Origin: Oscillospiraceae bacterium
GTDB taxonomy: Bacteria; Bacillota; Clostridia; Oscillospirales; Ruminococcaceae
Assembly: GCA_015067185.1 (NCBI GenBank)
Contig: SVMZ01000005.1
Span: forward strand, 51,023-115,022
Length of the DNA stretch: 64,000 nt
Direction of reading: 5' to 3'
The translations under genes and the position numbers were made by a program. This document shows positions 1-64,000 of the stretch, one piece after another; positions within the stretch are counted from its first letter, which is position 1, and the number at the start of each line of letters is the position of its first letter. The notes under the pieces were generated by a model, which had not been told where the DNA came from, ran no database searches, and saw only the letters and a list, made by a program, of their open reading frames with translations.

Positions 1-39
1 TAAACGAAAAAGTGATTTTGAAAAGAATATGGAGTCGTA

Positions 40-681
40 ATGAGAAGAGTTTTTGAAATGCTTAAAATATCTGAGAGAAAACAGCTGATCGGCAACAACA
101 TAATAATATTGATCGGAAGTGCTGTTCTCTCATTCGGGCTTTATAATATCCATGAACTTTCGGGTGTAACAGAGGGCGGAATATTAGGTCTTACTCTTTT
201 TTTTCGGCATTGGTTGAATATTTCACCGGCAGTGTCCGGTTTTGTCCTCAATGGAATCTGCTATGTTATAGGTTGGCGGGTATTGGGTAAAAAATTTATA
301 GGATATTCAATTGTGGCAGGCGGGGGATTTTCACTGTTTTATGCCATCTGTGAGCAGTTTGAACCCCTTTGGCCGCAGATAGCAGAGATGCCTTTGGTGG
401 CCTCGCTGGCAGGTGCTGTTTTTGTAGGTGTTGGCGCGGGTTTATGTGTTCGTGCGGGAGGGGCACCCAGTGGGGATGATGCGTTAGCTATGAGTATCTG
501 TAAAGCGGCAAAATGGGATATCCGATGGGCATATCTGATAACAGATCTGACAGTGCTGGCGCTTTCAGCTACATACATAGACTGGAAGAGACTTTTACTG
601 TCGCTGCTTACCGTGGTGCTTTCCGGACAGATTGTAGGTTGGGTGCAGAATATAACATTCAAAAAGAAGAAAGAAATTTAA
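40..681 (+). CDS. YitT family membrane protein
   Basis: This 213-residue polytopic protein matches the YitT/DUF161 family of Firmicutes membrane proteins, whose transport role is not established. About five to six hydrophobic helices are visible, including residues near 20-40, 60-75, 88-105, 118-137 and 175-200. The Gly-rich stretch around residue 130 (GAGLCVRAGGAPSGDDALA) is typical of the family. The C-terminal DUF2179 domain found in many YitT proteins is missing, so this is the short form. The ATG at 40 has GGAG at 31-34. The gene stands alone and ends at a bidirectional terminator. The family assignment is fairly sure; the function is unknown. Confidence 0.8.
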   Translation: MRRVFEMLKISERKQLIGNNIIILIGSAVLSFGLYNIHELSGVTEGGILGLTLFFRHWLNISPAVSGFVLNGICYVIGWRVLGKKFIGYSIVAGGGFSLFYAICEQFEPLWPQIAEMPLVASLAGAVFVGVGAGLCVRAGGAPSGDDALAMSICKAAKWDIRWAYLITDLTVLALSATYIDWKRLLLSLLTVVLSGQIVGWVQNITFKKKKEI

Positions 682-717
682 TCTGGCCGGAAAAATAATA
701 TAGTAGGTTGTAAAAAG

Positions 718-754
718 AAACTGCCGTTGAGAGAAATCTCTTATCGGCAGTTTT
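718..754. terminator. bidirectional intrinsic terminator
   Basis: The arms AAACTGCCG and CGGCAGTTT enclose a second short stem (AGAGA/TCTCT). A T-run follows on the plus strand and an A-run precedes it, so it can end both the YitT gene and the convergent SGNH hydrolase gene. Confidence 0.85.
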
Positions 755-775
755 GTAATGTTTGAATATAATATT

Positions 776-1498
776 TTACCCAAGCATGGTTTCGGCGAGA
801 GAATAGGCGAACAGTCGGTTCATTTCGCGGGTAGGATGGTTGATCTTATTGGAAAGCAGCTCCGTGATATCGATGCCGCTTTCACTGAGTTTTTTCCATT
901 TGGCATAACAATCACAAACAGGAATATTGTTTTTACGGCAAAGCTCACGGGCAGCATCCAGATAGAGATCAAGGATACCGTCATTCTGCACCTTGGCAGC
1001 ATTTTGGGCAATGCTGATTTCCTGTTCATCTTTGAGGTGACAGCTGATACCGGTGCACATCATATTGGGAGTAAGGAAGATGATTTCGATATTCTCTTCC
1101 TTCAGGCGCAAAAATATTTTTTCGAGAGATTCGGTGTAAAGATCAAGTTTTTCCGGGCCGCCGCAGGAATCATTGAGACCGAAACAGACAACAGTGAGAT
1201 CCGGATGGTGTGAGATAACATCGCGTTCCAAGCGCTCTAACCCGTGAGGGGCATTGCTGCCGCTGATGCCTGCATTAACAATGTTGATGGGGACACTGGG
1301 GTAAAGAACAGCGAGGATCTGGGCAAGATAGTTGTGATAGGCAGCGTTTTTATCAAAGAAAGTTTCAATATTGCCATCGGATTTTTTATAAATCTCAAAA
1401 CATCCCTGTGTCACACTGTCACCAAGAAAAGCGATGGTGACGGGAGGAGCATTCCAGTTATCGGCCGCTTTGGCAGCCAGTTTTTTGACAATTTCCAT
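776..1498 (-). CDS. SGNH/GDSL-type hydrolase
   Basis: This is a 240-residue cytosolic esterase/lipase-fold protein with no signal peptide. Block I is FLGDSVTQG (nucleophile Ser near residue 28). The block III Asn lies in FGLND near residue 108. The C-terminal His lies in INHPTREM near residue 221. The Asp usually three residues before that His (DxxH) is a Lys here, so the active site may be a Ser-His dyad or may recruit another acid. The ATG has AAAGGAG eight bases upstream. It follows the RpiB-like gene on the same strand with an 81-base gap, so the two are probably co-transcribed. The substrate is unknown; sugar-ester deacetylation would suit the neighbour but is inference. Confidence 0.85.
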   Translation of the reverse strand: MEIVKKLAAKAADNWNAPPVTIAFLGDSVTQGCFEIYKKSDGNIETFFDKNAAYHNYLAQILAVLYPSVPINIVNAGISGSNAPHGLERLERDVISHHPDLTVVCFGLNDSCGGPEKLDLYTESLEKIFLRLKEENIEIIFLTPNMMCTGISCHLKDEQEISIAQNAAKVQNDGILDLYLDAARELCRKNNIPVCDCYAKWKKLSESGIDITELLSNKINHPTREMNRLFAYSLAETMLG

Positions 1499-1533
1499 AA
1501 AGGTTTCTCCTTTGTGTAAAGCAAAATATCAAG

Positions 1534-1565
1534 AGGCGAACCCCGGTTTGACATGGGATTCGCCT
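1534..1565 (-). other. intergenic hairpin between isomerase and SGNH genes
   Basis: The arms AGGCGAAcCCC and GGGaTTCGCCT form a stem of about 11 bp with a 10-base loop. Read on the minus strand it is followed by CTTGATATTTTG, not a clean T-run, so it is more likely an RNA-processing or stability hairpin or a leaky terminator than a full stop. Confidence 0.55.
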
Positions 1566-1579
1566 GATTATTGGTAGGG

Positions 1580-2149
1580 TTATTCGGGTTTTCTTTCCAA
1601 CTTGAGGGGATAGTCACCGAGATGCTTAACCTTAAAGCCATTGGCTTTGTATTCTTCATAGTCAAAGGCTTCCAACTCATCAATGGCAAGCTTGTGGAAC
1701 TCGTAGAAGTTATGCCACCATTCGTAACCGGTACCGAGCTCTGCACCGAGATAGGCCTCTGCAATGTCGATAGCCATGGCGGGAGCGACATAGAAGGCGC
1801 CCATAGCCAGAACATTGACGCCGTTTCCGGTAATAGCACGAAGAGCAGCGGGAACACTTTCAACAACGCCGGCATGAACATGAGGGCATTTGCTGGCTGC
1901 AATATGAATACCCATTCCGGTGCCGCAGAAGATCAAAGCACGTTCAAATTCACCCTCAGCAATCAGGGAACCTACACGAAGACCAACGCGGTGGAACATC
2001 AGATCGGTATCGTCATCATCGAGAGAGCGGACACCAACATCTGTGATTTCCCAACCCTTACTTTTCAGGTGGGCAACAACGTGTTCTTTCAGAGGAAATC
2101 CGGCAAAGTCAGCGCCGACAAGAAGCTGCTTATTTTTGATTGTTTTCAT
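1580..2149 (-). CDS. RpiB/LacA/LacB family sugar-phosphate isomerase
   Basis: The product (189 residues) matches the family that interconverts aldose and ketose phosphates such as ribose 5-phosphate and ribulose 5-phosphate in the cytosol. The conserved catalytic loop FCGTGMGIHIAASK carries the active-site Cys, and GNGVNVLAMGAF follows in the usual place. It is longer than classical RpiB (about 150) because of a C-terminal extension (WWHNFYEF onward) seen in some clostridial and tetrose-phosphate-type members. I chose the ATG at 2149 because AAAGGA lies about 11 bases upstream; an in-frame ATG at 2161 has no room for a ribosome site. The exact sugar substrate cannot be told from sequence. Confidence 0.85.
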   Translation of the reverse strand: MKTIKNKQLLVGADFAGFPLKEHVVAHLKSKGWEITDVGVRSLDDDDTDLMFHRVGLRVGSLIAEGEFERALIFCGTGMGIHIAASKCPHVHAGVVESVPAALRAITGNGVNVLAMGAFYVAPAMAIDIAEAYLGAELGTGYEWWHNFYEFHKLAIDELEAFDYEEYKANGFKVKHLGDYPLKLERKPE

Positions 2150-2202
2150 AAAATCAACCATCCTTTGATTTGAATTTGAGAAGTGGTAGATAGGTTGAGT
2201 CA

Positions 2203-2231
2203 ATTATAACAAAAATATTTTTTAAATTCAA
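2203..2231 (-). promoter_or_regulatory. sigma-A promoter for isomerase/SGNH operon
   Basis: On the minus strand, TTGAAT (2231-2226) and TATAAT (2208-2203) are separated by exactly 17 bases. The predicted start lies about 45-50 bases before the isomerase ATG. Confidence 0.75.
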
Positions 2232-2383
2232 GAGAAAGAAGGCAGTAATATTATTATGTTTTTGCATGAATAACTAAGATATCATATCGTAATAGAAAAA
2301 GTTGAAGTAGAGGAATAAAGAATAGGAGGAAAGAGACGAGAAACAGGATATTGGTAGGATTAGAAAATTTATGTTGAGCGGGG

Positions 2384-2412
2384 TTGACAGGGAGAAGAAC
2401 AAAAGATATAAT
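2384..2412 (+). promoter_or_regulatory. consensus sigma-A promoter of copA
   Basis: A perfect TTGACA (2384-2389), a 17-base spacer and a perfect TATAAT (2407-2412). It implies a leader of about 100 bases before the copA GTG, which contains two structured elements. Confidence 0.88.
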
Positions 2413-2451
2413 AAAGAGTAAGATAGTATAGTTTCATAAAATAAAAGAATG

Positions 2452-2498
2452 CCGCCGAGGCGGTTTTAAAAATGTGTTGAGTTAGTTTTTGCTAACTC
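2452..2498 (+). promoter_or_regulatory. structured copA leader: hairpin plus palindrome
   Basis: First, CCGC-CGAG-GCGG (2452-2463) followed by TTTT makes a small terminator-like hairpin. Second, GAGTTAG (2479-2485) and CTAACTC (2492-2498) form a perfect 7-bp dyad around TTTTTG, ending just before the ribosome site at about 2503-2510. The dyad could be a DNA operator for a metal-responsive repressor (its TTAG/CTAA core resembles DtxR/MntR-type boxes) or an RNA hairpin that limits access to the ribosome site. Both readings are inference. Confidence 0.5.
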
Positions 2499-2518
2499 TA
2501 AAAAGGAAGGGGTATTTC

Positions 2519-5077
2519 GTGCAGCAATTTACAGTAACGGGGATGAGTTGTGCCGCCTGCAGTGCCAGGGTGGAAAAGGCGGTATCCCAGGTTTCGGGAG
2601 TAGAATCCTGTTCAGTCAGTCTGCTCACCAACTCTATGGGAGTTGAAGGCGAAGCGGATGTGCAGGAAATTATAAAAGCGGTAAAGAATGCGGGGTATGG
2701 TGCAGAGGTAAAGGGATCTGTTTCAACAGCGGTGAAAAACGGTGCAGGTACGGATAGCGAAGATCCGCTTGCGGACAGAGAAACCCCTGTTTTGAAGAAG
2801 AGATTGTTTTGGTCTCTGGGTTTTTTGATTGTTCTGATGTATGTTTCGATGGGACATACCATGTGGAAGGCCCCATTGCCAACATTTTTTGAAGGAAATC
2901 CGGTAGCTGTAGCACTGGTGCAGCTGCTTCTGTCGGCAGTGGTAATTGTTATTAACCAAAAGTTCTTTATCAATGGAGTCAAAGGGGTTTTGCATAAATC
3001 ACCAAATATGGATACCCTGGTTGCGTTGGGCAGCGGAGCATCCTTGATATACAGCATCTATTCTCTGTTTGCTATGACAGAGGCGCAGACCAATGGAGAA
3101 ATGGAGAAAGCACTGCATCACCTGCATGACCTCTATTTTGAATCTGCTGCTATGATTCTGGTATTGATAACCGTGGGAAAAATGCTGGAAGCACACTCCA
3201 AAGGGAAAACAACCAGTGCGCTGAAGGGGCTGATGAAGCTTGCTCCCAAAACGGCGACGGTAATCAGAAACAGTGAAGAGATAAACATACCGGTTGAACA
3301 GGTGAGAGTTGACGATATTTTTGCTGTTCGTCCTGGAGAAAGTATTCCCGTGGATGGTGTGGTTATAGAAGGGGAAAGTGCAGTCAATGAAGCGGCATTG
3401 ACGGGAGAAAGTATTCCGGTAGACAAAACAATCGGCGATCCTGTATCTGTGGCAACGATTAACCAGTCCGGTTATATCCGGTGTCGTGCTACCCGTGTAG
3501 GAGAAGATACCACCCTTTCACAGATTATTAAAATGGTGAGTGATGCTGCAGCAACCAAAGCTCCCATTGCAAAAATTGCAGATAAAGTATCGGGGGTTTT
3601 CGTGCCAATCGTTATTTCGATTGCCGTGATAACACTGGCGGTGTGGCTGATGGTTGGGGAGAGTGTTGGATATTCTCTGGCGAGGGCGATTTCGGTGCTT
3701 GTGATCAGCTGCCCCTGTGCGCTGGGGCTGGCGACACCGGTGGCAATTATGGTAGGCAATGGAATGGGAGCCAAAAACGGCGTACTCTTTAAAAATGCAG
3801 CTGCGTTGGAGGAGACGGGAAAAGCGCAGATTGTTGTGCTGGATAAGACCGGAACCATTACCGAAGGCGCACCTAAAGTAACCGATTTGTTTCCGACTGA
3901 AGGGATTGCCGAAGAAGAACTGACAGTATTGGCATATGCTATTGAGAAAAAGAGTGAACATCCACTGGCTAAGGCCATTTTACAATATGCTGAAGAAAAA
4001 AGAATAACCGCGGATGAGGTTACCGATTTTAAAGTGCTTCCCGGCAATGGTTTGAAGGCAAAATTGCAGGAGAAGACAGTGAGTGGAGGAAATCTCAAAT
4101 TTATAAAAACGCAGGCTAAAGTTCCGGAAGAGATGGAAAAGGCTGCCAGAAATCTTGCGAAACAGGGAAAAACACCGCTGTTTTTCAGTATGGAAGGCAA
4201 GCTGATCGGTATCATTGCTGTTGCTGATGTAGTAAAGGAAGACAGTGCCAAAGCGGTTAAAGAACTGCAGAAAATGGGAATCCGTGTGGTTATGCTCACG
4301 GGGGACAATGTGCGTACAGCGAAAGCAATTGGAGCGCAGGTAGGTGTGGATGAAGTAATTGCAGGTGTACTACCGGACGGAAAAGAAAAGGTGGTAGCGG
4401 AGCTTTGTCAAAAAGGCAGGACGATCATGGTGGGCGATGGTATTAACGATGCGCCGGCTCTGACACGGGCCGATATCGGAGTTGCCATCGGTGCCGGTTC
4501 GGATATTGCCATTGATGCCGCAGATATCGTGCTGATGAAAAGCAGCCTATCGGATATTCCCGCAGCGATTCGTCTCAGCCGCAGAACGCTAAAGGGAATC
4601 CACCAGAATCTGTTCTGGGCCTTTTTCTATAATGTCATCTGCATTCCCTTGGCAGCGGGTGTATTTATTCCGCTGGGGATCATGATCAGTCCTATGTTTG
4701 GGGCAGCGGCAATGAGTCTTTCCAGTTTTTGTGTTGTTACAAACGCACTGCGTTTGAATTGGTTTGATATGTACAATTCTGAAAAAGACAAAAAAATCAA
4801 ACCGCTTGATGAGCCGATAGAAATAACCGGCGAAAGTGATGATGAAAAAGAGAAGGAGAATGAAGCAATGAAAAAGACAATGAGAATTGAAGGTATGATG
4901 TGCGGTCACTGTGAAGCAAGGGTCAAAAAGACACTGGAAGCGATTGCCGAGGTGGAATCTGCAGAGGTCAGCCACAAGAATGGAACAGCAATCGTGTCTC
5001 TCAAGGTTGCCATTGCCGATGAAGTGCTGAAGAACGCAGTGGAAGCACAGGATTATACCGTTATTGCGATTGAATAA
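2519..5077 (+). CDS. copA: copper-translocating P1B-type ATPase with terminal HMA domains
   Basis: This 852-residue membrane pump exports Cu(I) using ATP. In order: an N-terminal heavy-metal-associated domain with CxxC (GMSCAAC, Cys 11 and 14), transmembrane helices from about residue 85, the actuator TGES motif (AALTGESIPVD), the intramembrane CPC metal site (398-400), the phosphorylation motif DKTGT (Asp 442), the MVGDGINDAPAL hinge, two last helices, an acidic linker, and a second HMA domain at the C terminus (GMMCGHC, Cys 795 and 798). A C-terminal HMA is unusual; CopA proteins normally carry these domains only at the N terminus. The GTG at 2519 has AAGGAAGG about 8 bases upstream; translation from 2489 would run through the palindrome and lacks a site. 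Confidence 0.93.
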   Translation: MQQFTVTGMSCAACSARVEKAVSQVSGVESCSVSLLTNSMGVEGEADVQEIIKAVKNAGYGAEVKGSVSTAVKNGAGTDSEDPLADRETPVLKKRLFWSLGFLIVLMYVSMGHTMWKAPLPTFFEGNPVAVALVQLLLSAVVIVINQKFFINGVKGVLHKSPNMDTLVALGSGASLIYSIYSLFAMTEAQTNGEMEKALHHLHDLYFESAAMILVLITVGKMLEAHSKGKTTSALKGLMKLAPKTATVIRNSEEINIPVEQVRVDDIFAVRPGESIPVDGVVIEGESAVNEAALTGESIPVDKTIGDPVSVATINQSGYIRCRATRVGEDTTLSQIIKMVSDAAATKAPIAKIADKVSGVFVPIVISIAVITLAVWLMVGESVGYSLARAISVLVISCPCALGLATPVAIMVGNGMGAKNGVLFKNAAALEETGKAQIVVLDKTGTITEGAPKVTDLFPTEGIAEEELTVLAYAIEKKSEHPLAKAILQYAEEKRITADEVTDFKVLPGNGLKAKLQEKTVSGGNLKFIKTQAKVPEEMEKAARNLAKQGKTPLFFSMEGKLIGIIAVADVVKEDSAKAVKELQKMGIRVVMLTGDNVRTAKAIGAQVGVDEVIAGVLPDGKEKVVAELCQKGRTIMVGDGINDAPALTRADIGVAIGAGSDIAIDAADIVLMKSSLSDIPAAIRLSRRTLKGIHQNLFWAFFYNVICIPLAAGVFIPLGIMISPMFGAAAMSLSSFCVVTNALRLNWFDMYNSEKDKKIKPLDEPIEITGESDDEKEKENEAMKKTMRIEGMMCGHCEARVKKTLEAIAEVESAEVSHKNGTAIVSLKVAIADEVLKNAVEAQDYTVIAIE
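4853..5077 (+). other. possible internal start giving a free CopZ-like chaperone
   Basis: Inside copA a perfect AAGGAG (4853-4858) lies 9 bases before an in-frame ATG (4868). Translation from there gives a 69-residue protein that is exactly one HMA domain (GMMCGHC motif), the usual size of the copper chaperone CopZ. The sequence shows the site; production of a separate protein is inference. Confidence 0.5.
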
Positions 5078-5085
5078 GAAAATGT

Positions 5086-5119
5086 AAAAGTACCCTGCCG
5101 GAACAGCAGGGTACTTTTT
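5086..5119 (+). terminator. intrinsic terminator after copA
   Basis: The arms GTACCCTGC (5090-5098) and GCAGGGTAC (5106-5114) pair perfectly around a 7-base loop and are followed by TTTTT. The upstream AAAA extends the stem. Confidence 0.92.
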
Positions 5120-5141
5120 GTATGAGAGGAAGAATATACTG

Positions 5142-5170
5142 TTTACTTTTATGCTGATGTTTAGTATAAT
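5142..5170 (+). promoter_or_regulatory. sigma-A promoter of GH20 gene
   Basis: TTTACT (5142-5147) and TATAAT (5165-5170) with a 17-base spacer, about 45 bases before the GTG start. Confidence 0.75.
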
Positions 5171-5214
5171 GAAAACAGTTTTATTGAGGAGTTGAAAAAA
5201 TAGGGGGAATAACG

Positions 5215-6681
5215 GTGACGAACATACCGTGCATGAAAAGAAATATTCATCCGCTGCCGGAGAAAATCTCGTGGTTTGATGGAAGTTTGATCCTGCAGGG
5301 AGAGGTTATCCTGCGAGTGGGAAAGGGTTTGGAAGATGATGCTGTCGCAGCAATGTTCGAAACGCTGTTTGGCAGTTTTACAAGTGAAACAGTAACGTTG
5401 AAAATCCGGAGAGATCCGGTGCTGCCACTGTTTTGTGCAGCAATAGGAGAAATAGTTCCCTGCATTCCGGGAGAAGAGTGGTGCTATGGAATCCGTGTGG
5501 ATGAACAAGGGGCAGCATTGGAGGCGCGGGATATGGTTGGCCTGCGTTATGCATGGTATACCTTCCTGCAGCTGCTTCAGCGGACCGGAGAGGAAAAAAC
5601 AGAGGGGTTTGCCTTGCCGCATTGTGACATTCGGGATCGTCCTGCCATGAAGTTTCGCGGAATCCATCTTTGCCTATTTCCGGAAACGCCGCCGGATATG
5701 ATAGAAAAAGCACTTACCATAGCAGCGTTTGCAAAATATAATTATGTGGTGTTCGAGTCTTTTGGCGGACTTGAGATGGAAACGATACGGTCATGGAAAG
5801 ATGTATACTGCAGCAAAGTCGTGATATCCCCCATCCTGGAAAAGGCACGGGTCATGGGAATGGAGATCATTCCGATGATCAACAGTCTGGGGCATGCAAC
5901 TTTTTCATGTGATGTCATTGGAAAAAACATGACTTTGGAATGTAATCCTCATCTGCTTCCCTATCTGGAACCGTATGAGTATGACTGGTGTATTTCTAAC
6001 CCGGCTACGGTGAAGCTGCTCAAGGCCGCCCGTGCAGAGATGTACGAAATTTGCGGCAGTGGAGAATATTTTCATATGGGTGGAGATGAATCTTATTTTC
6101 TGGCCACCTGTGACCGATGTGCGGCGCAGCCGTTTCTGCCGCTGGTAACCAACTATCTTAACAATATGTGTGAAGAGATTTGTTCAGAGGGGCGCAGGCC
6201 GATTATGTGGTCGGATATGTTGCTGAACAGAGAGGAGTGGGAATGTGAACCGGATGAAGCTGTTTATGCCAACTCCTCACAGGAGCGTCCGACACATCTG
6301 ATTCTGCCGGAATTGGATCGCCGTTTTGTGATTGCAGACTGGCAGTATGATCTGGTGCATGGCAAAGAAGAGACAGGGGCCTATTTCAAGTCGCAGGGCT
6401 TTGATACAATTCTCTGTCCATGGAAACGTCCGGGAAACGTGGAGACACTGGCCAAAGCAGCAAAGAAAGATAAGTTGGAGGGCGTTATGCTTACCACATG
6501 GTCACGCCTGAGGGATATGTTCCATACCATTGTTCCCACGGCGTCTTTGATGTGGAACAGCAATCAGCCATCCTTTATACAGCCCACCATCATAACCACG
6601 CATCTGTGCAGAAAGCTTTGTCCTTCGGGAGGAGAGTTTTTAAAATCCGGATGGGCCAATGAACGGGCTCTGTTGGACTAA
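5215..6681 (+). CDS. glycoside hydrolase family 20 beta-N-acetylhexosaminidase
   Basis: The product (488 residues) should release terminal GlcNAc or GalNAc from glycans by substrate-assisted catalysis. Residues 1-140 form the GH20b-like alpha/beta domain. The TIM barrel begins at KFRGIHL. The family hallmark HMGGDE places the catalytic Asp-Glu pair at residues 291-292. Trp-rich binding elements (IMWSDMLL, IADWQYD) follow. There is no signal peptide, so it is cytosolic and probably acts on imported oligosaccharides. The GTG at 5215 has AGGGGGA six bases upstream. It is a single-gene unit with its own promoter. Exact linkage specificity is not deducible. Confidence 0.87.
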   Translation: MTNIPCMKRNIHPLPEKISWFDGSLILQGEVILRVGKGLEDDAVAAMFETLFGSFTSETVTLKIRRDPVLPLFCAAIGEIVPCIPGEEWCYGIRVDEQGAALEARDMVGLRYAWYTFLQLLQRTGEEKTEGFALPHCDIRDRPAMKFRGIHLCLFPETPPDMIEKALTIAAFAKYNYVVFESFGGLEMETIRSWKDVYCSKVVISPILEKARVMGMEIIPMINSLGHATFSCDVIGKNMTLECNPHLLPYLEPYEYDWCISNPATVKLLKAARAEMYEICGSGEYFHMGGDESYFLATCDRCAAQPFLPLVTNYLNNMCEEICSEGRRPIMWSDMLLNREEWECEPDEAVYANSSQERPTHLILPELDRRFVIADWQYDLVHGKEETGAYFKSQGFDTILCPWKRPGNVETLAKAAKKDKLEGVMLTTWSRLRDMFHTIVPTASLMWNSNQPSFIQPTIITTHLCRKLCPSGGEFLKSGWANERALLD

Positions 6682-6695
6682 GAATGAAACAGCCG

Positions 6696-6727
6696 ATGAC
6701 CTCTGTTATTACAGGGGTCATGCTTTT
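6696..6727 (+). terminator. terminator after GH20 gene
   Basis: ATGACCTCTGT and ACAGGGGTCAT pair with one G-T wobble around TATT, followed by GCTTTT. The short T-run makes it a moderate terminator. Confidence 0.65.
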
Positions 6728-6836
6728 ATGAAGGCTGAGTGGCCGGATTATGGTTGATGGAAAAGCGGTTTTCATGGGAGAAAAGAAAAAGCGAAGGAGG
6801 AGTAGAGGTTTTTTTCGATAAACAAACAGTTTTTGC

Positions 6837-6864
6837 TTGCAATGTGATAGAAAAGAAGTATAAT
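6837..6864 (+). promoter_or_regulatory. promoter of the HerA-like ATPase gene
   Basis: TTGCAA (6837-6842), a 16-base spacer and TATAAT (6859-6864). The predicted start falls about 30 bases before the ATG at 6901, which supports that start over longer upstream frames. Confidence 0.7.
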
Positions 6865-6900
6865 GGATATAGAGCAAAACAATGGTGGGAGGATATAATT

Positions 6901-8397
6901 ATGTATTTGAGCAATGAACATAAAGTCTGGCTTGCCACAGGCGGCGAAAAGATATATCTTGAACCTTCTATGGCCAACCGTCATGGACTTATTGCGGGTG
7001 CTACAGGTACCGGTAAAACAGTAACACTGAAGGTGTTGGCCGAGTCCTTCAGCGATATGGGGGTTCCGGTGTTTGTAGCGGATATCAAGGGAGACCTCAG
7101 CGGCATGTGTGCTGCCGGTTCTGAAAATAAGCATATCCGCCGCAGTATAGACAATATGGGAATTGAGAATTTTACATATACCCCTTATCCGGTGGAATTT
7201 TGGGATGTCTACGGTAAACAGGGTCTGCCCGTGCGTACTACCATCTCCGAAATGGGACCGGAACTGCTGTCACGGTTGCTGGGACTCAATGATACCCAGA
7301 GTGGAATCCTGCGTATTGTGTTCCGTATTGCGGATGAAAAAGGCCTTCTTCTTATTGATCTTAAAGATCTACGCAGCATGGTGCAGTATGTGGGAGACAA
7401 TGCCAAAGAGTACAAGCTGACTTACGGAAACATTGCTCCGCAGTCAGTGGGTGCCATTCAGCGGGCACTGCTGGCACTGGAAGATGAGGGCGGCGATATC
7501 TTCTTCGGAGAACCGGAGCTGGAGCTCTCAGACTGGGTAAACTGGGCAGCGGACGGGCGCGGTGTCATGAATATTCTGGAATGTCAGGAATTGTTCCAAC
7601 ATCCGCTGCTCTATGGAACCTTCTTGCTGTGGATGCTTTCGGAAATATATGAGATGATGCCGGAGGCGGGTGACCTTGAAAAACCCAAACTTGCCTTTTT
7701 CTTTGATGAGGCACACCTGCTTTTTAATGATGCGCCCAAGGCATTGATCGAAAAGGTGGAACAGGTAGTTCGACTTATCCGTTCCAAGGGTGTCAGCGTA
7801 TGGTTTATTACACAGAATCCTGCCGATATTCCCGACAGCGTGCTGGGACAGATCGGTAACAGAGTGCAGCATGCGCTCCGTGCCTATACACCCAATGATC
7901 AGAAAGCACTGCGTGCAGCGGCGAATTCTTTCCGTACCAATCCCAATTTTAAAACGGAGGAAGCAATTCAGGCTCTCGGTGTAGGCGAAGCATTGGTATC
8001 GGTGCTGGATGAGGAAGGTGTTCCCACTATTGTAGAGAGAGCCAATATTCTGCCGCCCCGAAGCAGCATGAAGGCTGTCGATGGAAAAGAGATCCAAGCG
8101 GTTGTACTTGCAAGTGAACTGCACGATAAATATGCGAAAGAAGAGGATCGTGAATCGGCTTTTGAAATGCTGCAGGAGCAGTATGAAGAGCAGGAAAAGG
8201 CAGAGCAAAAAGCAAAAGAAGAAGAGGAAAAAGCCAAAGCTAAGGCGCAAAAGGAGAAGGAAAAGGCTGCTAAGAAGAAAACAACCAGGAAAAAAAGCAG
8301 CGCTTTTGAAAAAGCAATCAACTCTACCGCCAACACCATTGGTCGTGAGGTGGGAAAGAAACTGGTACGCGGATTGTTTAATACACTGCTCAAATAA
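6901..8397 (+). CDS. DUF853 / HerA-like P-loop ATPase (YjgR type)
   Basis: This 498-residue cytosolic ATPase belongs to the HerA/FtsK-type superfamily. Walker A is GATGTGKT at residues 33-40. Walker B is [12 protein letters not shown] in the middle of the protein, and an arginine-bearing [16 protein letters not shown] sensor region follows. The C-terminal 80 residues are a Lys/Glu/Ala-rich coiled coil ending in a short hydrophobic segment. Length and order match E. coli YjgR, whose role is unproven (DNA or protein translocation is assumed from the fold). The ATG at 6901 has GGGAGG about 10 bases upstream and lies just downstream of the promoter. Monocistronic. Confidence 0.88.
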
Positions 8398-8412
8398 AAT
8401 AAGTCAGAATAG

Positions 8413-8454
8413 AAAACAAGCGGCATTCTCGTGTTGAGAGTGCCGCTTGTTTTT
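8413..8454 (+). terminator. strong intrinsic terminator
   Basis: A stem of about 15 bp (ACAAGCGGCATTCTC with GAGAGTGCCGCTTGT, one wobble) has a 5-base loop and a TTTTT tail. Flanking A-rich sequence may let it work on the minus strand as well. Confidence 0.9.
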
Positions 8455-8509
8455 ACAATAAGAAACGAAGAGGGAAAGGGAAGCTGTTTCCTGTTGGAAG
8501 CATAGCTTA

Positions 8510-10009
8510 CTATTCCAACGGCGTGTTTACGGTACCAATAAAAAGAAGAGAATTGTCGGAACCCGTGATGGCAAAGAGGAAGGGGCGGTTCAGGACAAAA
8601 TCAATCTCATCAGCGACAAGAGCACCGCCGGCTTCAGCAATAAGTGTGGTGTATGCGGCTGCGGTGCATCCTTCTTCATCAATGGATACACGAGCCGCAT
8701 GACGAGCCTGAGAAAGATAGATCTCTTCTATATCCTGTGTGAGAGGAGAAAAGTCCGATACGGTATAATCAAAAACATCGGTGATACCAAGCGAGAGCAA
8801 CGTGTCAATGAGATCGATATCCGAGGAAACATCGAATTTGGGAACGGAAAGATTGACCAAAAGCTTCTGTGAAGAAACACCTTTGGCGGTATGATCTGTG
8901 GTGAACATAGTGAGAAGCTTGGGATTGCGGATTACCTGCGCGGGAGAAACACCTTCATCAGGAAGAATCAGCCACATGTTTCCTGTGTAGGCAAGAGCGT
9001 GGGAAACAGCTGAAAAGTTTTCACCGTCAAAAAATGTTTTGATATTGGTCTGGTGCATGAAGTCACAGGTGATATCGCCGTTTGGAGTGTGGAAAACAGC
9101 TTCGGAAGTAACTTTTGGGGAGAAAGCATCTTCCCAGCTTGCCTGAAAATATATGCAGGAAACAAGAGCCATAACCGTATCGGGATCGAGTGATAGTCCG
9201 GCGGCTTCTTTGGTCAGCAGATCACCAGTATGGGTATTGATCCAATCCCTCAGAGCAGTATCCATCTCATCTGACCCCGGTTCTCCGGCAAATGATGAGG
9301 TGTAATAGTGACTTGCAAGCTTTTCTAATGTAGTTCGGTCATATTTTATGGCATCGTCCAGCCAGATAGAGTTGGAAAGAAGACTGGTGGTGTGGCCGTC
9401 GAAAATATAATTGGCATGCCAGACATTGGAAACGGTTTGGCAGAGTGTGTGAAGAGAGGATTCACCAAGCACATCAAGAATCTGCCGGCGGCTTTCTCCT
9501 TCGGTCACCTCGGAGAGCATACTCAATGCGAGATAGAGATTGAGCGGAGAGCATACGCGGTTTTCGTTATTGGAAGAGGTGAGAAGGGGAGGGAGGACGG
9601 TGGAATAAAAGTGATTCAGATTGGTATTTTGCGGAGGAGAATCGGAGAGGCGCCGATGGTAATCGGAACTCCAGGGTTCCAAGGCCTTCTGATAACGCGC
9701 ATCGTCCAGATAACCTGTTTCCGGGTCGATATAGTCGTTGATGTCGGGATATTGTGCACGGGTGGGATAGACAGCCTGGGTGATGGCAAGAGGGGAGTCA
9801 AAAAGGATATTGCCATCAGAGGGGGGAATATCGGGCTGTGTACGGTGGGAAAATAAAAAGATGGATCCAAAAACAAGCAGTGCACAGGCAGCAACAGAGG
9901 CAAGGGATATAATCAGTTTAAAGGGGCGTTTTTTTCTGTATTGATCGGCGGCAGCAGTCATTTCATTATCGATGGCACCGATGGCATCCATCAGGTTATC
10001 CGGCTTCAT
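8510..10009 (-). CDS. membrane-anchored serpin with anti-sigma-like N terminus
   Basis: A 499-residue serine-protease-inhibitor fold attached to the membrane. Residues 1-31 are a charged cytoplasmic segment (DAIGAIDNEMTAAADQYRKK), residues 32-53 a single membrane helix, and residues from about 110 on the serpin domain. The hinge EEGCTAAAY begins at residue 445, and the serpin signature DFVLNRPFLFAI follows. Counting from the hinge puts P1-P1' near Gly461-Gly462 (within two residues), a small-residue site that would suit elastase-like proteases. The short cytoplasmic segment resembles those of clostridial proteins paired with ECF sigma factors, and the gene overlaps the upstream sigma-factor gene by 4 bases. 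Fold is sure; the regulatory link is inference. Confidence 0.88.
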   Translation of the reverse strand: MKPDNLMDAIGAIDNEMTAAADQYRKKRPFKLIISLASVAACALLVFGSIFLFSHRTQPDIPPSDGNILFDSPLAITQAVYPTRAQYPDINDYIDPETGYLDDARYQKALEPWSSDYHRRLSDSPPQNTNLNHFYSTVLPPLLTSSNNENRVCSPLNLYLALSMLSEVTEGESRRQILDVLGESSLHTLCQTVSNVWHANYIFDGHTTSLLSNSIWLDDAIKYDRTTLEKLASHYYTSSFAGEPGSDEMDTALRDWINTHTGDLLTKEAAGLSLDPDTVMALVSCIYFQASWEDAFSPKVTSEAVFHTPNGDITCDFMHQTNIKTFFDGENFSAVSHALAYTGNMWLILPDEGVSPAQVIRNPKLLTMFTTDHTAKGVSSQKLLVNLSVPKFDVSSDIDLIDTLLSLGITDVFDYTVSDFSPLTQDIEEIYLSQARHAARVSIDEEGCTAAAYTTLIAEAGGALVADEIDFVLNRPFLFAITGSDNSLLFIGTVNTPLE

Positions 10010-10566
10010 AAGAGAAAGCCCTCCTTTTTAAGATGTGTTTTAAGGCCGCTGCGAAGACGAAAAAGTAAGCTTTTTACAGCGGACTGGGTCATGCCGCAGG
10101 AGGCGGCAATATCGGAGAGGGGATCAAGAAAGAAATATCTCATAAGAAATACGTTGCGATCCCGTTCAGAAAGGGTGCGAAGATAGGATTCGATGGTACC
10201 GGTGAGCAGAGAGAGTTCCACGGCAGATTCAGGAGTGTCATTGCCGGAAACACATTCGTTCAGCTCTTCCAGAGAGAGGGAATATTCGGTTATGCGGCGT
10301 TTGGAAGCGTTTTTGCGGCGGAAAAGATCGATGGAAAGCTCCCGTGTGATTTTTGCGAGATAGCCGCGCAGGATCTGAGGACGATGTGGGGGAATGGAGT
10401 TCCATACCCTCAGGTAAGTATCATTGACAGCTTCGGCGCTGTCGGAAGGATCATTTAAAATATTGAAAGATATTTTTTTCAGATATCGTCCGTATTTTTT
10501 ATCTGTTTCAGATACTGCGTTTTCGCTGCGATTCCAGTATAACTGTACAATGGAACTGTCATCCAT
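10006..10566 (-). CDS. ECF-like sigma-70 family RNA polymerase sigma factor
   Basis: This 186-residue protein has region 2 (residues about 20-85, with DSAEAVNDTYLRVWNS and the ITRELSIDLFRRK core) and region 4 (about 125-180, LSERDRNVFLMRYFFLDPLSDIA and a helix-turn-helix at MTQSAVKSLLFRLR). No regions 1 or 3 are present, as expected for the ECF class. The ATG at 10566 has a perfect AAGGAGG (10580-10574) seven bases upstream. Its stop overlaps the serpin start by 4 bases, giving translational coupling and a sigma/partner operon. The target promoters are unknown; autoregulation is possible. Confidence 0.9.
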   Translation of the reverse strand: MDDSSIVQLYWNRSENAVSETDKKYGRYLKKISFNILNDPSDSAEAVNDTYLRVWNSIPPHRPQILRGYLAKITRELSIDLFRRKNASKRRITEYSLSLEELNECVSGNDTPESAVELSLLTGTIESYLRTLSERDRNVFLMRYFFLDPLSDIAASCGMTQSAVKSLLFRLRSGLKTHLKKEGFLL

Positions 10567-10647
10567 GAAAAAACCTCCTTGTCGTTGTAAGACGTCTTCA
10601 TGAATAGATACCGTAAAAAAAGTAAAAAAGTTTTGTGCCGCAAGAAA

Positions 10648-10656
10648 ATTATAACA
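10648..10656 (-). promoter_or_regulatory. extended -10 promoter of sigma/serpin operon
   Basis: On the minus strand the sequence reads TG-T-TATAAT (-10 at 10653-10648), an extended -10. No good -35 is visible at the 17-base position. The start would give a leader of about 75 bases. Confidence 0.55.
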
Positions 10657-10677
10657 TAATGATTGGAAAAGGAAAAG

Positions 10678-10730
10678 AAACACAAAAAGAATGTACATCG
10701 CTCTTGTAGCTGTACATTCTTTTTGTGTTT
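10678..10730 (-). terminator. long hairpin terminator overlapping a stop codon
   Basis: Perfect 20-bp arms (10678-10697 and 10711-10730) enclose a 13-base loop that has its own GCT/AGC pairing. The 3' arm includes two bases of the stop codon of the upstream minus-strand gene, and the T-rich arm supplies the run of U. It separates the glucosaminidase-like gene from the sigma/serpin operon. Confidence 0.75.
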
Positions 10731-11283
10731 ATATGGTTTGAAGCAGTTTGGATCGAAAAGGTGTTTTTGACAGACAGGAGGTGTGTTTGGAAGATAGCTG
10801 AAAGGGGGCTTGGTATGAGGAGGCTTTCAGGATACGTTCCAGTTCATCGGAAATAGTATTCCGCCAAAAATCTGAGTTGTTATAGAAAAGGCTGACAGCG
10901 GCTACGGTATAACCGTTGAAATATTTACCTCCCACCGTGAGATAGTTTTTCTTTATCAGAGGAATGATTGTTTCAAGACAGGAGATATCGTCCGAAAATT
11001 GCATCAAAGTACCGTCATATCCCATCCAGCCAAACCAATTGTGCAGATCAGGGCGGCGCTCCCAGCGCATGACAGCGGCAATGAATTCTGCGGAAATGTG
11101 TTGCTCAGCGCAGATGCGAATCACATCTTCAGCCAGATGACGGGATTCGGGGTGCATATATTCTTTCAATATTTCCGCATCGAGATTGCTTACTGTTCTC
11201 AAGTCATAATCAGAGGCCATTGCGGTGATATTCATGGAAAAGAAAAGTAAAGCAGAGAGTGTAAGAAGTAAAAATTTTTTCAT
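10729..11283 (-). CDS. secreted glucosaminidase/lysozyme-fold-like protein
   Basis: A 184-residue protein with a clear signal peptide (MKKFLLLTLSALLFF, cleavage near TAMA-SDY at about residue 24). The mature part contains ISAEFIAAVMRWER, NWFGWMGYDG, a Gln-Phe element, Asp-rich turns and GKYFNGYTVAAVSLFYNN. The order resembles the beta-N-acetylglucosaminidase (GH73-like) lysozyme fold, with the Glu in RWER (near residue 75) as candidate catalytic acid. Similarity is judged by pattern only. If correct it would trim peptidoglycan outside the cell. It lies directly upstream of the sigma/serpin operon on the same strand but is separated by a strong hairpin. Confidence 0.55.
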   Translation of the reverse strand: MKKFLLLTLSALLFFSMNITAMASDYDLRTVSNLDAEILKEYMHPESRHLAEDVIRICAEQHISAEFIAAVMRWERRPDLHNWFGWMGYDGTLMQFSDDISCLETIIPLIKKNYLTVGGKYFNGYTVAAVSLFYNNSDFWRNTISDELERILKASSYQAPFQLSSKHTSCLSKTPFRSKLLQTI

Positions 11284-11497
11284 GTTTCTGTAAAAGAGCG
11301 AACGGATATCCGATATGCGCTCTTTGGAATCCGCCTTTCTGTTGATTTTAAAGTGCCGTGAGTGATGATAGTATTGTCAGAAACAGGAAAAATATACAGG
11401 ATATTTTGGAGAGACAGAAAACAATCCGCAAAATGAAAAAAATGATGTGTTTTCCAAAGAAATAATTCAAAAAACGCTTTTATTTTAATTGATTTGG
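11284..11497. other. intergenic region with a 5' leader hairpin
   Basis: Between the divergent glucosaminidase-like gene and murA. The arms AAAGAGCG (11293-11300) and CGCTCTTT (11318-11325) enclose the palindrome CGGATATCCG (11303-11312), which would lie in the leader of the minus-strand gene just before its start. The rest is AT-rich, and I see nothing else recognisable in it. Confidence 0.5.
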
Positions 11498-11506
11498 TGG
11501 TATAAT
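11498..11506 (+). promoter_or_regulatory. extended -10 promoter of murA
   Basis: TG-G-TATAAT with -10 at 11501-11506. The -35 (around TTTTAT) is weak. Leader of about 150 bases to the TTG start; no clear structure seen in it. Confidence 0.55.
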
Positions 11507-11660
11507 ATTTATCAATAGTATGCTTATTGACAGATGATTATCTTTTTTTCATATTTTATTGAGGATGAAAGACTTTTGGAATGTGGCAAGAGAGTCTGAA
11601 AGTCTTGGTTATTCGCGCATAAATGCATAGGTGCATGAATTGAATGAAGGGGAGTTTTGG

Positions 11661-12950
11661 TTGGAAAAGTATGTGGTTGAAGGCGGAGCACGTTTGTGCG
11701 GCACCGTCGAAATAAGTGGGGCAAAGAATGCAGCACTGGCTATTCTTGCAGCAACAATTCTTGCGGAAGAGCCATGCATAATTGAAAATATACCGAATAT
11801 AAACGATACTTCTGTTTCACTTAAAATCCTGAAGGATATGGGTGCAACGGTAAGACTTCTTGATAAAAATACAGTTTATGTGGATGCCTCTGTGCTGACC
11901 AGTCCGATGGTTCCATATGAGCATGCCAAGAGAATGAGAGCTTCTTATTATTATTTGGGATCTCTGCTCGGAAGATACCATAAGGCAGATGTTTCCATGC
12001 CGGGCGGATGTAATCTGGGTGTTCGTCCCATTGATCAGCATATCAAAGGCTTCAGAGCGTTGGGATGCACAGTGGATATTGTACAGGGCGGTATCATCAG
12101 TGCAAGAGCGCAGGAGCTGGTTGGAAGTCATATCTATTTTGAAATATCTTCCGTTGGCGCAACCATCAATGTGATGCTTGCGGCTGTAAAGGCGGAGGGT
12201 GTTACCATTCTTGAAAATGTTGCCAAGGAGCCTCATGTGGTGGATTTGGCAAACTTCCTCAACTCAATGGGTGCTGATATCCGCGGCGCGGGTACCGATG
12301 TAATAAAGATCCATGGAGTTAAACACTTGGGAGGAACCAACTATACAATTATCCCCGATCAAATTGAGGCGGGTACTTTTATGGTTGCTGCAGCAGCAAC
12401 CGGTGGAGATGTACTGGTATCCAACGTGATTCCAAAGCATCTGGAATCCATATCGGAGAAATTGATAAAGGCAGGTGCCGTGGTTGAAGAATATGACGAT
12501 GCGGTCAGAGTTTACCGGCACGGTCCCATCAATAAAATAACACTCAAAACGCTGCCTCATCCCGGATTTCCCACAGATATGCAGCCCCAGATGGTGGCCA
12601 TGCTGTGTGCAGCCGAGGGAACCAGCGTAATTACGGAAAGTGTATTTGAAAACAACCGTTTTAAATATGTGGACGAGCTCAGTAGAATGGGCGCACACAT
12701 ACAGGTGGATGGAAAAATTGCCGTTGTGGAAGGGGTTCCCAAGTTGACAGGAGCACCTGTAAAAGCAACCGATCTTCGTGCAGGGGCCGCTATGGTGATT
12801 GCGGGCCTGATGGCAGAAGGTGTAACCGAGATTGAAGATATTTATCACATTGAGCGCGGTTATGAGGATTTTCTGGACAAGCTGAAAATGCTTGGCGCAG
12901 ATGTAAAATACATCTGTAAGCCGGATTTGGATATGCCGGAGGCGCTTTAA
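11661..12950 (+). CDS. murA: UDP-N-acetylglucosamine 1-carboxyvinyltransferase
   Basis: MurA (429 residues) transfers enolpyruvate from PEP to UDP-GlcNAc, the first committed step of peptidoglycan synthesis. The N-terminal substrate loop ISGAKNAALA is intact. The catalytic Cys is residue 117 in MPGGCNLGVRP; a Cys rather than Asp there is the fosfomycin-sensitive form. Further conserved blocks are YTIIPDQIEAGTFM and HPGFPTDMQPQ, and the C-terminal RAGAAMVIAGL. I chose the TTG at 11661 because AAGGGGAG (11647-11654) lies 6 bases upstream and the resulting MEKYVVEGG start is canonical; an ATG at 11631 has no site. Confidence 0.96.
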   Translation: MEKYVVEGGARLCGTVEISGAKNAALAILAATILAEEPCIIENIPNINDTSVSLKILKDMGATVRLLDKNTVYVDASVLTSPMVPYEHAKRMRASYYYLGSLLGRYHKADVSMPGGCNLGVRPIDQHIKGFRALGCTVDIVQGGIISARAQELVGSHIYFEISSVGATINVMLAAVKAEGVTILENVAKEPHVVDLANFLNSMGADIRGAGTDVIKIHGVKHLGGTNYTIIPDQIEAGTFMVAAAATGGDVLVSNVIPKHLESISEKLIKAGAVVEEYDDAVRVYRHGPINKITLKTLPHPGFPTDMQPQMVAMLCAAEGTSVITESVFENNRFKYVDELSRMGAHIQVDGKIAVVEGVPKLTGAPVKATDLRAGAAMVIAGLMAEGVTEIEDIYHIERGYEDFLDKLKMLGADVKYICKPDLDMPEAL

Positions 12951-12968
12951 AAAAGTAAAATTGTTTTG

Positions 12969-13016
12969 AAATCATGGAGGAGGATGAGTGAATACTTATC
13001 GTCTTCCATGATTTTG
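12969..13016 (+). terminator. intrinsic terminator after murA
   Basis: AAATCATGGAGGA and its partner TCTTCCATGATTT form a long stem with one mismatch and wobbles, followed by TTTTG. The downstream genes may depend on read-through or on a promoter not seen here. Confidence 0.75.
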
Positions 13017-13073
13017 TAAGAAGGATATTGTTGTGCGGAAAACTGCATTTGGAAAAGGTGAAAGAAAAGACGG

Positions 13074-13865
13074 ATGGCGAGATTTGTCACATTATACAGC
13101 GGGAGCAGTGGGAATTCAGTCTATGTAGGCGGCCGGGACGAAGGCATTCTGGTGGATATCGGTGTGAGCTGCCGCAAAACAATGAAAGCATTGGATGAAT
13201 CGGGAATAGATGTGGATTCCATCAAAGCAATTTTTATAACCCATGAGCATAGTGACCATATAAGCGGGTTACAGGTGTTTCTCTCCAAGCACAAAGTGCC
13301 GGTATATGCCGCGCCGGAGGTGGCAAATTATCTTGCCGATTCGGGAAAATTGCCTGCTGATACGCAGCTGCGGTGTGTGGAAGCATCACCGGTATGTGTT
13401 GCAGGGATGATGCTGGAAAGTTTTGATACACCACATGACAGTCTGCACAGTATAGGTTTTAAGGTACATACGTCGGACGGAAGAAAGATAGGAATAGCTA
13501 CAGACTTGGGGCATCTTCCGGACAGAATTATGAATATTCTTTATGGATGCGATTTGGTTATGATCGAATCCAACTATGACCCTGAAATGCTGGAATACGG
13601 ACCGTATCCCTATGTGCTGAAGAGGAGAATTTTCGGGAGAACCGGCCATCTCTCCAACCACGAATGTGCGGTAGCTCTGCCCTCTCTGATTGCTGCAGGG
13701 ACAACGAGACTGGTGTTGGCACATCTGAGCAAAGAAAACAACACGCCCGAGGTGGCAAGGGCTGCGGCATATTCTTCGCTTTGTGCGGGTGGATTTAAAG
13801 AAGGCAGCGATTATCTTCTGGATGTGGCCCCCAGATTCAGTGCAGGAAATATGATGGTTTTTTAG
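13074..13865 (+). CDS. walJ: MBL-fold metallo-hydrolase, WalJ/YycJ type
   Basis: The product (263 residues) has the metallo-beta-lactamase metal motif THEHSDH (near residue 60), later ligands in ATDLGH and GHLSNHE, and the N-terminal SGSSGNS loop typical of WalJ (YycJ), a 5'-3' exonuclease-like enzyme linked to mismatch repair and cell-wall regulation in Bacillus. In Bacillus it follows walRK; here it sits between murA and rlmH, without walRK but with the usual rlmH partner close by. The ATG at 13074 lacks a strong ribosome site. Family sure; substrate inferred. Confidence 0.85.
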   Translation: MARFVTLYSGSSGNSVYVGGRDEGILVDIGVSCRKTMKALDESGIDVDSIKAIFITHEHSDHISGLQVFLSKHKVPVYAAPEVANYLADSGKLPADTQLRCVEASPVCVAGMMLESFDTPHDSLHSIGFKVHTSDGRKIGIATDLGHLPDRIMNILYGCDLVMIESNYDPEMLEYGPYPYVLKRRIFGRTGHLSNHECAVALPSLIAAGTTRLVLAHLSKENNTPEVARAAAYSSLCAGGFKEGSDYLLDVAPRFSAGNMMVF

Positions 13866-13876
13866 GGGGAAGACAG

Positions 13877-14356
13877 TTGCTGACAGTCAATGTGATATGT
13901 GTTGGAAAACTTAAGGAAAAATGGCTCAGGGAAGGCTGCGCAGAATACAGCAAACGCATGGGCGGATACTGTAAACTTAATGTGATTGAACTGGATGAAA
14001 AAAAGCTGCCCGATAATCCCTCTGCGGCGCAGATTACTGCGGCGCTGGACGCGGAAGGAACAGCAATTCTTTCAGCAGCAGAAGGCTCCTACATTATAGC
14101 GATGTGTATTGAAGGGAGCAAGATTACCTCTCCGGGACTTTCGCAGAAGATAAGCAATGTGGCGCTGAACGGAACGAGCAGTATCAGTTTTGTAATCGGC
14201 AGTTCATTCGGATTGGCAGATAAAGTCAAAGCAGCAGCAAAGTTTAAAATGTCTCTGTCGGATATGACGTTTCCGCATCAGTTGGCAAGACTGCTTCTGC
14301 TGGAACAAATATACAGAGCTTTCCAGATATCTTCCGGGGGAAAATATCATAAATGA
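13877..14356 (+). CDS. rlmH: 23S rRNA (pseudouridine1915-N3)-methyltransferase
   Basis: A 159-residue SPOUT methyltransferase that methylates pseudouridine 1915 in helix 69 of 23S rRNA, using SAM on assembled ribosomes. The conserved FVIGSSFGL knot region, the TFPHQLARLLLLEQIYRA motif and the terminal YHK are all present. Length equals the family norm. The start is TTG with AGGGGGA six bases upstream, overlapping the stop region of the previous gene, so the two are likely co-transcribed. Confidence 0.95.
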   Translation: MLTVNVICVGKLKEKWLREGCAEYSKRMGGYCKLNVIELDEKKLPDNPSAAQITAALDAEGTAILSAAEGSYIIAMCIEGSKITSPGLSQKISNVALNGTSSISFVIGSSFGLADKVKAAAKFKMSLSDMTFPHQLARLLLLEQIYRAFQISSGGKYHK

Positions 14357-14403
14357 TCCAATGAAAGCCGAAAAAAGAATATCTGCCGGAAGGAGTGATG
14401 TGT

Positions 14404-15153
14404 GTGGAGTATGCGGGAATGATGGTACTGGCCGCATTTTGTGCCTATTTTGTCAAGGGTATGTGCGGGTTTGCAAATACTATGGTGTTTGGCACCGTGA
14501 TGTCATTCAAGACAGATAACATAAACATAACACCGGTGGAATTGCTGGTGAATTATCCGTCCAATATTATTATTGCCTATAAAGAACGCAAAAAATTAAA
14601 TATCCGTGCGCTGATCATTTTGTCTGCCTGTATCGTGGTCGGAAATATTCCTGGGGTATTTTTTCTCAAAATCGGAGATGCAGGACTGATTAAATTTCTT
14701 TTTGGCATAGTTATTGCAGCAATCGGCGTACAGCTGTTGCTTTCTGGAAACAAAGCGAATGAAAAGAAGCCCAAACTTCCTGTCATTATGCTGATCGGTA
14801 TGATATCAGGTTTGATATGCGGTGTTTTTGGAATTGGTGCACTGATGGTTGTTTGTGTAAGAAGTATGACAGAGGATACCGGTGCCCTGCGCGGAACCCA
14901 TAACGCCATTTTTGCGGTGGAGGGACTTTTCCGAATTATCGTCTATTCCATAACGGGAATCATCACTCTCCAAACAGTGCAGCAAGCACTTTATCTGATT
15001 CCTGTTATGCTTATATCGCTTTATCTGGGAACCTTGGTATCCAAAAAAGTCAGTGAGAAAACCGCGAGGATGATTATTAATATTATGCTTATCTTTTCCG
15101 GTCTTTCCATCTGTGTAACAAATTTTGCGACTGTCCTGGCACTGGTAGGTTAA
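14404..15153 (+). CDS. TauE/SafE-family permease
   Basis: This is a 249-residue membrane protein with about seven or eight helices and the duplicated TauE/SafE pattern (KGMCGFANTM at the start of the first half and GMISGLICGVFGIGA in the second). Family members export sulfite, sulfoacetate or similar organosulfur and organic anions; the substrate here is unknown. GTG at 14404 has AAGGAG 8 bases upstream; ATG at 14398 and GTG at 14395 are in frame but crowd the site. The gap of 31 bases to the flavoprotein gene downstream suggests one transcript, hinting at a shared substrate. Confidence 0.8.
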   Translation: MEYAGMMVLAAFCAYFVKGMCGFANTMVFGTVMSFKTDNINITPVELLVNYPSNIIIAYKERKKLNIRALIILSACIVVGNIPGVFFLKIGDAGLIKFLFGIVIAAIGVQLLLSGNKANEKKPKLPVIMLIGMISGLICGVFGIGALMVVCVRSMTEDTGALRGTHNAIFAVEGLFRIIVYSITGIITLQTVQQALYLIPVMLISLYLGTLVSKKVSEKTARMIINIMLIFSGLSICVTNFATVLALVG

Positions 15154-15184
15154 GCAGTGTGTTATAATAAAAAGGAGGAAGATC

Positions 15185-16657
15185 ATGGTTTGTAATTGTG
15201 ATGTCCTTGTTGTGGGAGCAGGCGTTGTCGGCTGTGCTGTGGCGAGAGAGCTTGCAAGATACAAGCTCAATGTAGCTGTTGCAGAAAAGAACAACGATCT
15301 CTTTGGAGGAACAAGTGCGAGAAATTCCGGTGTTTTGCATGCCGGTTTTAACAATACCCCGGGAACGCTGATGGCAAAGCTTTGCGTAGAAGGAAACGCC
15401 GGGTTTGACAAGGTGGCTGAGGAACTGGATATTCCGCTCAAACGCACCGGAAAAATTGTTGTGGGTTTTGATGAAGAAGACCGCAAGCGTTTAATTGCAC
15501 TGAAGGAGCAGGGAGAGAAAAATGGAGTCCCAGGCCTCTCTATGATCGATCATGACGAGGTAAAGAAGCTGGCCCCCTGTGTGGAAGGTGAGTTTGCTCT
15601 TTTCTCTGCCTCAACAGCCATTCTGGATCCTTTCCAGTATGTTCTTGCGCTGGCAGAAAACGCAGTGAAAAACGGTGTGGAATTTTTCTTTTCTCATCCT
15701 GTTACGGCGATTGAAAAGCTGAGTGGCGAAGAGGCAAACTGGAGCGTCACCTTTGGGGAAGATACCATGCGCTGCCGTTGGATTGTAAATGCTGCCGGTC
15801 TGTTTGCCGATAAGATCTCCGATATGCTGGGGAAAACCGGATATACCATCTACCCCTGCCGCGGCGAGTATTTTATTCTTGACAAGAGATTGGGAGATAT
15901 GCTTCCGCTGCCTGCATATCCGGTTCCCAACATCAGAACAGGCGGGTTGGGTATCCACCTGACCCCGACCAGCGACGGAAACGTTCTGATTGGTCCAAGT
16001 ACCGAGTATATTGATGACAGAGGAGACTACTCTGCCACAAGGAAGACGATGGATATGCTGGTGGAGGACGGATCAAGAATATTCCCGCATATCAGACGTG
16101 AACACTACATAAGAAACTTCTCCGGTATCCGTCCCAAACTGACCGGACCGGATAAGGGCGGCTATAACGATTTTGTGATTGAACCTCTTGAAAATGCGGT
16201 CAATCTTGTTGGTATAGAATCTCCCGGACTGACAGCATCGGTGCCGATTGCACGTATGGTTGTCAATATGATTGGCGAAAAGGAAAAACTGGTGGAAAAT
16301 CCCGATTTTGATCCCATCCGCCGTCGGTTTGCCACTTTCCATGATAAGGATACACAGACCCGTGCAGAGATGATCGAGAAAGATCCCAACTACGGTGAAA
16401 TCATCTGCCGTTGTGAGACTATCACCAAAGCAGAAATTTTGAATGCCATCCGTGGACCGCTCGGTGCTAAGACGGTGACCGGCGTCAAATACCGCTGCCG
16501 TTCTACCATGGGGCGCTGTCAGGGAGGTTATTGTCAGACAAGAATAACCGAAATGCTGATGAGCGAACTGGGCTTAACAAGAGAAGAAGTTCTCTATGCC
16601 CAGGAAGGATCCAATATGTTTACAGGGAGGGTGATTGATGATGAAGATAACCAATAA
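15185..16657 (+). CDS. FAD-dependent oxidoreductase with BFD-type [2Fe-2S] domain (GlpA-like)
   Basis: A 490-residue protein of the DAO/glycerol-3-phosphate dehydrogenase family. Residues about 7-35 hold the FAD-binding VVGAGVVGCAVARELA motif. The DAO fold runs to about residue 380. The C-terminal Fer2_BFD domain carries four cysteines (ICRCET and later YRCRSTMGRCQGGYC). With the next two genes it forms the clostridial three-subunit arrangement usually annotated as anaerobic glycerol-3-phosphate dehydrogenase, though 2-hydroxyacid substrates are also possible. ATG has AAGGAGG upstream. No glycerol kinase or facilitator is nearby. Confidence 0.88.
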   Translation: MVCNCDVLVVGAGVVGCAVARELARYKLNVAVAEKNNDLFGGTSARNSGVLHAGFNNTPGTLMAKLCVEGNAGFDKVAEELDIPLKRTGKIVVGFDEEDRKRLIALKEQGEKNGVPGLSMIDHDEVKKLAPCVEGEFALFSASTAILDPFQYVLALAENAVKNGVEFFFSHPVTAIEKLSGEEANWSVTFGEDTMRCRWIVNAAGLFADKISDMLGKTGYTIYPCRGEYFILDKRLGDMLPLPAYPVPNIRTGGLGIHLTPTSDGNVLIGPSTEYIDDRGDYSATRKTMDMLVEDGSRIFPHIRREHYIRNFSGIRPKLTGPDKGGYNDFVIEPLENAVNLVGIESPGLTASVPIARMVVNMIGEKEKLVENPDFDPIRRRFATFHDKDTQTRAEMIEKDPNYGEIICRCETITKAEILNAIRGPLGAKTVTGVKYRCRSTMGRCQGGYCQTRITEMLMSELGLTREEVLYAQEGSNMFTGRVIDDEDNQ

Positions 16658-17879
16658 ACGTATCGTTATCATCGGCGCAGGTCCTGCCGGTCTTGCTGCT
16701 GCCATTGCTCTCTATGAGCGCGGAGAACGCGATATCGTTATGCTGGAAAGAGAGGCTGCACCCGGTGGTATTCTCCGCCAGTGTATCCACGATGGTTTTG
16801 GTCTTACAAGATTCGGGGAGTCTCTTTCCGGTCCCGAATATGCCGAAAGATTTATTGAAAAAGCAAAGCAGCTGAATATCGAAATTATAACCAATGCTAC
16901 AGTTATTGAATTGAACGAAGATAAAACTGTGACTGCGGCAACGCCTAACGGGCTGCTTGTTTTCAAAGCACAGGCTGTTATTCTCTCCATGGGCTGCCGT
17001 GAGAGAACAAGAGGCGCACTGGCTATTCCGGGCAGACGTCCTGCCGGTGTATATACAGCCGGCGTAGCACAGGCCTATATCAACCTGAAAAACACGATGG
17101 TGGGTAAAGAGGCTGTTATTCTTGGTTCCGGTGATATCGGAATGATTATGGCGAGAAGACTGACGCTGGAAGGCGCCAAGGTGAAAGGCGTTTATGAAAT
17201 TCAGTCTTATCCCAGCGGACTGCCGAGAAATGTTGAGCAGTGTCTTAACGATTATGGAATCCCGCTGTATCTCAGCCACACGGTGACAAAGATTAACGGA
17301 GAAAAAAGACTGGAATCTATTGTTGTCAGTGAAGTGGATGACAAGATGCGCCCCATTGAAGGAACAGAGCAGGAGATTACCTGCGATACATTAATTCTTT
17401 CTGTCGGTCTGATTCCGGAAAATGAGCTGACTCGTATGGCAGGAGCAGAGATTGATCCTCTTACTTCCGGTGCGGTGGTGGATGAGCGTCTGCAGACATC
17501 TGTCCCTGGAGTTTTTGCAGCAGGCAACGTGCTGCATGTGCATGATCTGGTTGATTTTGTGTCGCTGGAAGCAGAGGGGCTTGCCGATGCGGTGATCGAA
17601 TCGCTGAACGGTACTTTGGAGAATGCCGAAATTCCCGTTACGGGAGATGGGGTAATCCAGCTGATACCGCAGAGAATAACTGGAAAGAAAGATGTTACCT
17701 TTGCGCTGCGTCCGAGAAGACCGGGAAGAAACGGTATGCTTAAAGTGATGCAGGGTGAACAGGTGTTGGCAAAGAAGAAGCTGCCCAAAGCGCTTCCTGC
17801 CGAGATGGAGCAGATTACCGTTAAGGCAGATAAATTTGTATCCTCAGAACCTGTAAAGGTGGTGCTTAGCTTTGAATAG
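16638..17879 (+). CDS. NAD(P)/FAD-dependent oxidoreductase subunit
   Basis: A 413-residue two-dinucleotide-binding flavoprotein. It has an N-terminal FAD motif IIGAGPAGLAAAIAL, a central NAD(P) motif ILGSGDIGMIMARR, and the second FAD motif PGVFAAGNVLHVHDLVD. It probably passes electrons from the GlpA-like subunit to NAD(P) or another carrier. It overlaps the preceding gene by 20 bases; AGGGAGGG (16624-16631) lies 6 bases before the ATG at 16638 (ATG 16641 is also possible). The overlap supports a tight complex with fixed stoichiometry. Confidence 0.88.
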   Translation: MMKITNKRIVIIGAGPAGLAAAIALYERGERDIVMLEREAAPGGILRQCIHDGFGLTRFGESLSGPEYAERFIEKAKQLNIEIITNATVIELNEDKTVTAATPNGLLVFKAQAVILSMGCRERTRGALAIPGRRPAGVYTAGVAQAYINLKNTMVGKEAVILGSGDIGMIMARRLTLEGAKVKGVYEIQSYPSGLPRNVEQCLNDYGIPLYLSHTVTKINGEKRLESIVVSEVDDKMRPIEGTEQEITCDTLILSVGLIPENELTRMAGAEIDPLTSGAVVDERLQTSVPGVFAAGNVLHVHDLVDFVSLEAEGLADAVIESLNGTLENAEIPVTGDGVIQLIPQRITGKKDVTFALRPRRPGRNGMLKVMQGEQVLAKKKLPKALPAEMEQITVKADKFVSSEPVKVVLSFE

Positions 17880-18240
17880 GACTTATACCTGTATTATCTG
17901 TCCCATTGGCTGTGAAATTACAGCAGAGACAGAGGGATGCGAAATTAAAGCAATATCAGGAAACCGATGTGAGAAGGGTAAAAACTATGTCTGGCAGGAA
18001 CTGACCTGTCCCATGAGAAATATTGCCACCTCCGTTAAGGTGAAAAACGGTGTTATGCCGTTGGCCAGTGTCAGACTTACTGCACCGATTCCCCGCGAGA
18101 AAATTGCCGAGGCAGTTGCAGAGATTCATAAGTGCAGCGTAACAGCACCTGTCCAAATAGGGCAGGTTGTGATCAGCAAACTGCTTGGTTACGATGCGGA
18201 TGTTATTATCACCCGTTCCGTGGATATCAAAGAAGAATAA
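17872..18240 (+). CDS. DUF1667 protein, third subunit of the flavoprotein operon
   Basis: This 122-residue protein contains four N-terminal cysteines (CIICPIGC and RCEKGKNY...CPMR), a pattern that could bind an iron-sulfur cluster or zinc, followed by the DUF1667 core (NIATSVKVKNG, APIPREKI). It regularly accompanies the two flavoprotein subunits in Clostridia and is presumed to be an electron-transfer component; direct function is unproven. The TTG start overlaps the previous gene by 8 bases with AAGGTGG eight bases upstream. Confidence 0.87.
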   Translation: MNRTYTCIICPIGCEITAETEGCEIKAISGNRCEKGKNYVWQELTCPMRNIATSVKVKNGVMPLASVRLTAPIPREKIAEAVAEIHKCSVTAPVQIGQVVISKLLGYDADVIITRSVDIKEE

Positions 18241-18251
18241 AGACAAAACTG

Positions 18252-18291
18252 TAAAAATGAGCGTCTGCCGATTGTTTTGGCAGACGCTCAT
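18252..18291. terminator. bidirectional terminator between convergent genes
   Basis: Perfect 13-bp arms ATGAGCGTCTGCC and GGCAGACGCTCAT with a 9-base loop. The AAAAA on the left gives a T-run on the minus strand, so it best serves the GH5-like gene; on the plus strand the tail is CATTTATT. Confidence 0.85.
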
Positions 18292-18307
18292 CATTTATTG
18301 GGAAGGG

Positions 18308-20227
18308 TTAGTTTTTCTCTATCAACAGCACACAGCCGGTATTATGGGAGATGGGGAAGTGTATGTTTTCTTTTTGGCCGGCGACAAGGGACTCCGTTTC
18401 CCAGCTTTCGGTAACTGTCCAGCCGATAGCCAGAGAAAGTTTGGCTTGTGTCGGTTCCGGGAGATAGTTAATAACGACAAGCAGATGGCGGTTCTCATCC
18501 AGAATGTGCTCCGTTACGCAGATATGGCGGGAGTGAGAACGGGCTGTCTTTTGTAGAGAAACTCCTTCTGCTACCATACTGTAGAAGAGAGTATAATCTG
18601 GTGCATCGGGAGCAAAGATACCCGGGGATGATATCAGATTTTGTTCCAGAGAGAAGGTGAGGAAAAAAACTTTTCCCTTTCCGTAATCGTTTACGGTATA
18701 AACGGGTAGTCCGCCTTCATCAGAGGCCAGTACTCTGGCGGTAAGAGGAAGAGTGTTAAGGATGAAATGGCGGGAGATAGAATAGATTTCACCGGAAAAT
18801 TGCAAAGTTTCCGATCCCTTTGCGCGGCAGCGGGTTTGAGACTGAAGCCCGGTGAATTCGGTGAAGGGGCAGAGCAGGCCGCCATCAGTGGAAAGATAGA
18901 GGGAGGCACCGTTTTTAACTTTTTGGAGCAGCTCATTCATCCGATGGTTGGAGACAGCGGCATCTCCGCAGAGATCGGGAAGAAAATACAATGGAGACTC
19001 CGGGATACCGTCTTCAATATAAGCAAAGGAAAGATCAAGACCGGCTTGTTTGGCAAGGGTAAAGGTCATATAGGCGGCTCCCCAGTTATCATTGTTGCGG
19101 GAGAGAAGACAGACACCATCCAAAATACGCGGCGGCAGAGGAAGATGAGGAAAATCTTTCAGAAAAGCAGCAAACCGGCTCATGGTATGTACAACCGGTT
19201 TTGCTTCTCCGTTCTGACGGAATAGTCCTAGTTCACGTTCCACAGCATTCCAATCGTAGGGGGCATGGGTGAGATGCTTCTGGTCATTGGCGCACCACCA
19301 AAGAAATCCGTGGCAGTCATGAGCCCAGAGTGTGAAGAGATTGTTTCTGACATAGTCTGCAGCAATGGTTTCGCTGGCAAACATTGGTCCCAGTGTACCG
19401 CATTCCTCCACAAAGCAGGGTTTTTTGCCGAGGTCGCTGTAATAGAGCGATTCACTGGTTGCATGCATACCGGAACGCATAGTGTTAATGGGATCAAGAT
19501 CAGCGTGAGGGGTGAAGAGCGGATAAGGATGGGTGGTCAGTACATCCAGAAGTTCCCCCTGATCCTGCATTCTCCAAATACCGTCGGGGGAGAGCCCGTG
19601 CATACCGGAAATAACAGGACGGGATTTATCTTCCGAGCGAATGGTATTGGTAATCAGTGCCGTCCATGTATAAGCTTGCTCGTGGGAGGTGAGGGGGGCC
19701 ATACAGTTGCATTCATTGCCAAGATCCCATGCGGCAATGGCAGGATGGGATTTGAAACGGCGAACCATATAACGTACAAAACGGATTTCCCACATCAATG
19801 CAACCGGGTCGGTGAAGACGTTTTTTCCTTCCAGGGGTCCGGGTGCGAAAAAGCGGCCGCTCATCCAGCCGGTTACAAGTCCTACAACAAGAGAGAGGCC
19901 ATATTTATGAGCCAAGTCACAGAAGATCTGGAAGTGAGCAACGGCTTCTGCGCTTATGCCGGCTTTTCCTTCTTCAGTGTCGGGCAGTAGTTGTTCACCA
20001 AACCGATATTCGCGGGGCAATGCGTTATGTTGAAGCAGCAGGGTAAGGGGCTGAAAATCCGACCAAAGGGGGAAAACACGGAGTACGGTCAAGCCAGAAG
20101 CGGAAATGCGGCGCAGATCTTCCTCGACGATTTCTTCATTCCAATCGGACCACATAGCTGTACCGGCATGAGAGGCCCAATAGTTGCATCCAAGAAAAAA
20201 ACGGCCGCGTTCTTCAAAAATATTCAT
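18308..20227 (-). CDS. GH5-like glycoside hydrolase with C-terminal accessory region
   Basis: The product (639 residues) has a TIM-barrel glycosidase domain over residues about 1-390. AWDLGNECN supplies the acid/base Glu (172) and CFVEECG the nucleophile Glu (275 probably); these fit clan GH-A, close to GH5 mannanase/glucanase-type enzymes. FLWWCANDQ and GWMSGR are substrate-cleft candidates. The last 240 residues look like a glutamine-amidotransferase-like plus beta-sandwich tail, as in GH42-type enzymes. No signal peptide. ATG at 20227 has GAGGAA about 7 bases upstream. It lies downstream of the GH2 gene but behind a strong terminator. Substrate not deducible. Confidence 0.78.
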   Translation of the reverse strand: MNIFEERGRFFLGCNYWASHAGTAMWSDWNEEIVEEDLRRISASGLTVLRVFPLWSDFQPLTLLLQHNALPREYRFGEQLLPDTEEGKAGISAEAVAHFQIFCDLAHKYGLSLVVGLVTGWMSGRFFAPGPLEGKNVFTDPVALMWEIRFVRYMVRRFKSHPAIAAWDLGNECNCMAPLTSHEQAYTWTALITNTIRSEDKSRPVISGMHGLSPDGIWRMQDQGELLDVLTTHPYPLFTPHADLDPINTMRSGMHATSESLYYSDLGKKPCFVEECGTLGPMFASETIAADYVRNNLFTLWAHDCHGFLWWCANDQKHLTHAPYDWNAVERELGLFRQNGEAKPVVHTMSRFAAFLKDFPHLPLPPRILDGVCLLSRNNDNWGAAYMTFTLAKQAGLDLSFAYIEDGIPESPLYFLPDLCGDAAVSNHRMNELLQKVKNGASLYLSTDGGLLCPFTEFTGLQSQTRCRAKGSETLQFSGEIYSISRHFILNTLPLTARVLASDEGGLPVYTVNDYGKGKVFFLTFSLEQNLISSPGIFAPDAPDYTLFYSMVAEGVSLQKTARSHSRHICVTEHILDENRHLLVVINYLPEPTQAKLSLAIGWTVTESWETESLVAGQKENIHFPISHNTGCVLLIEKN

Positions 20228-20258
20228 GGCAAGTTCCTCATTGTAAAAGATATTATGT

Positions 20259-20304
20259 AAAAACTCTGCAGAAACAAAAGGGGGAATCTTTTGTTTCTGC
20301 AGAG
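20259..20304 (-). terminator. strong terminator between GH2 and GH5-like genes
   Basis: Perfect 17-bp arms (20264-20280 and 20288-20304) with a 7-base loop, followed on the minus strand by TTTTT. It lies only 32 bases before the GH5-like ATG, so expression of that gene from the GH2 promoter would require read-through. Confidence 0.9.
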
Positions 20305-20328
20305 CGGTAATCACATGGGCTATGGGGA

Positions 20329-22062
20329 TCAATCTTCAATTGCTGCTTTGCGGGAGTTGATGGCTTTAATGATTTCAGGATCAAACTTGGGCTTTCTTTC
20401 GTAGGTATAAAGACCGTTGACTTCCTGCTCAACATCATAGAGCTGGGTGTAGCAGAGACCCATCATCTTGGGGTTGTCAAGCAGCGCATCGGTAAGACCT
20501 TTGTAACGGGCGAGGAATTCTTCTTCGGTAGTGGGAGCCTGTCCGTAACCCCAACCGGCAGTGTCGTTGGGATTCCAGCGGATGCCGCCGTATTCGCTCA
20601 TGAATACGGGACCGCCGGTATAGGTTTGGTTTTCATGAGAGCGGTTAATAGGCTGATTATTGACCTGATCGTAGAGATAATCTTCTGTAATAAGGCGGTC
20701 GTAGTTGCCTTTGAAGATATCAACACGCTGCTCATAGTCATGAACATCATAGATATCGGTGACAGCATGGAAGTTGCCGCTGGTATCGATGACGGGACGG
20801 GTAGTGTCAACTGTCTTAGTGTAATAATAGATGGAGGAGAGGAGGGTGTTGCAGGAATCCTGCTCCAGATAACCCCAGGTCTCGTTGAAGGGACACCAAC
20901 CAATGATGGCAGGATGGTTGAAATCACGGGCAATGGCTTCGGACCACTCTCGGAGATAACGCTCGGTGGCAAGCGGGCTGTGATGATCAAAGCCCCAGTT
21001 GGGATATTCGCCCCATACCATGTAACCCATCTTATCGCAGTGATAGAGGAAACGTGCTTCAAATACCTTCTCGTGGAGACGGGCGCCGTTGAAGCCAAGC
21101 CCCATGGAGATGATAATATCATTTTTGAGTGCTTCTTCGGAGGAGGCAGTATAAATGCCATCAGGATAGAAGCCTTGATCCAGAACGGTGCGCTGGAATA
21201 CGCAGCGGTTGTTGAGCAGGAACTTGTAGCCATCCATGCGAACGCTTCTGAGACCGAAGTAGCTCTTTACGGTGTCTTCTCCGAAGGTGAGCTCAAGATC
21301 GTAGAGGTTTCCGCAGCCGAGATCCCACAGATGAGCCTCGGTCAGGACAATTTGAGCAGTGAATGTACCGCCGGAAACTTTCAGTGTGCAGTCGCCGGTG
21401 GGTTTGCCTTCAAAGCTGCTCTTAATGGACAGGGTTCCGCAGCCGACAGTTTCACCCAGAATGGTGAGTGTATTGTTTTCAATATCGGGATAATATTTTG
21501 CGGATTTTATATAAGCATTGGGGGTTTTTTCAAGCCACACAGTCTGCCAGATACCGGTAGTACGGGTATAGTCACAGTCGTGGGAATAATAGAGCTTGGA
21601 CTGCTTACCGCTGGGCTGAGCACCATCACGGCAATCGTCGTCAGCGCTGATAAACAGTACATTTTCTCCAGTTTTGACAAGGTTGGTAATGTCAAGAGTA
21701 AAGGAGGTATAGCCGCCGATATGGGTTCCGGCGAGGGTGCCGTTTACGTAGATATAGCTTTTATAGTCAACGGCACCGAAATGAAGGAAGATTTTTCCGT
21801 TGAGATCTGCCTCAGCAATGTCAAATTTACGACGATAGCAGACGGAGTTGATAAAATCTGTATAGCCAATACCGGAAAGCTTGCTTTCGGGGCAGAAAGG
21901 TACAAGAATCTCTTTGGAAAGCTTTTCTTCAGATGCGTAAAGTTTACGGTCACGGGCAGTGCGACCGAAATCAAAATCAAACTCCCAGGTTCCATTGAGG
22001 TTGACCCAATTGGTACGTTCCCACTGAGGATTGGGATGTTCGGGACGAGGAATGCTGTTCAT
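20329..22062 (-). CDS. glycoside hydrolase family 2 enzyme
   Basis: A 577-residue retaining glycosidase. The N-terminal jelly-roll sugar-binding domain (residues 1-165, with WVNLNGTWEF and VNGTLAGTHIGGYTSF), an Ig-like domain, and the TIM barrel follow in GH2 order. WCPFNETWG holds the acid/base Glu and FMSEYGG the nucleophile Glu. Family members are beta-galactosidases, glucuronidases or mannosidases; none of the signature residues here settles which. It is cytosolic (no signal peptide). ATG has AAAGGAG 9 bases upstream. It is read divergently from an AraC-type regulator across an 85-base region that probably controls it. Confidence 0.9.
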   Translation of the reverse strand: MNSIPRPEHPNPQWERTNWVNLNGTWEFDFDFGRTARDRKLYASEEKLSKEILVPFCPESKLSGIGYTDFINSVCYRRKFDIAEADLNGKIFLHFGAVDYKSYIYVNGTLAGTHIGGYTSFTLDITNLVKTGENVLFISADDDCRDGAQPSGKQSKLYYSHDCDYTRTTGIWQTVWLEKTPNAYIKSAKYYPDIENNTLTILGETVGCGTLSIKSSFEGKPTGDCTLKVSGGTFTAQIVLTEAHLWDLGCGNLYDLELTFGEDTVKSYFGLRSVRMDGYKFLLNNRCVFQRTVLDQGFYPDGIYTASSEEALKNDIIISMGLGFNGARLHEKVFEARFLYHCDKMGYMVWGEYPNWGFDHHSPLATERYLREWSEAIARDFNHPAIIGWCPFNETWGYLEQDSCNTLLSSIYYYTKTVDTTRPVIDTSGNFHAVTDIYDVHDYEQRVDIFKGNYDRLITEDYLYDQVNNQPINRSHENQTYTGGPVFMSEYGGIRWNPNDTAGWGYGQAPTTEEEFLARYKGLTDALLDNPKMMGLCYTQLYDVEQEVNGLYTYERKPKFDPEIIKAINSRKAAIED

Positions 22063-22097
22063 AACAATGAACTCCTTTCAATTATGGAGAATAAGAT

Positions 22098-22138
22098 GTG
22101 CAAAGGTTTACACAAGTTAATTATAATGTTATAATTAA
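22098..22138. promoter_or_regulatory. divergent promoter/operator between GH2 and AraC genes
   Basis: A perfect 10-bp inverted repeat (TTAATTATAA at 22117-22126, TTATAATTAA at 22129-22138) contains TATAAT on both strands, so the two divergent -10 boxes share one palindrome. Just beside it, GTGcAAAG/GTTTaCAC (22098-22113) is a second near-palindrome resembling LacI/CcpA or AraC operators. The elements are seen; the binding protein is inferred. Confidence 0.55.
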
Positions 22139-22147
22139 GGGGAGTAA

Positions 22148-22993
22148 ATGAATAATAAAGGCATTAAAGTTGAGGATATGCGCATGAGAGAAGAGGTTTA
22201 TTATGTCAGCGACAGAGAGTCGGAGAGTCCGTTTTATGTAGTGATTGCCGGAGTATCCTATTGTGACGGAAGTTATCACATTAAACGAAGAGAATCCGAT
22301 GTGCTTTGCATGGAATATATCATGGAGGGCAGCGGTACCGTGATACAGGACGGAAAGCGGTTTTATGCCAATAAAGGTGATGTGTATCTGCTGCGTATCG
22401 GACACAACCACGAATATTATTCCGATGAAGATAACCCGTGGATAAAAATTTGGCTGAATGTTAGCGGAACGCTTTGTGAAGCAATGACTGAGGCATATGG
22501 ATTATCCAGTGCGGTTATTGTGGAGAGAGCTGAGGTGAAAGAATATTTTGAAAGAGCGGTTCAGCTTTGCAAAAAAGGCGGAGATGTGGAAAAAATAAAT
22601 GAAGAGATTGCTATTATCTTCCATGAAATTATTCAGCGGCTGTCACAGAGTTATCGTGAGAAAAAGAGAATAAAAAGATCCGAAGCTGCCAGAATGAAAA
22701 GTTATATTGACAGTAATTTCCCACAGGAGTTTGATATAGAACAGCTGGCGAAAAATATCTATAAAAGCAAATCTCAGGCAATCAGAATATTTAAGAAAGA
22801 ATATGGGAAAACACCTTATGATTATTTTCTTGGTCAGCGTTTCAAGCTGGCAGGAGAATTGCTTAGAAACACCAATATGCTGATTAAGGAGATTGCTTAT
22901 CAGTCAGGTTTTCAGGATGAGCATTATTTTTCATCTCTGTTTAAAAAAAGATTTGGCATGTCACCACGGGAATACCGAAGAAAACAGGAGTGA
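22148..22993 (+). CDS. AraC family transcriptional regulator
   Basis: A 281-residue one-component regulator. The N-terminal cupin-like ligand domain spans residues about 25-120 (VLCMEYIMEGSGTV, NKGDVYLLRIGHNHEYY). The C-terminal double helix-turn-helix spans residues about 180-278, including FDIEQLAKNIYKSKSQAIRIFK and the signature IKEIAYQSGFQDEHYFSSLFKKRFGMSPREYR. It most likely senses a sugar and activates the divergent GH2 gene, which is inference from position. ATG has AAGGGGAG only 3 bases upstream, a tight spacing that may keep levels low. Confidence 0.92.
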   Translation: MNNKGIKVEDMRMREEVYYVSDRESESPFYVVIAGVSYCDGSYHIKRRESDVLCMEYIMEGSGTVIQDGKRFYANKGDVYLLRIGHNHEYYSDEDNPWIKIWLNVSGTLCEAMTEAYGLSSAVIVERAEVKEYFERAVQLCKKGGDVEKINEEIAIIFHEIIQRLSQSYREKKRIKRSEAARMKSYIDSNFPQEFDIEQLAKNIYKSKSQAIRIFKKEYGKTPYDYFLGQRFKLAGELLRNTNMLIKEIAYQSGFQDEHYFSSLFKKRFGMSPREYRRKQE

Positions 22994-23074
22994 GCGAAAC
23001 AGGAAAATTTGAGAGAATTTCGGCATTATGAACAGATGAAAAGCAATGTATACCCGCTGTTTACAGATTTTTCA

Positions 23075-23103
23075 TTGAAATATACATAAATTTGCGGTAC
23101 AAT
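23075..23103 (+). promoter_or_regulatory. promoter of DUF5685 operon
   Basis: TTGAAA (23075-23080), 17-base spacer, TACAAT (23098-23103), about 25 bases before the TTG start of the DUF5685 gene. Confidence 0.7.
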
Positions 23104-23128
23104 ATGTGATAAGAAAAGGGGTTATTGC

Positions 23129-24001
23129 TTGTTTGGCTATGTCAGACCGTTGAAGCCGGAACTCAAGGTGAAAGAGTTCGAGACATATAATGCAATATAT
23201 TGCGGACTTTGTCATCAGCTGGGAAAATCATTCGGCGCAGCGGCAAGGTTTACGTTAAGTTATGATTTTGCCTTTCTGGCTATGCTGTATATGGCAACGG
23301 ATAAACGATGCCCTTCTTTTAAAAGGTGTTCGTGTTTTGCCAATCCGCTGAAAAAGAAGATGTGCTGCACCTCCGAAGAGGCGCTGTCTTTCAGTGCGGA
23401 TGCTGCTGCGATATCCCTGTATTTTAAAGTGAGGGATAATATCGAGGACGGACGCTGGTGGGAAAAGCCGCTTTGGAGTATATTGCTGCCCTTTGCTGCA
23501 GTATCAAGGAAGAAGGCGGCCATAAGATGTCCGGAGATGGATGCTGTATTTGCAGAGATGATTACGCGGCAGCATGAAGCAGAAAAGCGAGGGGCAGAAG
23601 CAGATGAGGCTGCAGAGCCTACAGCTAAGGCCATGGCTGCTGTGTTCACAATGCTTCCGGCAGAAAGTGGAGCACAGAAGCGGGTGTTGGAAAGATTGGG
23701 ATACCTGATTGGCAGATATATTTATCTTTGCGATGCCTGTGATGATCTGGAAGAGGACAGGAAAAAGGGAAGGTTTAATCCACTTATCCAAAAAGGTGAA
23801 ACACCGGACAGCAAAGAGATTGAGGGAGCCGTTTATCTTACCATTGCAGAGATACAGGCTGCCTATGCGCTGCTTGAAGTGGACAGATATGGCGAAATAT
23901 TGGAAAATATCGTTATGCTTGGTTTGAAAAGCAGGGCAGATGCAATTTTGCAAAAAAGAACAGCAGAAACCACAGCATCGGAAGATCCGGTGTTGTCCTG
24001 A
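23129..24001 (+). CDS. DUF5685 family protein
   Basis: The product (290 residues) matches DUF5685, an uncharacterised helical family of Clostridia. The N terminus MFGYVRPLKPELKVKEFETYN, a Cys pair (YCGLCHQLG), a second Cys cluster (FKRCSCFANPLKKKMCC) and the aspartate-rich LCDACDDLEEDRKKGRFNPL are visible; the last resembles Asp-rich metal or diphosphate-binding helices of the prenyl synthase fold, an observation only. TTG start with AAGGGG 7 bases upstream. It leads an apparent three-gene unit with a J-domain protein and a membrane protein. Confidence 0.8.
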   Translation: MFGYVRPLKPELKVKEFETYNAIYCGLCHQLGKSFGAAARFTLSYDFAFLAMLYMATDKRCPSFKRCSCFANPLKKKMCCTSEEALSFSADAAAISLYFKVRDNIEDGRWWEKPLWSILLPFAAVSRKKAAIRCPEMDAVFAEMITRQHEAEKRGAEADEAAEPTAKAMAAVFTMLPAESGAQKRVLERLGYLIGRYIYLCDACDDLEEDRKKGRFNPLIQKGETPDSKEIEGAVYLTIAEIQAAYALLEVDRYGEILENIVMLGLKSRADAILQKRTAETTASEDPVLS

Positions 24002-24063
24002 AGATAAATTCAGCGGAAGTTTTATTATCAGCAGCTTCATTGGAAAATGGGAAAGGATGACAG

Positions 24064-24762
24064 ATGAATATTTCCGATCCGTATAAGGTGCTTGGTGTTT
24101 CGCAGGATGCGACAGACAAGGAAATAAAAAAAGCATACAGAGATCTTGCCAAGAAGTATCATCCTGATAACTATGTGGGAGATCCGCTTGCTGATCTTGC
24201 CAAGGAAAAAATGTTGGAGATCAACAACGCCTATGATGAGATCAACCGGATGAGAAAAAATGGGGCGAATTCTGCAGGCAGTTCTGCGGGTTACGGAAGT
24301 TCCGGTAATTACAACAGTCATAGTAATGCCGGAGGATGGAACAACTATGGCGGATACGGTTCATCGTCGTCTTCGCAGTTTGCGGATATCCGGCGGCTGA
24401 TTTCTCAGAATCGTATTGCTGAAGCAGAAGAACTGTTGGAAGGAGTTCCACAGACGGCAAGAGATGCCGAGTGGCATTTCCTGAAAGGCAGCATCCTCTA
24501 TATGAGAGGATGGCTGGAGCAGGCATTGAATCATTTTTCAATCGCGGTCAATATGGAACCTAATAATCCGGAATACCGTGCAGCATATAACAGAATGATG
24601 TATCAGCGGAACAATGCCCGTTCCTACAGCTACGACCGTTCCGGCGGTTACAGAACCACTGGTAATGCCTCGGGATGCGGTTCCTGTGATATGTGCACCG
24701 GGTTGGTGTGTGCGGATTGTTGCTGTGAATGTATGGGAGGAGATTTGATCTCCTGCTGTTAA
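24064..24762 (+). CDS. J-domain protein with TPR-like and Cys-rich tail
   Basis: A 232-residue co-chaperone-like protein. Residues 4-66 are a J domain with the HPD motif (KKYHPDNY) needed to stimulate an Hsp70 ATPase. A Gly/Ser/Asn-rich linker covers about 75-105. Two TPR-like helices follow ([37 protein letters not shown]). The C terminus holds ten Cys in short order ([15 protein letters not shown], final CC), likely a metal site. It is not DnaJ itself, lacking the zinc fingers and client domain. AAAGGA lies upstream of the ATG. Probably works with the DUF5685 and membrane-protein neighbours. Confidence 0.87.
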
Positions 24763-24787
24763 TCGAAGGGTTGGGAGTTTTTTAATA

Positions 24788-25336
24788 ATGAATAAAATGA
24801 AACGCAGTGCCCAAATGGCGCTTTGCGGCATGATTGCGGCGTTGTGTACCATGTTTATGTTTTTGACAGGGGTATTTCCCTTTGCCACTTATGCAGTTCC
24901 GGCGCTGGCGGGAATTCTCATGATCGTGGTGGTGGTGGAGACAAACGTAAAATGGGCTTTGCTGGTTTATGTGGCCGTGTCGATTCTGGGCATTTTTATT
25001 ACGCCGGATAGAGAAGCTGCCATGATGTTTGTGGCATTTTTCGGACATTACCCGATAGTGAAATTGTTTTTGGAGAGAGTAAGGCCAAGAATTCTGGAAT
25101 ATATTTTTAAAATTATTTGTTTTAATATCTGTATCATCGCGGCTTATCTGGTTATTATCTTTGTGTTTCAGATGCCGGATATCCTTACCGAAATGGGTTC
25201 TTTCGGTAAATACTCTGCTCTGGTGCTGCTTGGATTGGGAAATGTGGTGTTCATAGTCTATGATTTTGCTACCACCCGATTGATTACAGCATACATTGAT
25301 TGGTTCCGCCCAAAGTTTTTAAGACGTTTTAAATGA
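24788..25336 (+). CDS. polytopic membrane protein, ECF S-component-like
   Basis: This 182-residue hydrophobic protein has about five helices (residues 8-28, 32-50, 56-75, 100-125, 140-165). The N-terminal MALCGMIAALCTMFMFLTGVFP and following PALAGILMIVVVVE resemble membrane S components of ECF vitamin transporters, but no substrate motif is recognised. It follows the J-domain gene by 26 bases and probably shares its transcript. No function can be stated; the association with a J-domain protein is the main clue. Confidence 0.6.
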   Translation: MNKMKRSAQMALCGMIAALCTMFMFLTGVFPFATYAVPALAGILMIVVVVETNVKWALLVYVAVSILGIFITPDREAAMMFVAFFGHYPIVKLFLERVRPRILEYIFKIICFNICIIAAYLVIIFVFQMPDILTEMGSFGKYSALVLLGLGNVVFIVYDFATTRLITAYIDWFRPKFLRRFK

Positions 25337-25349
25337 AAAATGCAGATAA

Positions 25350-25384
25350 AAAAGCTCTCACGGGAAATGCGTGAGAGCTTTTAT
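25350..25384. terminator. bidirectional terminator
   Basis: AAAAGCTCTCACG and CGTGAGAGCTTTT pair perfectly around a 7-base loop, with A-run and T-run on the two sides. It serves the membrane-protein operon and the convergent aminopeptidase gene. Confidence 0.92.
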
Positions 25385-25396
25385 CATGTCTGAATC

Positions 25397-26758
25397 TTAG
25401 TCGGAGAGAGCGAGGGAGCCCATGGGATCCCAGGGGTTGAGTTCAATGGGTTTCTGCTCCAGCATGGCAAGCTGCTCTGCGGAGAGATACTTTTTGTTGA
25501 CAACAGCCTGATAGACGAAACGGTCAAACCAGGTGCCGCTCATCATATAGTAGCCTTCATCACCATTCTGGTCCCCCCAACTGTTTTCAATCTTCCAACG
25601 TGTGGGGTTGTCGTTTTCGTCAAGGTTGACACCGGTGATGACCATAGCATGGTTCATGCAGCTGTCGCGATAGTCGAGAGCATCAGACTTGGAGATACCG
25701 TAATCCATATCAAAGGCAGAGCCGTAGTCGTAGGACTGGTCATCCCAGATGCCTTCGGCACGGTTTCCAAACTTGCCGACATCGCTTCCGAACCATACCA
25801 CTTCTTTATCCTTGAGCTGTTTGATAACGAGAGAAACCAGTTCATCCATTTCGACGTTGAGATAGAGAACAGGGGAACCTTCCACTACGTTGCCCAGATA
25901 TTTGACGGTATAGGTTTTGCCGAAGGGCTTATCGGTGGTGGGAGCATTGATAATGCTGATATAATCATCAAGGATAAAGCCGATATACTTTTCATAGAAT
26001 TCCTTCGGTGTAATGCCACGGATAACGCCGTACTCAAGAGTATCTTTATTTTTGTATTCAAAATCAAATGTCTTGGGAGGCTCACCAAAGCAGATGCAGA
26101 GAATGCGATACATCTCAGAGAGAATGCGGTTCTTTTCGGCGGAAACAGCCTTGGCAGATGCGCCGGAGCGGATCATGGAACGAAGAGCTGCGGTATATGC
26201 GCGAAGTTTGGTGTTGAGCATGGCATTCATAGCGCCGGTGTTGCTGCTCTGGAAGGTTTCGGGCATGGCATCTTTGGTAACGAGACCGTACTTGCGAACC
26301 AGAGCTGCCATCATATCCCACTGACCACCGTCCTGAATGCCGGTAGAAACAATCCAGGAAACGGTACGGTCATCGGCAGGAAGATCAGCGGTATCAATGA
26401 TGCTTTCAAGAAAGTAGTTGATTTTCTCAAACTTGTCCCAGAAAGCAATATAGTTCTGAGAAATCTCAAATTTTTCAAGATTATATTTTTTAGCAATGAT
26501 CTCACGCATGACATTCAGTGCGGCAAACAGCCAGCAGCGTCCGCTTGCTTTCTGGTTGGCAGCAGGGAGAGTGGGAATGTCGATAGAATAGATTTTGCGC
26601 ATGCGGTAAGCATTTTCAGGGCAGAATGCAGCATCGGCCACACTGGCTTTAGAGACGGAGTGGGTCATTGCGGCATAGTAACGTTTGCTGTGATAAGCTG
26701 TCTCAAACTCGGCAAGATCAGAGAAGGAGACAGGTGATGCATTTTTCATAGTTTCCAT
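25397..26758 (-). CDS. pepC: C1B-family cysteine aminopeptidase (bleomycin hydrolase type)
   Basis: This 453-residue cytosolic papain-fold peptidase trims N-terminal residues from peptides as a hexamer in characterised relatives. The catalytic Cys is residue 75 in QKASGRCWLFAALN. The His lies in SCMNHAMVITGV and the Asn in WKIENSWGD in the last fifth of the protein, completing the triad. The length equals the family norm. The ATG at 26758 has AAGGAG about 13 bases upstream, and a second ATG at 26749 is possible. Monocistronic with its own promoter and terminator. Confidence 0.93.
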   Translation of the reverse strand: METMKNASPVSFSDLAEFETAYHSKRYYAAMTHSVSKASVADAAFCPENAYRMRKIYSIDIPTLPAANQKASGRCWLFAALNVMREIIAKKYNLEKFEISQNYIAFWDKFEKINYFLESIIDTADLPADDRTVSWIVSTGIQDGGQWDMMAALVRKYGLVTKDAMPETFQSSNTGAMNAMLNTKLRAYTAALRSMIRSGASAKAVSAEKNRILSEMYRILCICFGEPPKTFDFEYKNKDTLEYGVIRGITPKEFYEKYIGFILDDYISIINAPTTDKPFGKTYTVKYLGNVVEGSPVLYLNVEMDELVSLVIKQLKDKEVVWFGSDVGKFGNRAEGIWDDQSYDYGSAFDMDYGISKSDALDYRDSCMNHAMVITGVNLDENDNPTRWKIENSWGDQNGDEGYYMMSGTWFDRFVYQAVVNKKYLSAEQLAMLEQKPIELNPWDPMGSLALSD

Positions 26759-26803
26759 GTTAAAATCATAGCTCCTTATTCTTTAGGGTTAATTGCAACA
26801 TAT

Positions 26804-26832
26804 ATTATAAGATAAGAACAGGAAAACGTCAA
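26804..26832 (-). promoter_or_regulatory. promoter of pepC
   Basis: On the minus strand, TTGACG (26832-26827), a 17-base spacer and TATAAT (26809-26804), about 45 bases before the start codon. Confidence 0.8.
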
Positions 26833-26893
26833 GCGGATATAAGGAGAGAAAAATGCTTTGAAGTTGATGGAAAAGTTATGGTTAAGATAATGC

Positions 26894-26922
26894 TTGACAA
26901 CAAGAAAACAATGTGTTATCAT
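26894..26922 (+). promoter_or_regulatory. promoter of the T-box/ior operon
   Basis: TTGACA (26894-26899), 17-base spacer, TATCAT (26917-26922). The transcript would start near 26929, just before the T-box stem I. Confidence 0.8.
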
Positions 26923-26945
26923 TATAAAAACAGATTCAAACCTGT

Positions 26946-27208
26946 GATGCGGGAATAAAGACGATATACGCGCTTGCAGAGAGTCCGGAAGAGGTGAGAG
27001 CCGGATAGAAATGCGGATCGTAAAATGGGCCGCGGAGGGCATGGTCAAAGGCTTTGCCGAGTATTCCATGACGTTGCAGCATGCGTTAATTGTTGGAAGC
27101 ATGATTGTGCTTTAAAAAGTGTGCGGCATCAGCCGCAAAGCAGGGTGGTACCGCGGATTTTGAATTCGTCCCTGGAAAAGTCAAAGGATGGCTTTTCCGG
27201 GTTTTTTT
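26946..27208 (+). promoter_or_regulatory. T-box riboswitch, probable Trp specifier (UGG)
   Basis: The T-box core AGGGTGGTACCGCGG (27142-27156) is unmistakable. Stem III is TGCGGC-ATCA...GCCGCA (27122-27137). The terminator is CCTGGAAAAG (27171-27180) with CTTTTCCGGG (27192-27201) and seven T. In stem I, GCGG/CCGC (26949-26952 with 27030-27033) and ACGAT/ATCGT (26961-26965 with 27017-27021) flank an internal loop whose 3' side AAAATGGG (27022-27029) is the specifier loop; AGAGAG and GGTGAGAG distal motifs are present. UGG (27026-27028), followed by a purine and the lower helix, is the best-placed codon. Uncharged tRNA-Trp would then switch on iorA-iorB-paaK. Confidence 0.88.
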
Positions 27209-27233
27209 ATTTTATTGCGGGAGAAGAGTGAAG

Positions 27234-29027
27234 ATGAAAAAGTTTTTGATGGGAAATGAGGCTATTGCCAGAGGTGCGATAGCAGCAGGTGTAAGCTTTG
27301 TTTCGGGATATCCGGGAACACCTTCCACAGAGGTTCTGGAATCTGTGGCCAAATTCAGAACAGACGATATTTATGTGGAATGGTCTGTTAATGAGAAGTC
27401 TGCACTGGAAGTAGCGGCAGGTGCTGCCTATGCCGGGGCTTATACTATGGTTACTATGAAACAGGTTGGTCTCAATGTAGCATCCGATCCGCTGATGAGT
27501 CTTGCCTATGTGGGAATCAAGGGCGCAATGGTCATTGTTGTTGCCGATGATCCGGGCCCCATATCCTCCCAGACCGAGCAGGACACCAGACATTTTGCCC
27601 AGTTTGCAAAATTGCCGGTGTTTGATCCCTCCTCCGCTCAGGAAGCATACGATATGATCGGTGATGCGTTTGAATATTCCCATCGTTATCAGACACCGGT
27701 CATCTTCCGTCCCACAACCAGAATCTGTCACGGCTACGCAACCATCTCTTTGAGAGAGAATGGTCCCGCAGTCAAAGGAGACGGGTTTGTTAAGGACAGC
27801 AAGTGGGTCATCTTCCCCAGACTTTCCTATCAGAACCATATTAAAATTGAAAAGCGCAATGCCGATCTCACTGATATTCTGTCGGACTACGATAAGAATA
27901 TGATCCGAGGCAGAGAGAGCAGTTGCAGAAAAGGTATTGCTGCAGGCGGCGTCAGCTATGCCTATGCCTGCGACAGCTATCAGGACAGTGACTGCAAACT
28001 GCTTAAAATATCTACACCGCATCCATTCCCGGAAAAATTGGCAGTTGAGTTTTTGAACGGTCTGGACGAAGTACTGGTGTTGGAAGAGTTGGATCCTGTC
28101 ATTGAGCGCGAACTGCTGATGATCTGCGGCAAGTATGGTTTGAATGTGAAAATAAAGGGTAAACTGACCGGCGATGTAAAGAATGCGGGTGAAAACAGTG
28201 TTTCCTCCGTTGCAGCCGCTATGGATAAGCTGCTGGGAAGAGAGACGGTACAGGCGGAGCAAAAAGAACTTCCTGCGCTGCCGGTAAGACCTCCCGTACT
28301 CTGCGCCGGATGTCCCCACAGAGCTTCCTTCTATGCTGTGAAGCGCGCGATGAAAGGCAGAAAAGCTGTCTTCTCTGGTGATATCGGGTGTTACACACTG
28401 GGCAACGCTATGCCGCTGGATATGGTAGACACCTGTCTCTGTATGGGTGCAGGCATCACCATTGCGCAGGGAATACATAGAATGCAGCCGGACACGGTGA
28501 ATTTCGCCTTTGTGGGTGATAGTACCTTCTTCCACACAGGAATTCCGGGTATCGTCAATGCGCTTTATAACGGAACAGATATTGTTGTTGCAATTTTGGA
28601 TAACAGCACGACGGCAATGACAGGAAATCAGCCGCATCCTGGAACCGGTATGACCATGATGGGAGATATTTCCGAGAAAATCAGCATTCCCGATATCATA
28701 AAGGCGCTGGGTGTCAAGGATCTTGCTATCGTGGATCCCTTCGATTTTGAAGCCACATGCAATACCATAAAAGAACTTGCAGATAAGAGCGGTGTACGTG
28801 TTATCATCTTCAAATCGCCCTGTATCAGCGTATCCAAACCCAAGAAAGCACTGCATATTGATGCGACTAAATGCAAAAAGTGCGGCCGCTGTGTAAAAGA
28901 AATCGGTTGTCCCGCACTGTTCTCCATCAAAGGTGAGATATCCATCGATAAAGCCCTCTGCACAGGCTGCGGATTGTGTAAGAATCTCTGTAATTTCGGA
29001 GCAATAGGAGGCGAAGAAAATGTTTAA
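27234..29027 (+). CDS. iorA: indolepyruvate:ferredoxin oxidoreductase, alpha subunit
   Basis: IorA (597 residues) is the large subunit of the TPP-dependent enzyme that interconverts aryl-pyruvates and aryl-acetyl-CoA with ferredoxin. The N-terminal pyrimidine-binding half begins GNEAIARGAIAAGVSFVSGYPGTPSTE. The TPP half has CAGCPHRASFYAVKRA and GDIGCYTLG with the Mg-binding GDSTFFHTGI. The C-terminal tail holds two [4Fe-4S] ferredoxin clusters (CKKCGRCVKEIGC, CTGCGLCKNLC). ATG 27234 has GGGAG about 10 bases upstream and follows the T-box terminator by 25 bases. First gene of a T-box operon with iorB and paaK. Confidence 0.95.
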   Translation: MKKFLMGNEAIARGAIAAGVSFVSGYPGTPSTEVLESVAKFRTDDIYVEWSVNEKSALEVAAGAAYAGAYTMVTMKQVGLNVASDPLMSLAYVGIKGAMVIVVADDPGPISSQTEQDTRHFAQFAKLPVFDPSSAQEAYDMIGDAFEYSHRYQTPVIFRPTTRICHGYATISLRENGPAVKGDGFVKDSKWVIFPRLSYQNHIKIEKRNADLTDILSDYDKNMIRGRESSCRKGIAAGGVSYAYACDSYQDSDCKLLKISTPHPFPEKLAVEFLNGLDEVLVLEELDPVIERELLMICGKYGLNVKIKGKLTGDVKNAGENSVSSVAAAMDKLLGRETVQAEQKELPALPVRPPVLCAGCPHRASFYAVKRAMKGRKAVFSGDIGCYTLGNAMPLDMVDTCLCMGAGITIAQGIHRMQPDTVNFAFVGDSTFFHTGIPGIVNALYNGTDIVVAILDNSTTAMTGNQPHPGTGMTMMGDISEKISIPDIIKALGVKDLAIVDPFDFEATCNTIKELADKSGVRVIIFKSPCISVSKPKKALHIDATKCKKCGRCVKEIGCPALFSIKGEISIDKALCTGCGLCKNLCNFGAIGGEENV

Positions 29028-29577
29028 TATTATTATTGCCGGCGTTGGCGGGCAGGGAACGGTACTTGCCTCCAAAATTATCTGTGCCGCAGCGGTAAAA
29101 AGCGGAAAATATGTTGTCAGCAGTGAAACCATAGGTATGGCACAGCGCGGCGGTTCGGTTGTCAGCCATATCAGGATCAACGAAGAAGAGGTTGTGTGTT
29201 CGCCGCTGATTGATGCAGGCGGAGCGGATATGATCATTGCCTTTGAGCCCGCTGAAGGTGTTCGGGCTTTGCCTTTCCTGAAAAAAGGCGGCCGCATGGT
29301 TGTAGCTACCGGGATTATTCCGCCGATTACCAAGTACGATTATGATAAACAAAAGCTGTTTAATTTTCTTGCAGAAAACGTGACCGATCTGAAACTGGTG
29401 GACGGTGCAGCTGTCTGTGAAGCGTGCGGAAGCAGCCGGGTACTGAATATGGTGCTGGTGGGTGCTGCCGAGAAATTCCTGCCTTTCGGCGGAATTGAAG
29501 AGACGATCAAAGAAAGCGTAAAACCGAAGTTTGTGGAGATGAACCTCAAAGCAATAGAAGGAGGCAGAAAGCTGTGA
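29020..29577 (+). CDS. iorB: indolepyruvate:ferredoxin oxidoreductase, beta subunit
   Basis: IorB (185 residues) is the gamma-domain-type subunit of the 2-oxoacid:ferredoxin oxidoreductase, pairing with IorA. The nucleotide-handling GVGGQGTVLASKI motif begins at residue 7, and ETIGMAQRGGSVVSHIRI is the usual family block. It overlaps iorA by 8 bases, with an AGGAGG site inside the end of iorA, so the subunits are translationally coupled. Confidence 0.94.
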   Translation: MFNIIIAGVGGQGTVLASKIICAAAVKSGKYVVSSETIGMAQRGGSVVSHIRINEEEVVCSPLIDAGGADMIIAFEPAEGVRALPFLKKGGRMVVATGIIPPITKYDYDKQKLFNFLAENVTDLKLVDGAAVCEACGSSRVLNMVLVGAAEKFLPFGGIEETIKESVKPKFVEMNLKAIEGGRKL

Positions 29578-30803
29578 TGAATAAGCCGGAACAGCTGAGT
29601 GGACTGTTGGATGCGCTGAAGCGTGCAACAAATCGCGAAGGCTTTTACAGTAATAAGTTTAAAGGCATTGAACTCGGTGATATCAAAACCATGGAGGATT
29701 TTGAAAAATTACCGTTTTCTGATAAGGCAGAGCTGAGAGATGCCTATCCTCTGGGACTTTGTGCAGTGGATGAGAGTGAGATCGTCAGAATTCATTCTTC
29801 CTCAGGTACAACCGGAACACCGGTCATTATTCCTTATACAGCACAGGATGTAGCCGATTGGGCTACCATGTTCTGCCGCTGCTATGAGATTGCCGGAATC
29901 ACTCGTCAGGACCGCATTCACATCACACCGGGATACGGTCTGTGGACAGCGGGTATCGGTTTCCAGGCCGGCGCAGAAAAATTGGGTGCCATGGCTATTC
30001 CCATGGGTCCGGGCAACACCGATAAACAACTGCAGATGATGATGGATGTCAAGTCCACCGTTCTCTGTGCTACCTCTTCTTATGCATTACTTCTGGCGGA
30101 AGAGATTGCCAAGAGAGGAATCAAGGATAAGATCCACCTGAGAAAAGGTGTCATTGGTTCTGAGCGTTGGGGCGAGAAGATGAGAAACCGCATTGCCAGC
30201 GAATTGGGAATTCAACTCTATGACATCTATGGACTCACCGAAGTGTATGGTCCTGGTATTGCGGTCAGCTGTGATGAAAATTGCGGTATGCACTATTTTG
30301 ATGATTATCTTTATTTTGAAATTATTGATCCCAAAACAGGTAAACATGTGCCGGATGGCGAAGTGGGTGAGTTGGTTATAACAACGCTCCGCAAACAGGG
30401 TGCTCCGCTGATCCGTTACAGAACCCATGATTTGACCCGCTTTGTTCCCGGTGAATGTGCCTGCGGATTGAAATATCCGAGAATCGATACCATCATAGGA
30501 CGCAGCGATGATATGGTTAAGGTAAAGGGTGTTATGATCTTCCCGGCTAAAATCGAAGAGGTGCTAACTGGTGTTGCCGGTGCCAGCAGCGAATATCAGG
30601 TGGTCATAGATCATATTGATGGTAAAGATCATGTACAGATACTTTTTGAAACAGCTGAGGAAAACAAGGCTGATGTAGAGAATGCTGTTCGGATTGCTGT
30701 AAAACAGAAAGTTGGAATTATGACGGATCCGAAAGCTGTAGGCCTGGGTGGTCTGCCGAGGAGTGAAAAGAAATCTGTAAGAATATACGATAAGAGATAT
30801 TAA
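29574..30803 (+). CDS. paaK: aryl-acetate/phenylacetate--CoA ligase
   Basis: A 409-residue adenylate-forming enzyme of the PaaK family that activates aryl acetates to CoA thioesters using ATP. The P-loop SSSGTTGTPVIIPY (near residue 80), the YGLTEVYGPG motif and the hinge-C domain KYPRIDTIIGRSDDMVKVKG are present; length fits the short anaerobic PaaK form. It overlaps iorB by 4 bases; AAGGAGG (29558-29564) is 9 bases before the GTG. Together with IorAB it could work either way: conserving energy from aryl-pyruvate breakdown, or activating indoleacetate for reductive carboxylation to indolepyruvate. Confidence 0.92.
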   Translation: MMNKPEQLSGLLDALKRATNREGFYSNKFKGIELGDIKTMEDFEKLPFSDKAELRDAYPLGLCAVDESEIVRIHSSSGTTGTPVIIPYTAQDVADWATMFCRCYEIAGITRQDRIHITPGYGLWTAGIGFQAGAEKLGAMAIPMGPGNTDKQLQMMMDVKSTVLCATSSYALLLAEEIAKRGIKDKIHLRKGVIGSERWGEKMRNRIASELGIQLYDIYGLTEVYGPGIAVSCDENCGMHYFDDYLYFEIIDPKTGKHVPDGEVGELVITTLRKQGAPLIRYRTHDLTRFVPGECACGLKYPRIDTIIGRSDDMVKVKGVMIFPAKIEEVLTGVAGASSEYQVVIDHIDGKDHVQILFETAEENKADVENAVRIAVKQKVGIMTDPKAVGLGGLPRSEKKSVRIYDKRY

Positions 30804-30810
30804 GGTTATA

Positions 30811-30848
30811 CAAGTGTCCGCAGAAGCTGATGTCTGCGGACACTTTTT
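30811..30848 (+). terminator. intrinsic terminator of the ior-paaK operon
   Basis: AAGTGTCCGCAG (30812-30823) and CTGCGGACACTT (30834-30845) pair perfectly around 10 bases, ending in TTTTT. Confidence 0.92.
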
Positions 30849-30875
30849 GTTGCTTAAAAAAGAAAATGATAAAAT
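30847..30875 (+). promoter_or_regulatory. candidate promoter of hsp20
   Basis: TTGTTG (30847-30852), 17-base spacer, TAAAAT (30870-30875). Transcription would start inside the CIRCE element, the classical arrangement for HrcA repression. A TATAAT at 30954-30959 is an alternative -10 but lacks a good -35. Confidence 0.55.
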
Positions 30876-30876
30876 T

Positions 30877-30903
30877 TTAGCACTCTATATATGAGAGTGC
30901 TAA
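30877..30903 (+). promoter_or_regulatory. CIRCE operator (HrcA binding site)
   Basis: TTAGCACTC (30877-30885), nine bases, GAGTGCTAA (30895-30903): an exact match to the CIRCE consensus of 9-bp arms with a 9-bp spacer. The heat-shock repressor HrcA should bind here and control the hsp20 gene. The AT-rich flanks extend the dyad by five bases on each side. Confidence 0.95.
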
Positions 30904-31095
30904 AATTTACAATTAACACATAAAAAGGTCAAGATATTGATAAAAAGTCTGGGTATAATATAACTGTACTCAAGAGGAGTACGAAGAATATAAGATGAAA
31001 GAGAAGACCTGAAAAAGAAATTTGAATTTATCGCAATCCCTTGAATGGTCGAAAGAAGAAAACAATGTAAAAAAGATTCAAAAGGAGGATCTGTT

Positions 31096-31518
31096 ATGTT
31101 TGAACTTATGCCCATGACCCGCAGCCAGAGAAGTATGAACAGTTTTTGGAACGATTTCGAAAAAAGCTTTTTTGGAGCTTATGATCGTTCGATGAGTGAG
31201 TTTAAGACCGACATCATTGATAACGGAGGCAGTTATCTGCTTCAGGCAGAGCTTCCGGGATACAGTAAAGAGGAGATTAGTCTCAATCTGGATGATAACT
31301 ACCTTACCATCAAAGCGGAAAAGAAGGAAGAAAACGAAGAGAAAAAAGAGAACTTTGTCCGTCGGGAACGCAGATACGGTTCCTATAGCCGGAGTTTTGA
31401 TATTACCGGCATCGATGCTGAGAATATCACCGCATCCTACAACAACGGCGTACTTGACGTAACCCTTCCAAAAGTGGTTGAAACCAAAAAAGAACCGAAA
31501 CAAATCGAAATTCAATAA
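31096..31518 (+). CDS. Hsp20/alpha-crystallin small heat-shock protein
   Basis: A 140-residue ATP-independent holdase that binds unfolding proteins. The alpha-crystallin domain (residues about 35-125) contains LLQAELPGYSKEEISLNLDDNYLTI and the near-terminal YNNGVLDVTLPK motif. The C-terminal I-x-I-like QIEIQ could serve oligomer assembly. ATG 31096 has a perfect AAAGGAGG 7 bases upstream; longer upstream frames lack a site. A CIRCE element about 190 bases upstream puts it under HrcA, rather than the CtsR or sigma-B control common for Hsp20 in Bacilli. Confidence 0.95.
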   Translation: MFELMPMTRSQRSMNSFWNDFEKSFFGAYDRSMSEFKTDIIDNGGSYLLQAELPGYSKEEISLNLDDNYLTIKAEKKEENEEKKENFVRRERRYGSYSRSFDITGIDAENITASYNNGVLDVTLPKVVETKKEPKQIEIQ

Positions 31519-31531
31519 TTGAATAAGGATG

Positions 31532-31566
31532 AAACCGCTCCGGGGTCCCCCTCCCGGAGCGGTTTT
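31532..31566 (+). terminator. intrinsic terminator after hsp20
   Basis: AAACCGCTCCGGG (31532-31544) and CCCGGAGCGGTTT (31553-31565) pair perfectly around an 8-base loop, followed by T. Confidence 0.92.
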
Positions 31567-31610
31567 CCTCTGTACGAAAAGAATTGCAGTTACAATGAGA
31601 AAAAGAGGGA

Positions 31611-31639
31611 TTGAAAAAGAATGGGGGAAATGGTATAAT
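31611..31639 (+). promoter_or_regulatory. promoter of the APH-fold/lipoprotein pair
   Basis: TTGAAA (31611-31616), 17-base spacer, TATAAT (31634-31639), about 30 bases before the ATG. Confidence 0.8.
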
Positions 31640-31669
31640 GTAACGAAAAAGTAAAAAGGGGGAGGAAGG

Positions 31670-32671
31670 ATGCTGTTTGAAGCAGTTATTGAAGGCTGGG
31701 ATTCATGGGAAGCGACGTATCAGGATAAAACATTGTTTGCTCCCTTGGTCAGAGAAATGCTGGAACGTCATGGTTTGAGATATACAGGTATAGACAAGGC
31801 ATTTCATGCCAGCAATGCGGTTTTTCTGTGCGGCGAATATATTGTAAAGATTGCTGCCCCGGAAGAAGTGGGCTTTGGAGATATATCTGAAGAGGAAGAA
31901 GAATCCATGGGCGAGATGAGTGCCATGTTGATGCAATTCAAAGAAGATGATGCAGTTTGTCTTGGTGATATCGAAACGGAAGTGTTTGCGACAGCAAGAG
32001 CAAACCGGTTAGGTGTGGCGTCTATGGAATTGATTGCCGAGGGCACTGTGGAAGATAAATATCGGTTTGATTATCTGATTACCCGTTTTATTAAGGGCGT
32101 TCCTTTTAAAGATAAGATGGAAACGATGACGGAAGAGGAAAAATTATCTTTTGCGAAAGAATTGCGGAAGACAATGGCGCTTTTCAATACCCCAAGCGAA
32201 GATTTTAAGAAGATTCGTGGATTTGACATTTTACGGGATCCTTCCAGACACAGGCGGTGGAGCATATATCCGCAAAGTTTTCGGGAAGAGAGAATGCGGC
32301 ATGTTTTCTCAAAAGATTACGGTGAGCGGGTGATGGTTCATGGGGATTTGAATGGTGGGAATATCCTGTTGGATGACAAGGGGATGTATATCATCGATTT
32401 TGCAGACTGTGTATTGGCTCCCGTTATCTATGAGCATGCCATGATCGCGGTGGAACTGTTCTCCTTTGATCCCTATCTGTTAAAGGGATTCTTTGGAGAT
32501 ATTTCCCGGGAAGAACTGACAGATATCTGTGTAGAAGGGCTGTTGATCCATGATTTTGGTGCAGATCTTGTTGTAAGCAACATTGCAAAGGCAGAGAAGA
32601 TAGAAAGCATAAAAACACTGAGAGAATTGATATGGAACAAGCTGGAGGCATTTGCAGTACAGAAGGTATAA
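31670..32671 (+). CDS. APH/choline-kinase-fold phosphotransferase
   Basis: This 333-residue protein has the kinase-like fold of aminoglycoside phosphotransferases and related small-molecule kinases. The ATP-anchoring Lys lies in GEYIVKIA near residue 60. The catalytic loop is VMVHGDLNGGNILL (near residue 225) and the metal-binding Asp lies in YIIDFAD. All key residues are present, so it is likely active. The substrate is unknown: sugars, amino alcohols or antibiotics are all possible for the fold. GGGGGAGGAAGG precedes the ATG. The lipoprotein gene follows after 26 bases, so the two probably share a transcript. Confidence 0.85.
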   Translation: MLFEAVIEGWDSWEATYQDKTLFAPLVREMLERHGLRYTGIDKAFHASNAVFLCGEYIVKIAAPEEVGFGDISEEEEESMGEMSAMLMQFKEDDAVCLGDIETEVFATARANRLGVASMELIAEGTVEDKYRFDYLITRFIKGVPFKDKMETMTEEEKLSFAKELRKTMALFNTPSEDFKKIRGFDILRDPSRHRRWSIYPQSFREERMRHVFSKDYGERVMVHGDLNGGNILLDDKGMYIIDFADCVLAPVIYEHAMIAVELFSFDPYLLKGFFGDISREELTDICVEGLLIHDFGADLVVSNIAKAEKIESIKTLRELIWNKLEAFAVQKV

Positions 32672-32697
32672 GAGAACATGTTGAAGGGGATAGATCG

Positions 32698-34044
32698 ATG
32701 AAAAGATGGAGAAAAAAGAGCCTTTGTTTTATGTTAGCTGTGGTAGCAATAATTTCGCTTGCATCAGGCTGTGAAAAGGTGAATGAAAACGAGAAACTGA
32801 ATGAAACAAGTATATCAGAAGAGAGCAAAGAAGAGATTCCGGTTGAGATGATGGAGTTAGTGGGGGAAGAGCCCATGTCCATTGTCTATGCAAGCGGCAT
32901 GTCAGATGTAATCAAAGAGCTGATTTCCGCGCTTAAAAAGGAGTTGAGCGATCAGACCAAAAGGACAATCAAATGCTACGGGGATGCAGCGGATGATCCT
33001 GCCAAGCTGAATCCCGAAGCAAGAGAGATCCTGGTTGGCCGTACCAACCGCCCCCTTTCTGCAGAACTGACTGATAAACTGGAACCGGACAGCTTCTCCA
33101 TTACCATGACAGAGCGTCAGATTTTGATCGTCGGTACCGATGATGAGGCGATCTATCATGCTGTTAAAATTTTTATGGAAAATATCGTTGGAGACCCCAT
33201 GACGGTTATAGGAGAGGGGAGTGCGGTGATCCCGAAGCGCGGTTATGAGGGGAAGAACGACACCAGAAGCAACACTGAACTGCTGGCCTCCGGCGAAGAA
33301 TTGGTTGCCATGGCAACTAAACTGATTGAAATACCGAAAAAGATGATTAACGACGATAGGTATTTTTGCGTTCAGGGTGGGTGTGCTTATGGAGAATATG
33401 CTTACCAGGCATTGGTCAATAAGAACTATACCGGTTGTGTCATTGTGAAGTATCGTATTGATACATGGGAAGAGGTTATGCGTTCCGAACCGATGCCGTT
33501 AGGACATGCGAATGATATTGCTTATAATCCCGAAAGAGGAGAACTCTATATCACCATGGTGAAAAACGATGCGAAGTATATTGGTGTACTGGATGAACAG
33601 ACCCTTACCTTTAAAGAGAACCGTAAGTTGGATGGTTTGCTTACCTGCTATTCGTTGGACTATTGTGAGGAAAGAGAGTGTTTTGCTACAGGAACGGCTC
33701 TCACTGCTACCGGTATTTACAGTCCGGATTTTGATTTTATCTCATTGAATCTGCCGGCACATGAGACAGAGTTGGTCACACAGGGCATATGCTGCGATGA
33801 AAATTATGTGTATCATCTGCTCTATGGTGGATCAGATACGCCACTCAGAAAGAATGAATTGATTGTTTATGACTGGGAAGGCAATTTTATAGCACAGATT
33901 ATGATCGGTGTGGAAGATGAAGAGCCGGAAAATATCAGCATTGTTGATGACAGAATGTATATCGCCTTTAACAACTACAACTGGACAGGCGGTGTGGTCT
34001 ATGAATTGAATCTGACATCGGCAGCCAACCGGGCCGCAAAATAA
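32698..34044 (+). CDS. lipoprotein: GH20b-like domain plus beta-propeller-like domain
   Basis: A 448-residue lipoprotein with signal peptide and lipobox LASGC (Cys near residue 24). Residues about 55-180 (AREILVGRTNRPLSAELTD, ILIVGTDDEAIYHAVKIF) resemble the small alpha/beta domain that precedes GH20, GH67 and DUF4838 barrels. No barrel follows; instead residues about 215-445 show repeats of the kind seen in beta-propellers (ANDIAYNPERGELYIT, YSLDYCEERECFATG, ISIVDDRMYIAF). It is probably an extracellular binding or sensing protein rather than an enzyme. I know no named family with this order. ATG 32698 has AAGGGGAT upstream; an earlier in-frame ATG would destroy the signal peptide. Confidence 0.75.
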   Translation: MKRWRKKSLCFMLAVVAIISLASGCEKVNENEKLNETSISEESKEEIPVEMMELVGEEPMSIVYASGMSDVIKELISALKKELSDQTKRTIKCYGDAADDPAKLNPEAREILVGRTNRPLSAELTDKLEPDSFSITMTERQILIVGTDDEAIYHAVKIFMENIVGDPMTVIGEGSAVIPKRGYEGKNDTRSNTELLASGEELVAMATKLIEIPKKMINDDRYFCVQGGCAYGEYAYQALVNKNYTGCVIVKYRIDTWEEVMRSEPMPLGHANDIAYNPERGELYITMVKNDAKYIGVLDEQTLTFKENRKLDGLLTCYSLDYCEERECFATGTALTATGIYSPDFDFISLNLPAHETELVTQGICCDENYVYHLLYGGSDTPLRKNELIVYDWEGNFIAQIMIGVEDEEPENISIVDDRMYIAFNNYNWTGGVVYELNLTSAANRAAK

Positions 34045-34071
34045 TGGTGTGGATTATTTACAATTTGGACA

Positions 34072-34100
34072 TTGAGCAAACGGCACAGATGTGGTAGAAT
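34072..34100 (+). promoter_or_regulatory. candidate promoter of the zinc-ribbon membrane protein
   Basis: TTGAGC (34072-34077), 17-base spacer, TAGAAT (34095-34100), about 65 bases before the ATG at 34168. Confidence 0.5.
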
Positions 34101-34167
34101 ATTATTTAATATCACAAAATACGACAGGCTGCTGCAGGTCGATAAACATAAGGGACGGGTAAAGAGT

Positions 34168-34509
34168 ATGGATACAATGAAAATGAGAAATATCAGTAAG
34201 TTATTGTTGATCGGTTCCCTGCTGATGATGTTGATAGTGCTGATTGTTGCCGGTTTTGCTCCGTGGTATGTTCCCGCGATATTGGCTTTGGTTGCGGTTT
34301 TAATGGTTGTCGCGTTTTTGGTGCTGACGCTGATGTACTGGCGTTGCCCCAGCTGCAAACTGCGATTTAAGATGTACGATGTCGATTTGGAGCAATCCAA
34401 AATATGCCCGCGCTGTGGTGTCAATTTTGCAGATCCCAATGCTTATCAGGTTGAGTACATCCATAAAGATGCAGACGATGATGCAGATGATGACGAGGAC
34501 GACGAATAA
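34168..34509 (+). CDS. small membrane protein with zinc ribbon and acidic tail
   Basis: A 113-residue protein of unknown function. Two adjacent membrane helices (residues about 10-32 and 35-57) are followed by CPSC and CPRC pairs (a zinc ribbon, about residues 60-85) and a tail that is almost entirely Asp and Glu. The topology suggests the ribbon and tail are cytoplasmic. I chose ATG 34168; its ribosome site is weak (GGGACGGG). It is separated from the lipoprotein gene by 123 bases and may have its own promoter. Confidence 0.7.
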   Translation: MDTMKMRNISKLLLIGSLLMMLIVLIVAGFAPWYVPAILALVAVLMVVAFLVLTLMYWRCPSCKLRFKMYDVDLEQSKICPRCGVNFADPNAYQVEYIHKDADDDADDDEDDE

Positions 34510-34529
34510 TTCGGTATACAGAATAATGA

Positions 34530-34560
34530 AAAGCGGTATGGCTAAAAACCATACCGCTTT
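34530..34560. terminator. bidirectional terminator
   Basis: AAAGCGGTATGG (34530-34541) and CCATACCGCTTT (34549-34560) pair perfectly around 7 bases, between convergent genes; a T-run occurs downstream on the plus strand after AAAA. Confidence 0.8.
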
Positions 34561-34569
34561 AAAATTTTT

Positions 34570-35103
34570 TCAAGGTAATCTGCCGCCGGAATTTTGTGAA
34601 TCCGCAGAATCTTGCAGGAGCATTTGGAAAAATTCTGCGAGGGGGACAGAGGATAAATGATCTGCTCCTCCTGCAGAGTAGATAAGCTGCCCTGCCGGCT
34701 CTTCAAAAACAAGATAAAAAGAGGTGTTGTATATGAGTAGACAGGAAAAAGTAAGGTGAGCTTTTTCGGCAGAAGAAAAAGCAGCATCAAAATGAGACCA
34801 ACTGTGCTCCCAATATTTTTCCACTGCCCCGCTGTGTTCCCAGGGATAGGCAGGAAAAGAGATATGCAGATCAACGGGAGTGTTGTTGGACATAATTAAG
34901 TGCCCCACAGAATCGAAAAGAAGTTTTCCGCCGATAACGGTGATACGCCGGATGGGAATGCCTTTTTCTGATGAAGAAAAGGTGAGCTGTTGAGGAAACT
35001 CTGTAACAGAAGCGCTGTTGGCTGGTGTCTTGCTGCAGCTGCTTAAAAGCAGAGAGAAAGAGAGAAGAAAAATAGCAAACAGAAAACGAAAACGGATAAA
35101 CAT
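34570..35103 (-). CDS. small lipoprotein of unknown function
   Basis: A 177-residue protein with a clear signal peptide and lipobox (FSLLLSSC, Cys near residue 23). The mature part is mostly beta-strand-like and contains three Trp in a short span (YPWEHSGAVEKYWEHSWSH). No family is recognised. ATG 35103 has AGGAGGG about 8 bases upstream, which rules out the longer frame. It follows the DUF4838 gene on the same strand but behind an intrinsic terminator, so it needs read-through or a weak promoter in the 40 bases between. Confidence 0.7.
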   Translation of the reverse strand: MFIRFRFLFAIFLLSFSLLLSSCSKTPANSASVTEFPQQLTFSSSEKGIPIRRITVIGGKLLFDSVGHLIMSNNTPVDLHISFPAYPWEHSGAVEKYWEHSWSHFDAAFSSAEKAHLTFSCLLIYNTSFYLVFEEPAGQLIYSAGGADHLSSVPLAEFFQMLLQDSADSQNSGGRLP

Positions 35104-35140
35104 AGTAATTCCCTCCTGTTTTGAAGATACTTGCAGTAAG

Positions 35141-35200
35141 AAAAAAGTGATGCCGCCTGTTATACCAAGATATATGGCTTCTATGGTATAACGGGCGGCA
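35141..35200 (-). terminator. terminator after the DUF4838 gene
   Basis: On the minus strand a 17-bp stem (35200-35184 with 35167-35151, one wobble) is followed by TCACTTTTTT. It ends 37 bases before the lipoprotein start. Confidence 0.85.
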
Positions 35201-35229
35201 GGCGCGCAAAGGGACAATGAAATATTAAT

Positions 35230-37197
35230 TTATTGGGTAATAGGGTTACGATTGAGATTTTTTGACGGAATCAGCTTGCCGCGGCAGGAATAGATGAAGA
35301 GGAAATGATCGTAATAACGTTCCAGAGCAATCTCTCTTCGGGAGAATTCGTCAATCATTTCCAGAGAAAGGGAAGCTGCAGATTCATCATCGCCAAGAGC
35401 ACGCTTTTCTGCAATGGCAGCAATCATGTTCAGTTGGTCGATATGTTCACGGAGCAGCCGCCAGGCGACGGAAGCAGCGCGTCGGGGCTGATTGATGTTA
35501 GCGGCGATAACCGGTGCAAAAGCAGCGGTGATCTTACTGGTTTCAGCAATTCTTGTGGCATAGGCAGGGTTATACAGCGGGCTGACGGTTTTATCCGCAC
35601 TGCAGAGTCCGGAGAGAAAAGCAAAATCAAGATGATCGCGGATGTTTTCAAGATAACGGACAACCTCACGCCAGTTTTCACCGAAAGCATGGCTAAAGTA
35701 GTCTTCGGTCAGTTCTTCAAAGCTGACAGAGCTGTCATATAGGGTTTCACCGTAGACATAGAAAGGAAAACCGGTGGGGAAGTAACTGCGCTGGGAGCCA
35801 TCCTCCACAATGCCGCTGAGTCCCTGTTTTTTCAGTGCACGGATATCGTCGTAGAGCAGTCTGGCCAGATACATGCCACTGGGATCATAGTATTGGGTAC
35901 GCCAGAAATGATATTCATAGCAGAAGGTGTCTCCTGACCAGAGTTTTTGCCATTCCTTCAGATAACCGAGGCAGGCGGACATTCCGTCAGGAAGATGGTT
36001 GTTATTGAGTTGGAAGGGCTTAATCCGGGAGAGATCTGCGTCTTCGCCATAAGTTTCGGTATAAGTTCGGCTGATAGGGGCGAACAGCATGGTGAACCGA
36101 TCGGGATTATTGAGCTTTTCTTCCTTGGGGGCCCAGAAGGTCTCTGTATAAACAATGAATACAAGATGGGTATCCAGGCCGCGTTTGGTTAGAAGTTTAT
36201 CTGTTTCATTCAACAGCATAACATACCAGTCGGAAGGTGTTTTTTTACGGCAGTTATCGCATTCACAGTGGTTATGGGTGCCGTCGGAAAGCCAGATGTG
36301 GAGATAATCCACATTGTTTTGTTTGGCCGCATAGTCGGCAATGTATTCCGACATAATTTGTCTGGCTTTGGGGTTGGACATGCAGATATTGGTATCCAGT
36401 GGCCTGCGGAACAATGCGCGGATACCGTTGACCTGAGCAAGGTACTGGAAGGATTCTTCAGGGATAAAGTCAACTTTGGGGCGAATTAAGCCGCGTGTTA
36501 AGCCGTTGGAACTGTCGATGCCGAAGGGTTCGGCAGTCCAACCGTGTCCCATATCGTGGTAGTGAAGGCCGCGTTTCTGAATTTCAACTTCGCACTGTCT
36601 TTTCCACTGCAGCACAATTTCGTTGTTGATGGGTTCCGGTTCGCGCAGGGTATTTTCGTCATGATTATAATAGGAATTATAATAGGCTGAGGGAATATCA
36701 AACTCCAGCATATAGGTATTCATGCCGATCTTGGGAGTGAAATCAATGGTTTCCAGCATGTTTTGCTGATATTCTGCTCCCTCATTGCACTGTCCGCGGT
36801 AACGGTGGTCGGCAAGTTTTCGGTAGGATACTGCCGGCAAAGAATCGATTGTAGGGATCCATTCGCCGTCCACGCCTGGGAAAAGCCAGCGGCAGCCGCA
36901 AAAACGCAGATAACGATATACGGCAATCAGCAGAGCACCGGGATTGGAGCCTGCGATAATACCCCCTTCTTTATCGGTGCTGATGTAGATGATATCATCC
37001 TTTTGGGGATCGGCAGCATCGGAAATATCCAGATCTAAATCGGTCATAAGGCCCAAGCGGAAAGCATTGACAGCATCGGGACGATAAGCAATGGGAATTT
37101 CTCCGCAGCGGGGCATCATCATGCGAAGATACTTTTTCAGCTCTTCTGCAGCAAAATCCACTGTTGGGTTAGAGGTAATTTTAAAAATAGAGTACAT
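35230..37197 (-). CDS. DUF4838 domain protein (glycoside-hydrolase-like)
   Basis: A 655-residue protein. Residues about 8-120 form the GH20b/GH67N-like alpha/beta domain (PTVDFAAEELKKYLRMMMPRC, GALLIAVYRYLRF). The central part is a TIM-barrel-like DUF4838 domain with HDMGHGWTAEPFG, YLHIWLSDGTHNHCECDNC and YEYHFWRTQYYD; the Cys-rich CECDNC is typical. A helical tail ends the protein. DUF4838 proteins are presumed sugar-active and are common in polysaccharide-degrading gut bacteria, but the catalytic residues are not established. No signal peptide. ATG 37197 has AAAGGAGG 8 bases upstream. Monocistronic with its own promoter. Confidence 0.83.
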   Translation of the reverse strand: MYSIFKITSNPTVDFAAEELKKYLRMMMPRCGEIPIAYRPDAVNAFRLGLMTDLDLDISDAADPQKDDIIYISTDKEGGIIAGSNPGALLIAVYRYLRFCGCRWLFPGVDGEWIPTIDSLPAVSYRKLADHRYRGQCNEGAEYQQNMLETIDFTPKIGMNTYMLEFDIPSAYYNSYYNHDENTLREPEPINNEIVLQWKRQCEVEIQKRGLHYHDMGHGWTAEPFGIDSSNGLTRGLIRPKVDFIPEESFQYLAQVNGIRALFRRPLDTNICMSNPKARQIMSEYIADYAAKQNNVDYLHIWLSDGTHNHCECDNCRKKTPSDWYVMLLNETDKLLTKRGLDTHLVFIVYTETFWAPKEEKLNNPDRFTMLFAPISRTYTETYGEDADLSRIKPFQLNNNHLPDGMSACLGYLKEWQKLWSGDTFCYEYHFWRTQYYDPSGMYLARLLYDDIRALKKQGLSGIVEDGSQRSYFPTGFPFYVYGETLYDSSVSFEELTEDYFSHAFGENWREVVRYLENIRDHLDFAFLSGLCSADKTVSPLYNPAYATRIAETSKITAAFAPVIAANINQPRRAASVAWRLLREHIDQLNMIAAIAEKRALGDDESAASLSLEMIDEFSRREIALERYYDHFLFIYSCRGKLIPSKNLNRNPITQ

Positions 37198-37219
37198 ATT
37201 CAGGACCTCCTTTTGGGGT

Positions 37220-37248
37220 ATTCTAACACGAGGGGGGGAAAATTGCAA
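37220..37248 (-). promoter_or_regulatory. promoter of the DUF4838 gene
   Basis: On the minus strand, TTGCAA (37248-37243), 17-base spacer, TAGAAT (37225-37220), close before the ribosome site. Confidence 0.75.
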
Positions 37249-37308
37249 GGCAAAGACAACAACGAGAACATCAGGACATCAAAACGGAATGAAGAAATGA
37301 AAAAGTAT

Positions 37309-37857
37309 TCAGTTCAATGATTTTGTTACAGGGACATAAGCGTAGGAAAGAGCATGTGCATGATGGTACATTTCAATTTCCTGTGCGCCGTTGGCTGCAA
37401 CAGAATATCCGTAAGCTGTCATATTGTCTTTTATAAAACCGAAAAGTTCCCAAAGTTCACAGGTCTCACGGTTAAAGGCGGCAAGAGCAATTTCTCTGGT
37501 GTTTAAAAGTCGGATATACAGGGAGGCGGGCATGATATACACGTCATGAGAAGGATTTTGCCTCTCGGTTAAAACCTGATTGGCAAAGCAGATTCCTCGG
37601 GGAACGGCACCGTTTTGCCAGTAATCAATGCTGATACAGCAATCCCAACCGGGATTGGCAGGTGAATTTTTAGGAATATGGCAGTTGGATTGATAATGCT
37701 GAAGCAGAGCAGGAATATCCGGTTCATCGGTATTATCCTTGGCATAGCCCAGTGTTCCGCACCAAATGGTTGCAGGAAGCAAAACAAGTTCAGCAGGAAT
37801 GCCGGCTATTTCAATTTTTTGCATCAAGGTTTCACCAAAAACAGCAGAAGTAAACAT
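37309..37857 (-). CDS. GyrI-like small-molecule-binding protein
   Basis: A 182-residue protein whose pattern fits the AraC effector-binding/GyrI-like (SOUL-fold) domain: a first half with DCCISIDYWQ and VYIMPASLYIRLLN, and a second half with CELWELFGFIKDNMTAYGY, then EIEMYHH and SYAYVPV as the closing strand. Such stand-alone domains bind hydrophobic or cationic compounds and can act as drug sinks or esterases. There is no DNA-binding part. ATG has GGGAGAG 6 bases upstream. It follows the methyltransferase gene by 56 bases. The assignment rests on motif pattern only. Confidence 0.6.
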   Translation of the reverse strand: MFTSAVFGETLMQKIEIAGIPAELVLLPATIWCGTLGYAKDNTDEPDIPALLQHYQSNCHIPKNSPANPGWDCCISIDYWQNGAVPRGICFANQVLTERQNPSHDVYIMPASLYIRLLNTREIALAAFNRETCELWELFGFIKDNMTAYGYSVAANGAQEIEMYHHAHALSYAYVPVTKSLN

Positions 37858-37913
37858 ACAGATCTCTCCCGGATGATTTTAAAATAATGAGTAAAAAACA
37901 TAAGGATTCAGAG

Positions 37914-38663
37914 TCAAGGCTTAACGGCGCGGCTTGCCCAAAAAGAAGGGATATTCAGCTCATGCAGATAACCGACACCATTGGTATCTTCATAGAGGGA
38001 AGTAAGGCAAAAACCGGATTCCAACTGTCCTCCCAGCTGCTCTTCCAGTGTGTGTGAAAACTGAACGCCGCCATTCTCTTCAATGGCGCGCTGCATAAGA
38101 AGCGGTTCTGAGAGCGGGTTGTAGGGAAGTTTGTTGACAATGGTGCGCTCATCGTCACCGACAATAAAGTTAATACCGTTATCCAGTCCGGCCAGCAGGA
38201 TTCCCCCATGTTTCAGAATGCGGAAGCATTCTTTCCAGATGGGAAGGACCTCATGAACATAGCAGTTGGAAACAGGGTGAAAGATGATGTCAAAAGTTTC
38301 GTCGGCAAAGGGAAGGGGCTGGGTCATATCGGCACGGAGAATTTCTATAGCATACCCTTCCTGCTCAGAAAGCCGGCGTTCACTTGCCAACTGCTGTTCG
38401 GAATAATCCAGCACCGTACAGATAGCACCCTGCGCAGCGAAAATCGGCATCTGCTGACCGCCGCCGCTGGCAAGCCCCAGCAGGCGTTTGTTTTTTAAGC
38501 TGCCAAACCATTCATGAGGAACCGGTTTGGTAGGGGTGAGAAAGACATTCCAGCATCCGTTCAAAGCAGCGAGATAGGTGTTATGATCAATGGGACGTCC
38601 CCATACCCAACCGTCTTTTACCCATTGGTCTACAGTTTTGGCATTAATATCGGTATAATTCAT
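37914..38663 (-). CDS. class I SAM-dependent methyltransferase
   Basis: The product (249 residues) shows the Rossmann methyltransferase order: motif I LLGLASGGGQQMP (about residue 62), the acidic end of strand 2 (TVLDYSEQQL), motif II/III RADMTQPLPFADETFDIIFHP, and ILKHGGILLAGLDNG. This is the type-11 small-molecule group; the substrate is unknown. GGAGG lies 5 bases before the ATG. It lies between the broken PTS-IIC gene and the GyrI-like gene in one apparent operon. Confidence 0.88.
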   Translation of the reverse strand: MNYTDINAKTVDQWVKDGWVWGRPIDHNTYLAALNGCWNVFLTPTKPVPHEWFGSLKNKRLLGLASGGGQQMPIFAAQGAICTVLDYSEQQLASERRLSEQEGYAIEILRADMTQPLPFADETFDIIFHPVSNCYVHEVLPIWKECFRILKHGGILLAGLDNGINFIVGDDERTIVNKLPYNPLSEPLLMQRAIEENGGVQFSHTLEEQLGGQLESGFCLTSLYEDTNGVGYLHELNIPSFWASRAVKP

Positions 38664-38706
38664 AAATTCCTCCGAATGATGAAAATGAAGAAATAACAGG
38701 GAAAAA

Positions 38707-39788
38707 TCATACTTCCAGCTTCATATCTCCGTTTTTAATTTTGCCGAGACGTCGGAGAATAAAGGCAAACAGCAGCGACAGCAGGGCTGGGAGAATAAAG
38801 TGAAGCAGAAGAACAGAAAGAAGGGTGTCCAGGGTGAAGCCCATAGTAGTGAAGGTGCCGATCTGTCCAACCAGACCGCTGGTGCCCATTCCTGCACCGG
38901 AGGGATTGTTGGTCATTTTAAAGAGTGTGATGGAGATGGGGCCAAGTATAGCAGAGGCAAGAGTGGGAGGGAGAATAATCCAGGGTTTTCTGACGATATT
39001 GGGTACCTGCAGCATGGAGGTACCCAAGCCCTGGGCAATCAAACCGCTGACTTTGTTTTCACGGTAGCTTATGACGGCAAAGCCGATCATTTGGCAGCAG
39101 CAGCCAACCGTGGCAGCACCTGCGGCAAGTCCGTCAAGCTCCAGCATAATGGCGAGTGCGGCACTGGAGATGGGGGCGGTAAGGACAAGCCCCATCACCA
39201 CCGAGTCAATGATGCCCATGAAAAAGGGTTGCATTTCGGTTGCGGCATTGATGATACTGCCAAGTCCGGTCATCAAATAATCGACCAGCGGGCCTATTGT
39301 CTTTGCGGCAAGTATACCGGTAAGAAGAGTAACGGCGGGAGTAACGATGATATCCAGCTTAGTCTCTTTGGAAACAGCCTTGCCAAACTCACATCCAATG
39401 GCAGCGGCAATAAATGCGCCGGCCGGGCCGCCGAAGCTGGAGTAATAACTCCGCAGAACAACACCAGAGGAGGGGCTTTCAACCCGTGAGAAACAGCAAC
39501 ACCGATGGCGGCGCCCATAGCTGCCATAGCAGTGGCACCGAGTTCAGCAAGAAAAGAAGAGATGATGTTTTCGCCAAAGAGTTTGGCGGTTTCTGTTCCG
39601 GCTGTCTTCAGGATCAAACCGATGATCAAAGAGGCAAACAAACCCTGAGCCATTGCGGAAAGTGCCTCCTGAAAGTATCTTTTAGGTGTGAAGATAATAT
39701 TCTTGCGTTTCAGAAAAACGGCAAACGGTGTAAAAAATTTTTTGAGTGTGGTTCGGAGGGAAGTGAAAAAATTTTTGGGGGAATGCAT
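38707..39788 (-). pseudogene. PTS-IIC-type sugar permease (PTS_EIIC_2), frameshifted
   Basis: Two adjacent frames together make one polytopic membrane protein of about 360 residues resembling the PTS_EIIC_2 family. The first part (from ATG 39788) runs through SHGLKAPPLVLFCGVI and then loses the frame. A second frame then reads SSFGGPAGAFIAAAIG, followed further down by LDIIVTPAVTLLTG and the rest of the family sequence to 38707. One base missing near 39439-39443 (ACTCC for ACTTCC on the coding strand) explains it: restoring it gives GVITSSFGGPAGAF. The break may be real inactivation or a sequencing error. AAAGGAG lies 8 bases before the ATG. Confidence 0.75.
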
Positions 39789-39883
39789 GTGTGATCTCCT
39801 TTCAGATCATTGAAAACGTAGGGAGAAAAGGGATATGCAGCAAATAAGAGGAGAAAAGATCCTCAGCTGTATGCTGTGTGATT

Positions 39884-39912
39884 ATTATAGCATATTTATC
39901 GAGTGATTTCGA
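39884..39912 (-). promoter_or_regulatory. extended -10 promoter of PTS-IIC/methyltransferase/GyrI operon
   Basis: On the minus strand, TCGAAA (39912-39907), 17-base spacer ending TGC, then TATAAT (39889-39884). The region 39913-40077 on the other side holds nothing else I recognise. Confidence 0.7.
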
Positions 39913-40077
39913 GCATAAGAGGAAAAAAATTGAAAGGCAGCGCATTTTTGAAAAATAAAGTTTTCTACCATGGAGTGAACTGAAGTGAATCAACCATAAA
40001 AGGGAAATTTATCATGAATATCCGGAATTTAAAATGTGTCAAAAAAATAAATTTGTATTGGTTTGGGGGTAAAGATA

Positions 40078-40106
40078 TTGCATATATGAAAAAAAAAGGT
40101 TATTAT
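40078..40106 (+). promoter_or_regulatory. promoter of the pseudokinase gene
   Basis: TTGCAT (40078-40083), 17-base A-rich spacer, TATTAT (40101-40106). Confidence 0.6.
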
Positions 40107-40167
40107 ATAGTAGAAGAGCTATGCAATCATGCTGATGCTGCCATCTTCGGAGAGGATGATTACATAT

Positions 40168-41898
40168 ATGATGAATAACGGACTGGATCTTTGTATGCGT
40201 TGTATGTCCAGAATGGGTGAAAACGGCAGATGTACTGTTTGCGCAAGTCCCAAAGATATACCTTATGATAGTGCGCATCTTGTTCCCGGCACATTGCTGA
40301 AAACAAGATACGTGGTGGGAATGGCCACCTTTGAGGATGCGGAAGGTGTAACATATATCGGTTACGATATAAATGCCAAATGCAAGGTTACCGTGAAGGA
40401 ATATTTTCCGAGAGAGATTTGTTCGAGAGATGAGTATACACTTGAAGTTATGCCGAAAAGCGGCTATGAGGCTGCGTTCAAGTCTCTGATGCTGGATTTT
40501 GAAGAATTGAACAGAAAGCTGATGACATTGGGCAATATGGAGTGCATGATCCCTGTTATCGATACGTTTCGGGAGAATGACACGGTATATGCCATTTCAA
40601 GAAATGTCAATGCTGTTATATTGGAGGAGGCTCTTGCCGAAAATGGCGGAGAAATGACCTGGGCACAGGTGAAAAAGCTCTTTTTGCCTGTGTTGGAGAC
40701 ACTCTCCGCGTTGCATGCAAAGGGTATTGTACATCGGGGAATTTCTCCGCGAACCCTGTTGGTGGATGCAAACGGCAATATCAATATTTCGGGTTTTTGT
40801 ATCGCAGAGGCAAGGAGTGCTCAAAGTGAGATTGATGCCAGCCTCTATGCCGGATACAGTGCTCCGGAACAGTATCAGGCAGATGGTTTGCAGGGAAGCT
40901 GGACTGATGTTTACTCGGTTTCTGCTGTTTTGTATCGGGCACTTTCGGGAACACGTCCTCCAGAAAGTAATGAACGTAAAATAAAGGATAATCTTATCCC
41001 GGTTGCCGAACTAAATGCTGCCGTGCCGCAGAATGTTTCGGATGCGGTGTTTGAAGGCATGTTGGTTTACACAAAGTCCAGGCTTCAGACGATTGATCAG
41101 CTTATTTCCGGACTGCTCAGCGCAGGCGGAAGCCATACGGCTGTATTTGTTGCTCAGGATAAGACAAAACCAAAGCAAAAAGAGGAGAAAAAGCAGCAGA
41201 CAGCCAAAGCTGAGCCGAATTTTATCCAGAAATATGCCCGCCGGGGTATGCCTTATGGCGGAATAGCCTGTCTTATTACCATGGTTATTCTGATCGTGGT
41301 CGGAGGTATGATCCTCTACGCCCAGTATCAGCGGATAGAAGAGGAGAAAGGTGTCACAATCTCAGAGCTTTCCGATATTGATATTGACGAACTGGCAGGA
41401 ACAATCAGCAAGGTACCGGATTTTGTCGGACAGTATATCGAGACAGTGAAATCAAATTCGGAATATGCAGACTGTTTCCGTTTTGCATTTGAATATGACT
41501 ATAATGACAGTTTTCCGGAAGGAATTGTCTACGACCAGTCGATTAAGAAAGATACTGCACTCGAGAAAAATAAAAAGTTAAGCATAACGCTGTATGTCAG
41601 CCAGGGTTCTCAGTATGAGGAGATGCCGGATCTGGTTGGAAGCACTCTTGACTATGCCATGAAGGTATTGGATGATATGGGTGTATACTATAAGGTAATG
41701 CCGATTGCCAGCGAAGAGGGAGAGCCCGGATTTGTTCTGAGAACCAATAAAGGTGAAGGTGAAAAAATTGATACCAACGTGGATGTAATCATCCTGTTTG
41801 TAAAGGAAGAGGTTACCGAAGAAGAAAAGCCAGGTAAAGGCGGACTCAGCGGCGGTGTCAAGTTGGAGACTACAACGGATGATGAAGAACAGGAATAA
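40168..41898 (+). CDS. PASTA-domain membrane pseudokinase with N-terminal zinc ribbon
   Basis: A 576-residue protein built like a PrkC/Stk receptor kinase. It has an N-terminal Cys cluster (LCMRCMSRMGENGRCTVC), a kinase-like domain (about 35-315), one membrane helix (about 364-385), then at least two PASTA-like repeats. The beta-3 Lys is kept (VTVKEYFP, Lys77), as are APE (SAPEQ) and the alpha-F Asp (TDVYSV). But the catalytic HRD is HRG (189-191), the metal-binding Asn is Thr, and DFG is SGF (208-210). All three catalytic positions are lost, so it should not transfer phosphate. Start: ATG 40168 has GGAGAGG about 12 bases upstream; ATG at 40129, 40135 and 40171 are alternatives. Confidence 0.85.
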   Translation: MMNNGLDLCMRCMSRMGENGRCTVCASPKDIPYDSAHLVPGTLLKTRYVVGMATFEDAEGVTYIGYDINAKCKVTVKEYFPREICSRDEYTLEVMPKSGYEAAFKSLMLDFEELNRKLMTLGNMECMIPVIDTFRENDTVYAISRNVNAVILEEALAENGGEMTWAQVKKLFLPVLETLSALHAKGIVHRGISPRTLLVDANGNINISGFCIAEARSAQSEIDASLYAGYSAPEQYQADGLQGSWTDVYSVSAVLYRALSGTRPPESNERKIKDNLIPVAELNAAVPQNVSDAVFEGMLVYTKSRLQTIDQLISGLLSAGGSHTAVFVAQDKTKPKQKEEKKQQTAKAEPNFIQKYARRGMPYGGIACLITMVILIVVGGMILYAQYQRIEEEKGVTISELSDIDIDELAGTISKVPDFVGQYIETVKSNSEYADCFRFAFEYDYNDSFPEGIVYDQSIKKDTALEKNKKLSITLYVSQGSQYEEMPDLVGSTLDYAMKVLDDMGVYYKVMPIASEEGEPGFVLRTNKGEGEKIDTNVDVIILFVKEEVTEEEKPGKGGLSGGVKLETTTDDEEQE

Positions 41899-41933
41899 CT
41901 CTGCCTGGATGACAGTAACGTGAAGATGATTGC

Positions 41934-41980
41934 CGCAAAGGTGCAGTGTGAAAAGGCTGCATCTTTGCGTGTTTGTGTTT
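41934..41980 (+). terminator. terminator between the pseudokinase and miaB
   Basis: CGCAAAGGTGCAG (41934-41946) and CTGCATCTTTGCG (41957-41969) pair with one wobble around 10 bases, followed by a T-rich tail. Confidence 0.8.
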
Positions 41981-42029
41981 TTGTATCCGGTTGAGAAAAA
42001 TGCCGGATCTTATTGACGGAGGAAAAAAT

Positions 42030-43454
42030 TTGAATAATCGTGTAAAGACAGAGGTGCCTGCAGAGGTAATGCAGGAGCAGGAAAAATATACACAGCTTGC
42101 CAGAATGAGGATAGCAGAGATTTATTACGGCAGAATCCCGAAATACCATGTGCATTCTTATGGCTGTCAGCTCAATGTGTCGGATGGCGAAAAGCTGAAA
42201 GGACAGTTGGAGGCAATGGGATATCAGCAGACACAGTCGGTAGAGGATGCCGATTTTGTCATATATAACACCTGTGCGGTGCGGGAAAACGCGGAAGATC
42301 GGGCATTGGGGAATCTTGGTGCGCTTAAAAATCAAAAACGCCGCCGCCCCTCTATGCTTATTGCAATATGCGGATGCATGACACAGCAGCAGCATATTGC
42401 TGACAAAATTAAAAAAAGTTTTCCGTTTGTGGATATTGTATTCGGTACCCATTCTATGTATCGTCTGCCGGAGATGGTGTGGTCTCGTTTAAACGGAGGC
42501 GCAAGGGTGTTCGATACGTCAGCAGATGATAAAGATATTGTAGAAGGCTTACCTGTCAGCCGCGACAGCGATTTCAAAGCATGGCTGCCCGTTATGTACG
42601 GCTGTGACAATTTTTGCAGCTACTGTATTGTTCCCTATGTCAGAGGAAGAGAACGCAGCCGCCGCCCCGAAGAGGTGGTTGCAGAAGCAAGAAAAATTGT
42701 GGAGAGCGGATATAAAGAGATCATGCTGTTGGGGCAAAACGTCAACTCTTACGGTGTAGGGTTGGAAGAGAAAATCAACTTCTCCGAACTGCTGCGGAGG
42801 ATTGATGCCATTGAAGGCGATTACCGGATCCGGTTTATGACTTCTCATCCGAAAGACTGCACGCATGAATTGATTGATACCATTGCTGACAGCAAGCATA
42901 TCTGTCACCATATTCATCTCCCGGTACAGTGCGGTTCTGACCGTATCCTCAAACTGATGAACCGGAAATATGATGTGGCAAAATATCTTGAACTGATCAG
43001 CTATGCCAGAGAGAGGATGCCGGATGTTACACTTACCAGTGATATTATTGTTGGATTCCCCGGCGAAACCTATGAGGATTTCTTACAGACACTGGAGCTG
43101 CTGAAAACGGTGCGTTTCAATGCACTGTATACGTTTATCTATTCCAAGAGGGAGGGAACTGTGGCGGCAAAGATGGAAGATCCTGTGCCCTATGAGGATA
43201 AGTCCCGTTGGTTCAGAGAACTGCTTGCAGTGCAGGAAGAGATTGCCGACAGCTATTATAAGAGCATGGTAGGAAAAAGAGTGAGGGTATTGCCGGAAGA
43301 GTTGGGGAAAAACGAAGGAACCATAACCGGCCGTGATGATGGTAATATCATTGTAAATATCAAAGCTCCGGAATCCATGATCGGCAGTTTTGTTGAGGTA
43401 GATGTTGACACTGCTTATAATTGGGCTGTGGGCGGAACGATTGCAGCGGAATAA
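42030..43454 (+). CDS. miaB: tRNA-2-methylthio-N6-dimethylallyladenosine synthase
   Basis: MiaB (474 residues) is a radical-SAM methylthiotransferase that adds the 2-methylthio group to i6A37 in tRNA. The N-terminal UPF0004 domain begins YHVHSYGCQLNVSD with conserved cysteines (YNTCAVRENA, ICGCMTQQ) for the auxiliary cluster. The radical-SAM motif is YGCDNFCSYCIVP (CxxxCxxC). A C-terminal TRAM domain is present (MVGKRVRVLPEE). I chose TTG 42030 because GGAGG (42018-42022) lies 7 bases upstream; ATG 42000 lacks a site. It heads the miaB-ylbF-mutS-mutL-miaA cluster; the acceptor of its product's precursor, MiaA, is in the same cluster. Confidence 0.96.
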   Translation: MNNRVKTEVPAEVMQEQEKYTQLARMRIAEIYYGRIPKYHVHSYGCQLNVSDGEKLKGQLEAMGYQQTQSVEDADFVIYNTCAVRENAEDRALGNLGALKNQKRRRPSMLIAICGCMTQQQHIADKIKKSFPFVDIVFGTHSMYRLPEMVWSRLNGGARVFDTSADDKDIVEGLPVSRDSDFKAWLPVMYGCDNFCSYCIVPYVRGRERSRRPEEVVAEARKIVESGYKEIMLLGQNVNSYGVGLEEKINFSELLRRIDAIEGDYRIRFMTSHPKDCTHELIDTIADSKHICHHIHLPVQCGSDRILKLMNRKYDVAKYLELISYARERMPDVTLTSDIIVGFPGETYEDFLQTLELLKTVRFNALYTFIYSKREGTVAAKMEDPVPYEDKSRWFRELLAVQEEIADSYYKSMVGKRVRVLPEELGKNEGTITGRDDGNIIVNIKAPESMIGSFVEVDVDTAYNWAVGGTIAAE

Positions 43455-43496
43455 TAAAAAGAGAAAATCAATTTGATATAAAAGAAGGAGAACACT

Positions 43497-43898
43497 ATGG
43501 ATATCATTGCAATGGCAAGAGAGCTTGGTAAAGAGCTTCAGAAAGATGAAAGATACATCAAGTATCAGCTGACAGTTCAGGAATGTGAAGAAGATAAAGA
43601 ATTGCAGGAGATGATCGGAGAGTTTAATCTGAAAAAACTTGCCCTTAACCATATACTCAACAGCGCAGACGAAGATAAATCTGATATGATGCTGTTGGAT
43701 ACACAGGTGAGAGAATTGTACAACCGCATTATGGAAGCTCCCTCCATGAAGCACTTCAATGAAGTGAAAGGCGAATTCGATGAGCTGATCAGAGGCATCA
43801 GCACGATTATAACCAAGTCTGCAGCAGGCCAGGATCCGGATGAGATCGATCCCTATGCCTGTTCGGGAGATTGTTCCGGCTGCTCCGGCTGCCACTGA
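43497..43898 (+). CDS. ylbF: YlbF family regulator with Cys-rich tail
   Basis: A 133-residue helical protein of the YlbF/YmcA family. In Bacillus, YlbF, YmcA and YaaT form an iron-sulfur-binding complex that aids RNase Y mRNA processing and development. The helical core (residues 1-110) is followed by CSGDCSGCSGCH, four cysteines that could be the cluster ligand. The position between miaB and mutS is conserved in Clostridia. A GAAGGAG site precedes the ATG. Confidence 0.87.
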   Translation: MDIIAMARELGKELQKDERYIKYQLTVQECEEDKELQEMIGEFNLKKLALNHILNSADEDKSDMMLLDTQVRELYNRIMEAPSMKHFNEVKGEFDELIRGISTIITKSAAGQDPDEIDPYACSGDCSGCSGCH

Positions 43899-43922
43899 GA
43901 CTAAAAAAGGATGGTAAAAGAA

Positions 43923-46532
43923 ATGGCTCCCCTCTCGCCAATGATGGCTCAATATTTTCAGGTAAAAGAAAAACATAAGGATCACCTGCTGTTTTATCGG
44001 CTGGGTGATTTCTACGAAATGTTCTATGAAGATGCAAAAATTGCATCCAGAGAGCTGGAGCTTACTCTTACCGGCAGAGACTGCGGACAGGAAGAGCGTG
44101 CTCCCATGTGTGGTGTGCCCTATCACAGCTGCGAAAATTATATAGCAAAGTTGATACAAAAGGGCTATAAAGTGGCGATCTGCGAGCAGATGGAAAATCC
44201 TGCCGAGGCCAAAGGCGTTGTTCGACGGGAGGTTGTTCGCGTAATTACCCCCGGAACCGTAATCGAAAATTCGATGCTGGACGAGGGGGCCAACAACTAT
44301 ATTTCCGGAATCTGTGTGGAAAACGGTGCGGCAGGAATCTGTTTCTGCGATGTTTCCACAGGAGTGCTTAAGACAACTGTGCTTGCCGGAGAACGAACAG
44401 AACTTGCTGATAAGTTGTTGGATGAACTTTCCCGGTTTATGCCCAAAGAGATTCTTTTCAATGAAGAACTGCTTGACTATAAAGCGGTAACCAATTTTAT
44501 CAAGCAGAGACTTTCTGCTACCGTAAGTTTGCTTGACAGAGAACTCTATGAAGAAGAGACAGCGGCTGCTGTGCTTTGCCGTCAATTTGGAGAAAAAGGA
44601 GAAAGTTTTGTCAAACAGCCCAATGCAGTTCTTATGACAAGATGCATCGGTGCATTACTCAGCTATCTCGCCGAGACCCAGATGAATGGTCTGGAACGGC
44701 TGAGAGAGATTGACGTCTATGCAGAAAATATGTATATGAATCTTGACATGAACTCCAAGCGCAATCTTGAGCTGACGGAGAATATGGCAAGAAGAGAAAA
44801 GCGAGGGTCACTGCTGTGGGTTCTGGACAGAACCTGTACAGCAATGGGAAAAAGACTTCTCAAAAGTTATGTGGAACAGCCTCTGATTAATGCTGCGCTG
44901 ATTTCACGCCGCCTTGGTGCGGTGGAGGAACTGTGTACAAATAGCATTCTTCGTTCTGAGATTATCGAAGAGTTGACACATGTTTTTGATATTGAACGTA
45001 TTATGACACGCATTGTCTATGGCAGCGCAGGTCCGCGGGAATATAAGGCGCTGGAAGCAACGCTCAGCCATATGCCAAGACTTCGTCAACTGCTTTCTGA
45101 GGCAGAAAGCAGCGAGCTGACCGTAATAGCCGGATATATCGATCCTTTTGAAGATATTACAGAAAGAATTTCACGTACAATCATTGAGGATCCTCCGGTT
45201 CTCACCAAAGACGGCGGTTACATCAACAATGGATTTGATGAGGAATTGGACGAGCTGAGAGGACTCATCACAAATACCAAAGAATATATTGCGTCTATTG
45301 AACAGCAGGAGAGAGAAAAGACAGGAATAAAGAATCTGAAAATCGGATACAACCGCGTATTCGGGTATTATATTGAAGTTACCCGTCTGAATTCTTCTTT
45401 GGTGCCGCAGGAATATATACGCAAACAAACGCTGGCAAACAGTGAACGCTACATTACGCAGGAGTTGAAATTGCTGGAAGAGAGAATTCTTTCCGCCGGC
45501 GAGAGAAGCCTTGCCATAGAACTGCGTATCTTTGCAGAATTGCGGGAGGAGATCAAAGGGGAATTGGAGCGTATCCAACAGACAGCAAATGCTGTGGCAC
45601 GGTTGGATGTGTTCTGCTCCTTTGCACAGGTAGCTGCCAGAAACGGTTATTGCAGACCGATTGTGGACAACTCGGATAAACTGATTATAAAAGAAGGACG
45701 TCATCCGGTTGTCGAAGCAATGATGGATAATACGCCCTTCGTCTCCAACGACGTGGAGTTGGATTGTGCTTCCAGACAGATAGCTGTGATTACAGGTCCC
45801 AATATGGCCGGTAAATCTACCTATATGAGGCAGGTGGCGCTGATTACACTGATGGCACAGATTGGCAGTTTTGTTCCTGCAAAATCGGCGCACATTGGTG
45901 TTGTGGATGGGATATATACCCGTGTGGGTGCATCGGATGATCTTACTACAGGACAATCCACTTTTATGATGGAAATGAGCGAGGTTGCATCTATCCTCAA
46001 AAACTGTACGGCAAAGAGTTTGCTGATCCTTGATGAGATCGGCAGAGGCACCTCTACTTTTGACGGTATGAGTATTGCCAGAGCGGTAATTGAACATATT
46101 GCAAACAAGAGAAAGTGCGGAGCCAAGACCTTGTTTGCTACCCACTATCACCAACTGACCGAGATTGAACAGACCTTTGATAACGTTAAAAATTTCAATA
46201 TCGCTGTCAAAAAGAGGGGAGACGATATTGTCTTTCTGAGAAGGATCGTTCCGGGCGGTGTGGATGACAGTTACGGTATTGAGGTATCCAAGCTGGCAGG
46301 AATTCCTGATTCCATCATCAAACGCGCCCATGAGATTTTGAATCAACTGGAAGAAGGACAGGCTGTTTCTGCAAAACCGCGTCAGAAACAGGCAGATGAA
46401 TACCAGATGACGCTGATGTCTGCTGTTGACAGTGAGGTAGAGGCTAAGCTGAAATCTCTCGATCTTAATACATATACCCCGCTGGAGGCTCTCAACCTGT
46501 TGTATGAGCTGAAGGCAATGATAAAAGAGTGA
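43923..46532 (+). CDS. mutS: DNA mismatch repair protein MutS
   Basis: MutS (869 residues) recognises mismatches and, with ATP, recruits MutL. The N-terminal mismatch-reading motif appears as FYRLGDFYEMFYEDA (Phe-x-Glu in YEMFYE context). Walker A is ITGPNMAGKSTYMRQ, Walker B is LLILDEIGRGTSTFDG, and ATHYHQLTE follows. Length fits MutS1. I chose ATG 43923 because AAGGA lies 11 bases upstream and the product begins MAPLSPMMAQYFQ as in relatives; ATG 43911 overlaps the ribosome site. Confidence 0.97.
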   Translation: MAPLSPMMAQYFQVKEKHKDHLLFYRLGDFYEMFYEDAKIASRELELTLTGRDCGQEERAPMCGVPYHSCENYIAKLIQKGYKVAICEQMENPAEAKGVVRREVVRVITPGTVIENSMLDEGANNYISGICVENGAAGICFCDVSTGVLKTTVLAGERTELADKLLDELSRFMPKEILFNEELLDYKAVTNFIKQRLSATVSLLDRELYEEETAAAVLCRQFGEKGESFVKQPNAVLMTRCIGALLSYLAETQMNGLERLREIDVYAENMYMNLDMNSKRNLELTENMARREKRGSLLWVLDRTCTAMGKRLLKSYVEQPLINAALISRRLGAVEELCTNSILRSEIIEELTHVFDIERIMTRIVYGSAGPREYKALEATLSHMPRLRQLLSEAESSELTVIAGYIDPFEDITERISRTIIEDPPVLTKDGGYINNGFDEELDELRGLITNTKEYIASIEQQEREKTGIKNLKIGYNRVFGYYIEVTRLNSSLVPQEYIRKQTLANSERYITQELKLLEERILSAGERSLAIELRIFAELREEIKGELERIQQTANAVARLDVFCSFAQVAARNGYCRPIVDNSDKLIIKEGRHPVVEAMMDNTPFVSNDVELDCASRQIAVITGPNMAGKSTYMRQVALITLMAQIGSFVPAKSAHIGVVDGIYTRVGASDDLTTGQSTFMMEMSEVASILKNCTAKSLLILDEIGRGTSTFDGMSIARAVIEHIANKRKCGAKTLFATHYHQLTEIEQTFDNVKNFNIAVKKRGDDIVFLRRIVPGGVDDSYGIEVSKLAGIPDSIIKRAHEILNQLEEGQAVSAKPRQKQADEYQMTLMSAVDSEVEAKLKSLDLNTYTPLEALNLLYELKAMIKE

Positions 46533-46591
46533 TATCTTCCCGATAAAGGCTATGAGAAAAACAGGGAAGAATGATAACGGAGCGTGCTTAT

Positions 46592-48715
46592 TTGGGCAGG
46601 ATAAATGTACTTGATAAACATACCGCCGAATTGATAGCGGCGGGTGAAGTGGTTGAACGCCCCGCTTCCATCGTCAAAGAGATGATGGAAAACAGCATTG
46701 ATGCGGGTGCAGATACAATTACTGTGGAGATAAAAAATGGTGGAGTTACCTTGATCAGGGTGACGGATAATGGCTCCGGCATTATGCGTGAAGATGTGCG
46801 TAATGCCTTTAAGAGTCATGCAACCAGCAAGATTAAAGTCGGAGATGATCTGAATAATATAGCTACGCTTGGCTTTCGGGGAGAAGCGCTGGCTTCGGTG
46901 GCCGCGGTTGCAAAGGTAGAAATGCTCACAAGGCGCCCGGAAGATACCGAAGGAACACATTACCGAATTGAAGGCGGCGAAGAAATTTTGCTGGAAGAAT
47001 CCGGGTGTCCTGCCGGTACCACAATGATTGTGAGAGATCTTTTCTACAACACGCCTGCACGAATGAAGTTCCTCAAAAAGGATGTTTCTGAAGCCAATGC
47101 AGTGGCTGTGGTGGTGGATAAGATTGCACTCTCCCATCCTGAGGTGATTGTAAGATTTATCCGCGACGGAGAACTTAAACTGCTTACACCGGGAAACGGA
47201 GACCTGAAGTCTGTTATATACGAAGTGTTTGACCGCGATTTTTCCACCAATTTGATTAAGGTGGATTATTGCTATAAGGAAATGACGGTCAGCGGATATA
47301 TTTCAAAGCCGACAGCTTCCCGTGCCAGCCGTTCACTGCAGAGTTTTTTCATCAATGGGCGGTATGTCCGTCCGCGTACCTGCAGTGCGGCAATTGAAGA
47401 GGCATTTAAAGGGATGCTCATGACAGGAAAATTCCCGGCCTGTGTTCTCTTTTTGACCATGCCTCCCAATACAGTGGATGTCAATGTGCATCCGGCCAAG
47501 CTGGAGGTGCGTTTCCACAGCGAAAAGGATGTTTTTGAAACCGTTTATTATGGGGTAAAACAGGCACTGGCAAATCTGGATACGACACCGCTGGCAGGGA
47601 TGAAGGAAGTGCGTACACAAACCAATCCCTATTCCATCAAAGCGGATTCTACAGCACAGGTGCGTTCACTTTTTGATATGCAGAAAGAGGAGACAAGACC
47701 GCCGGTTGCCGTTGTACCGCCCCATGCATGGCAGCGTGTTACTGTACAGGAAAAAGAGAGGTTCAACACCCTCCTCAGCGGCGGAGGGCAAAGAGAGAAC
47801 AATGCCGGAAGAATATCCTCTGAAAAAAGAGAAAGCAGCGCCGGCAGAACGGATCTGCAGAATTATGCGCCGATCCCGGTAGTAGGCTTGGAGCGGATCC
47901 GTTCCGAAAAAACAGAAGCAGCGGCAGAGCCTGCCCGTAAACCAGAGAACCGCACCGCTGAAGCTTCAGGGCAGGAACAGGAGAAAAAGCTGTTTCCGAA
48001 GAGAGCGGAAGCAGTGGAAGATACTGCGGCGGCAGAGAAAATATACGGGAATAATACGGAAGAACCGCAGAAAGAGCATTCGTTGTACGAAAAAAGCGAA
48101 GTATCTTCCGAAAGTAGTGAAGAAAAGATGAAAGTACCGGCTTCTGAGCCGGTGGGTAAAATCATCGGTGAATTGTTTGCTACATATATTTTGATTGAAT
48201 ATCAGGATGAGTTGTTGCTGGTAGATAAGCATGCCGCCCATGAAAGATATATATATGAAAATTTGAAACAGAGGAAAGACGGAAAAGATACGCAGATATT
48301 GCTGATGCCGGAGACAGTCTCCCTTTCCAGAGAGGAACATCTGGCATTGATAAGCGGAATGGCTGATGTAACAGAAGCAGGTTTTGAAATCGACGATTTC
48401 GGAGGAAACTCAGTTATTGTCAGAGCTGTACCCATGTGGATGGAAAAGGCGGATATTGCAGAGATGGTCGGTTGGATGGCCAATGCCATGATAAAGGGTC
48501 AAAATACCTCTCTGCCCGATTTTTTGGACGATCTTTATCACTCCATAGCCTGCCGGGCTGCTGTAAAAGCGCATGACAAAAGTACACCTGAAGAGCTGCG
48601 GTATATAACTGAATTGGTTACAAGAGAGGATATTCGCTATTGTCCTCATGGCAGACCGGTGGTTGGCACTTTTACACGCAGACAGATAGAAAAAATGTTT
48701 AAGAGGTTGGTATGA
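46592..48715 (+). CDS. mutL: DNA mismatch repair protein MutL
   Basis: MutL (707 residues) is the ATPase/endonuclease that nicks the daughter strand. The GHKL ATPase has IAAGEVVERPAS, DNGSGI and GFRGEAL. A long, low-complexity Glu/Arg-rich linker occupies about 325-515. The C-terminal domain carries DKHAAHERYIYE (the metal-binding DxHAxxExxxxE endonuclease motif) and CPHGRP, so it is the nicking type expected in organisms without MutH. TTG 46592 has GGAG 9 bases upstream and gives the canonical MGRINVLDKH start; ATG 46571 is an alternative. Confidence 0.96.
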   Translation: MGRINVLDKHTAELIAAGEVVERPASIVKEMMENSIDAGADTITVEIKNGGVTLIRVTDNGSGIMREDVRNAFKSHATSKIKVGDDLNNIATLGFRGEALASVAAVAKVEMLTRRPEDTEGTHYRIEGGEEILLEESGCPAGTTMIVRDLFYNTPARMKFLKKDVSEANAVAVVVDKIALSHPEVIVRFIRDGELKLLTPGNGDLKSVIYEVFDRDFSTNLIKVDYCYKEMTVSGYISKPTASRASRSLQSFFINGRYVRPRTCSAAIEEAFKGMLMTGKFPACVLFLTMPPNTVDVNVHPAKLEVRFHSEKDVFETVYYGVKQALANLDTTPLAGMKEVRTQTNPYSIKADSTAQVRSLFDMQKEETRPPVAVVPPHAWQRVTVQEKERFNTLLSGGGQRENNAGRISSEKRESSAGRTDLQNYAPIPVVGLERIRSEKTEAAAEPARKPENRTAEASGQEQEKKLFPKRAEAVEDTAAAEKIYGNNTEEPQKEHSLYEKSEVSSESSEEKMKVPASEPVGKIIGELFATYILIEYQDELLLVDKHAAHERYIYENLKQRKDGKDTQILLMPETVSLSREEHLALISGMADVTEAGFEIDDFGGNSVIVRAVPMWMEKADIAEMVGWMANAMIKGQNTSLPDFLDDLYHSIACRAAVKAHDKSTPEELRYITELVTREDIRYCPHGRPVVGTFTRRQIEKMFKRLV

Positions 48716-49683
48716 ACGAAAGCATAGCGAATGGCAGCAATATAGAAGAAAAAACGAAGGTAATTGCTGTAGTGGGACCCACTGCTTCGGGAAAGACAGA
48801 ACTTGCTGTTTCTTTGGCGGAGGAACTCGGCGGAGAGGTTATTTCAGCCGACTCCATGCAAATTTACAAATATATGAATATCGCCACAGCAAAGCCGACA
48901 AAAGAGGAAATGAGGGGCATACCTCATTATCTGATTGATTTTGTGGAACCCGGCGAAACATTTAGCGTTGCCCGCTATGTAGAGCTTGCTCACAGGCTGA
49001 TCAGGGAAATTACCCAGCGGGGGAAGCTGCCTATCATCGCAGGGGGAACCGGGCTTTATGTGGATTCACTGCTTAAAAATATTGAATTTTCTCCGCAAAA
49101 AAGTGATGAACGGCTGAGAGAAGAACTAAATGCTCTGGCAGCAGAAAAGGGCGGCGAGTATATGCTGGCTCTTTTACGGGAGATAGATCCGGAAACTGCC
49201 GCAAGATTACACCCCAATGATTTGAGCAGGATTATTCGAGGTATCGAAATATTCCGTATTACCGGTGTGACCATGTCCCAGCAGCTGGAGAGATCTCACG
49301 GAGAACAGATCTACGATGCATTTTATATCGGGATTGATCTGCGTGACAGGGAAAAGCTGTATCAAAGAATCAACACCCGCGTGGATATTATGCTGCAGCA
49401 GGGACTTGTGGATGAATTGAAAGACTTGGAGAAGCGCGGATTTTCGTCTACGGCAGCGCAGGCAATTGGATATAAAGAACTCTATGGCTGGCATAAAGGA
49501 GAAATGAGTTTTGAGCAGGCGGTAGAGGAGCTGAAACGCGGAACCCGCCGCTATGCCAAGAGACAGCTTACGTGGTTCAGAAAAAACGAGGAGATAAACT
49601 GGTTTTACCGTGAAGATTACCGGGATACACAACAACTGTGCCGGGCAGCGGTAACAGCTGCAGAGAAGTTTTTAGGTGAATAA
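48712..49683 (+). CDS. miaA: tRNA dimethylallyltransferase
   Basis: MiaA (323 residues) transfers the dimethylallyl group to A37 of tRNAs reading UNN codons; MiaB, encoded at the head of this cluster, then thiolates the product. The P-loop GPTASGKTELAV, DSMQIYKYMNIATAKP, and IIAGGTGLYVDSLL motifs are intact. It overlaps mutL by 4 bases. In many Firmicutes hfq follows; here it does not. Confidence 0.96.
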   Translation: MNESIANGSNIEEKTKVIAVVGPTASGKTELAVSLAEELGGEVISADSMQIYKYMNIATAKPTKEEMRGIPHYLIDFVEPGETFSVARYVELAHRLIREITQRGKLPIIAGGTGLYVDSLLKNIEFSPQKSDERLREELNALAAEKGGEYMLALLREIDPETAARLHPNDLSRIIRGIEIFRITGVTMSQQLERSHGEQIYDAFYIGIDLRDREKLYQRINTRVDIMLQQGLVDELKDLEKRGFSSTAAQAIGYKELYGWHKGEMSFEQAVEELKRGTRRYAKRQLTWFRKNEEINWFYREDYRDTQQLCRAAVTAAEKFLGE

Positions 49684-49721
49684 TCCGCCGACAAGAGGCA
49701 AAGCTGAAAGAGGCAGATAAA

Positions 49722-50096
49722 ATGAGCAGATGCATATTCGAGGCTTTAGCGGAGCGCAGATTCCGAAAGAGGGCAAAAGAATATTTGACAGAGCATTACG
49801 GCGATATATTTTCATGGCAGGCCGTCCTCGAAATAGGGGAGCAGTCGGCTGCGCATATGTTCAGCGCAGCGGCCGGTGATATGACGGTTGTCTGCCAGGC
49901 ATATTATATCAAAAGGAAAAAAGGAAGCTATCCGGAAGAAATGCTGAAAGAGCTGAGAGAGACGGCTTTTTGTCTTGCGTTTATGCCGGCAAAAGCAAAA
50001 AAACTCATCGTGATACCGAAGCAGGAGGAGGACGCGTGTTCCGCCCTGCGCAAGGCTGCGGAAATTCCTGAATCGGTGGAGTTGAAGTGTGTCTGA
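49722..50096 (+). CDS. uncharacterised protein in the hfq position
   Basis: A 124-residue soluble, basic protein I cannot assign. It begins CIFEALAERRFRKRAKEYL, has a middle strand-rich part (VVCQAYYIKRKKGSY) and a helix-strand end (KKLIVIPKQEEDACSALRKAAEIPESV). It lies 38 bases after miaA and 48 before the HlyD-like gene, so it is probably part of the same transcript. The weak AAAGAGGCAGATAA precedes the ATG. The frame is real by spacing and codon pattern; function unknown. Confidence 0.65.
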   Translation: MSRCIFEALAERRFRKRAKEYLTEHYGDIFSWQAVLEIGEQSAAHMFSAAAGDMTVVCQAYYIKRKKGSYPEEMLKELRETAFCLAFMPAKAKKLIVIPKQEEDACSALRKAAEIPESVELKCV

Positions 50097-50144
50097 AGAC
50101 GGATGAGAAGAGAAAAGGCAGCAAAAAAGTATGGAGGTTAAAAG

Positions 50145-51368
50145 ATGCGCTCGACAATGGGGAAAATCGTAATGGCGGTTTTGGCACTGTTTTTGGTTGC
50201 ATATATAGGATACCAGGCGGTGGATTATTTTTATAAGCCATATCGGTTAGAAACTGTTTATAAATATACATTTCAGGATTCCGTAACGGGCAACGCTGTG
50301 TTTATCAGGGAAGAGAAGCAGGTGGAATCTGAAATCAGCGGTGTGTTGGATTATATTCATAATGACAGTGAAATGGTATCGAAGGGAATGGCGATTGCAG
50401 AAATCTATCCATCCAGTCAGGATATCCTGAATTTGGAACGGATAGCAGAATTGCAAGCGGAGATCAAAATGCTGGAAGATTCGGAAAAGACCGAGGAAAA
50501 CTATTTGAGTGTGTTTGAAACAATTGGCACACAGATTTCCGATGCGTTGGAAAATATTGTTGTGGATATGAGGATGGGCGATGTTTCTGCGACGGCAGAA
50601 GGAAAAAACGAACTCATGACACTCATCAACCGCCGCCAAATCATTGCGGGGATAGAGGAAAACTATGATAGCAGAATTTCGCAGCTGAAGATGGAGATCG
50701 ACCGTCTCAGTGCCCAAACAGCATCGGCACAAGGATTTGTATATGCAGAAGAAAAAGGATATTTTTCCTCTGCAGCAGATGGTTATGAATATGCAGTTAC
50801 ACCGGAAAAAATGGCTGAAATGACAGCGGAGGATTACAAAAAGATTATAGAGGGGAAAGGGGCACAGCAGTTAACATCACGCGTGGTGGGAAAACTGATC
50901 ACAGATTATAACTGGTACTGTGCAGTTGTGATTTCTGCAGAGGAAGCCGGGCGTTTTTCAATCGGAGACAGTTTGAATATCATGATCGACGATGTGGGAA
51001 CGGATTTTATTCCTGTAAAAGTTGAAAATGTAGTGACAGTGGAGGAAAGCCAGGAAGCTGTTGTTATTCTTAAATGCGGATACATGACCGATCAGCTGGC
51101 CAATCTTCGTACAGCTGAGGTGGAGATCACGTTTGGTGCCGTATCCGGTCTGAGAATTCCGAACAGTGCCATAAGAATGGTGGGCGGAGTCAAAGGTGTT
51201 TATGTATTGAAAAAGCAAACGGTAAAATATCGTCCCATAGAAGTGATTTATGAGAGAAACGGTTTTGTTGTGGTTCGCATGAATGAAGAAGATGCCTCGT
51301 CGCTTCAACAGTTCGATGAATTGTTTGTGGAAGGAAATGACCTTTACGAAGGAAAGCATATTGATTAA
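50145..51368 (+). CDS. HlyD-family membrane adaptor protein
   Basis: A 407-residue protein with one N-terminal membrane helix (about residues 8-27), a biotinyl-lipoyl-like half-motif (SEISGVLDYIHNDSEMVSKGMAIAEIY), two coiled-coil stretches (about 95-120 and 165-190), a second lipoyl/beta-barrel half and a C-terminal membrane-proximal domain (SGLRIPNSAIRMVGGVKGVYVL). This is the adaptor fold used with exporters, but no transporter is adjacent. Its position just before sepF recurs in Clostridia, pointing to an envelope or division role. An AGGTTAAAAG site precedes the ATG. Confidence 0.8.
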   Translation: MRSTMGKIVMAVLALFLVAYIGYQAVDYFYKPYRLETVYKYTFQDSVTGNAVFIREEKQVESEISGVLDYIHNDSEMVSKGMAIAEIYPSSQDILNLERIAELQAEIKMLEDSEKTEENYLSVFETIGTQISDALENIVVDMRMGDVSATAEGKNELMTLINRRQIIAGIEENYDSRISQLKMEIDRLSAQTASAQGFVYAEEKGYFSSAADGYEYAVTPEKMAEMTAEDYKKIIEGKGAQQLTSRVVGKLITDYNWYCAVVISAEEAGRFSIGDSLNIMIDDVGTDFIPVKVENVVTVEESQEAVVILKCGYMTDQLANLRTAEVEITFGAVSGLRIPNSAIRMVGGVKGVYVLKKQTVKYRPIEVIYERNGFVVVRMNEEDASSLQQFDELFVEGNDLYEGKHID

Positions 51369-51388
51369 AAAAGAACGGAAATACAAGG

Positions 51389-51436
51389 AATTTTCCATAA
51401 AACCTTTTTGTAACAAAGGAGGTTTTATGGAAAATT
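51389..51436 (+). repeat. 17-bp inverted repeat before sepF, enclosing a mini-ORF start
   Basis: AATTTTCCATAAAACCT (51389-51405) and its exact complement AGGTTTTATGGAAAATT (51420-51436) enclose a 14-base loop. No T-run follows, so it is not a clean terminator. The 3' side carries AAAGGAGG (51415-51422) and ATG (51427), opening a six-codon frame (MENCCF, stop at 51445). Its role is unknown. Confidence 0.6.
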
Positions 51437-51456
51437 GCTGTTTCTGAAAAATTGTG

Positions 51457-51485
51457 TTGACATTTGACCGAAAAAATTAGATAAT
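51457..51485 (+). promoter_or_regulatory. promoter of the sepF cluster
   Basis: TTGACA (51457-51462), 17-base spacer, GATAAT (51480-51485), about 75 bases before sepF. Confidence 0.8.
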
Positions 51486-51564
51486 GATATCATAGGAATT
51501 GTATGCAATGGTGCAGATGGCCTGCTGTTTGCATACAACAAAAAATCACAGGAGGCAAAACGAT

Positions 51565-52011
51565 ATGGCTTTTATGTCTAAGTTTAAGGATTTTATGGGA
51601 ATTCCGCAGGATGAAGAAACTGAGGAAGAGGAACTCGATATTATATCGAAAGAACCGGAAGAAGAGAAGAAGCCCGCACCTCAGGTGACAAGACATGCAA
51701 ACGGCAATAAGGTAGTGAACATACATACAACTACACAGCTTCAGGTCGTGCTTGTAAAACCGGAGCGGTTTGAAGATGTGCGTCCCATTGCTGATCATCT
51801 GAATTCCAAGAATACTGTTGTTCTCAATCTCGAGTCCACCAATAAGGATGTTTCTCGCAGGCTGGTTGATTTTCTCAGCGGTGTTGCTTATGCCAATCAG
51901 GGACAGATAAAAAAAGTGGCAAACAGCACTTATATCATCACCCCGTATAATGTCAATATCATGGGAGATTTGTTGGATGAGTTGGAGAGCAGCGGAGTCT
52001 ATTTCGGATGA
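51565..52011 (+). CDS. sepF: cell division protein SepF
   Basis: SepF (148 residues) anchors and bundles FtsZ at the division site. The N-terminal amphipathic helix (MAFMSKFKDFMGI) that binds the membrane, an acidic linker (about 18-45), and the conserved core (QLQVVLVKPERFEDVRPIADHL, RRLVDFLSGVAYANQGQIKKV) are all present. ATG 51565 has AGGAGG 9 bases upstream; the longer frame lacks a site. It has its own promoter and overlaps the next gene by 4 bases. No ylmE precedes it, unlike in Bacillus. Confidence 0.95.
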   Translation: MAFMSKFKDFMGIPQDEETEEEELDIISKEPEEEKKPAPQVTRHANGNKVVNIHTTTQLQVVLVKPERFEDVRPIADHLNSKNTVVLNLESTNKDVSRRLVDFLSGVAYANQGQIKKVANSTYIITPYNVNIMGDLLDELESSGVYFG

Positions 52012-52781
52012 TAGACATCAATCTGCTTGAAGGCAAAGAAGCGGCGCTTGCAGCAAGAGCAGGTGAAATATTTATATCGGCAGACACAGGAAAGCTTGGT
52101 TATGCAAGGTTCATCGGTTTTCTGGATGAACGTGCGGCTGAGATCGTGCTGGCTGCAGCTGCAAGGGTTGGTTTTCGCAATGTGTGTTTTTTCGGTGGGT
52201 ATGAAGGGGCCGAACGGGTCTATCTCGGGGTTTTTCCCGATTATGAGGAACCGAATGAAACGGAATATCCTATTACCGCCGTTGAACTGAGTTACCGTGA
52301 GGCAGATAAACCGTCCCACAGAGATTTCCTCGGAGCGATTCTTGCGCTTGGAATCAAGAGGGAAACGATTGGAGATATTCTGGTTGGGCAAAATAAATGT
52401 ATTGTATTTTTGGCTTCCTCTGTGTCGGGACTGGTGCTTGGTGAACTGAGTAAGGTAGGAAGAGTAGGGGTGAAATCTGCTCTCTGGCAGGGAGGAGACC
52501 TTCCCATAACCAAAGAGACACGCGAGATAGCAGGGACGATTGGTTCGGCAAGACTGGATGCGGTTATTGCACTTGTGACAAAGCAATCCAGAGGAAAAGC
52601 GGTTGGATTGATCAGTGCCGGGGCGGTACGTGTCAACGGCTGCACAGAGCTTTCTGCGTCTCATCCGCTGGACGAGGGAGACAGACTGTCGATCAAGGGC
52701 TACGGCAGGTTTGATGTGTGTGAATTCGGCGGTAAAACGGGAAAAGGAAGACTGCATGTAACGTGCAGAAAATATTTATAG
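52008..52781 (+). CDS. ylmH: S4-domain RNA-binding protein YlmH
   Basis: A 257-residue protein with an N-terminal YlmH fold and a C-terminal S4 RNA-binding domain (KAVGLISAGAVRVNGCTELSASHPLDEGDRLSI). Characterised relatives act on stalled 50S ribosome complexes in quality control. The central motif AILALGIKRETIGDILV is typical. It overlaps sepF by ATGA, and the usual ylmG between them is absent. Confidence 0.92.
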   Translation: MIDINLLEGKEAALAARAGEIFISADTGKLGYARFIGFLDERAAEIVLAAAARVGFRNVCFFGGYEGAERVYLGVFPDYEEPNETEYPITAVELSYREADKPSHRDFLGAILALGIKRETIGDILVGQNKCIVFLASSVSGLVLGELSKVGRVGVKSALWQGGDLPITKETREIAGTIGSARLDAVIALVTKQSRGKAVGLISAGAVRVNGCTELSASHPLDEGDRLSIKGYGRFDVCEFGGKTGKGRLHVTCRKYL

Positions 52782-52797
52782 CAAGGAGTGTATCAGG

Positions 52798-53532
52798 ATG
52801 CTTAAGCCGAGAGATATTGCAAACAAAAGCTTTGAACGGGCGTCACGCGGTTATAAATTTGAAGACGTCGATATATTTATGTCGGAGATAACAGTTGCTT
52901 ATACCGAATTGTATGAAACAAACCAGCAGTTGGAGCAGCAGTTGGAAGTTCTTGCTGAAAAGATAGAGGAATACCGTGAGAGCGAAGACAGTCTGCGCAG
53001 TGTGCTGCTTGGAGCACAGAAGCTGGGCGACAGCATTGTACGTGAGTCCCGTGCGAAAGCCGAAGTTCTTACACAGGAGGCCAATGCCAAAGCCGAGGCT
53101 ATTGTAGCTGCCGCGATCGAAAAATCCAAGGGAATATTGATTGACAATGAGAACAGGATCGCCAAAGAACAGGCGGAACTGGATTCTCTGAGAAGAGATG
53201 TTGCTGCATTTAAGCAGGATTTACTTTCGCTTTACCGCAGACATTTTGAACTGATTGCAGAAATTCCGGATTATGAGGGAGACGAGGAGCTGGAAGAAAA
53301 GGAAGTTCCAGCCGAGAGTTTTGCTCCTGATGTGGAAGAGCCTGCAAAGGTTATGGTCGAAGAAGCGGCTGAGGTTGAAGAGGCGCCTGCGTTTGCCGTT
53401 TCCGATGAAGCAGAGAAGCAGGAACCCAGCGAAGAAACTGCAGAAATGGATTTCGACAGCGTGGCAAAGGAATATGATTTTTCGGGACTGAAATTCCAGT
53501 TTACCGATGAAATCGATAAAAGAAAATCATAA
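52798..53532 (+). CDS. divIVA: DivIVA-domain protein
   Basis: The product (244 residues) has the N-terminal DivIVA membrane-targeting segment (MLKPRDIANKSFERASRGYKFEDVDIFM), coiled coils over about 35-80 and 90-150, and an acidic, Pro-rich C-terminal tail with repeated EEP/EEA runs. DivIVA marks strongly curved membrane at the septum and poles and recruits division and wall-growth proteins. AAGGAG is 9 bases before the ATG. Its place in the sepF-ylmH-divIVA-ileS order supports the role. Confidence 0.93.
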   Translation: MLKPRDIANKSFERASRGYKFEDVDIFMSEITVAYTELYETNQQLEQQLEVLAEKIEEYRESEDSLRSVLLGAQKLGDSIVRESRAKAEVLTQEANAKAEAIVAAAIEKSKGILIDNENRIAKEQAELDSLRRDVAAFKQDLLSLYRRHFELIAEIPDYEGDEELEEKEVPAESFAPDVEEPAKVMVEEAAEVEEAPAFAVSDEAEKQEPSEETAEMDFDSVAKEYDFSGLKFQFTDEIDKRKS

Positions 53533-53602
53533 AAAAGCAAAATAAAGTTTATCCGGAAGCGAGATATGCTTTCGGAAGACTGTCATATATCTGGAGGAAA
53601 TT

Positions 53603-56362
53603 ATGGCTGAGGATTATAACAAGACATTGAATCTACCGAAAACTGACTTCCCGATGAGAGCATCTCTTCCGCAGCGTGAGCCCGGTATGCTCGAGAACTG
53701 GGAAAAAGACCGTCTTTATTATAAGATGGTAGAGAAGAATCAGGGTAAGCCGAAGTATATTCTGCACGATGGACCTCCGTATGCAAACGGCGGCATCCAT
53801 CTTGGTACTGCTCTGAATAAAGTGCTTAAGGATTTCATCGTGAAGCATAAGAATATGTCCGGTTTTGAGGCTCCTTATGTTCCCGGTTGGGATACCCACG
53901 GTCTTCCCATCGAGCTTAGAGCTATGAAAAAACTTGGCGTAGGAAAAGTGCTCTCTCCGATAGAGCTTCGTAAGCATTGCCGTGAGTTTGCTCTGGAATA
54001 TCTCGATCTCCAGCGCGATCAGTTTAAGCGTCTTGGTGTTATCGGCGATTTTGATGATCCCTATCTCACCCTTAAACCTGAGTTTGAGGCAAGACAGATC
54101 GAAATCTTTGGCGCTATGGCAAACAAAGGCTTCATCTATAAGGGCCTGAAACCTGTCTATTGGTGCCCCGAGTGCAAGACTGCTCTGGCTGAGGCTGAAA
54201 TTGAATATTCCGAAGATAAATGCGATTCTATCTATGTAAAATTTAAGGTTGCCGATGATAAGGGTAAGCTGAGTGCACTGGGCGCAGAGCTGGATAAAAC
54301 CTATTTTGTCATCTGGACAACAACAACATGGACACTCCCCGGCAATAACGCTATCTGCCTTGGACCGGAGTTTGAATATGCTGTATATAAGGCAAACGGC
54401 GAATACTATGTAATGGCAAAAGAGCTTGCTCCTTCTGCTTTCAAAGCTGCAGGTATTGAAGAGTATGAGGTTATCGGTGAGCTGATGGGCAAGGATTGCG
54501 AATACATGACCTATACCCATCCCTTTATTGAAAGAACCTCTCTCATCATCGTCGGTGACCATGTCACTCTCGAAAGTGGTACCGGTTGCGTTCATACAGC
54601 TCCCGGTCACGGTGTTGAGGACTATGTTGTATGCGTAAATAACTATCCCGAAATCGAACTGCTTGTTCCCGTTGACGGCGACGGCAAGATGACCGCAGAG
54701 GCCGGTCAGTTTGCAGGTCTCACCACCGATGATGCAAGCAAAGCAATTGCAAAGCATCTGGCTGAGACAGGCTATCTCTTTGCACATTCCAAGATCATCC
54801 ACCAGTATCCGCACTGCTGGCGCTGCCACAATCCCATCCTCTTCCGTGCTACAGAGCAGTGGTTCTGCTCCATCGACAGCATCAAGGAGGATGCCGTCAA
54901 GGCTGTCCGCAGCGTTGAATGGATCCCTGAGTGGGGCGAAAACCGCATGGAAAACATGATCCGTGACAGAAGCGACTGGTGTATTTCCCGTCAGCGTACT
55001 TGGGGTGTTCCCATTCCTATTTTCTACTGCAAACAGTGCAATAAGCCTGTTGTAAACGAAGAGAGCATTGACGCTGTTTCTGATCTCTTCAGAAAAGAAG
55101 GTTCCGACGGTTGGTATACCCATGAGGCAGAAGAGATTCTTCCCGCAGGCTTTAAGTGTGAGTGCGGATGCGGTGAGTTCAGAAAAGAAACCGATATTAT
55201 GGACGTTTGGTTCGATTCCGGTGTTACCCATGCAGCAGTTTGCATGGAGCGTCCCGAACTTGAATGGCCTACAGACCTCTATCTGGAGGGTGCTGACCAG
55301 TATCGCGGTTGGTTCCAGTCTTCTCTGCTCACCAGTGTTGCATGGAAGGGTGTATCTCCCTATAAAGCAGTTTGCACACACGGTTGGGTTGTTGATGGTG
55401 AAGGCAAACAGATGCACAAATCACTCGGCAACGGTGTTGATCCTGCAGATGTCATCAAGGATTACGGCGCAGATCTGCTCAGACTTTGGGTTGCTTCCTC
55501 CGACTATCATGCTGATATCCGTTATTCCAAGGATATCATGAAGCAGCTCTCTGAGGTTTACCGCAAGGTTCGTAACACCCAGCGCTTCATCCTCGGTAAC
55601 ATCTATGACTTCGATCCCAACAAGGATATGGTTCCCAACGATCAGCTTCCTGAACTTGATAAATGGGCTCTCATTACTACCGCAAAACTGATTGAAAAAT
55701 GCAGTGAAGCATACGATAAGTTTGATTTCCATATCATTTATCATACCATTAACAACTTCTGCACCATCGATATGTCCAACTTCTATCTGGATATCATCAA
55801 GGACAGACTCTATGTTGAGAAGGCTGATTCTCTCCCGCGCAGAGCTGCACAGACCGTTATCTACAAGATTCTCCGTGCAATGACTCTGATGCTTGCTCCG
55901 ATTCTCTCCTTCACAAGTGAAGAGGTTTGGGGATATATTCCCAAGCTTGCTGATGACAATGCAGAATCTATCTTCTTTAACGATATGCCCAAGGCTGATG
56001 AGCATATTGAATATGATGCCGAGTTTATGGCCAAGTGGGAAGCAATCAAGGGTCTCCGCGATAGAGTCAACAAACAGCTGGAGGAGGCACGTGCAGCGAA
56101 GGTAATCGGTAAGGCTCTGGAAGCTAAAGTTACCATTACTGCCGGCGATGAATATGATTTCATCAAGTCTGTTGAAAACGAACTGCTTGCCGCTTTCATC
56201 GTATCTGATGTTGAGCTGGTCAAGGGCGAAGGCGAAACTGTTATTGATGTCAAGGTCGCTGAGGGTGAGAAGTGTAACCGCTGCTGGATGCACAGCACCA
56301 CAGTTGGTACAGATCCTAATCATCCTACTCTCTGCGCACGCTGTGCAAAAATTGTTGGATAA
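53603..56362 (+). CDS. ileS: isoleucyl-tRNA synthetase
   Basis: IleRS (919 residues) charges tRNA-Ile. The class I HIGH signature is GGIHLGTALN (near residue 60). The KMSKS loop reads KQMHKSLGNG, with Gln and His in place of the first Lys and the Ser. The editing (CP1) domain includes WTTTTWTLPGNNA. The C-terminal zinc site has KCNRCW and LCARC pairs. GGAGG precedes the ATG. Codon choice is strongly biased (TCC, CTC, AAG), unlike the small genes around it, as expected of a highly expressed gene. No T-box is present in the 70-base gap upstream, in contrast to many Firmicutes ileS genes. Confidence 0.97.
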   Translation: MAEDYNKTLNLPKTDFPMRASLPQREPGMLENWEKDRLYYKMVEKNQGKPKYILHDGPPYANGGIHLGTALNKVLKDFIVKHKNMSGFEAPYVPGWDTHGLPIELRAMKKLGVGKVLSPIELRKHCREFALEYLDLQRDQFKRLGVIGDFDDPYLTLKPEFEARQIEIFGAMANKGFIYKGLKPVYWCPECKTALAEAEIEYSEDKCDSIYVKFKVADDKGKLSALGAELDKTYFVIWTTTTWTLPGNNAICLGPEFEYAVYKANGEYYVMAKELAPSAFKAAGIEEYEVIGELMGKDCEYMTYTHPFIERTSLIIVGDHVTLESGTGCVHTAPGHGVEDYVVCVNNYPEIELLVPVDGDGKMTAEAGQFAGLTTDDASKAIAKHLAETGYLFAHSKIIHQYPHCWRCHNPILFRATEQWFCSIDSIKEDAVKAVRSVEWIPEWGENRMENMIRDRSDWCISRQRTWGVPIPIFYCKQCNKPVVNEESIDAVSDLFRKEGSDGWYTHEAEEILPAGFKCECGCGEFRKETDIMDVWFDSGVTHAAVCMERPELEWPTDLYLEGADQYRGWFQSSLLTSVAWKGVSPYKAVCTHGWVVDGEGKQMHKSLGNGVDPADVIKDYGADLLRLWVASSDYHADIRYSKDIMKQLSEVYRKVRNTQRFILGNIYDFDPNKDMVPNDQLPELDKWALITTAKLIEKCSEAYDKFDFHIIYHTINNFCTIDMSNFYLDIIKDRLYVEKADSLPRRAAQTVIYKILRAMTLMLAPILSFTSEEVWGYIPKLADDNAESIFFNDMPKADEHIEYDAEFMAKWEAIKGLRDRVNKQLEEARAAKVIGKALEAKVTITAGDEYDFIKSVENELLAAFIVSDVELVKGEGETVIDVKVAEGEKCNRCWMHSTTVGTDPNHPTLCARCAKIVG

Positions 56363-56383
56363 AATATACCCGGAGAGGTTGCA

Positions 56384-56947
56384 ATGAGAAAAAAAGATAA
56401 AATAATCGGCACAATAGTGATGCTGTTCATGCTGGCAGTGGATCACCTTACGAAATATTGGGCGATTGTATCGCTGAAAGGTCAGGAGCCAATCAAAGTC
56501 TGGCAGAACGTCTTCCATTTTGTTTATGCCGAAAACCGCGGTGCGGCATTCAGTATGCTTCAAAATAAGCGGATATTCTTAATCCTGTTTACTGCCGCAG
56601 CAATTATCCTGGTGCTTTGGATGATATATTTTGATAAGTTCAAATTTAACAGAGCAGCATCCATAGGGCTTTGTTTGATTGCATCGGGAGGAATAGGGAA
56701 TCTCATTGACCGTATTTTTCGGGCATATGTGGTGGATTTCATCTACTTTGTCCCCATTAATTTCCCGGTTTTCAATGTTGCCGATGCCTGTGTTACCATT
56801 GGCACAATCATATTTGCAATAGGTTTTATGGTGGATGAGTTTCGCGCGGCTAAAAGCGCGAAGCTCTCCGCCGCAGCGGAAACATCAGTCAGTGAAGAGG
56901 TTCCGCAGGAGAGTTCTCTGCCCACAAGTGAGACAGAGGATAGATAA
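56384..56947 (+). CDS. lspA: signal peptidase II (prolipoprotein signal peptidase)
   Basis: LspA (187 residues) is the membrane aspartyl protease that removes signal peptides from lipid-modified prolipoproteins, such as the lipoproteins at 32.7 and 34.6 kb. Four helices are visible. The catalytic aspartates lie in GNLIDRIF and FNVADACVTIG, and ENRGAAFSML is the usual N-terminal block. A 35-residue Ser/Glu-rich tail extends beyond the usual length. It follows ileS by 21 bases and is clearly in the same operon. Confidence 0.95.
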   Translation: MRKKDKIIGTIVMLFMLAVDHLTKYWAIVSLKGQEPIKVWQNVFHFVYAENRGAAFSMLQNKRIFLILFTAAAIILVLWMIYFDKFKFNRAASIGLCLIASGGIGNLIDRIFRAYVVDFIYFVPINFPVFNVADACVTIGTIIFAIGFMVDEFRAAKSAKLSAAAETSVSEEVPQESSLPTSETEDR

Positions 56948-56994
56948 ATGATCCACAGTCGCCTGTTCTGACATCAGGCGGTTCAGGAGGAAGC

Positions 56995-57921
56995 GTGGAT
57001 ACAGTTAAAACATATATTTCTGAGAGTTCGGGGCAGCGGTTGGATGTATTTATTGCAGAGGCAGGGGAGATGACACGCTCTGCAGCACAAAAGCTGATAG
57101 AAAACGGCTGTGTACAGGTCAATGGTCGTCCCGTCTCCAAAAATACCAAGCTCAAGGCGGGAGATACTGTCTCTGCAGAAATACCGGAAGCAGTTCCGTA
57201 TGAAGCGGTTGCACAGGATATCCCCATAGATGTGGTGTATGAGGACGAGCATCTGCTTGTGGTGAATAAGCCGAAAGGGATGGTTGTTCATCCTGCGGCT
57301 GGAAATCCCGATGGAACACTAGTCAATGCACTGATGCACCACTGTGGTGATTCACTTTCCGGAATTAACGGTGTGCTCCGTCCGGGAATTGTACACCGCA
57401 TTGATAAAGATACAAGCGGTTTGCTTGTAGTGGCCAAAACCAATGAAGCGCATCTGGTATTGGCCGAAGCTGTCAAGGAACACAACTTTACAAGAATATA
57501 TGAAGCTGTGGTCTATGGCAACATCAAGGAAGAAAATGGAACCATTGATCTTCCCATTGCCAGACATCCGGTAGACCGGAAGCGTATGGCGGTGGCGACA
57601 GCGAATGTGAAAAGTGCCAGAAATGCTGTTACCCACTATGAAGTGCTGGAACGCTATCAAGGCTTCACCCGTGTGCAGCTGAAGCTGCAGACCGGAAGGA
57701 CTCATCAAATCAGGGTGCATATGTCGTATAGGGGGCACCCTGTGGCGGGGGATCCGGTATACGGTCCAAAGAAAGTGATCACCTCACTGGGTGGTCAGTG
57801 CCTGCATGCCGGTGTTCTTGGTTTTATCCATCCCATTACAGGAGAATATATGGAGTTTCGTGCGCCATTGCCCGAGTATTTCACCTCCTTTATCAAGAGC
57901 TTAGAGGAGAAAAGCAGATGA
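56995..57921 (+). CDS. rluD: RluD-family 23S rRNA pseudouridine synthase
   Basis: A 308-residue enzyme converting uridines of large-subunit rRNA to pseudouridine. An N-terminal S4 domain (QRLDVFIAEAGEMTRSAAQKLIENGCVQVNG) precedes the catalytic domain; the catalytic Asp is in HRIDKDTSGLLVVAK. The terminal GHPVAGDPVYG block is intact. GTG start with AGGAGG 4 bases upstream. A small hairpin (56960-56980) sits in the gap after lspA. It overlaps the HAD gene by 4 bases. Confidence 0.93.
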   Translation: MDTVKTYISESSGQRLDVFIAEAGEMTRSAAQKLIENGCVQVNGRPVSKNTKLKAGDTVSAEIPEAVPYEAVAQDIPIDVVYEDEHLLVVNKPKGMVVHPAAGNPDGTLVNALMHHCGDSLSGINGVLRPGIVHRIDKDTSGLLVVAKTNEAHLVLAEAVKEHNFTRIYEAVVYGNIKEENGTIDLPIARHPVDRKRMAVATANVKSARNAVTHYEVLERYQGFTRVQLKLQTGRTHQIRVHMSYRGHPVAGDPVYGPKKVITSLGGQCLHAGVLGFIHPITGEYMEFRAPLPEYFTSFIKSLEEKSR

Positions 57922-58736
57922 TCAGGAAAATAAGTGATATTCTTTTGCTGAGTGATTTGGACGGGACTCTTTTTGATGAACCGTATGGTGCAGCCTGTCG
58001 TGTGTCAGCACAGAATTGCGAGGCAGTGAAGAGGTTCATTGAAAAAGGCGGAAATTTTGCAATTGCCAGCGGACGTGCGCATCCCTTCGCACTGGAACTG
58101 ATTGGAGATACCAAGATCAATGCCCCCTCTGTGTTTGTCAATGGCGGATATCTCTACAACCCGGAGACAAAGGAGTTTTCCTGTCAGGTGTATATTGAAG
58201 ATATAACAAGGGAAGAGGTAAAAAACGCAGTTGAAGAATACGGAAAGGTAGCCTTGGCGGTATACTATACGGATGATGGTCAGTTTCAACTGATAGACAG
58301 AGATGATTTTCATCTTGCAGAAAGCGAAACTTGTGGCGACAAAAGTCAGGACAACCCGGCAAGTAAAGTCTATAAATATATGATTTTTACACATCCGGAG
58401 AATATCAATGAACTGGTCGCTTTTATGAAAAATAGATTCGGAGATAAGGTTGAGGTTGTAATTTCGGCAAATGTTCTTGTAGAGATTTTGCCGAAAGGCA
58501 ATTCAAAAGCTTCCGGAATAAAAAAACTGATTGAATCTACAGGATGGGATCCTGAAAATGTGATTGCAGTAGGGGACTACTACAACGATATAGAGATGCT
58601 TGATATTGCAGGGATTGCAGTTGCGATGGGCAATGCACCGGACGATGTAAAGGCTCATGCGGATTTCTGTGTAAAATCCTGTGAGGAACACGGTGTAGCT
58701 GACCTGATAGAGCGTCTTGAGCAAACTTATTTATAA
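57918..58736 (+). CDS. HAD-superfamily Cof-type phosphatase
   Basis: A 272-residue HAD hydrolase of subclass IIB. Motif I is LLSDLDGTLFD (nucleophile Asp near residue 13), motif II is the Ser in AIASGRAH, the Lys is in LPKGNSKASGIKKL, and motif IV is AVGDYYNDIEML. Cof-type enzymes dephosphorylate sugar phosphates, FMN or pyridoxal phosphate with loose specificity. ATG 57918 overlaps the rluD stop (ATGA), which settles the start. Confidence 0.9.
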   Translation: MIRKISDILLLSDLDGTLFDEPYGAACRVSAQNCEAVKRFIEKGGNFAIASGRAHPFALELIGDTKINAPSVFVNGGYLYNPETKEFSCQVYIEDITREEVKNAVEEYGKVALAVYYTDDGQFQLIDRDDFHLAESETCGDKSQDNPASKVYKYMIFTHPENINELVAFMKNRFGDKVEVVISANVLVEILPKGNSKASGIKKLIESTGWDPENVIAVGDYYNDIEMLDIAGIAVAMGNAPDDVKAHADFCVKSCEEHGVADLIERLEQTYL

Positions 58737-58783
58737 ATTGCTGTTTACCATAAATGATTTATTGTTAAGGAGTGGTTGGATCA

Positions 58784-59626
58784 ATGAATGAAGCAACAAA
58801 AAAAGAACTGATGATAACCGCCTGTAAGATCAGGATGGGCATCATCGAAGGTGTTTTTAACGCAAAATCCGGTCATCCGGGCGGTTCTCTCTCCATGACC
58901 GATATCCTCACATATCTTTATTTTAAAGAGATGAACGTCGATCCCAAGAACCCCAAGTGGGAAGACCGCGACCGTTTTGTACTCTCCAAGGGTCACTGCG
59001 CACCGGCTCTCTATTCTGCTCTTGCTCACAAGGGATTTTTCCCGGTGGAGGAACTGAAAACGCTTAGAAAGATCGGATCCAGACTGCAGGGACATCCCGA
59101 TATGAAGGGGACTCCCGGTGTGGATATGACCAGTGGTTCCCTGGGACAGGGCGTATCCGCAGCAGGCGGAATGGCTCTTGCAGCAAAGATTGACAACAAA
59201 GATTATCGTGTTTACGCTTATCTCGGCGATGGCGAAATCGAAGAAGGACAGGTTTGGGAAGCTGCTATGTTTGCCGCCCATAAAAAGCTGGATAACCTTT
59301 GCGTTATTGTAGATTTCAATGGGCTTCAGATCGACGGTGCGATCACAGAAGTTAACTCTCCCTGCCCCATTCCCGAGAAGTATGAAGCTTTTGGTTTCAA
59401 TGTCATCACCATTGATGCACATGACTTTGACCAGATCGAAGCTGCTTTTGAGCAGGCAAAGACTGTAAAAGGCAAGCCCACAGCGATTATTGCTGTCAGC
59501 ACCAAGGGTAAGGGCGTATCCTATATGCTCAACAAGGCATCCTGGCACGGCACAGCCCCCAACAAAGAGCAGTATGATATCGCTATGGCAGAGCTCAACG
59601 CAGAGCTTGCAGCATTGGAGGAATAA
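58784..59626 (+). CDS. transketolase, N-terminal (TPP-binding) subunit
   Basis: The product (280 residues) is the first half of a split transketolase of the pentose phosphate pathway. It has the TPP-site SGHPGGSLSMTDILTYLYF, the GDGEIEEGQVWEA metal-binding motif and SKGHCAPALY. AAGGAG is 11 bases before ATG 58784; a GTG at 58772 overlaps that site. The C-terminal subunit follows 2 bases later. No own promoter was confidently seen in the short gap upstream. Confidence 0.95.
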   Translation: MNEATKKELMITACKIRMGIIEGVFNAKSGHPGGSLSMTDILTYLYFKEMNVDPKNPKWEDRDRFVLSKGHCAPALYSALAHKGFFPVEELKTLRKIGSRLQGHPDMKGTPGVDMTSGSLGQGVSAAGGMALAAKIDNKDYRVYAYLGDGEIEEGQVWEAAMFAAHKKLDNLCVIVDFNGLQIDGAITEVNSPCPIPEKYEAFGFNVITIDAHDFDQIEAAFEQAKTVKGKPTAIIAVSTKGKGVSYMLNKASWHGTAPNKEQYDIAMAELNAELAALEE

Positions 59627-59628
59627 TT

Positions 59629-60576
59629 ATGGCAGATATGATCAAAAAAGCAACCAGAGAAAGCTACGGTGAAGCTCTTGTTGAGCTTGCCGATATCAAT
59701 GATAAGGTAGTCGTTCTTGATGCTGACCTTGCAGAAGCGACCAAGAGCGGTATGTTCAAGAAAAAGTGCCCGGAACGTTTCTTTGACTGCGGTATTGCTG
59801 AGGCCAACCTTGTTGGTACCGCTGCCGGACTTGCTACCTGCGGTAAAATTCCCTTCATCAGCTCTTTTGCCATGTTCCTCGCCGGACGTGCCTTTGAGCA
59901 GATCAGAAACTCTATTGGTTATCCCCACATGAACGTTAAGGTTTGTGCGACCCATGCCGGAATCTCCGTTGGTGAAGACGGTGCTACCCATCAGTGCAAT
60001 GAAGACATTGCTCTTATGCGCTCTATTCCTGGCATGACCGTTATCAGCCCCTCCGATCATATTGAGGCAAAGGCTGCTGTAAAGGCTGCTGCAGAGTTCG
60101 AAGGTCCTGTATATATCCGTTTTGGTCGTGTTGCTGCCCCTGTTTTCAATACCAATGAAGACTATCAGTTTGAAATTGGCAAGGGTATCCAGCTTCGCGA
60201 TGGTAAGGATGTTACCATTGTTGCAACAGGACTTATGGTATATGAGGCGATGATGGCTGCGGAGACACTGGCAGAGCAGGGTATTGATGCCAGAGTTATC
60301 AATATCCATACCATTAAACCGATCGATCGCGATATCATCATTAAGGCTGCTAAGGAGACTGGTGCAATTCTCACAGTAGAAGAGCATTCTGTCATCGGCG
60401 GACTGGGTGAGGCTGTGGCTGCTGTTACAGCAGAGGAAGCTCCTGTTCGTGTTGTAAAGATTGGTCTCAATGATAAGTTTGGATATTCCGGACCGGCACT
60501 TGAACTTCTCAAAATGGAAGGTCTTTGCGCTGAGAATATTGCTGCAAAAGCGAAGGCTCTTGCAGAATCCAAATAA
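59629..60576 (+). CDS. transketolase, C-terminal (pyrimidine-binding) subunit
   Basis: The product (315 residues) is the second half of split transketolase: the pyrimidine-binding domain with FDCGIAEANLVGTAAGLA (catalytic Glu) and SFAMFLAGRAFEQIRNSI, followed by the transketolase C domain (VIGGLGEAVAAVTAEEAPVRVVKIG). It pairs with the preceding gene, separated by 2 bases. Codon bias is strong, suggesting high expression. Confidence 0.95.
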   Translation: MADMIKKATRESYGEALVELADINDKVVVLDADLAEATKSGMFKKKCPERFFDCGIAEANLVGTAAGLATCGKIPFISSFAMFLAGRAFEQIRNSIGYPHMNVKVCATHAGISVGEDGATHQCNEDIALMRSIPGMTVISPSDHIEAKAAVKAAAEFEGPVYIRFGRVAAPVFNTNEDYQFEIGKGIQLRDGKDVTIVATGLMVYEAMMAAETLAEQGIDARVINIHTIKPIDRDIIIKAAKETGAILTVEEHSVIGGLGEAVAAVTAEEAPVRVVKIGLNDKFGYSGPALELLKMEGLCAENIAAKAKALAESK

Positions 60577-60591
60577 GTATAAATAAGATGT

Positions 60592-60630
60592 AGCCCCTGT
60601 TTGATTATGTTCTTTTGTCAAGCAGGGGCT
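60592..60630 (+). other. hairpin after transketolase genes
   Basis: AGCCCCTG (60592-60599) and CAGGGGCT (60623-60630) pair with extra inner bases (TTTG/CAAG). The T-run is missing (TTGCTGC follows), so it may be a weak terminator or an RNA-stabilising hairpin. Confidence 0.5.
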
Positions 60631-60652
60631 TGCTGCAACAGGAGGAAAAGAT

Positions 60653-61504
60653 ATGGTTGGGGAATTGTTTCCGCGTACAATAGTAGGTGGCGTATCTCTT
60701 TCACGCATGATTATCGGGTCTAACTGGATGCTTGGATACAGCCACAGATCCAGTGCTGCAGACCAGAACATTAAGAGCTATCACAGTGATGGTGAGCGAG
60801 CTTATGAAATGTTCTGTACTTTTCTGGAGAATGGTGTAGATACCTTTATGTCTATCCTTTCACAGTGCGGACATCTGCTGGATTCCATCAAACGTGCAGA
60901 ACAGACGGTAGGACGTAAGATGATTCTCGTGGATACACCGATTTTGAATGTTGACAACAATGAAATGGCCAGACAACAGGCCAGAGAAACAGTGCGCCAG
61001 AGTAAGGAGTTGGGCGCTACGTTTTGTCTGCTGCATCATTCCTGCGCAGAACAGTTGGTGTGCAAGAACACCAGAACAATAGACCGTCTTCCGGATTATC
61101 TTTCTATGATCAGGGAAGAGGGGATGCTTCCGGGACTTTCTGCTCATATGCCGGAGTTGGTAATCTATTCAGACCTCAATGAATATGATGTTGAAACATA
61201 TATCCAGCTCTATAACTGTATGGGATTCCTGATGCAGATTGAGGTTGAGAGTGTCAATCAGATCATTTGGAATGCCAAAAAACCGGTTATGACCATTAAA
61301 CCGATGGCTGCCGGACGTGTGACGCCTTTTGTTGGCCTCAATTTCTCCTGGGCAACACTGCGTCCCTGTGATATGGTTACTATTGGGTGTATGAATGCGT
61401 GGGAAGCTGCACAGGATATTGAGATATCCAGGGCATATTTTGAAGGAAGAGCTCCCATGATGGAAGGACGGGCCAGCCCGAAAAAGACAGATATTATTGT
61501 CTGA
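60653..61504 (+). CDS. aldo/keto reductase-like TIM-barrel protein of unknown function
   Basis: A 283-residue soluble protein. The start (FPRTIVGGVSLSRMIIGSNWMLGY), the middle strand (FCLLHHS) and the end (KPMAAGRVTPFVGLNFSWATL, VTIGCMNAWEAAQDIEIS) follow the layout of aldo/keto reductase barrels, but the Tyr-Lys-His-Asp tetrad is not evident. It may have lost oxidoreductase activity. Similar proteins occur in Clostridia without a named function. AGGAGG lies upstream of the ATG. It is followed by a strong terminator. Confidence 0.6.
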   Translation: MVGELFPRTIVGGVSLSRMIIGSNWMLGYSHRSSAADQNIKSYHSDGERAYEMFCTFLENGVDTFMSILSQCGHLLDSIKRAEQTVGRKMILVDTPILNVDNNEMARQQARETVRQSKELGATFCLLHHSCAEQLVCKNTRTIDRLPDYLSMIREEGMLPGLSAHMPELVIYSDLNEYDVETYIQLYNCMGFLMQIEVESVNQIIWNAKKPVMTIKPMAAGRVTPFVGLNFSWATLRPCDMVTIGCMNAWEAAQDIEISRAYFEGRAPMMEGRASPKKTDIIV

Positions 61505-61532
61505 CAGAATTCAAAACATTTTCAGTAAGAAA

Positions 61533-61591
61533 CATATACGGCAGACATGACCAGTGAGTAAAGTTGGTGAATGTACTGCCGTATGTTTTTT
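61533..61591 (+). terminator. intrinsic terminator
   Basis: ATACGGCAG with CTGCCGTAT encloses a second paired segment (ACAT/ATGT), followed by TTTTTT (61586-61591). Confidence 0.85.
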
Positions 61592-61635
61592 AGTTGAAGT
61601 TTCAAGGATATTTGTTGCGGAAATTGCGACTTTTC

Positions 61636-61664
61636 TTGACAACGGAAAAAGGATGGATTATACT
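61636..61664 (+). promoter_or_regulatory. promoter of galE
   Basis: TTGACA (61636-61641), 17-base spacer, TATACT (61659-61664), close before the ribosome site. Confidence 0.82.
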
Positions 61665-61701
61665 GATAACAGAGAGATATTTTGAAAGGAGAATGAGACA
61701 A

Positions 61702-62700
61702 ATGTCTATACTTGTTACAGGTGGAGCCGGCTATATTGGTAGCCATACATGCGTTGAACTGCTTGAGGCAGGGAAAGATATTGTTATTGTTGATAACTTT
61801 GTCAACTCCAAGCCGGAAGCACTTGAGCGTATTAAGGCAATCACCAAAAAGGATTTTAAATTCTATGAGGCAGATCTCATCGACAGAGAAGCCATTGAAA
61901 AGATATTTGCAGAAAATGAGATTGACGCAGTGATCCATTTTGCAGGACTGAAAGCCGTTGGTGAATCGGTAAGTATCCCGCTGAGATATTATCACAACAA
62001 CATCACCGGAACGCTGATTCTCTGTGAAGTTATGGCCAAGTACGGCTGTAAGAGAATGGTATTCAGCTCTTCTGCCACCGTTTATGGAATGAGCAACATT
62101 CCTCCATATAACGAGACAATGCCCACATCTGCTACCAATCCCTATGGACGTACCAAGCTGATGATTGAGGAGATTCTTAAAGATCTCTGCATCTCCGATA
62201 GCGAGTGGAGCACTGTGATGCTGAGATACTTCAATCCCATCGGCGCTCATAAGAGCGGATTGATCGGCGAATCTCCCAATGGAATTCCCAACAACCTGCT
62301 GCCCTATGTTGCCATGGTGGCAAACGGAAAACTGAAGCATCTGAATGTCTATGGTGATGACTATGAGACTCCGGATGGCACCGGTGTTCGTGACTATATC
62401 CATGTTGTGGATCTCGCTAAGGGACATTTGAAAGCCCTCAATTATGCTTACAACAATACGGGAGCAAAGGCTGTCAACCTCGGTACAGGGCACGGATACA
62501 GTGTGCTGGATGTTGTTAAAGCTTATGAGAAGGCCAGTGGTAAGAATGTTCCCTATGTGATTGGTCCGCGCCGTCCCGGCGATGTAGCTGCTTCTTTTGC
62601 GGATGCATCCGAAGCTAAAAGAGTTTTCAACTGGGAAGCAACGCTCGGTATTGATGAAATGTGTGAAGATTCCTGGCGTTTTGCCTCCAATAATCAGTAA
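61702..62700 (+). CDS. galE: UDP-glucose 4-epimerase
   Basis: GalE (332 residues) interconverts UDP-glucose and UDP-galactose with bound NAD. The Rossmann motif VTGGAGYIGSH, the Ser-rich SSSATVYG, the catalytic NPYGRTK (YxxxK) and the C-terminal RRPGDVAASFAD match the extended short-chain family. ATG 61702 has AGGAG about 11 bases upstream and lies just after the promoter; longer frames are not transcribed. It is monocistronic, with no galK or galT nearby, so it may mainly serve cell-surface sugar supply. Confidence 0.95.
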   Translation: MSILVTGGAGYIGSHTCVELLEAGKDIVIVDNFVNSKPEALERIKAITKKDFKFYEADLIDREAIEKIFAENEIDAVIHFAGLKAVGESVSIPLRYYHNNITGTLILCEVMAKYGCKRMVFSSSATVYGMSNIPPYNETMPTSATNPYGRTKLMIEEILKDLCISDSEWSTVMLRYFNPIGAHKSGLIGESPNGIPNNLLPYVAMVANGKLKHLNVYGDDYETPDGTGVRDYIHVVDLAKGHLKALNYAYNNTGAKAVNLGTGHGYSVLDVVKAYEKASGKNVPYVIGPRRPGDVAASFADASEAKRVFNWEATLGIDEMCEDSWRFASNNQ

Positions 62701-62710
62701 AAAGAATATT

Positions 62711-62747
62711 TGCGGCGGTTGGAGAAGATCTGACCGCTGCATTTTTT
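62711..62747 (+). terminator. intrinsic terminator after galE
   Basis: TGCGGCGGT and ACCGCTGCA pair with one wobble, followed by TTTTTT (62742-62747). Confidence 0.85.
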
Positions 62748-62854
62748 ATGTAAGGAGAAGTACGGTAAATAGAGTAAATTAGAGAAGATGAATTATATAT
62801 ATAAGATTATATTTACTTTTAAATTATAGTATGGAATTAATATAGTTTGTCTTA

Positions 62855-62883
62855 TTGACAGAAGATAAGAGTTGTTTTATAAT
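62855..62883 (+). promoter_or_regulatory. perfect consensus promoter of the dehydrogenase gene
   Basis: TTGACA (62855-62860), 17 bases, TATAAT (62878-62883). Both boxes and spacing are ideal, which predicts strong expression. Confidence 0.9.
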
Positions 62884-62931
62884 AGAAGTTAATAAAAGTG
62901 CAGTTAATCTCATGGATGGAGGATGAATTAG

Positions 62932-64000
62932 ATGGAAAATAAAATAACCGCATCGGCGGAGAAGTTTGCTGCTTTGATTGAAGCTCAGCTTGCCAGAGTA
63001 GAGAGAATGAAGGCTCAGAAAGAGTTTGTAAATTACGAAAAGTTGGATAAAATCATTATTGGTGTCTGCGGTGGAGACGGTATTGGTCCGATCATCACCG
63101 GTGAGGCTCAGCGTGTTCTCACCTTCCTTCTCAAGGAAGAGGTAGAGGCAGGAAAGGTAGAGTTTAAGGTAATCGACGGCCTTACCATTGAGAACCGTGT
63201 AGCTGCCAATAAGGCAATTCCCGATGATGTTCTCGCAGAGATCAAGAGCTGCCATGTTATCCTCAAAGGACCGACCACCACGCCGAAAGCCGGCGATCCG
63301 TGGCCCAATATTGAAAGTGCCAACGTTGCTATGCGTAAAGAGCTTGACCTCTTTGCCAACGTTCGTCCCGTAAAGGTTCCCGATCAGGGCATTGACTGGA
63401 CTTTCTTCCGTGAGAATACCGAGGGTGCTTATACCCTTGGCTCCTGTGGCGTTGATGTCGACGACGAACTCGCTTTCGATTTTACTGTTACCACAACAGA
63501 AGGTACCGAGCGTATTGCACGTCTTGCTTATGAGTTTGCCAAAAACAACGGCAAAGAGAGAGTATCCATTGTTACCAAGGCCAACATCATTAAGAAGACT
63601 GACGGTAAGTTCCTGAAACTTTGTCAGAAGATCGGTGAAGAATATCCGGACATCACTACCGATGACTGGTTTATCGATATCATGACTGCTAAGCTCATTG
63701 ATGAGAAGCGCCGTCGTGACTTTAAAGTATTCATTCTGCCCAACCTCTACGGCGATATCATCACCGATGAAGCTGCTGAGTTCCAGGGAGGCGTAGGCAC
63801 CGCAGGAAGCGCCAACATTGGTAAGCGTTATGCCATGTTTGAAGCGATCCATGGTTCCGCTCCCCGTATGATGACAGAGGGCCGCGGCTGCTATGCAGAT
63901 CCCTGCTCCATGCTCCGTGCAACCGTTCTGTTGCTCTCCCATATTGGCAAGATTGAGCAGTCCAAGAAACTGGAGCGTGCTCTTGATATCTGCATGTTCG
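62932..64000 (+). CDS. isocitrate/isopropylmalate-family dehydrogenase (partial)
   Basis: The first 356 codons of a gene running past the window end. The frame shows the beta-decarboxylating dehydrogenase family: GVCGGDGIGPIITGEA at the start of the fold, the substrate loop ESANVAMRKELDLFANVRP (Ser, Asn, Arg), FRENTEGAY, the metal-binding GDIITDEAAEFQGG and the HGSAPR coenzyme loop. An N-terminal extension of about 40 residues precedes the fold. Isocitrate is the likeliest substrate, serving 2-oxoglutarate supply; isopropylmalate cannot be excluded. ATG 62932 has GGAGG 9 bases upstream. Codon bias and promoter suggest abundant product. Confidence 0.88.
   Translation, partial: MENKITASAEKFAALIEAQLARVERMKAQKEFVNYEKLDKIIIGVCGGDGIGPIITGEAQRVLTFLLKEEVEAGKVEFKVIDGLTIENRVAANKAIPDDVLAEIKSCHVILKGPTTTPKAGDPWPNIESANVAMRKELDLFANVRPVKVPDQGIDWTFFRENTEGAYTLGSCGVDVDDELAFDFTVTTTEGTERIARLAYEFAKNNGKERVSIVTKANIIKKTDGKFLKLCQKIGEEYPDITTDDWFIDIMTAKLIDEKRRRDFKVFILPNLYGDIITDEAAEFQGGVGTAGSANIGKRYAMFEAIHGSAPRMMTEGRGCYADPCSMLRATVLLLSHIGKIEQSKKLERALDICMF

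Follow-up and report, generated by a model that had tools for sequence, protein, structure and literature searches.

The sigma factor–serpin gene pair

The window, that is, the whole stretch of 64,000 nucleotides analysed here, contains a gene for an ECF-type sigma factor and a gene for a membrane-anchored serpin (Table 1). The serpin gene is directly downstream of the sigma gene and co-encoded with it, and is in this respect placed as an anti-sigma gene. The two genes share four bases, ATGA, in agreement with the overlap reported in the preliminary description of the locus. The start codon of the sigma gene, an ATG at position 10566, is preceded by the Shine-Dalgarno sequence AAGGAGG. The sigma protein matches the Pfam families Sigma70_r2 (E = 1.8e-8) and Sigma70_r4_2 (E = 4.1e-9), both above the cut-offs, and the NCBIfam model TIGR02937. 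It is assigned to the ECF type by the presence of sigma regions 2 and 4, with the other sigma regions unmatched in Pfam and NCBIfam.

Table 1. Features of the sigma factor–serpin locus in window coordinates
Feature	Position	Strand	Basis
ECF-type sigma factor, 186 aa	10006..10566	-	Sigma70_r2, Sigma70_r4_2, TIGR02937
Membrane-anchored serpin, proposed anti-sigma factor, 499 aa	8510..10009	-	PF00079; AlphaFold2 model
ATGA overlap, sigma stop / serpin start	10006..10009	-	sequence
Predicted cytoplasmic tail, residues 1–30, proposed sigma-binding module, MKPDNLMDAIGAIDNEMTAAADQYRKKRPF	9920..10009	-	profile A1
Predicted membrane helix, residues 31–54	9848..9919	-	hydropathy; model, low confidence
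Outer linker, residues 55–131	9617..9847	-	alignment A2; model
Serpin domain, residues 132–497	8519..9616	-	PF00079; Foldseek to solved serpins
Hinge and reactive centre loop, residues 447–470, GCTAAAYTTLIAEAGGALVADEID	8600..8671	-	sequence
Candidate ECF-type promoter AAAC-16-CGG	10609..10633	-	weak; resembles congener G120 by eye
Inverted repeat between upstream gene and sigma gene; arms of 20 nt, perfect; loop of 13 nt	10678..10730		

The inverted repeat bounds the pair on the sigma side, and the next long frame downstream of the serpin gene is on the opposite strand; therefore, the unit appears to consist of two genes and to hold no other candidate for an anti-sigma factor. The repeat is perhaps the terminator of the upstream gene; it went undetected in a simple terminator scan. 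The serpin is the only one detected in its genome, which is about 81% complete. Across the repeat, positions 10729–11283 of the minus strand encode a small protein with a signal-peptide-like start, which weakly matches an NCBIfam peptidoglycan hydrolase model (38 bits, cut-off 500). In genome G120, of the same genus, a further serpin (L054) is encoded directly upstream of the sigma–serpin pair; it has a hydrophobic helix and gives no match to the tail module described below.

The candidate promoter is weak, and no regulon is claimed, because it is not enriched genome-wide: a search allowing one mismatch gave 14 matches, the same number as the reversed control. A strict ECF-like promoter pattern was found in 2 of 61 upstream regions, and the count of dyads was swamped by AT-rich words.

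Domain organization and predicted structure of the serpin

The serpin is predicted to consist of an inner N-terminal part, one membrane helix, and an outer domain. The match to PF00079 covers the serpin domain with an E-value of 8.7e-59. The linker that precedes it contains a Tyr-Pro pair at residues 81–82, Pro88, and Trp113, all invariant in the 18 rows of alignment A2. The AlphaFold2 model, calculated as a single chain, has a mean pLDDT of 73 and contains helices formed by residues 4–24 and 31–54 in addition to the serpin domain. The tail and the membrane helix are of low confidence (10-residue means of 37–59), so the membrane helix call leans on hydropathy more than on the model. A Foldseek search with the model placed tengpin (PDB: 2vh4 and 2pef) at ranks 1, 3, and 4. 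In the model the reactive loop is partly a strand, and latent and cleaved serpins are numerous among the matches; we regard this as a prediction artefact and do not read the native state of the serpin from it.

Several features given in the preliminary description are borne out by this analysis, namely the single membrane helix, which is predicted from hydropathy, the length of the cytoplasmic segment, given as about 31 residues and close to the tail of about 30 residues delimited here, and the intact hinge and signature of the serpin. The latter two are present as DEEGCTAAAYT and FVLNRPFLF, which we take to be the serpin signature. The protein does not contain the Hx3Cx2C zinc motif in its sequence, and it has no match to zf-HC2 or DUF4179 in Pfam, nor to the RsgI N-terminal domain in Pfam or NCBIfam.

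The predicted cytoplasmic tail accompanies sigma factor genes

Profile A1 is based on the tails of 18 serpins, five of which were already known to be adjacent to sigma genes. In the genome of the window it detects five significant proteins, with E-values from 3.7e-21 to 1.8e-6, and three further matches with E-values from 0.9 to 5.9 were excluded from the count. The five are the window serpin and four proteins of 277 to 394 residues; none of these four matches a serpin or, at cut-off, any Pfam family. A search of the same genome with the sigma protein gave five close paralogs including itself (E ≤ 5.8e-38) and three distant ones. The five tail-module proteins pair one-to-one with the five close paralogs, and the sigma gene is directly upstream every time; the other four pairs are located on contigs C24 (from 9254), C45 (from 38212), C28 (below 11580), and C44 (from 66889) of this genome (G000). 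Two of the three distant sigma genes are partnered by DUF4367 proteins.

When 41 genomes of the family were searched with A1, 29 matches were found in 18 genomes, and 27 of the 29 have a sigma gene directly upstream. Sixteen of those 27 pairs share the ATGA overlap. The two matches without an upstream sigma gene are weak, and the motif is absent from them. The independent part of this comparison is provided by the non-serpin proteins, 25 of 27 of which are sigma-adjacent, one of the 25 (L085) by a weak tail match and a short sigma frame. The N-terminal part of the serpin is thus common to other sigma partners, both in its own genome and in the family. The module is outside Pfam: none of 32 non-serpin partners matches any family there, and an NCBIfam anti-sigma model is matched by just two of them, weakly (best E = 4.7e-4). 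Together, the tail and the hydrophobic helix form a module found beside such sigma genes almost without exception, whatever ectodomain follows.

The sequences of the tails and of the sigma factors co-vary. In 68 sigma–tail pairs from 55 genomes, the distances between sigma factors and the distances between tails are correlated with r = 0.50, a set that includes the partner of a distant sigma gene (L069; tail match E = 0.0055). This value was reached by none of 2000 free shuffles and by none of 3000 swaps of partners within genomes. The removal of seven weak rows (L069 and six more) lowers the correlation to 0.36, with none of 2000 within-genome shuffles reaching it. The signal is weaker for the pairs with E-values below 1e-6 (r = 0.32; 21 of 2000 within-genome shuffles). 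Non-serpin pairs alone give r = 0.49 (9 of 2000), and serpin pairs alone are a set without power (1008 of 2000). The within-genome comparison rests on few genomes, since only seven hold more than one pair.

Sigma factor coupling of tailed and secreted serpins

The serpins compared here came from 170 distinct frames, two of which turned out to be a single gene. Among the 38 distinct serpins that carry the A1 module, 35 have a sigma gene directly upstream, and they represent 25 genera and 10 families. For a comparison that includes all types of N-terminus, 166 serpins were scored with a mechanical N-terminus classifier (L131 was left out, its upstream DNA being too short), and a serpin was counted as coupled if a sigma gene lies within 100 bases. 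Of the tailed serpins, 41 of 48 are coupled, versus none of 105 with a lipoprotein or signal peptide (Fisher p = 2.4e-30), the secreted class being a sample in which about 45 places were fetched from one serpin set of at least about 150 and the other sets were fetched whole. For thirteen serpins no class could be assigned, as the frame runs far upstream or the helix is below the threshold. Eight of these have the tail module and are all sigma-coupled; their addition gives 49 of 56 tailed versus 0 of 105 secreted, and the other five were left out. Some coupled rows are near-identical (L183 and L185, L135 and L137), and a genus-level count was therefore used: 31 of 33 genera of tailed serpins are coupled versus none of 68 genera of secreted serpins (p = 5.5e-24), and the coupled genera, over all tail types, belong to 12 families. 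The ATGA overlap is identical to that of the window in 24 of the 49 sigma-coupled serpins.

The preliminary description had called for a search for sigma genes beside N-terminally anchored serpins and had named conservation of the gene pair in related genomes as a point on which its proposal could fail. The search gave the 49 of 56 above, and the pair recurs in 31 of the 33 genera. Since the arrangement recurs in tailed and in no sampled secreted serpins, it is more than chance.

The seven uncoupled rows among the 56 are of different kinds. L017, counted as tailed and uncoupled, is in fact a lipoprotein. The rows L164 and L177 represent one gene, which follows a coupled serpin as the second member of a tandem and has no sigma gene directly before it. 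At L150, a sigma gene is present at a distance of 262 bases upstream. No sigma gene was found beside the tailed serpins L169 and L188. In the last, L175, the tail is shortened and we could find no adjacent sigma gene, and its tree neighbours L174, L176, and L178 have both tail and sigma gene; it is perhaps a case of uncoupling in progress.

Other tails and a probable split form

Fourteen sigma-coupled tailed serpins are below the threshold of profile A1, and one of them, L168, visibly has the same module. The other tails, grouped by eye and without clustering, fall into a group of L156, L174, L176, and L178, a group of L183, L185, and L187, a group of L135 and L137, and the single serpins L096, L098, L179, and L201. 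Both sigma regions, 2 and 4, are present in the neighbours of L135 and L201. In the group of L183, L185, and L187, the domain scan covered the neighbours of L183 and L187 (that of L185 is outside it); each is a hybrid in which an HTH_3 domain is combined with sigma region 4 and sigma region 2 is unmatched. These regulators (L183:1783-2283 and L187:1775-2362) are an odd type of partner for a tailed serpin.

A tree calculated for 132 serpin domains requires 18 changes between secreted and tailed forms by parsimony and at least seven by well-supported branches. The tree leaves out L009, L051, and L181, which have long branches, and eight tailed rows with a lipoprotein-pattern label, including P0001–P0003, P0037, P0064, and P0119; its tailed rows include 12 proteins (with P numbers) judged by protein sequence and not by genomic neighbours. 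An earlier tree was restricted to 45 secreted serpins, the first of the 97 near-distinct ones at the loci, and both trees were quick ones with SH-aLRT support only. By these counts, the joining of a serpin ectodomain to such a tail, or its parting from one, happened repeatedly. One further protein, P0068, is an ABC transporter ATPase joined to a serpin in 685 residues and is possibly an assembly chimera.

A sigma gene, one intervening frame, and a secreted serpin follow each other in this order in 14 of the 105 secreted cases, a raw count given without a chance rate. The middle frame contains the A1 module in five of these (L026, L102, L106, L120, and L200) and a zf-HC2 anti-sigma domain in L184; the remaining ones encode, as judged by eye, small tailed membrane proteins. 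This order is likely a split version of the fused system. Separation in some genomes and fusion in others is the pattern expected for parts that work together.

Hinge and reactive centre loop

The hinge of the window serpin, GCTAAAYT, has a glycine at P15 and small residues at P12–P10 (numbered P15–P1 by the established serpin convention), as inhibitory serpins do. Non-inhibitory serpins usually lose the small residues at P12–P10. With a pattern that itself required the glycine, a hinge could be placed in 47 of 51 sigma-coupled serpins, every one of them with small residues at P12–P10. Among serpins uncoupled to sigma genes, the hinge was located in 76 of 113, and P12–P10 are small in 74 of the 76. 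The sequences of the sigma-coupled serpins thus look like those of active inhibitors that have not decayed. The kept hinge speaks for an intact inhibitor and not for a signalling role, because uncoupled serpins keep it equally well. The reactive loop of the window serpin has small residues around the expected P1, which, given established knowledge of serpins, suggests an elastase- or subtilisin-like target protease of host or microbial origin.

Proposed mechanism and alternative explanations

The shared tail, the coupling of tailed serpins, and the co-variation of tails and sigma factors make it most likely that the serpin domain serves an anti-sigma factor as its ectodomain. The serpin had been placed in the anti-sigma position by the preliminary description, and this assignment passes the comparative tests: the tail is shared with other sigma partners, the pair is kept in all but two genera of tailed serpins, tail and sigma factor co-vary, and no other candidate is present in the unit. 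We consider it probable, on these sequence comparisons, that the serpin is the anti-sigma factor of the overlapping sigma gene and that protease capture by the serpin domain would trigger release.

In this mechanism, the inner tail would bind the sigma factor and hold it at the membrane. An outside protease would cut the reactive loop, and the insertion of the loop together with the covalently trapped protease would disturb the linker between the serpin and the membrane. In Bacillus subtilis, the binding of lysozyme outside the cell to RsiV, the anti-sigma factor of sigma-V, makes this protein accessible to signal peptidase, and a further cut by RasP in the membrane then frees the sigma factor (passages of PMC6066255). 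If this cascade is taken as a general route, loop cleavage and capture may start the same cascade: a site-1 cut of the serpin would be followed by a cut by the site-2 protease of the genome, and the freed sigma factor would then switch on the expression of its regulon. A site-2 protease of family M50 is present in the genome of the window (E = 1.1e-62). No signal-peptidase-like site was found in the window linker with a crude AXA pattern. We rejected an RsiV-like signal peptidase site as evidence, the AXA pattern matching 27 of 53 linkers and also positions inside some membrane helices. Since a given serpin molecule could fire only a single time, the output would be a count of protease hits. 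That the cleavage or trapping of a protease could be signalled across the membrane to the sigma factor, as the preliminary description proposed, is plausible given the kept inhibitory hinge and the precedent of RsiV. On a wider scale, we give about even chances to the idea that bacteria of the Clostridia kind repeatedly made a suicide inhibitor into a one-shot membrane receptor, in which a single trapped protease irreversibly frees a sigma factor and hits are counted, with the serpin ectodomain on several unlike tails, some of them beside the HTH–sigma-4 hybrids.

The comparative evidence for the anti-sigma role would serve equally well for a serpin that acts as a fuse and not as a receptor. 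Its domain would then only shield a juxtamembrane site, and protease in excess would exhaust the serpin and cut the linker. The kept inhibitory hinge fits this as well, but the linkers differ widely in both length and sequence, and inspection by eye of the 53 listed showed no cleavage site common to them. We regard the fuse as an unlikely reading. Somewhat less probable still is that the serpin is a regulated product, a membrane-anchored surface inhibitor made from a sigma operon whose true anti-sigma factor is elsewhere. Serpins do occur as operon products, as the 14 of 105 secreted serpins that are the third gene behind a sigma gene and one other indicate; however, the unit of the window appears to be of two genes, the tail of the serpin is a module of non-serpin sigma partners, and the serpins with a lipobox or signal peptide, which could be exported or anchored anyway, are never sigma-adjacent in the sample of 105.

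The two remaining alternatives set protease or function aside. The serpin domain could be a non-inhibitory sensor, responding to a bound ligand or to unfolding by heat or acid with no protease involved. Some serpins are indeed established as non-inhibitory carriers, for example in hormone transport (passages of PMC6718151), and the other four partners in the genome of the window are neither serpins nor members of a Pfam family at cut-off; against this, every located hinge of a sigma-coupled serpin has small residues at P12–P10, and we regard such a sensor as improbable. Finally, the two genes could be chance neighbours with an overlap of no functional meaning, for which only the general density of bacterial genes speaks. 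This is already contradicted, and retains hardly any probability, given the coupling in 31 genera and 12 families over all tails, the ATGA overlap in about half of the coupled serpins, and the recurrence of this tail type alone in 35 of 38 serpins.

Relation to known systems

Of the known systems, RsiV and RsgI come closest to the proposed design. RsiV resembles the proposed serpin system in that an ECF sigma factor is held by a single-pass anti-sigma factor, the outer part of which binds an enzyme, and is released by site-1 and then site-2 cleavage (passages of PMC6066255). It differs in its DUF4179 domain, which holds the signal peptidase site, and in binding lysozyme; unlike RsiV, the window serpin would react covalently, and no more than once. 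SigI falls outside the classical ECF sigma factors. The SigI/RsgI systems of cellulolytic Clostridia are similar in having membrane anti-sigma factors with interchangeable outer sensing domains, which bear CBMs (passages of PMC12484212, PMC3413522, and PMC3990059), but RsgI senses polysaccharides, and the window protein has no RsgI domain match. Class I anti-sigma domains also bind sigma factors and are often parts of membrane proteins with further fused domains (passages of PMC7406223), whereas the tail of the window serpin has about 30 residues, no Hx3Cx2C motif, and no Pfam match.

Siropins and other serpins of gut bacteria share the serpin fold (passages of PMC5127057 and PMC6718151) but are supposedly secreted (PMC6718151). 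Membrane-anchored prokaryotic serpins have already been noted (passages of PMC8233489), and one serpin of C. thermocellum is noted as a membrane protein, with no signalling role given in those passages of PMC6718151. Tengpin is similar to the window serpin in its bacterial serpin fold and in an N-terminal extension linked to the conformation of the serpin; its tail stabilizes the native state (passages of PMC8233489), which provides a precedent for coupling the state of a serpin to the segment that precedes it. It differs in having no sigma link, and the word 'sigma' occurs zero times in the searched text of PMC8233489. It is likewise absent from the text of the review of bacterial serpins (PMC6718151), and the review of ECF sigma factors (PMC8103513) contains none of the terms sought in it, including lysozyme and protease inhibitor.

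We know of no other anti-sigma factor that uses suicide inhibition for sensing. Among the papers found in the open-licence literature of PubMed Central, a scope outside which preprints and subscription papers lie, no serpin is described in an anti-sigma role in titles, abstract openings, and passages, and serpins and anti-sigma factors are not linked in the passages of PMC12484212, PMC3413522, PMC3990059, and PMC10059941. Because the papers found do not link the two, we judge the proposed anti-sigma factor with a serpin ectodomain, and suicide inhibition as its sensor chemistry, to be new; anti-sigma factors with sensing ectodomains as such are already known from RsiV and RsgI, and bacterial serpins acting as inhibitors of host proteases are known too.

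The physiological roles of bacterial serpins have been called elusive (passages of PMC6718151). The search with the serpin tail exposes an anti-sigma-like module that is absent from Pfam and is joined to many ectodomains lacking an assigned ligand. If the proposed role is true, bacterial serpins would gain a signalling function, and the serpin would be an irreversible, stoichiometric sensor module that gives such bacteria a direct route to sense proteases, for example neutrophil elastase.
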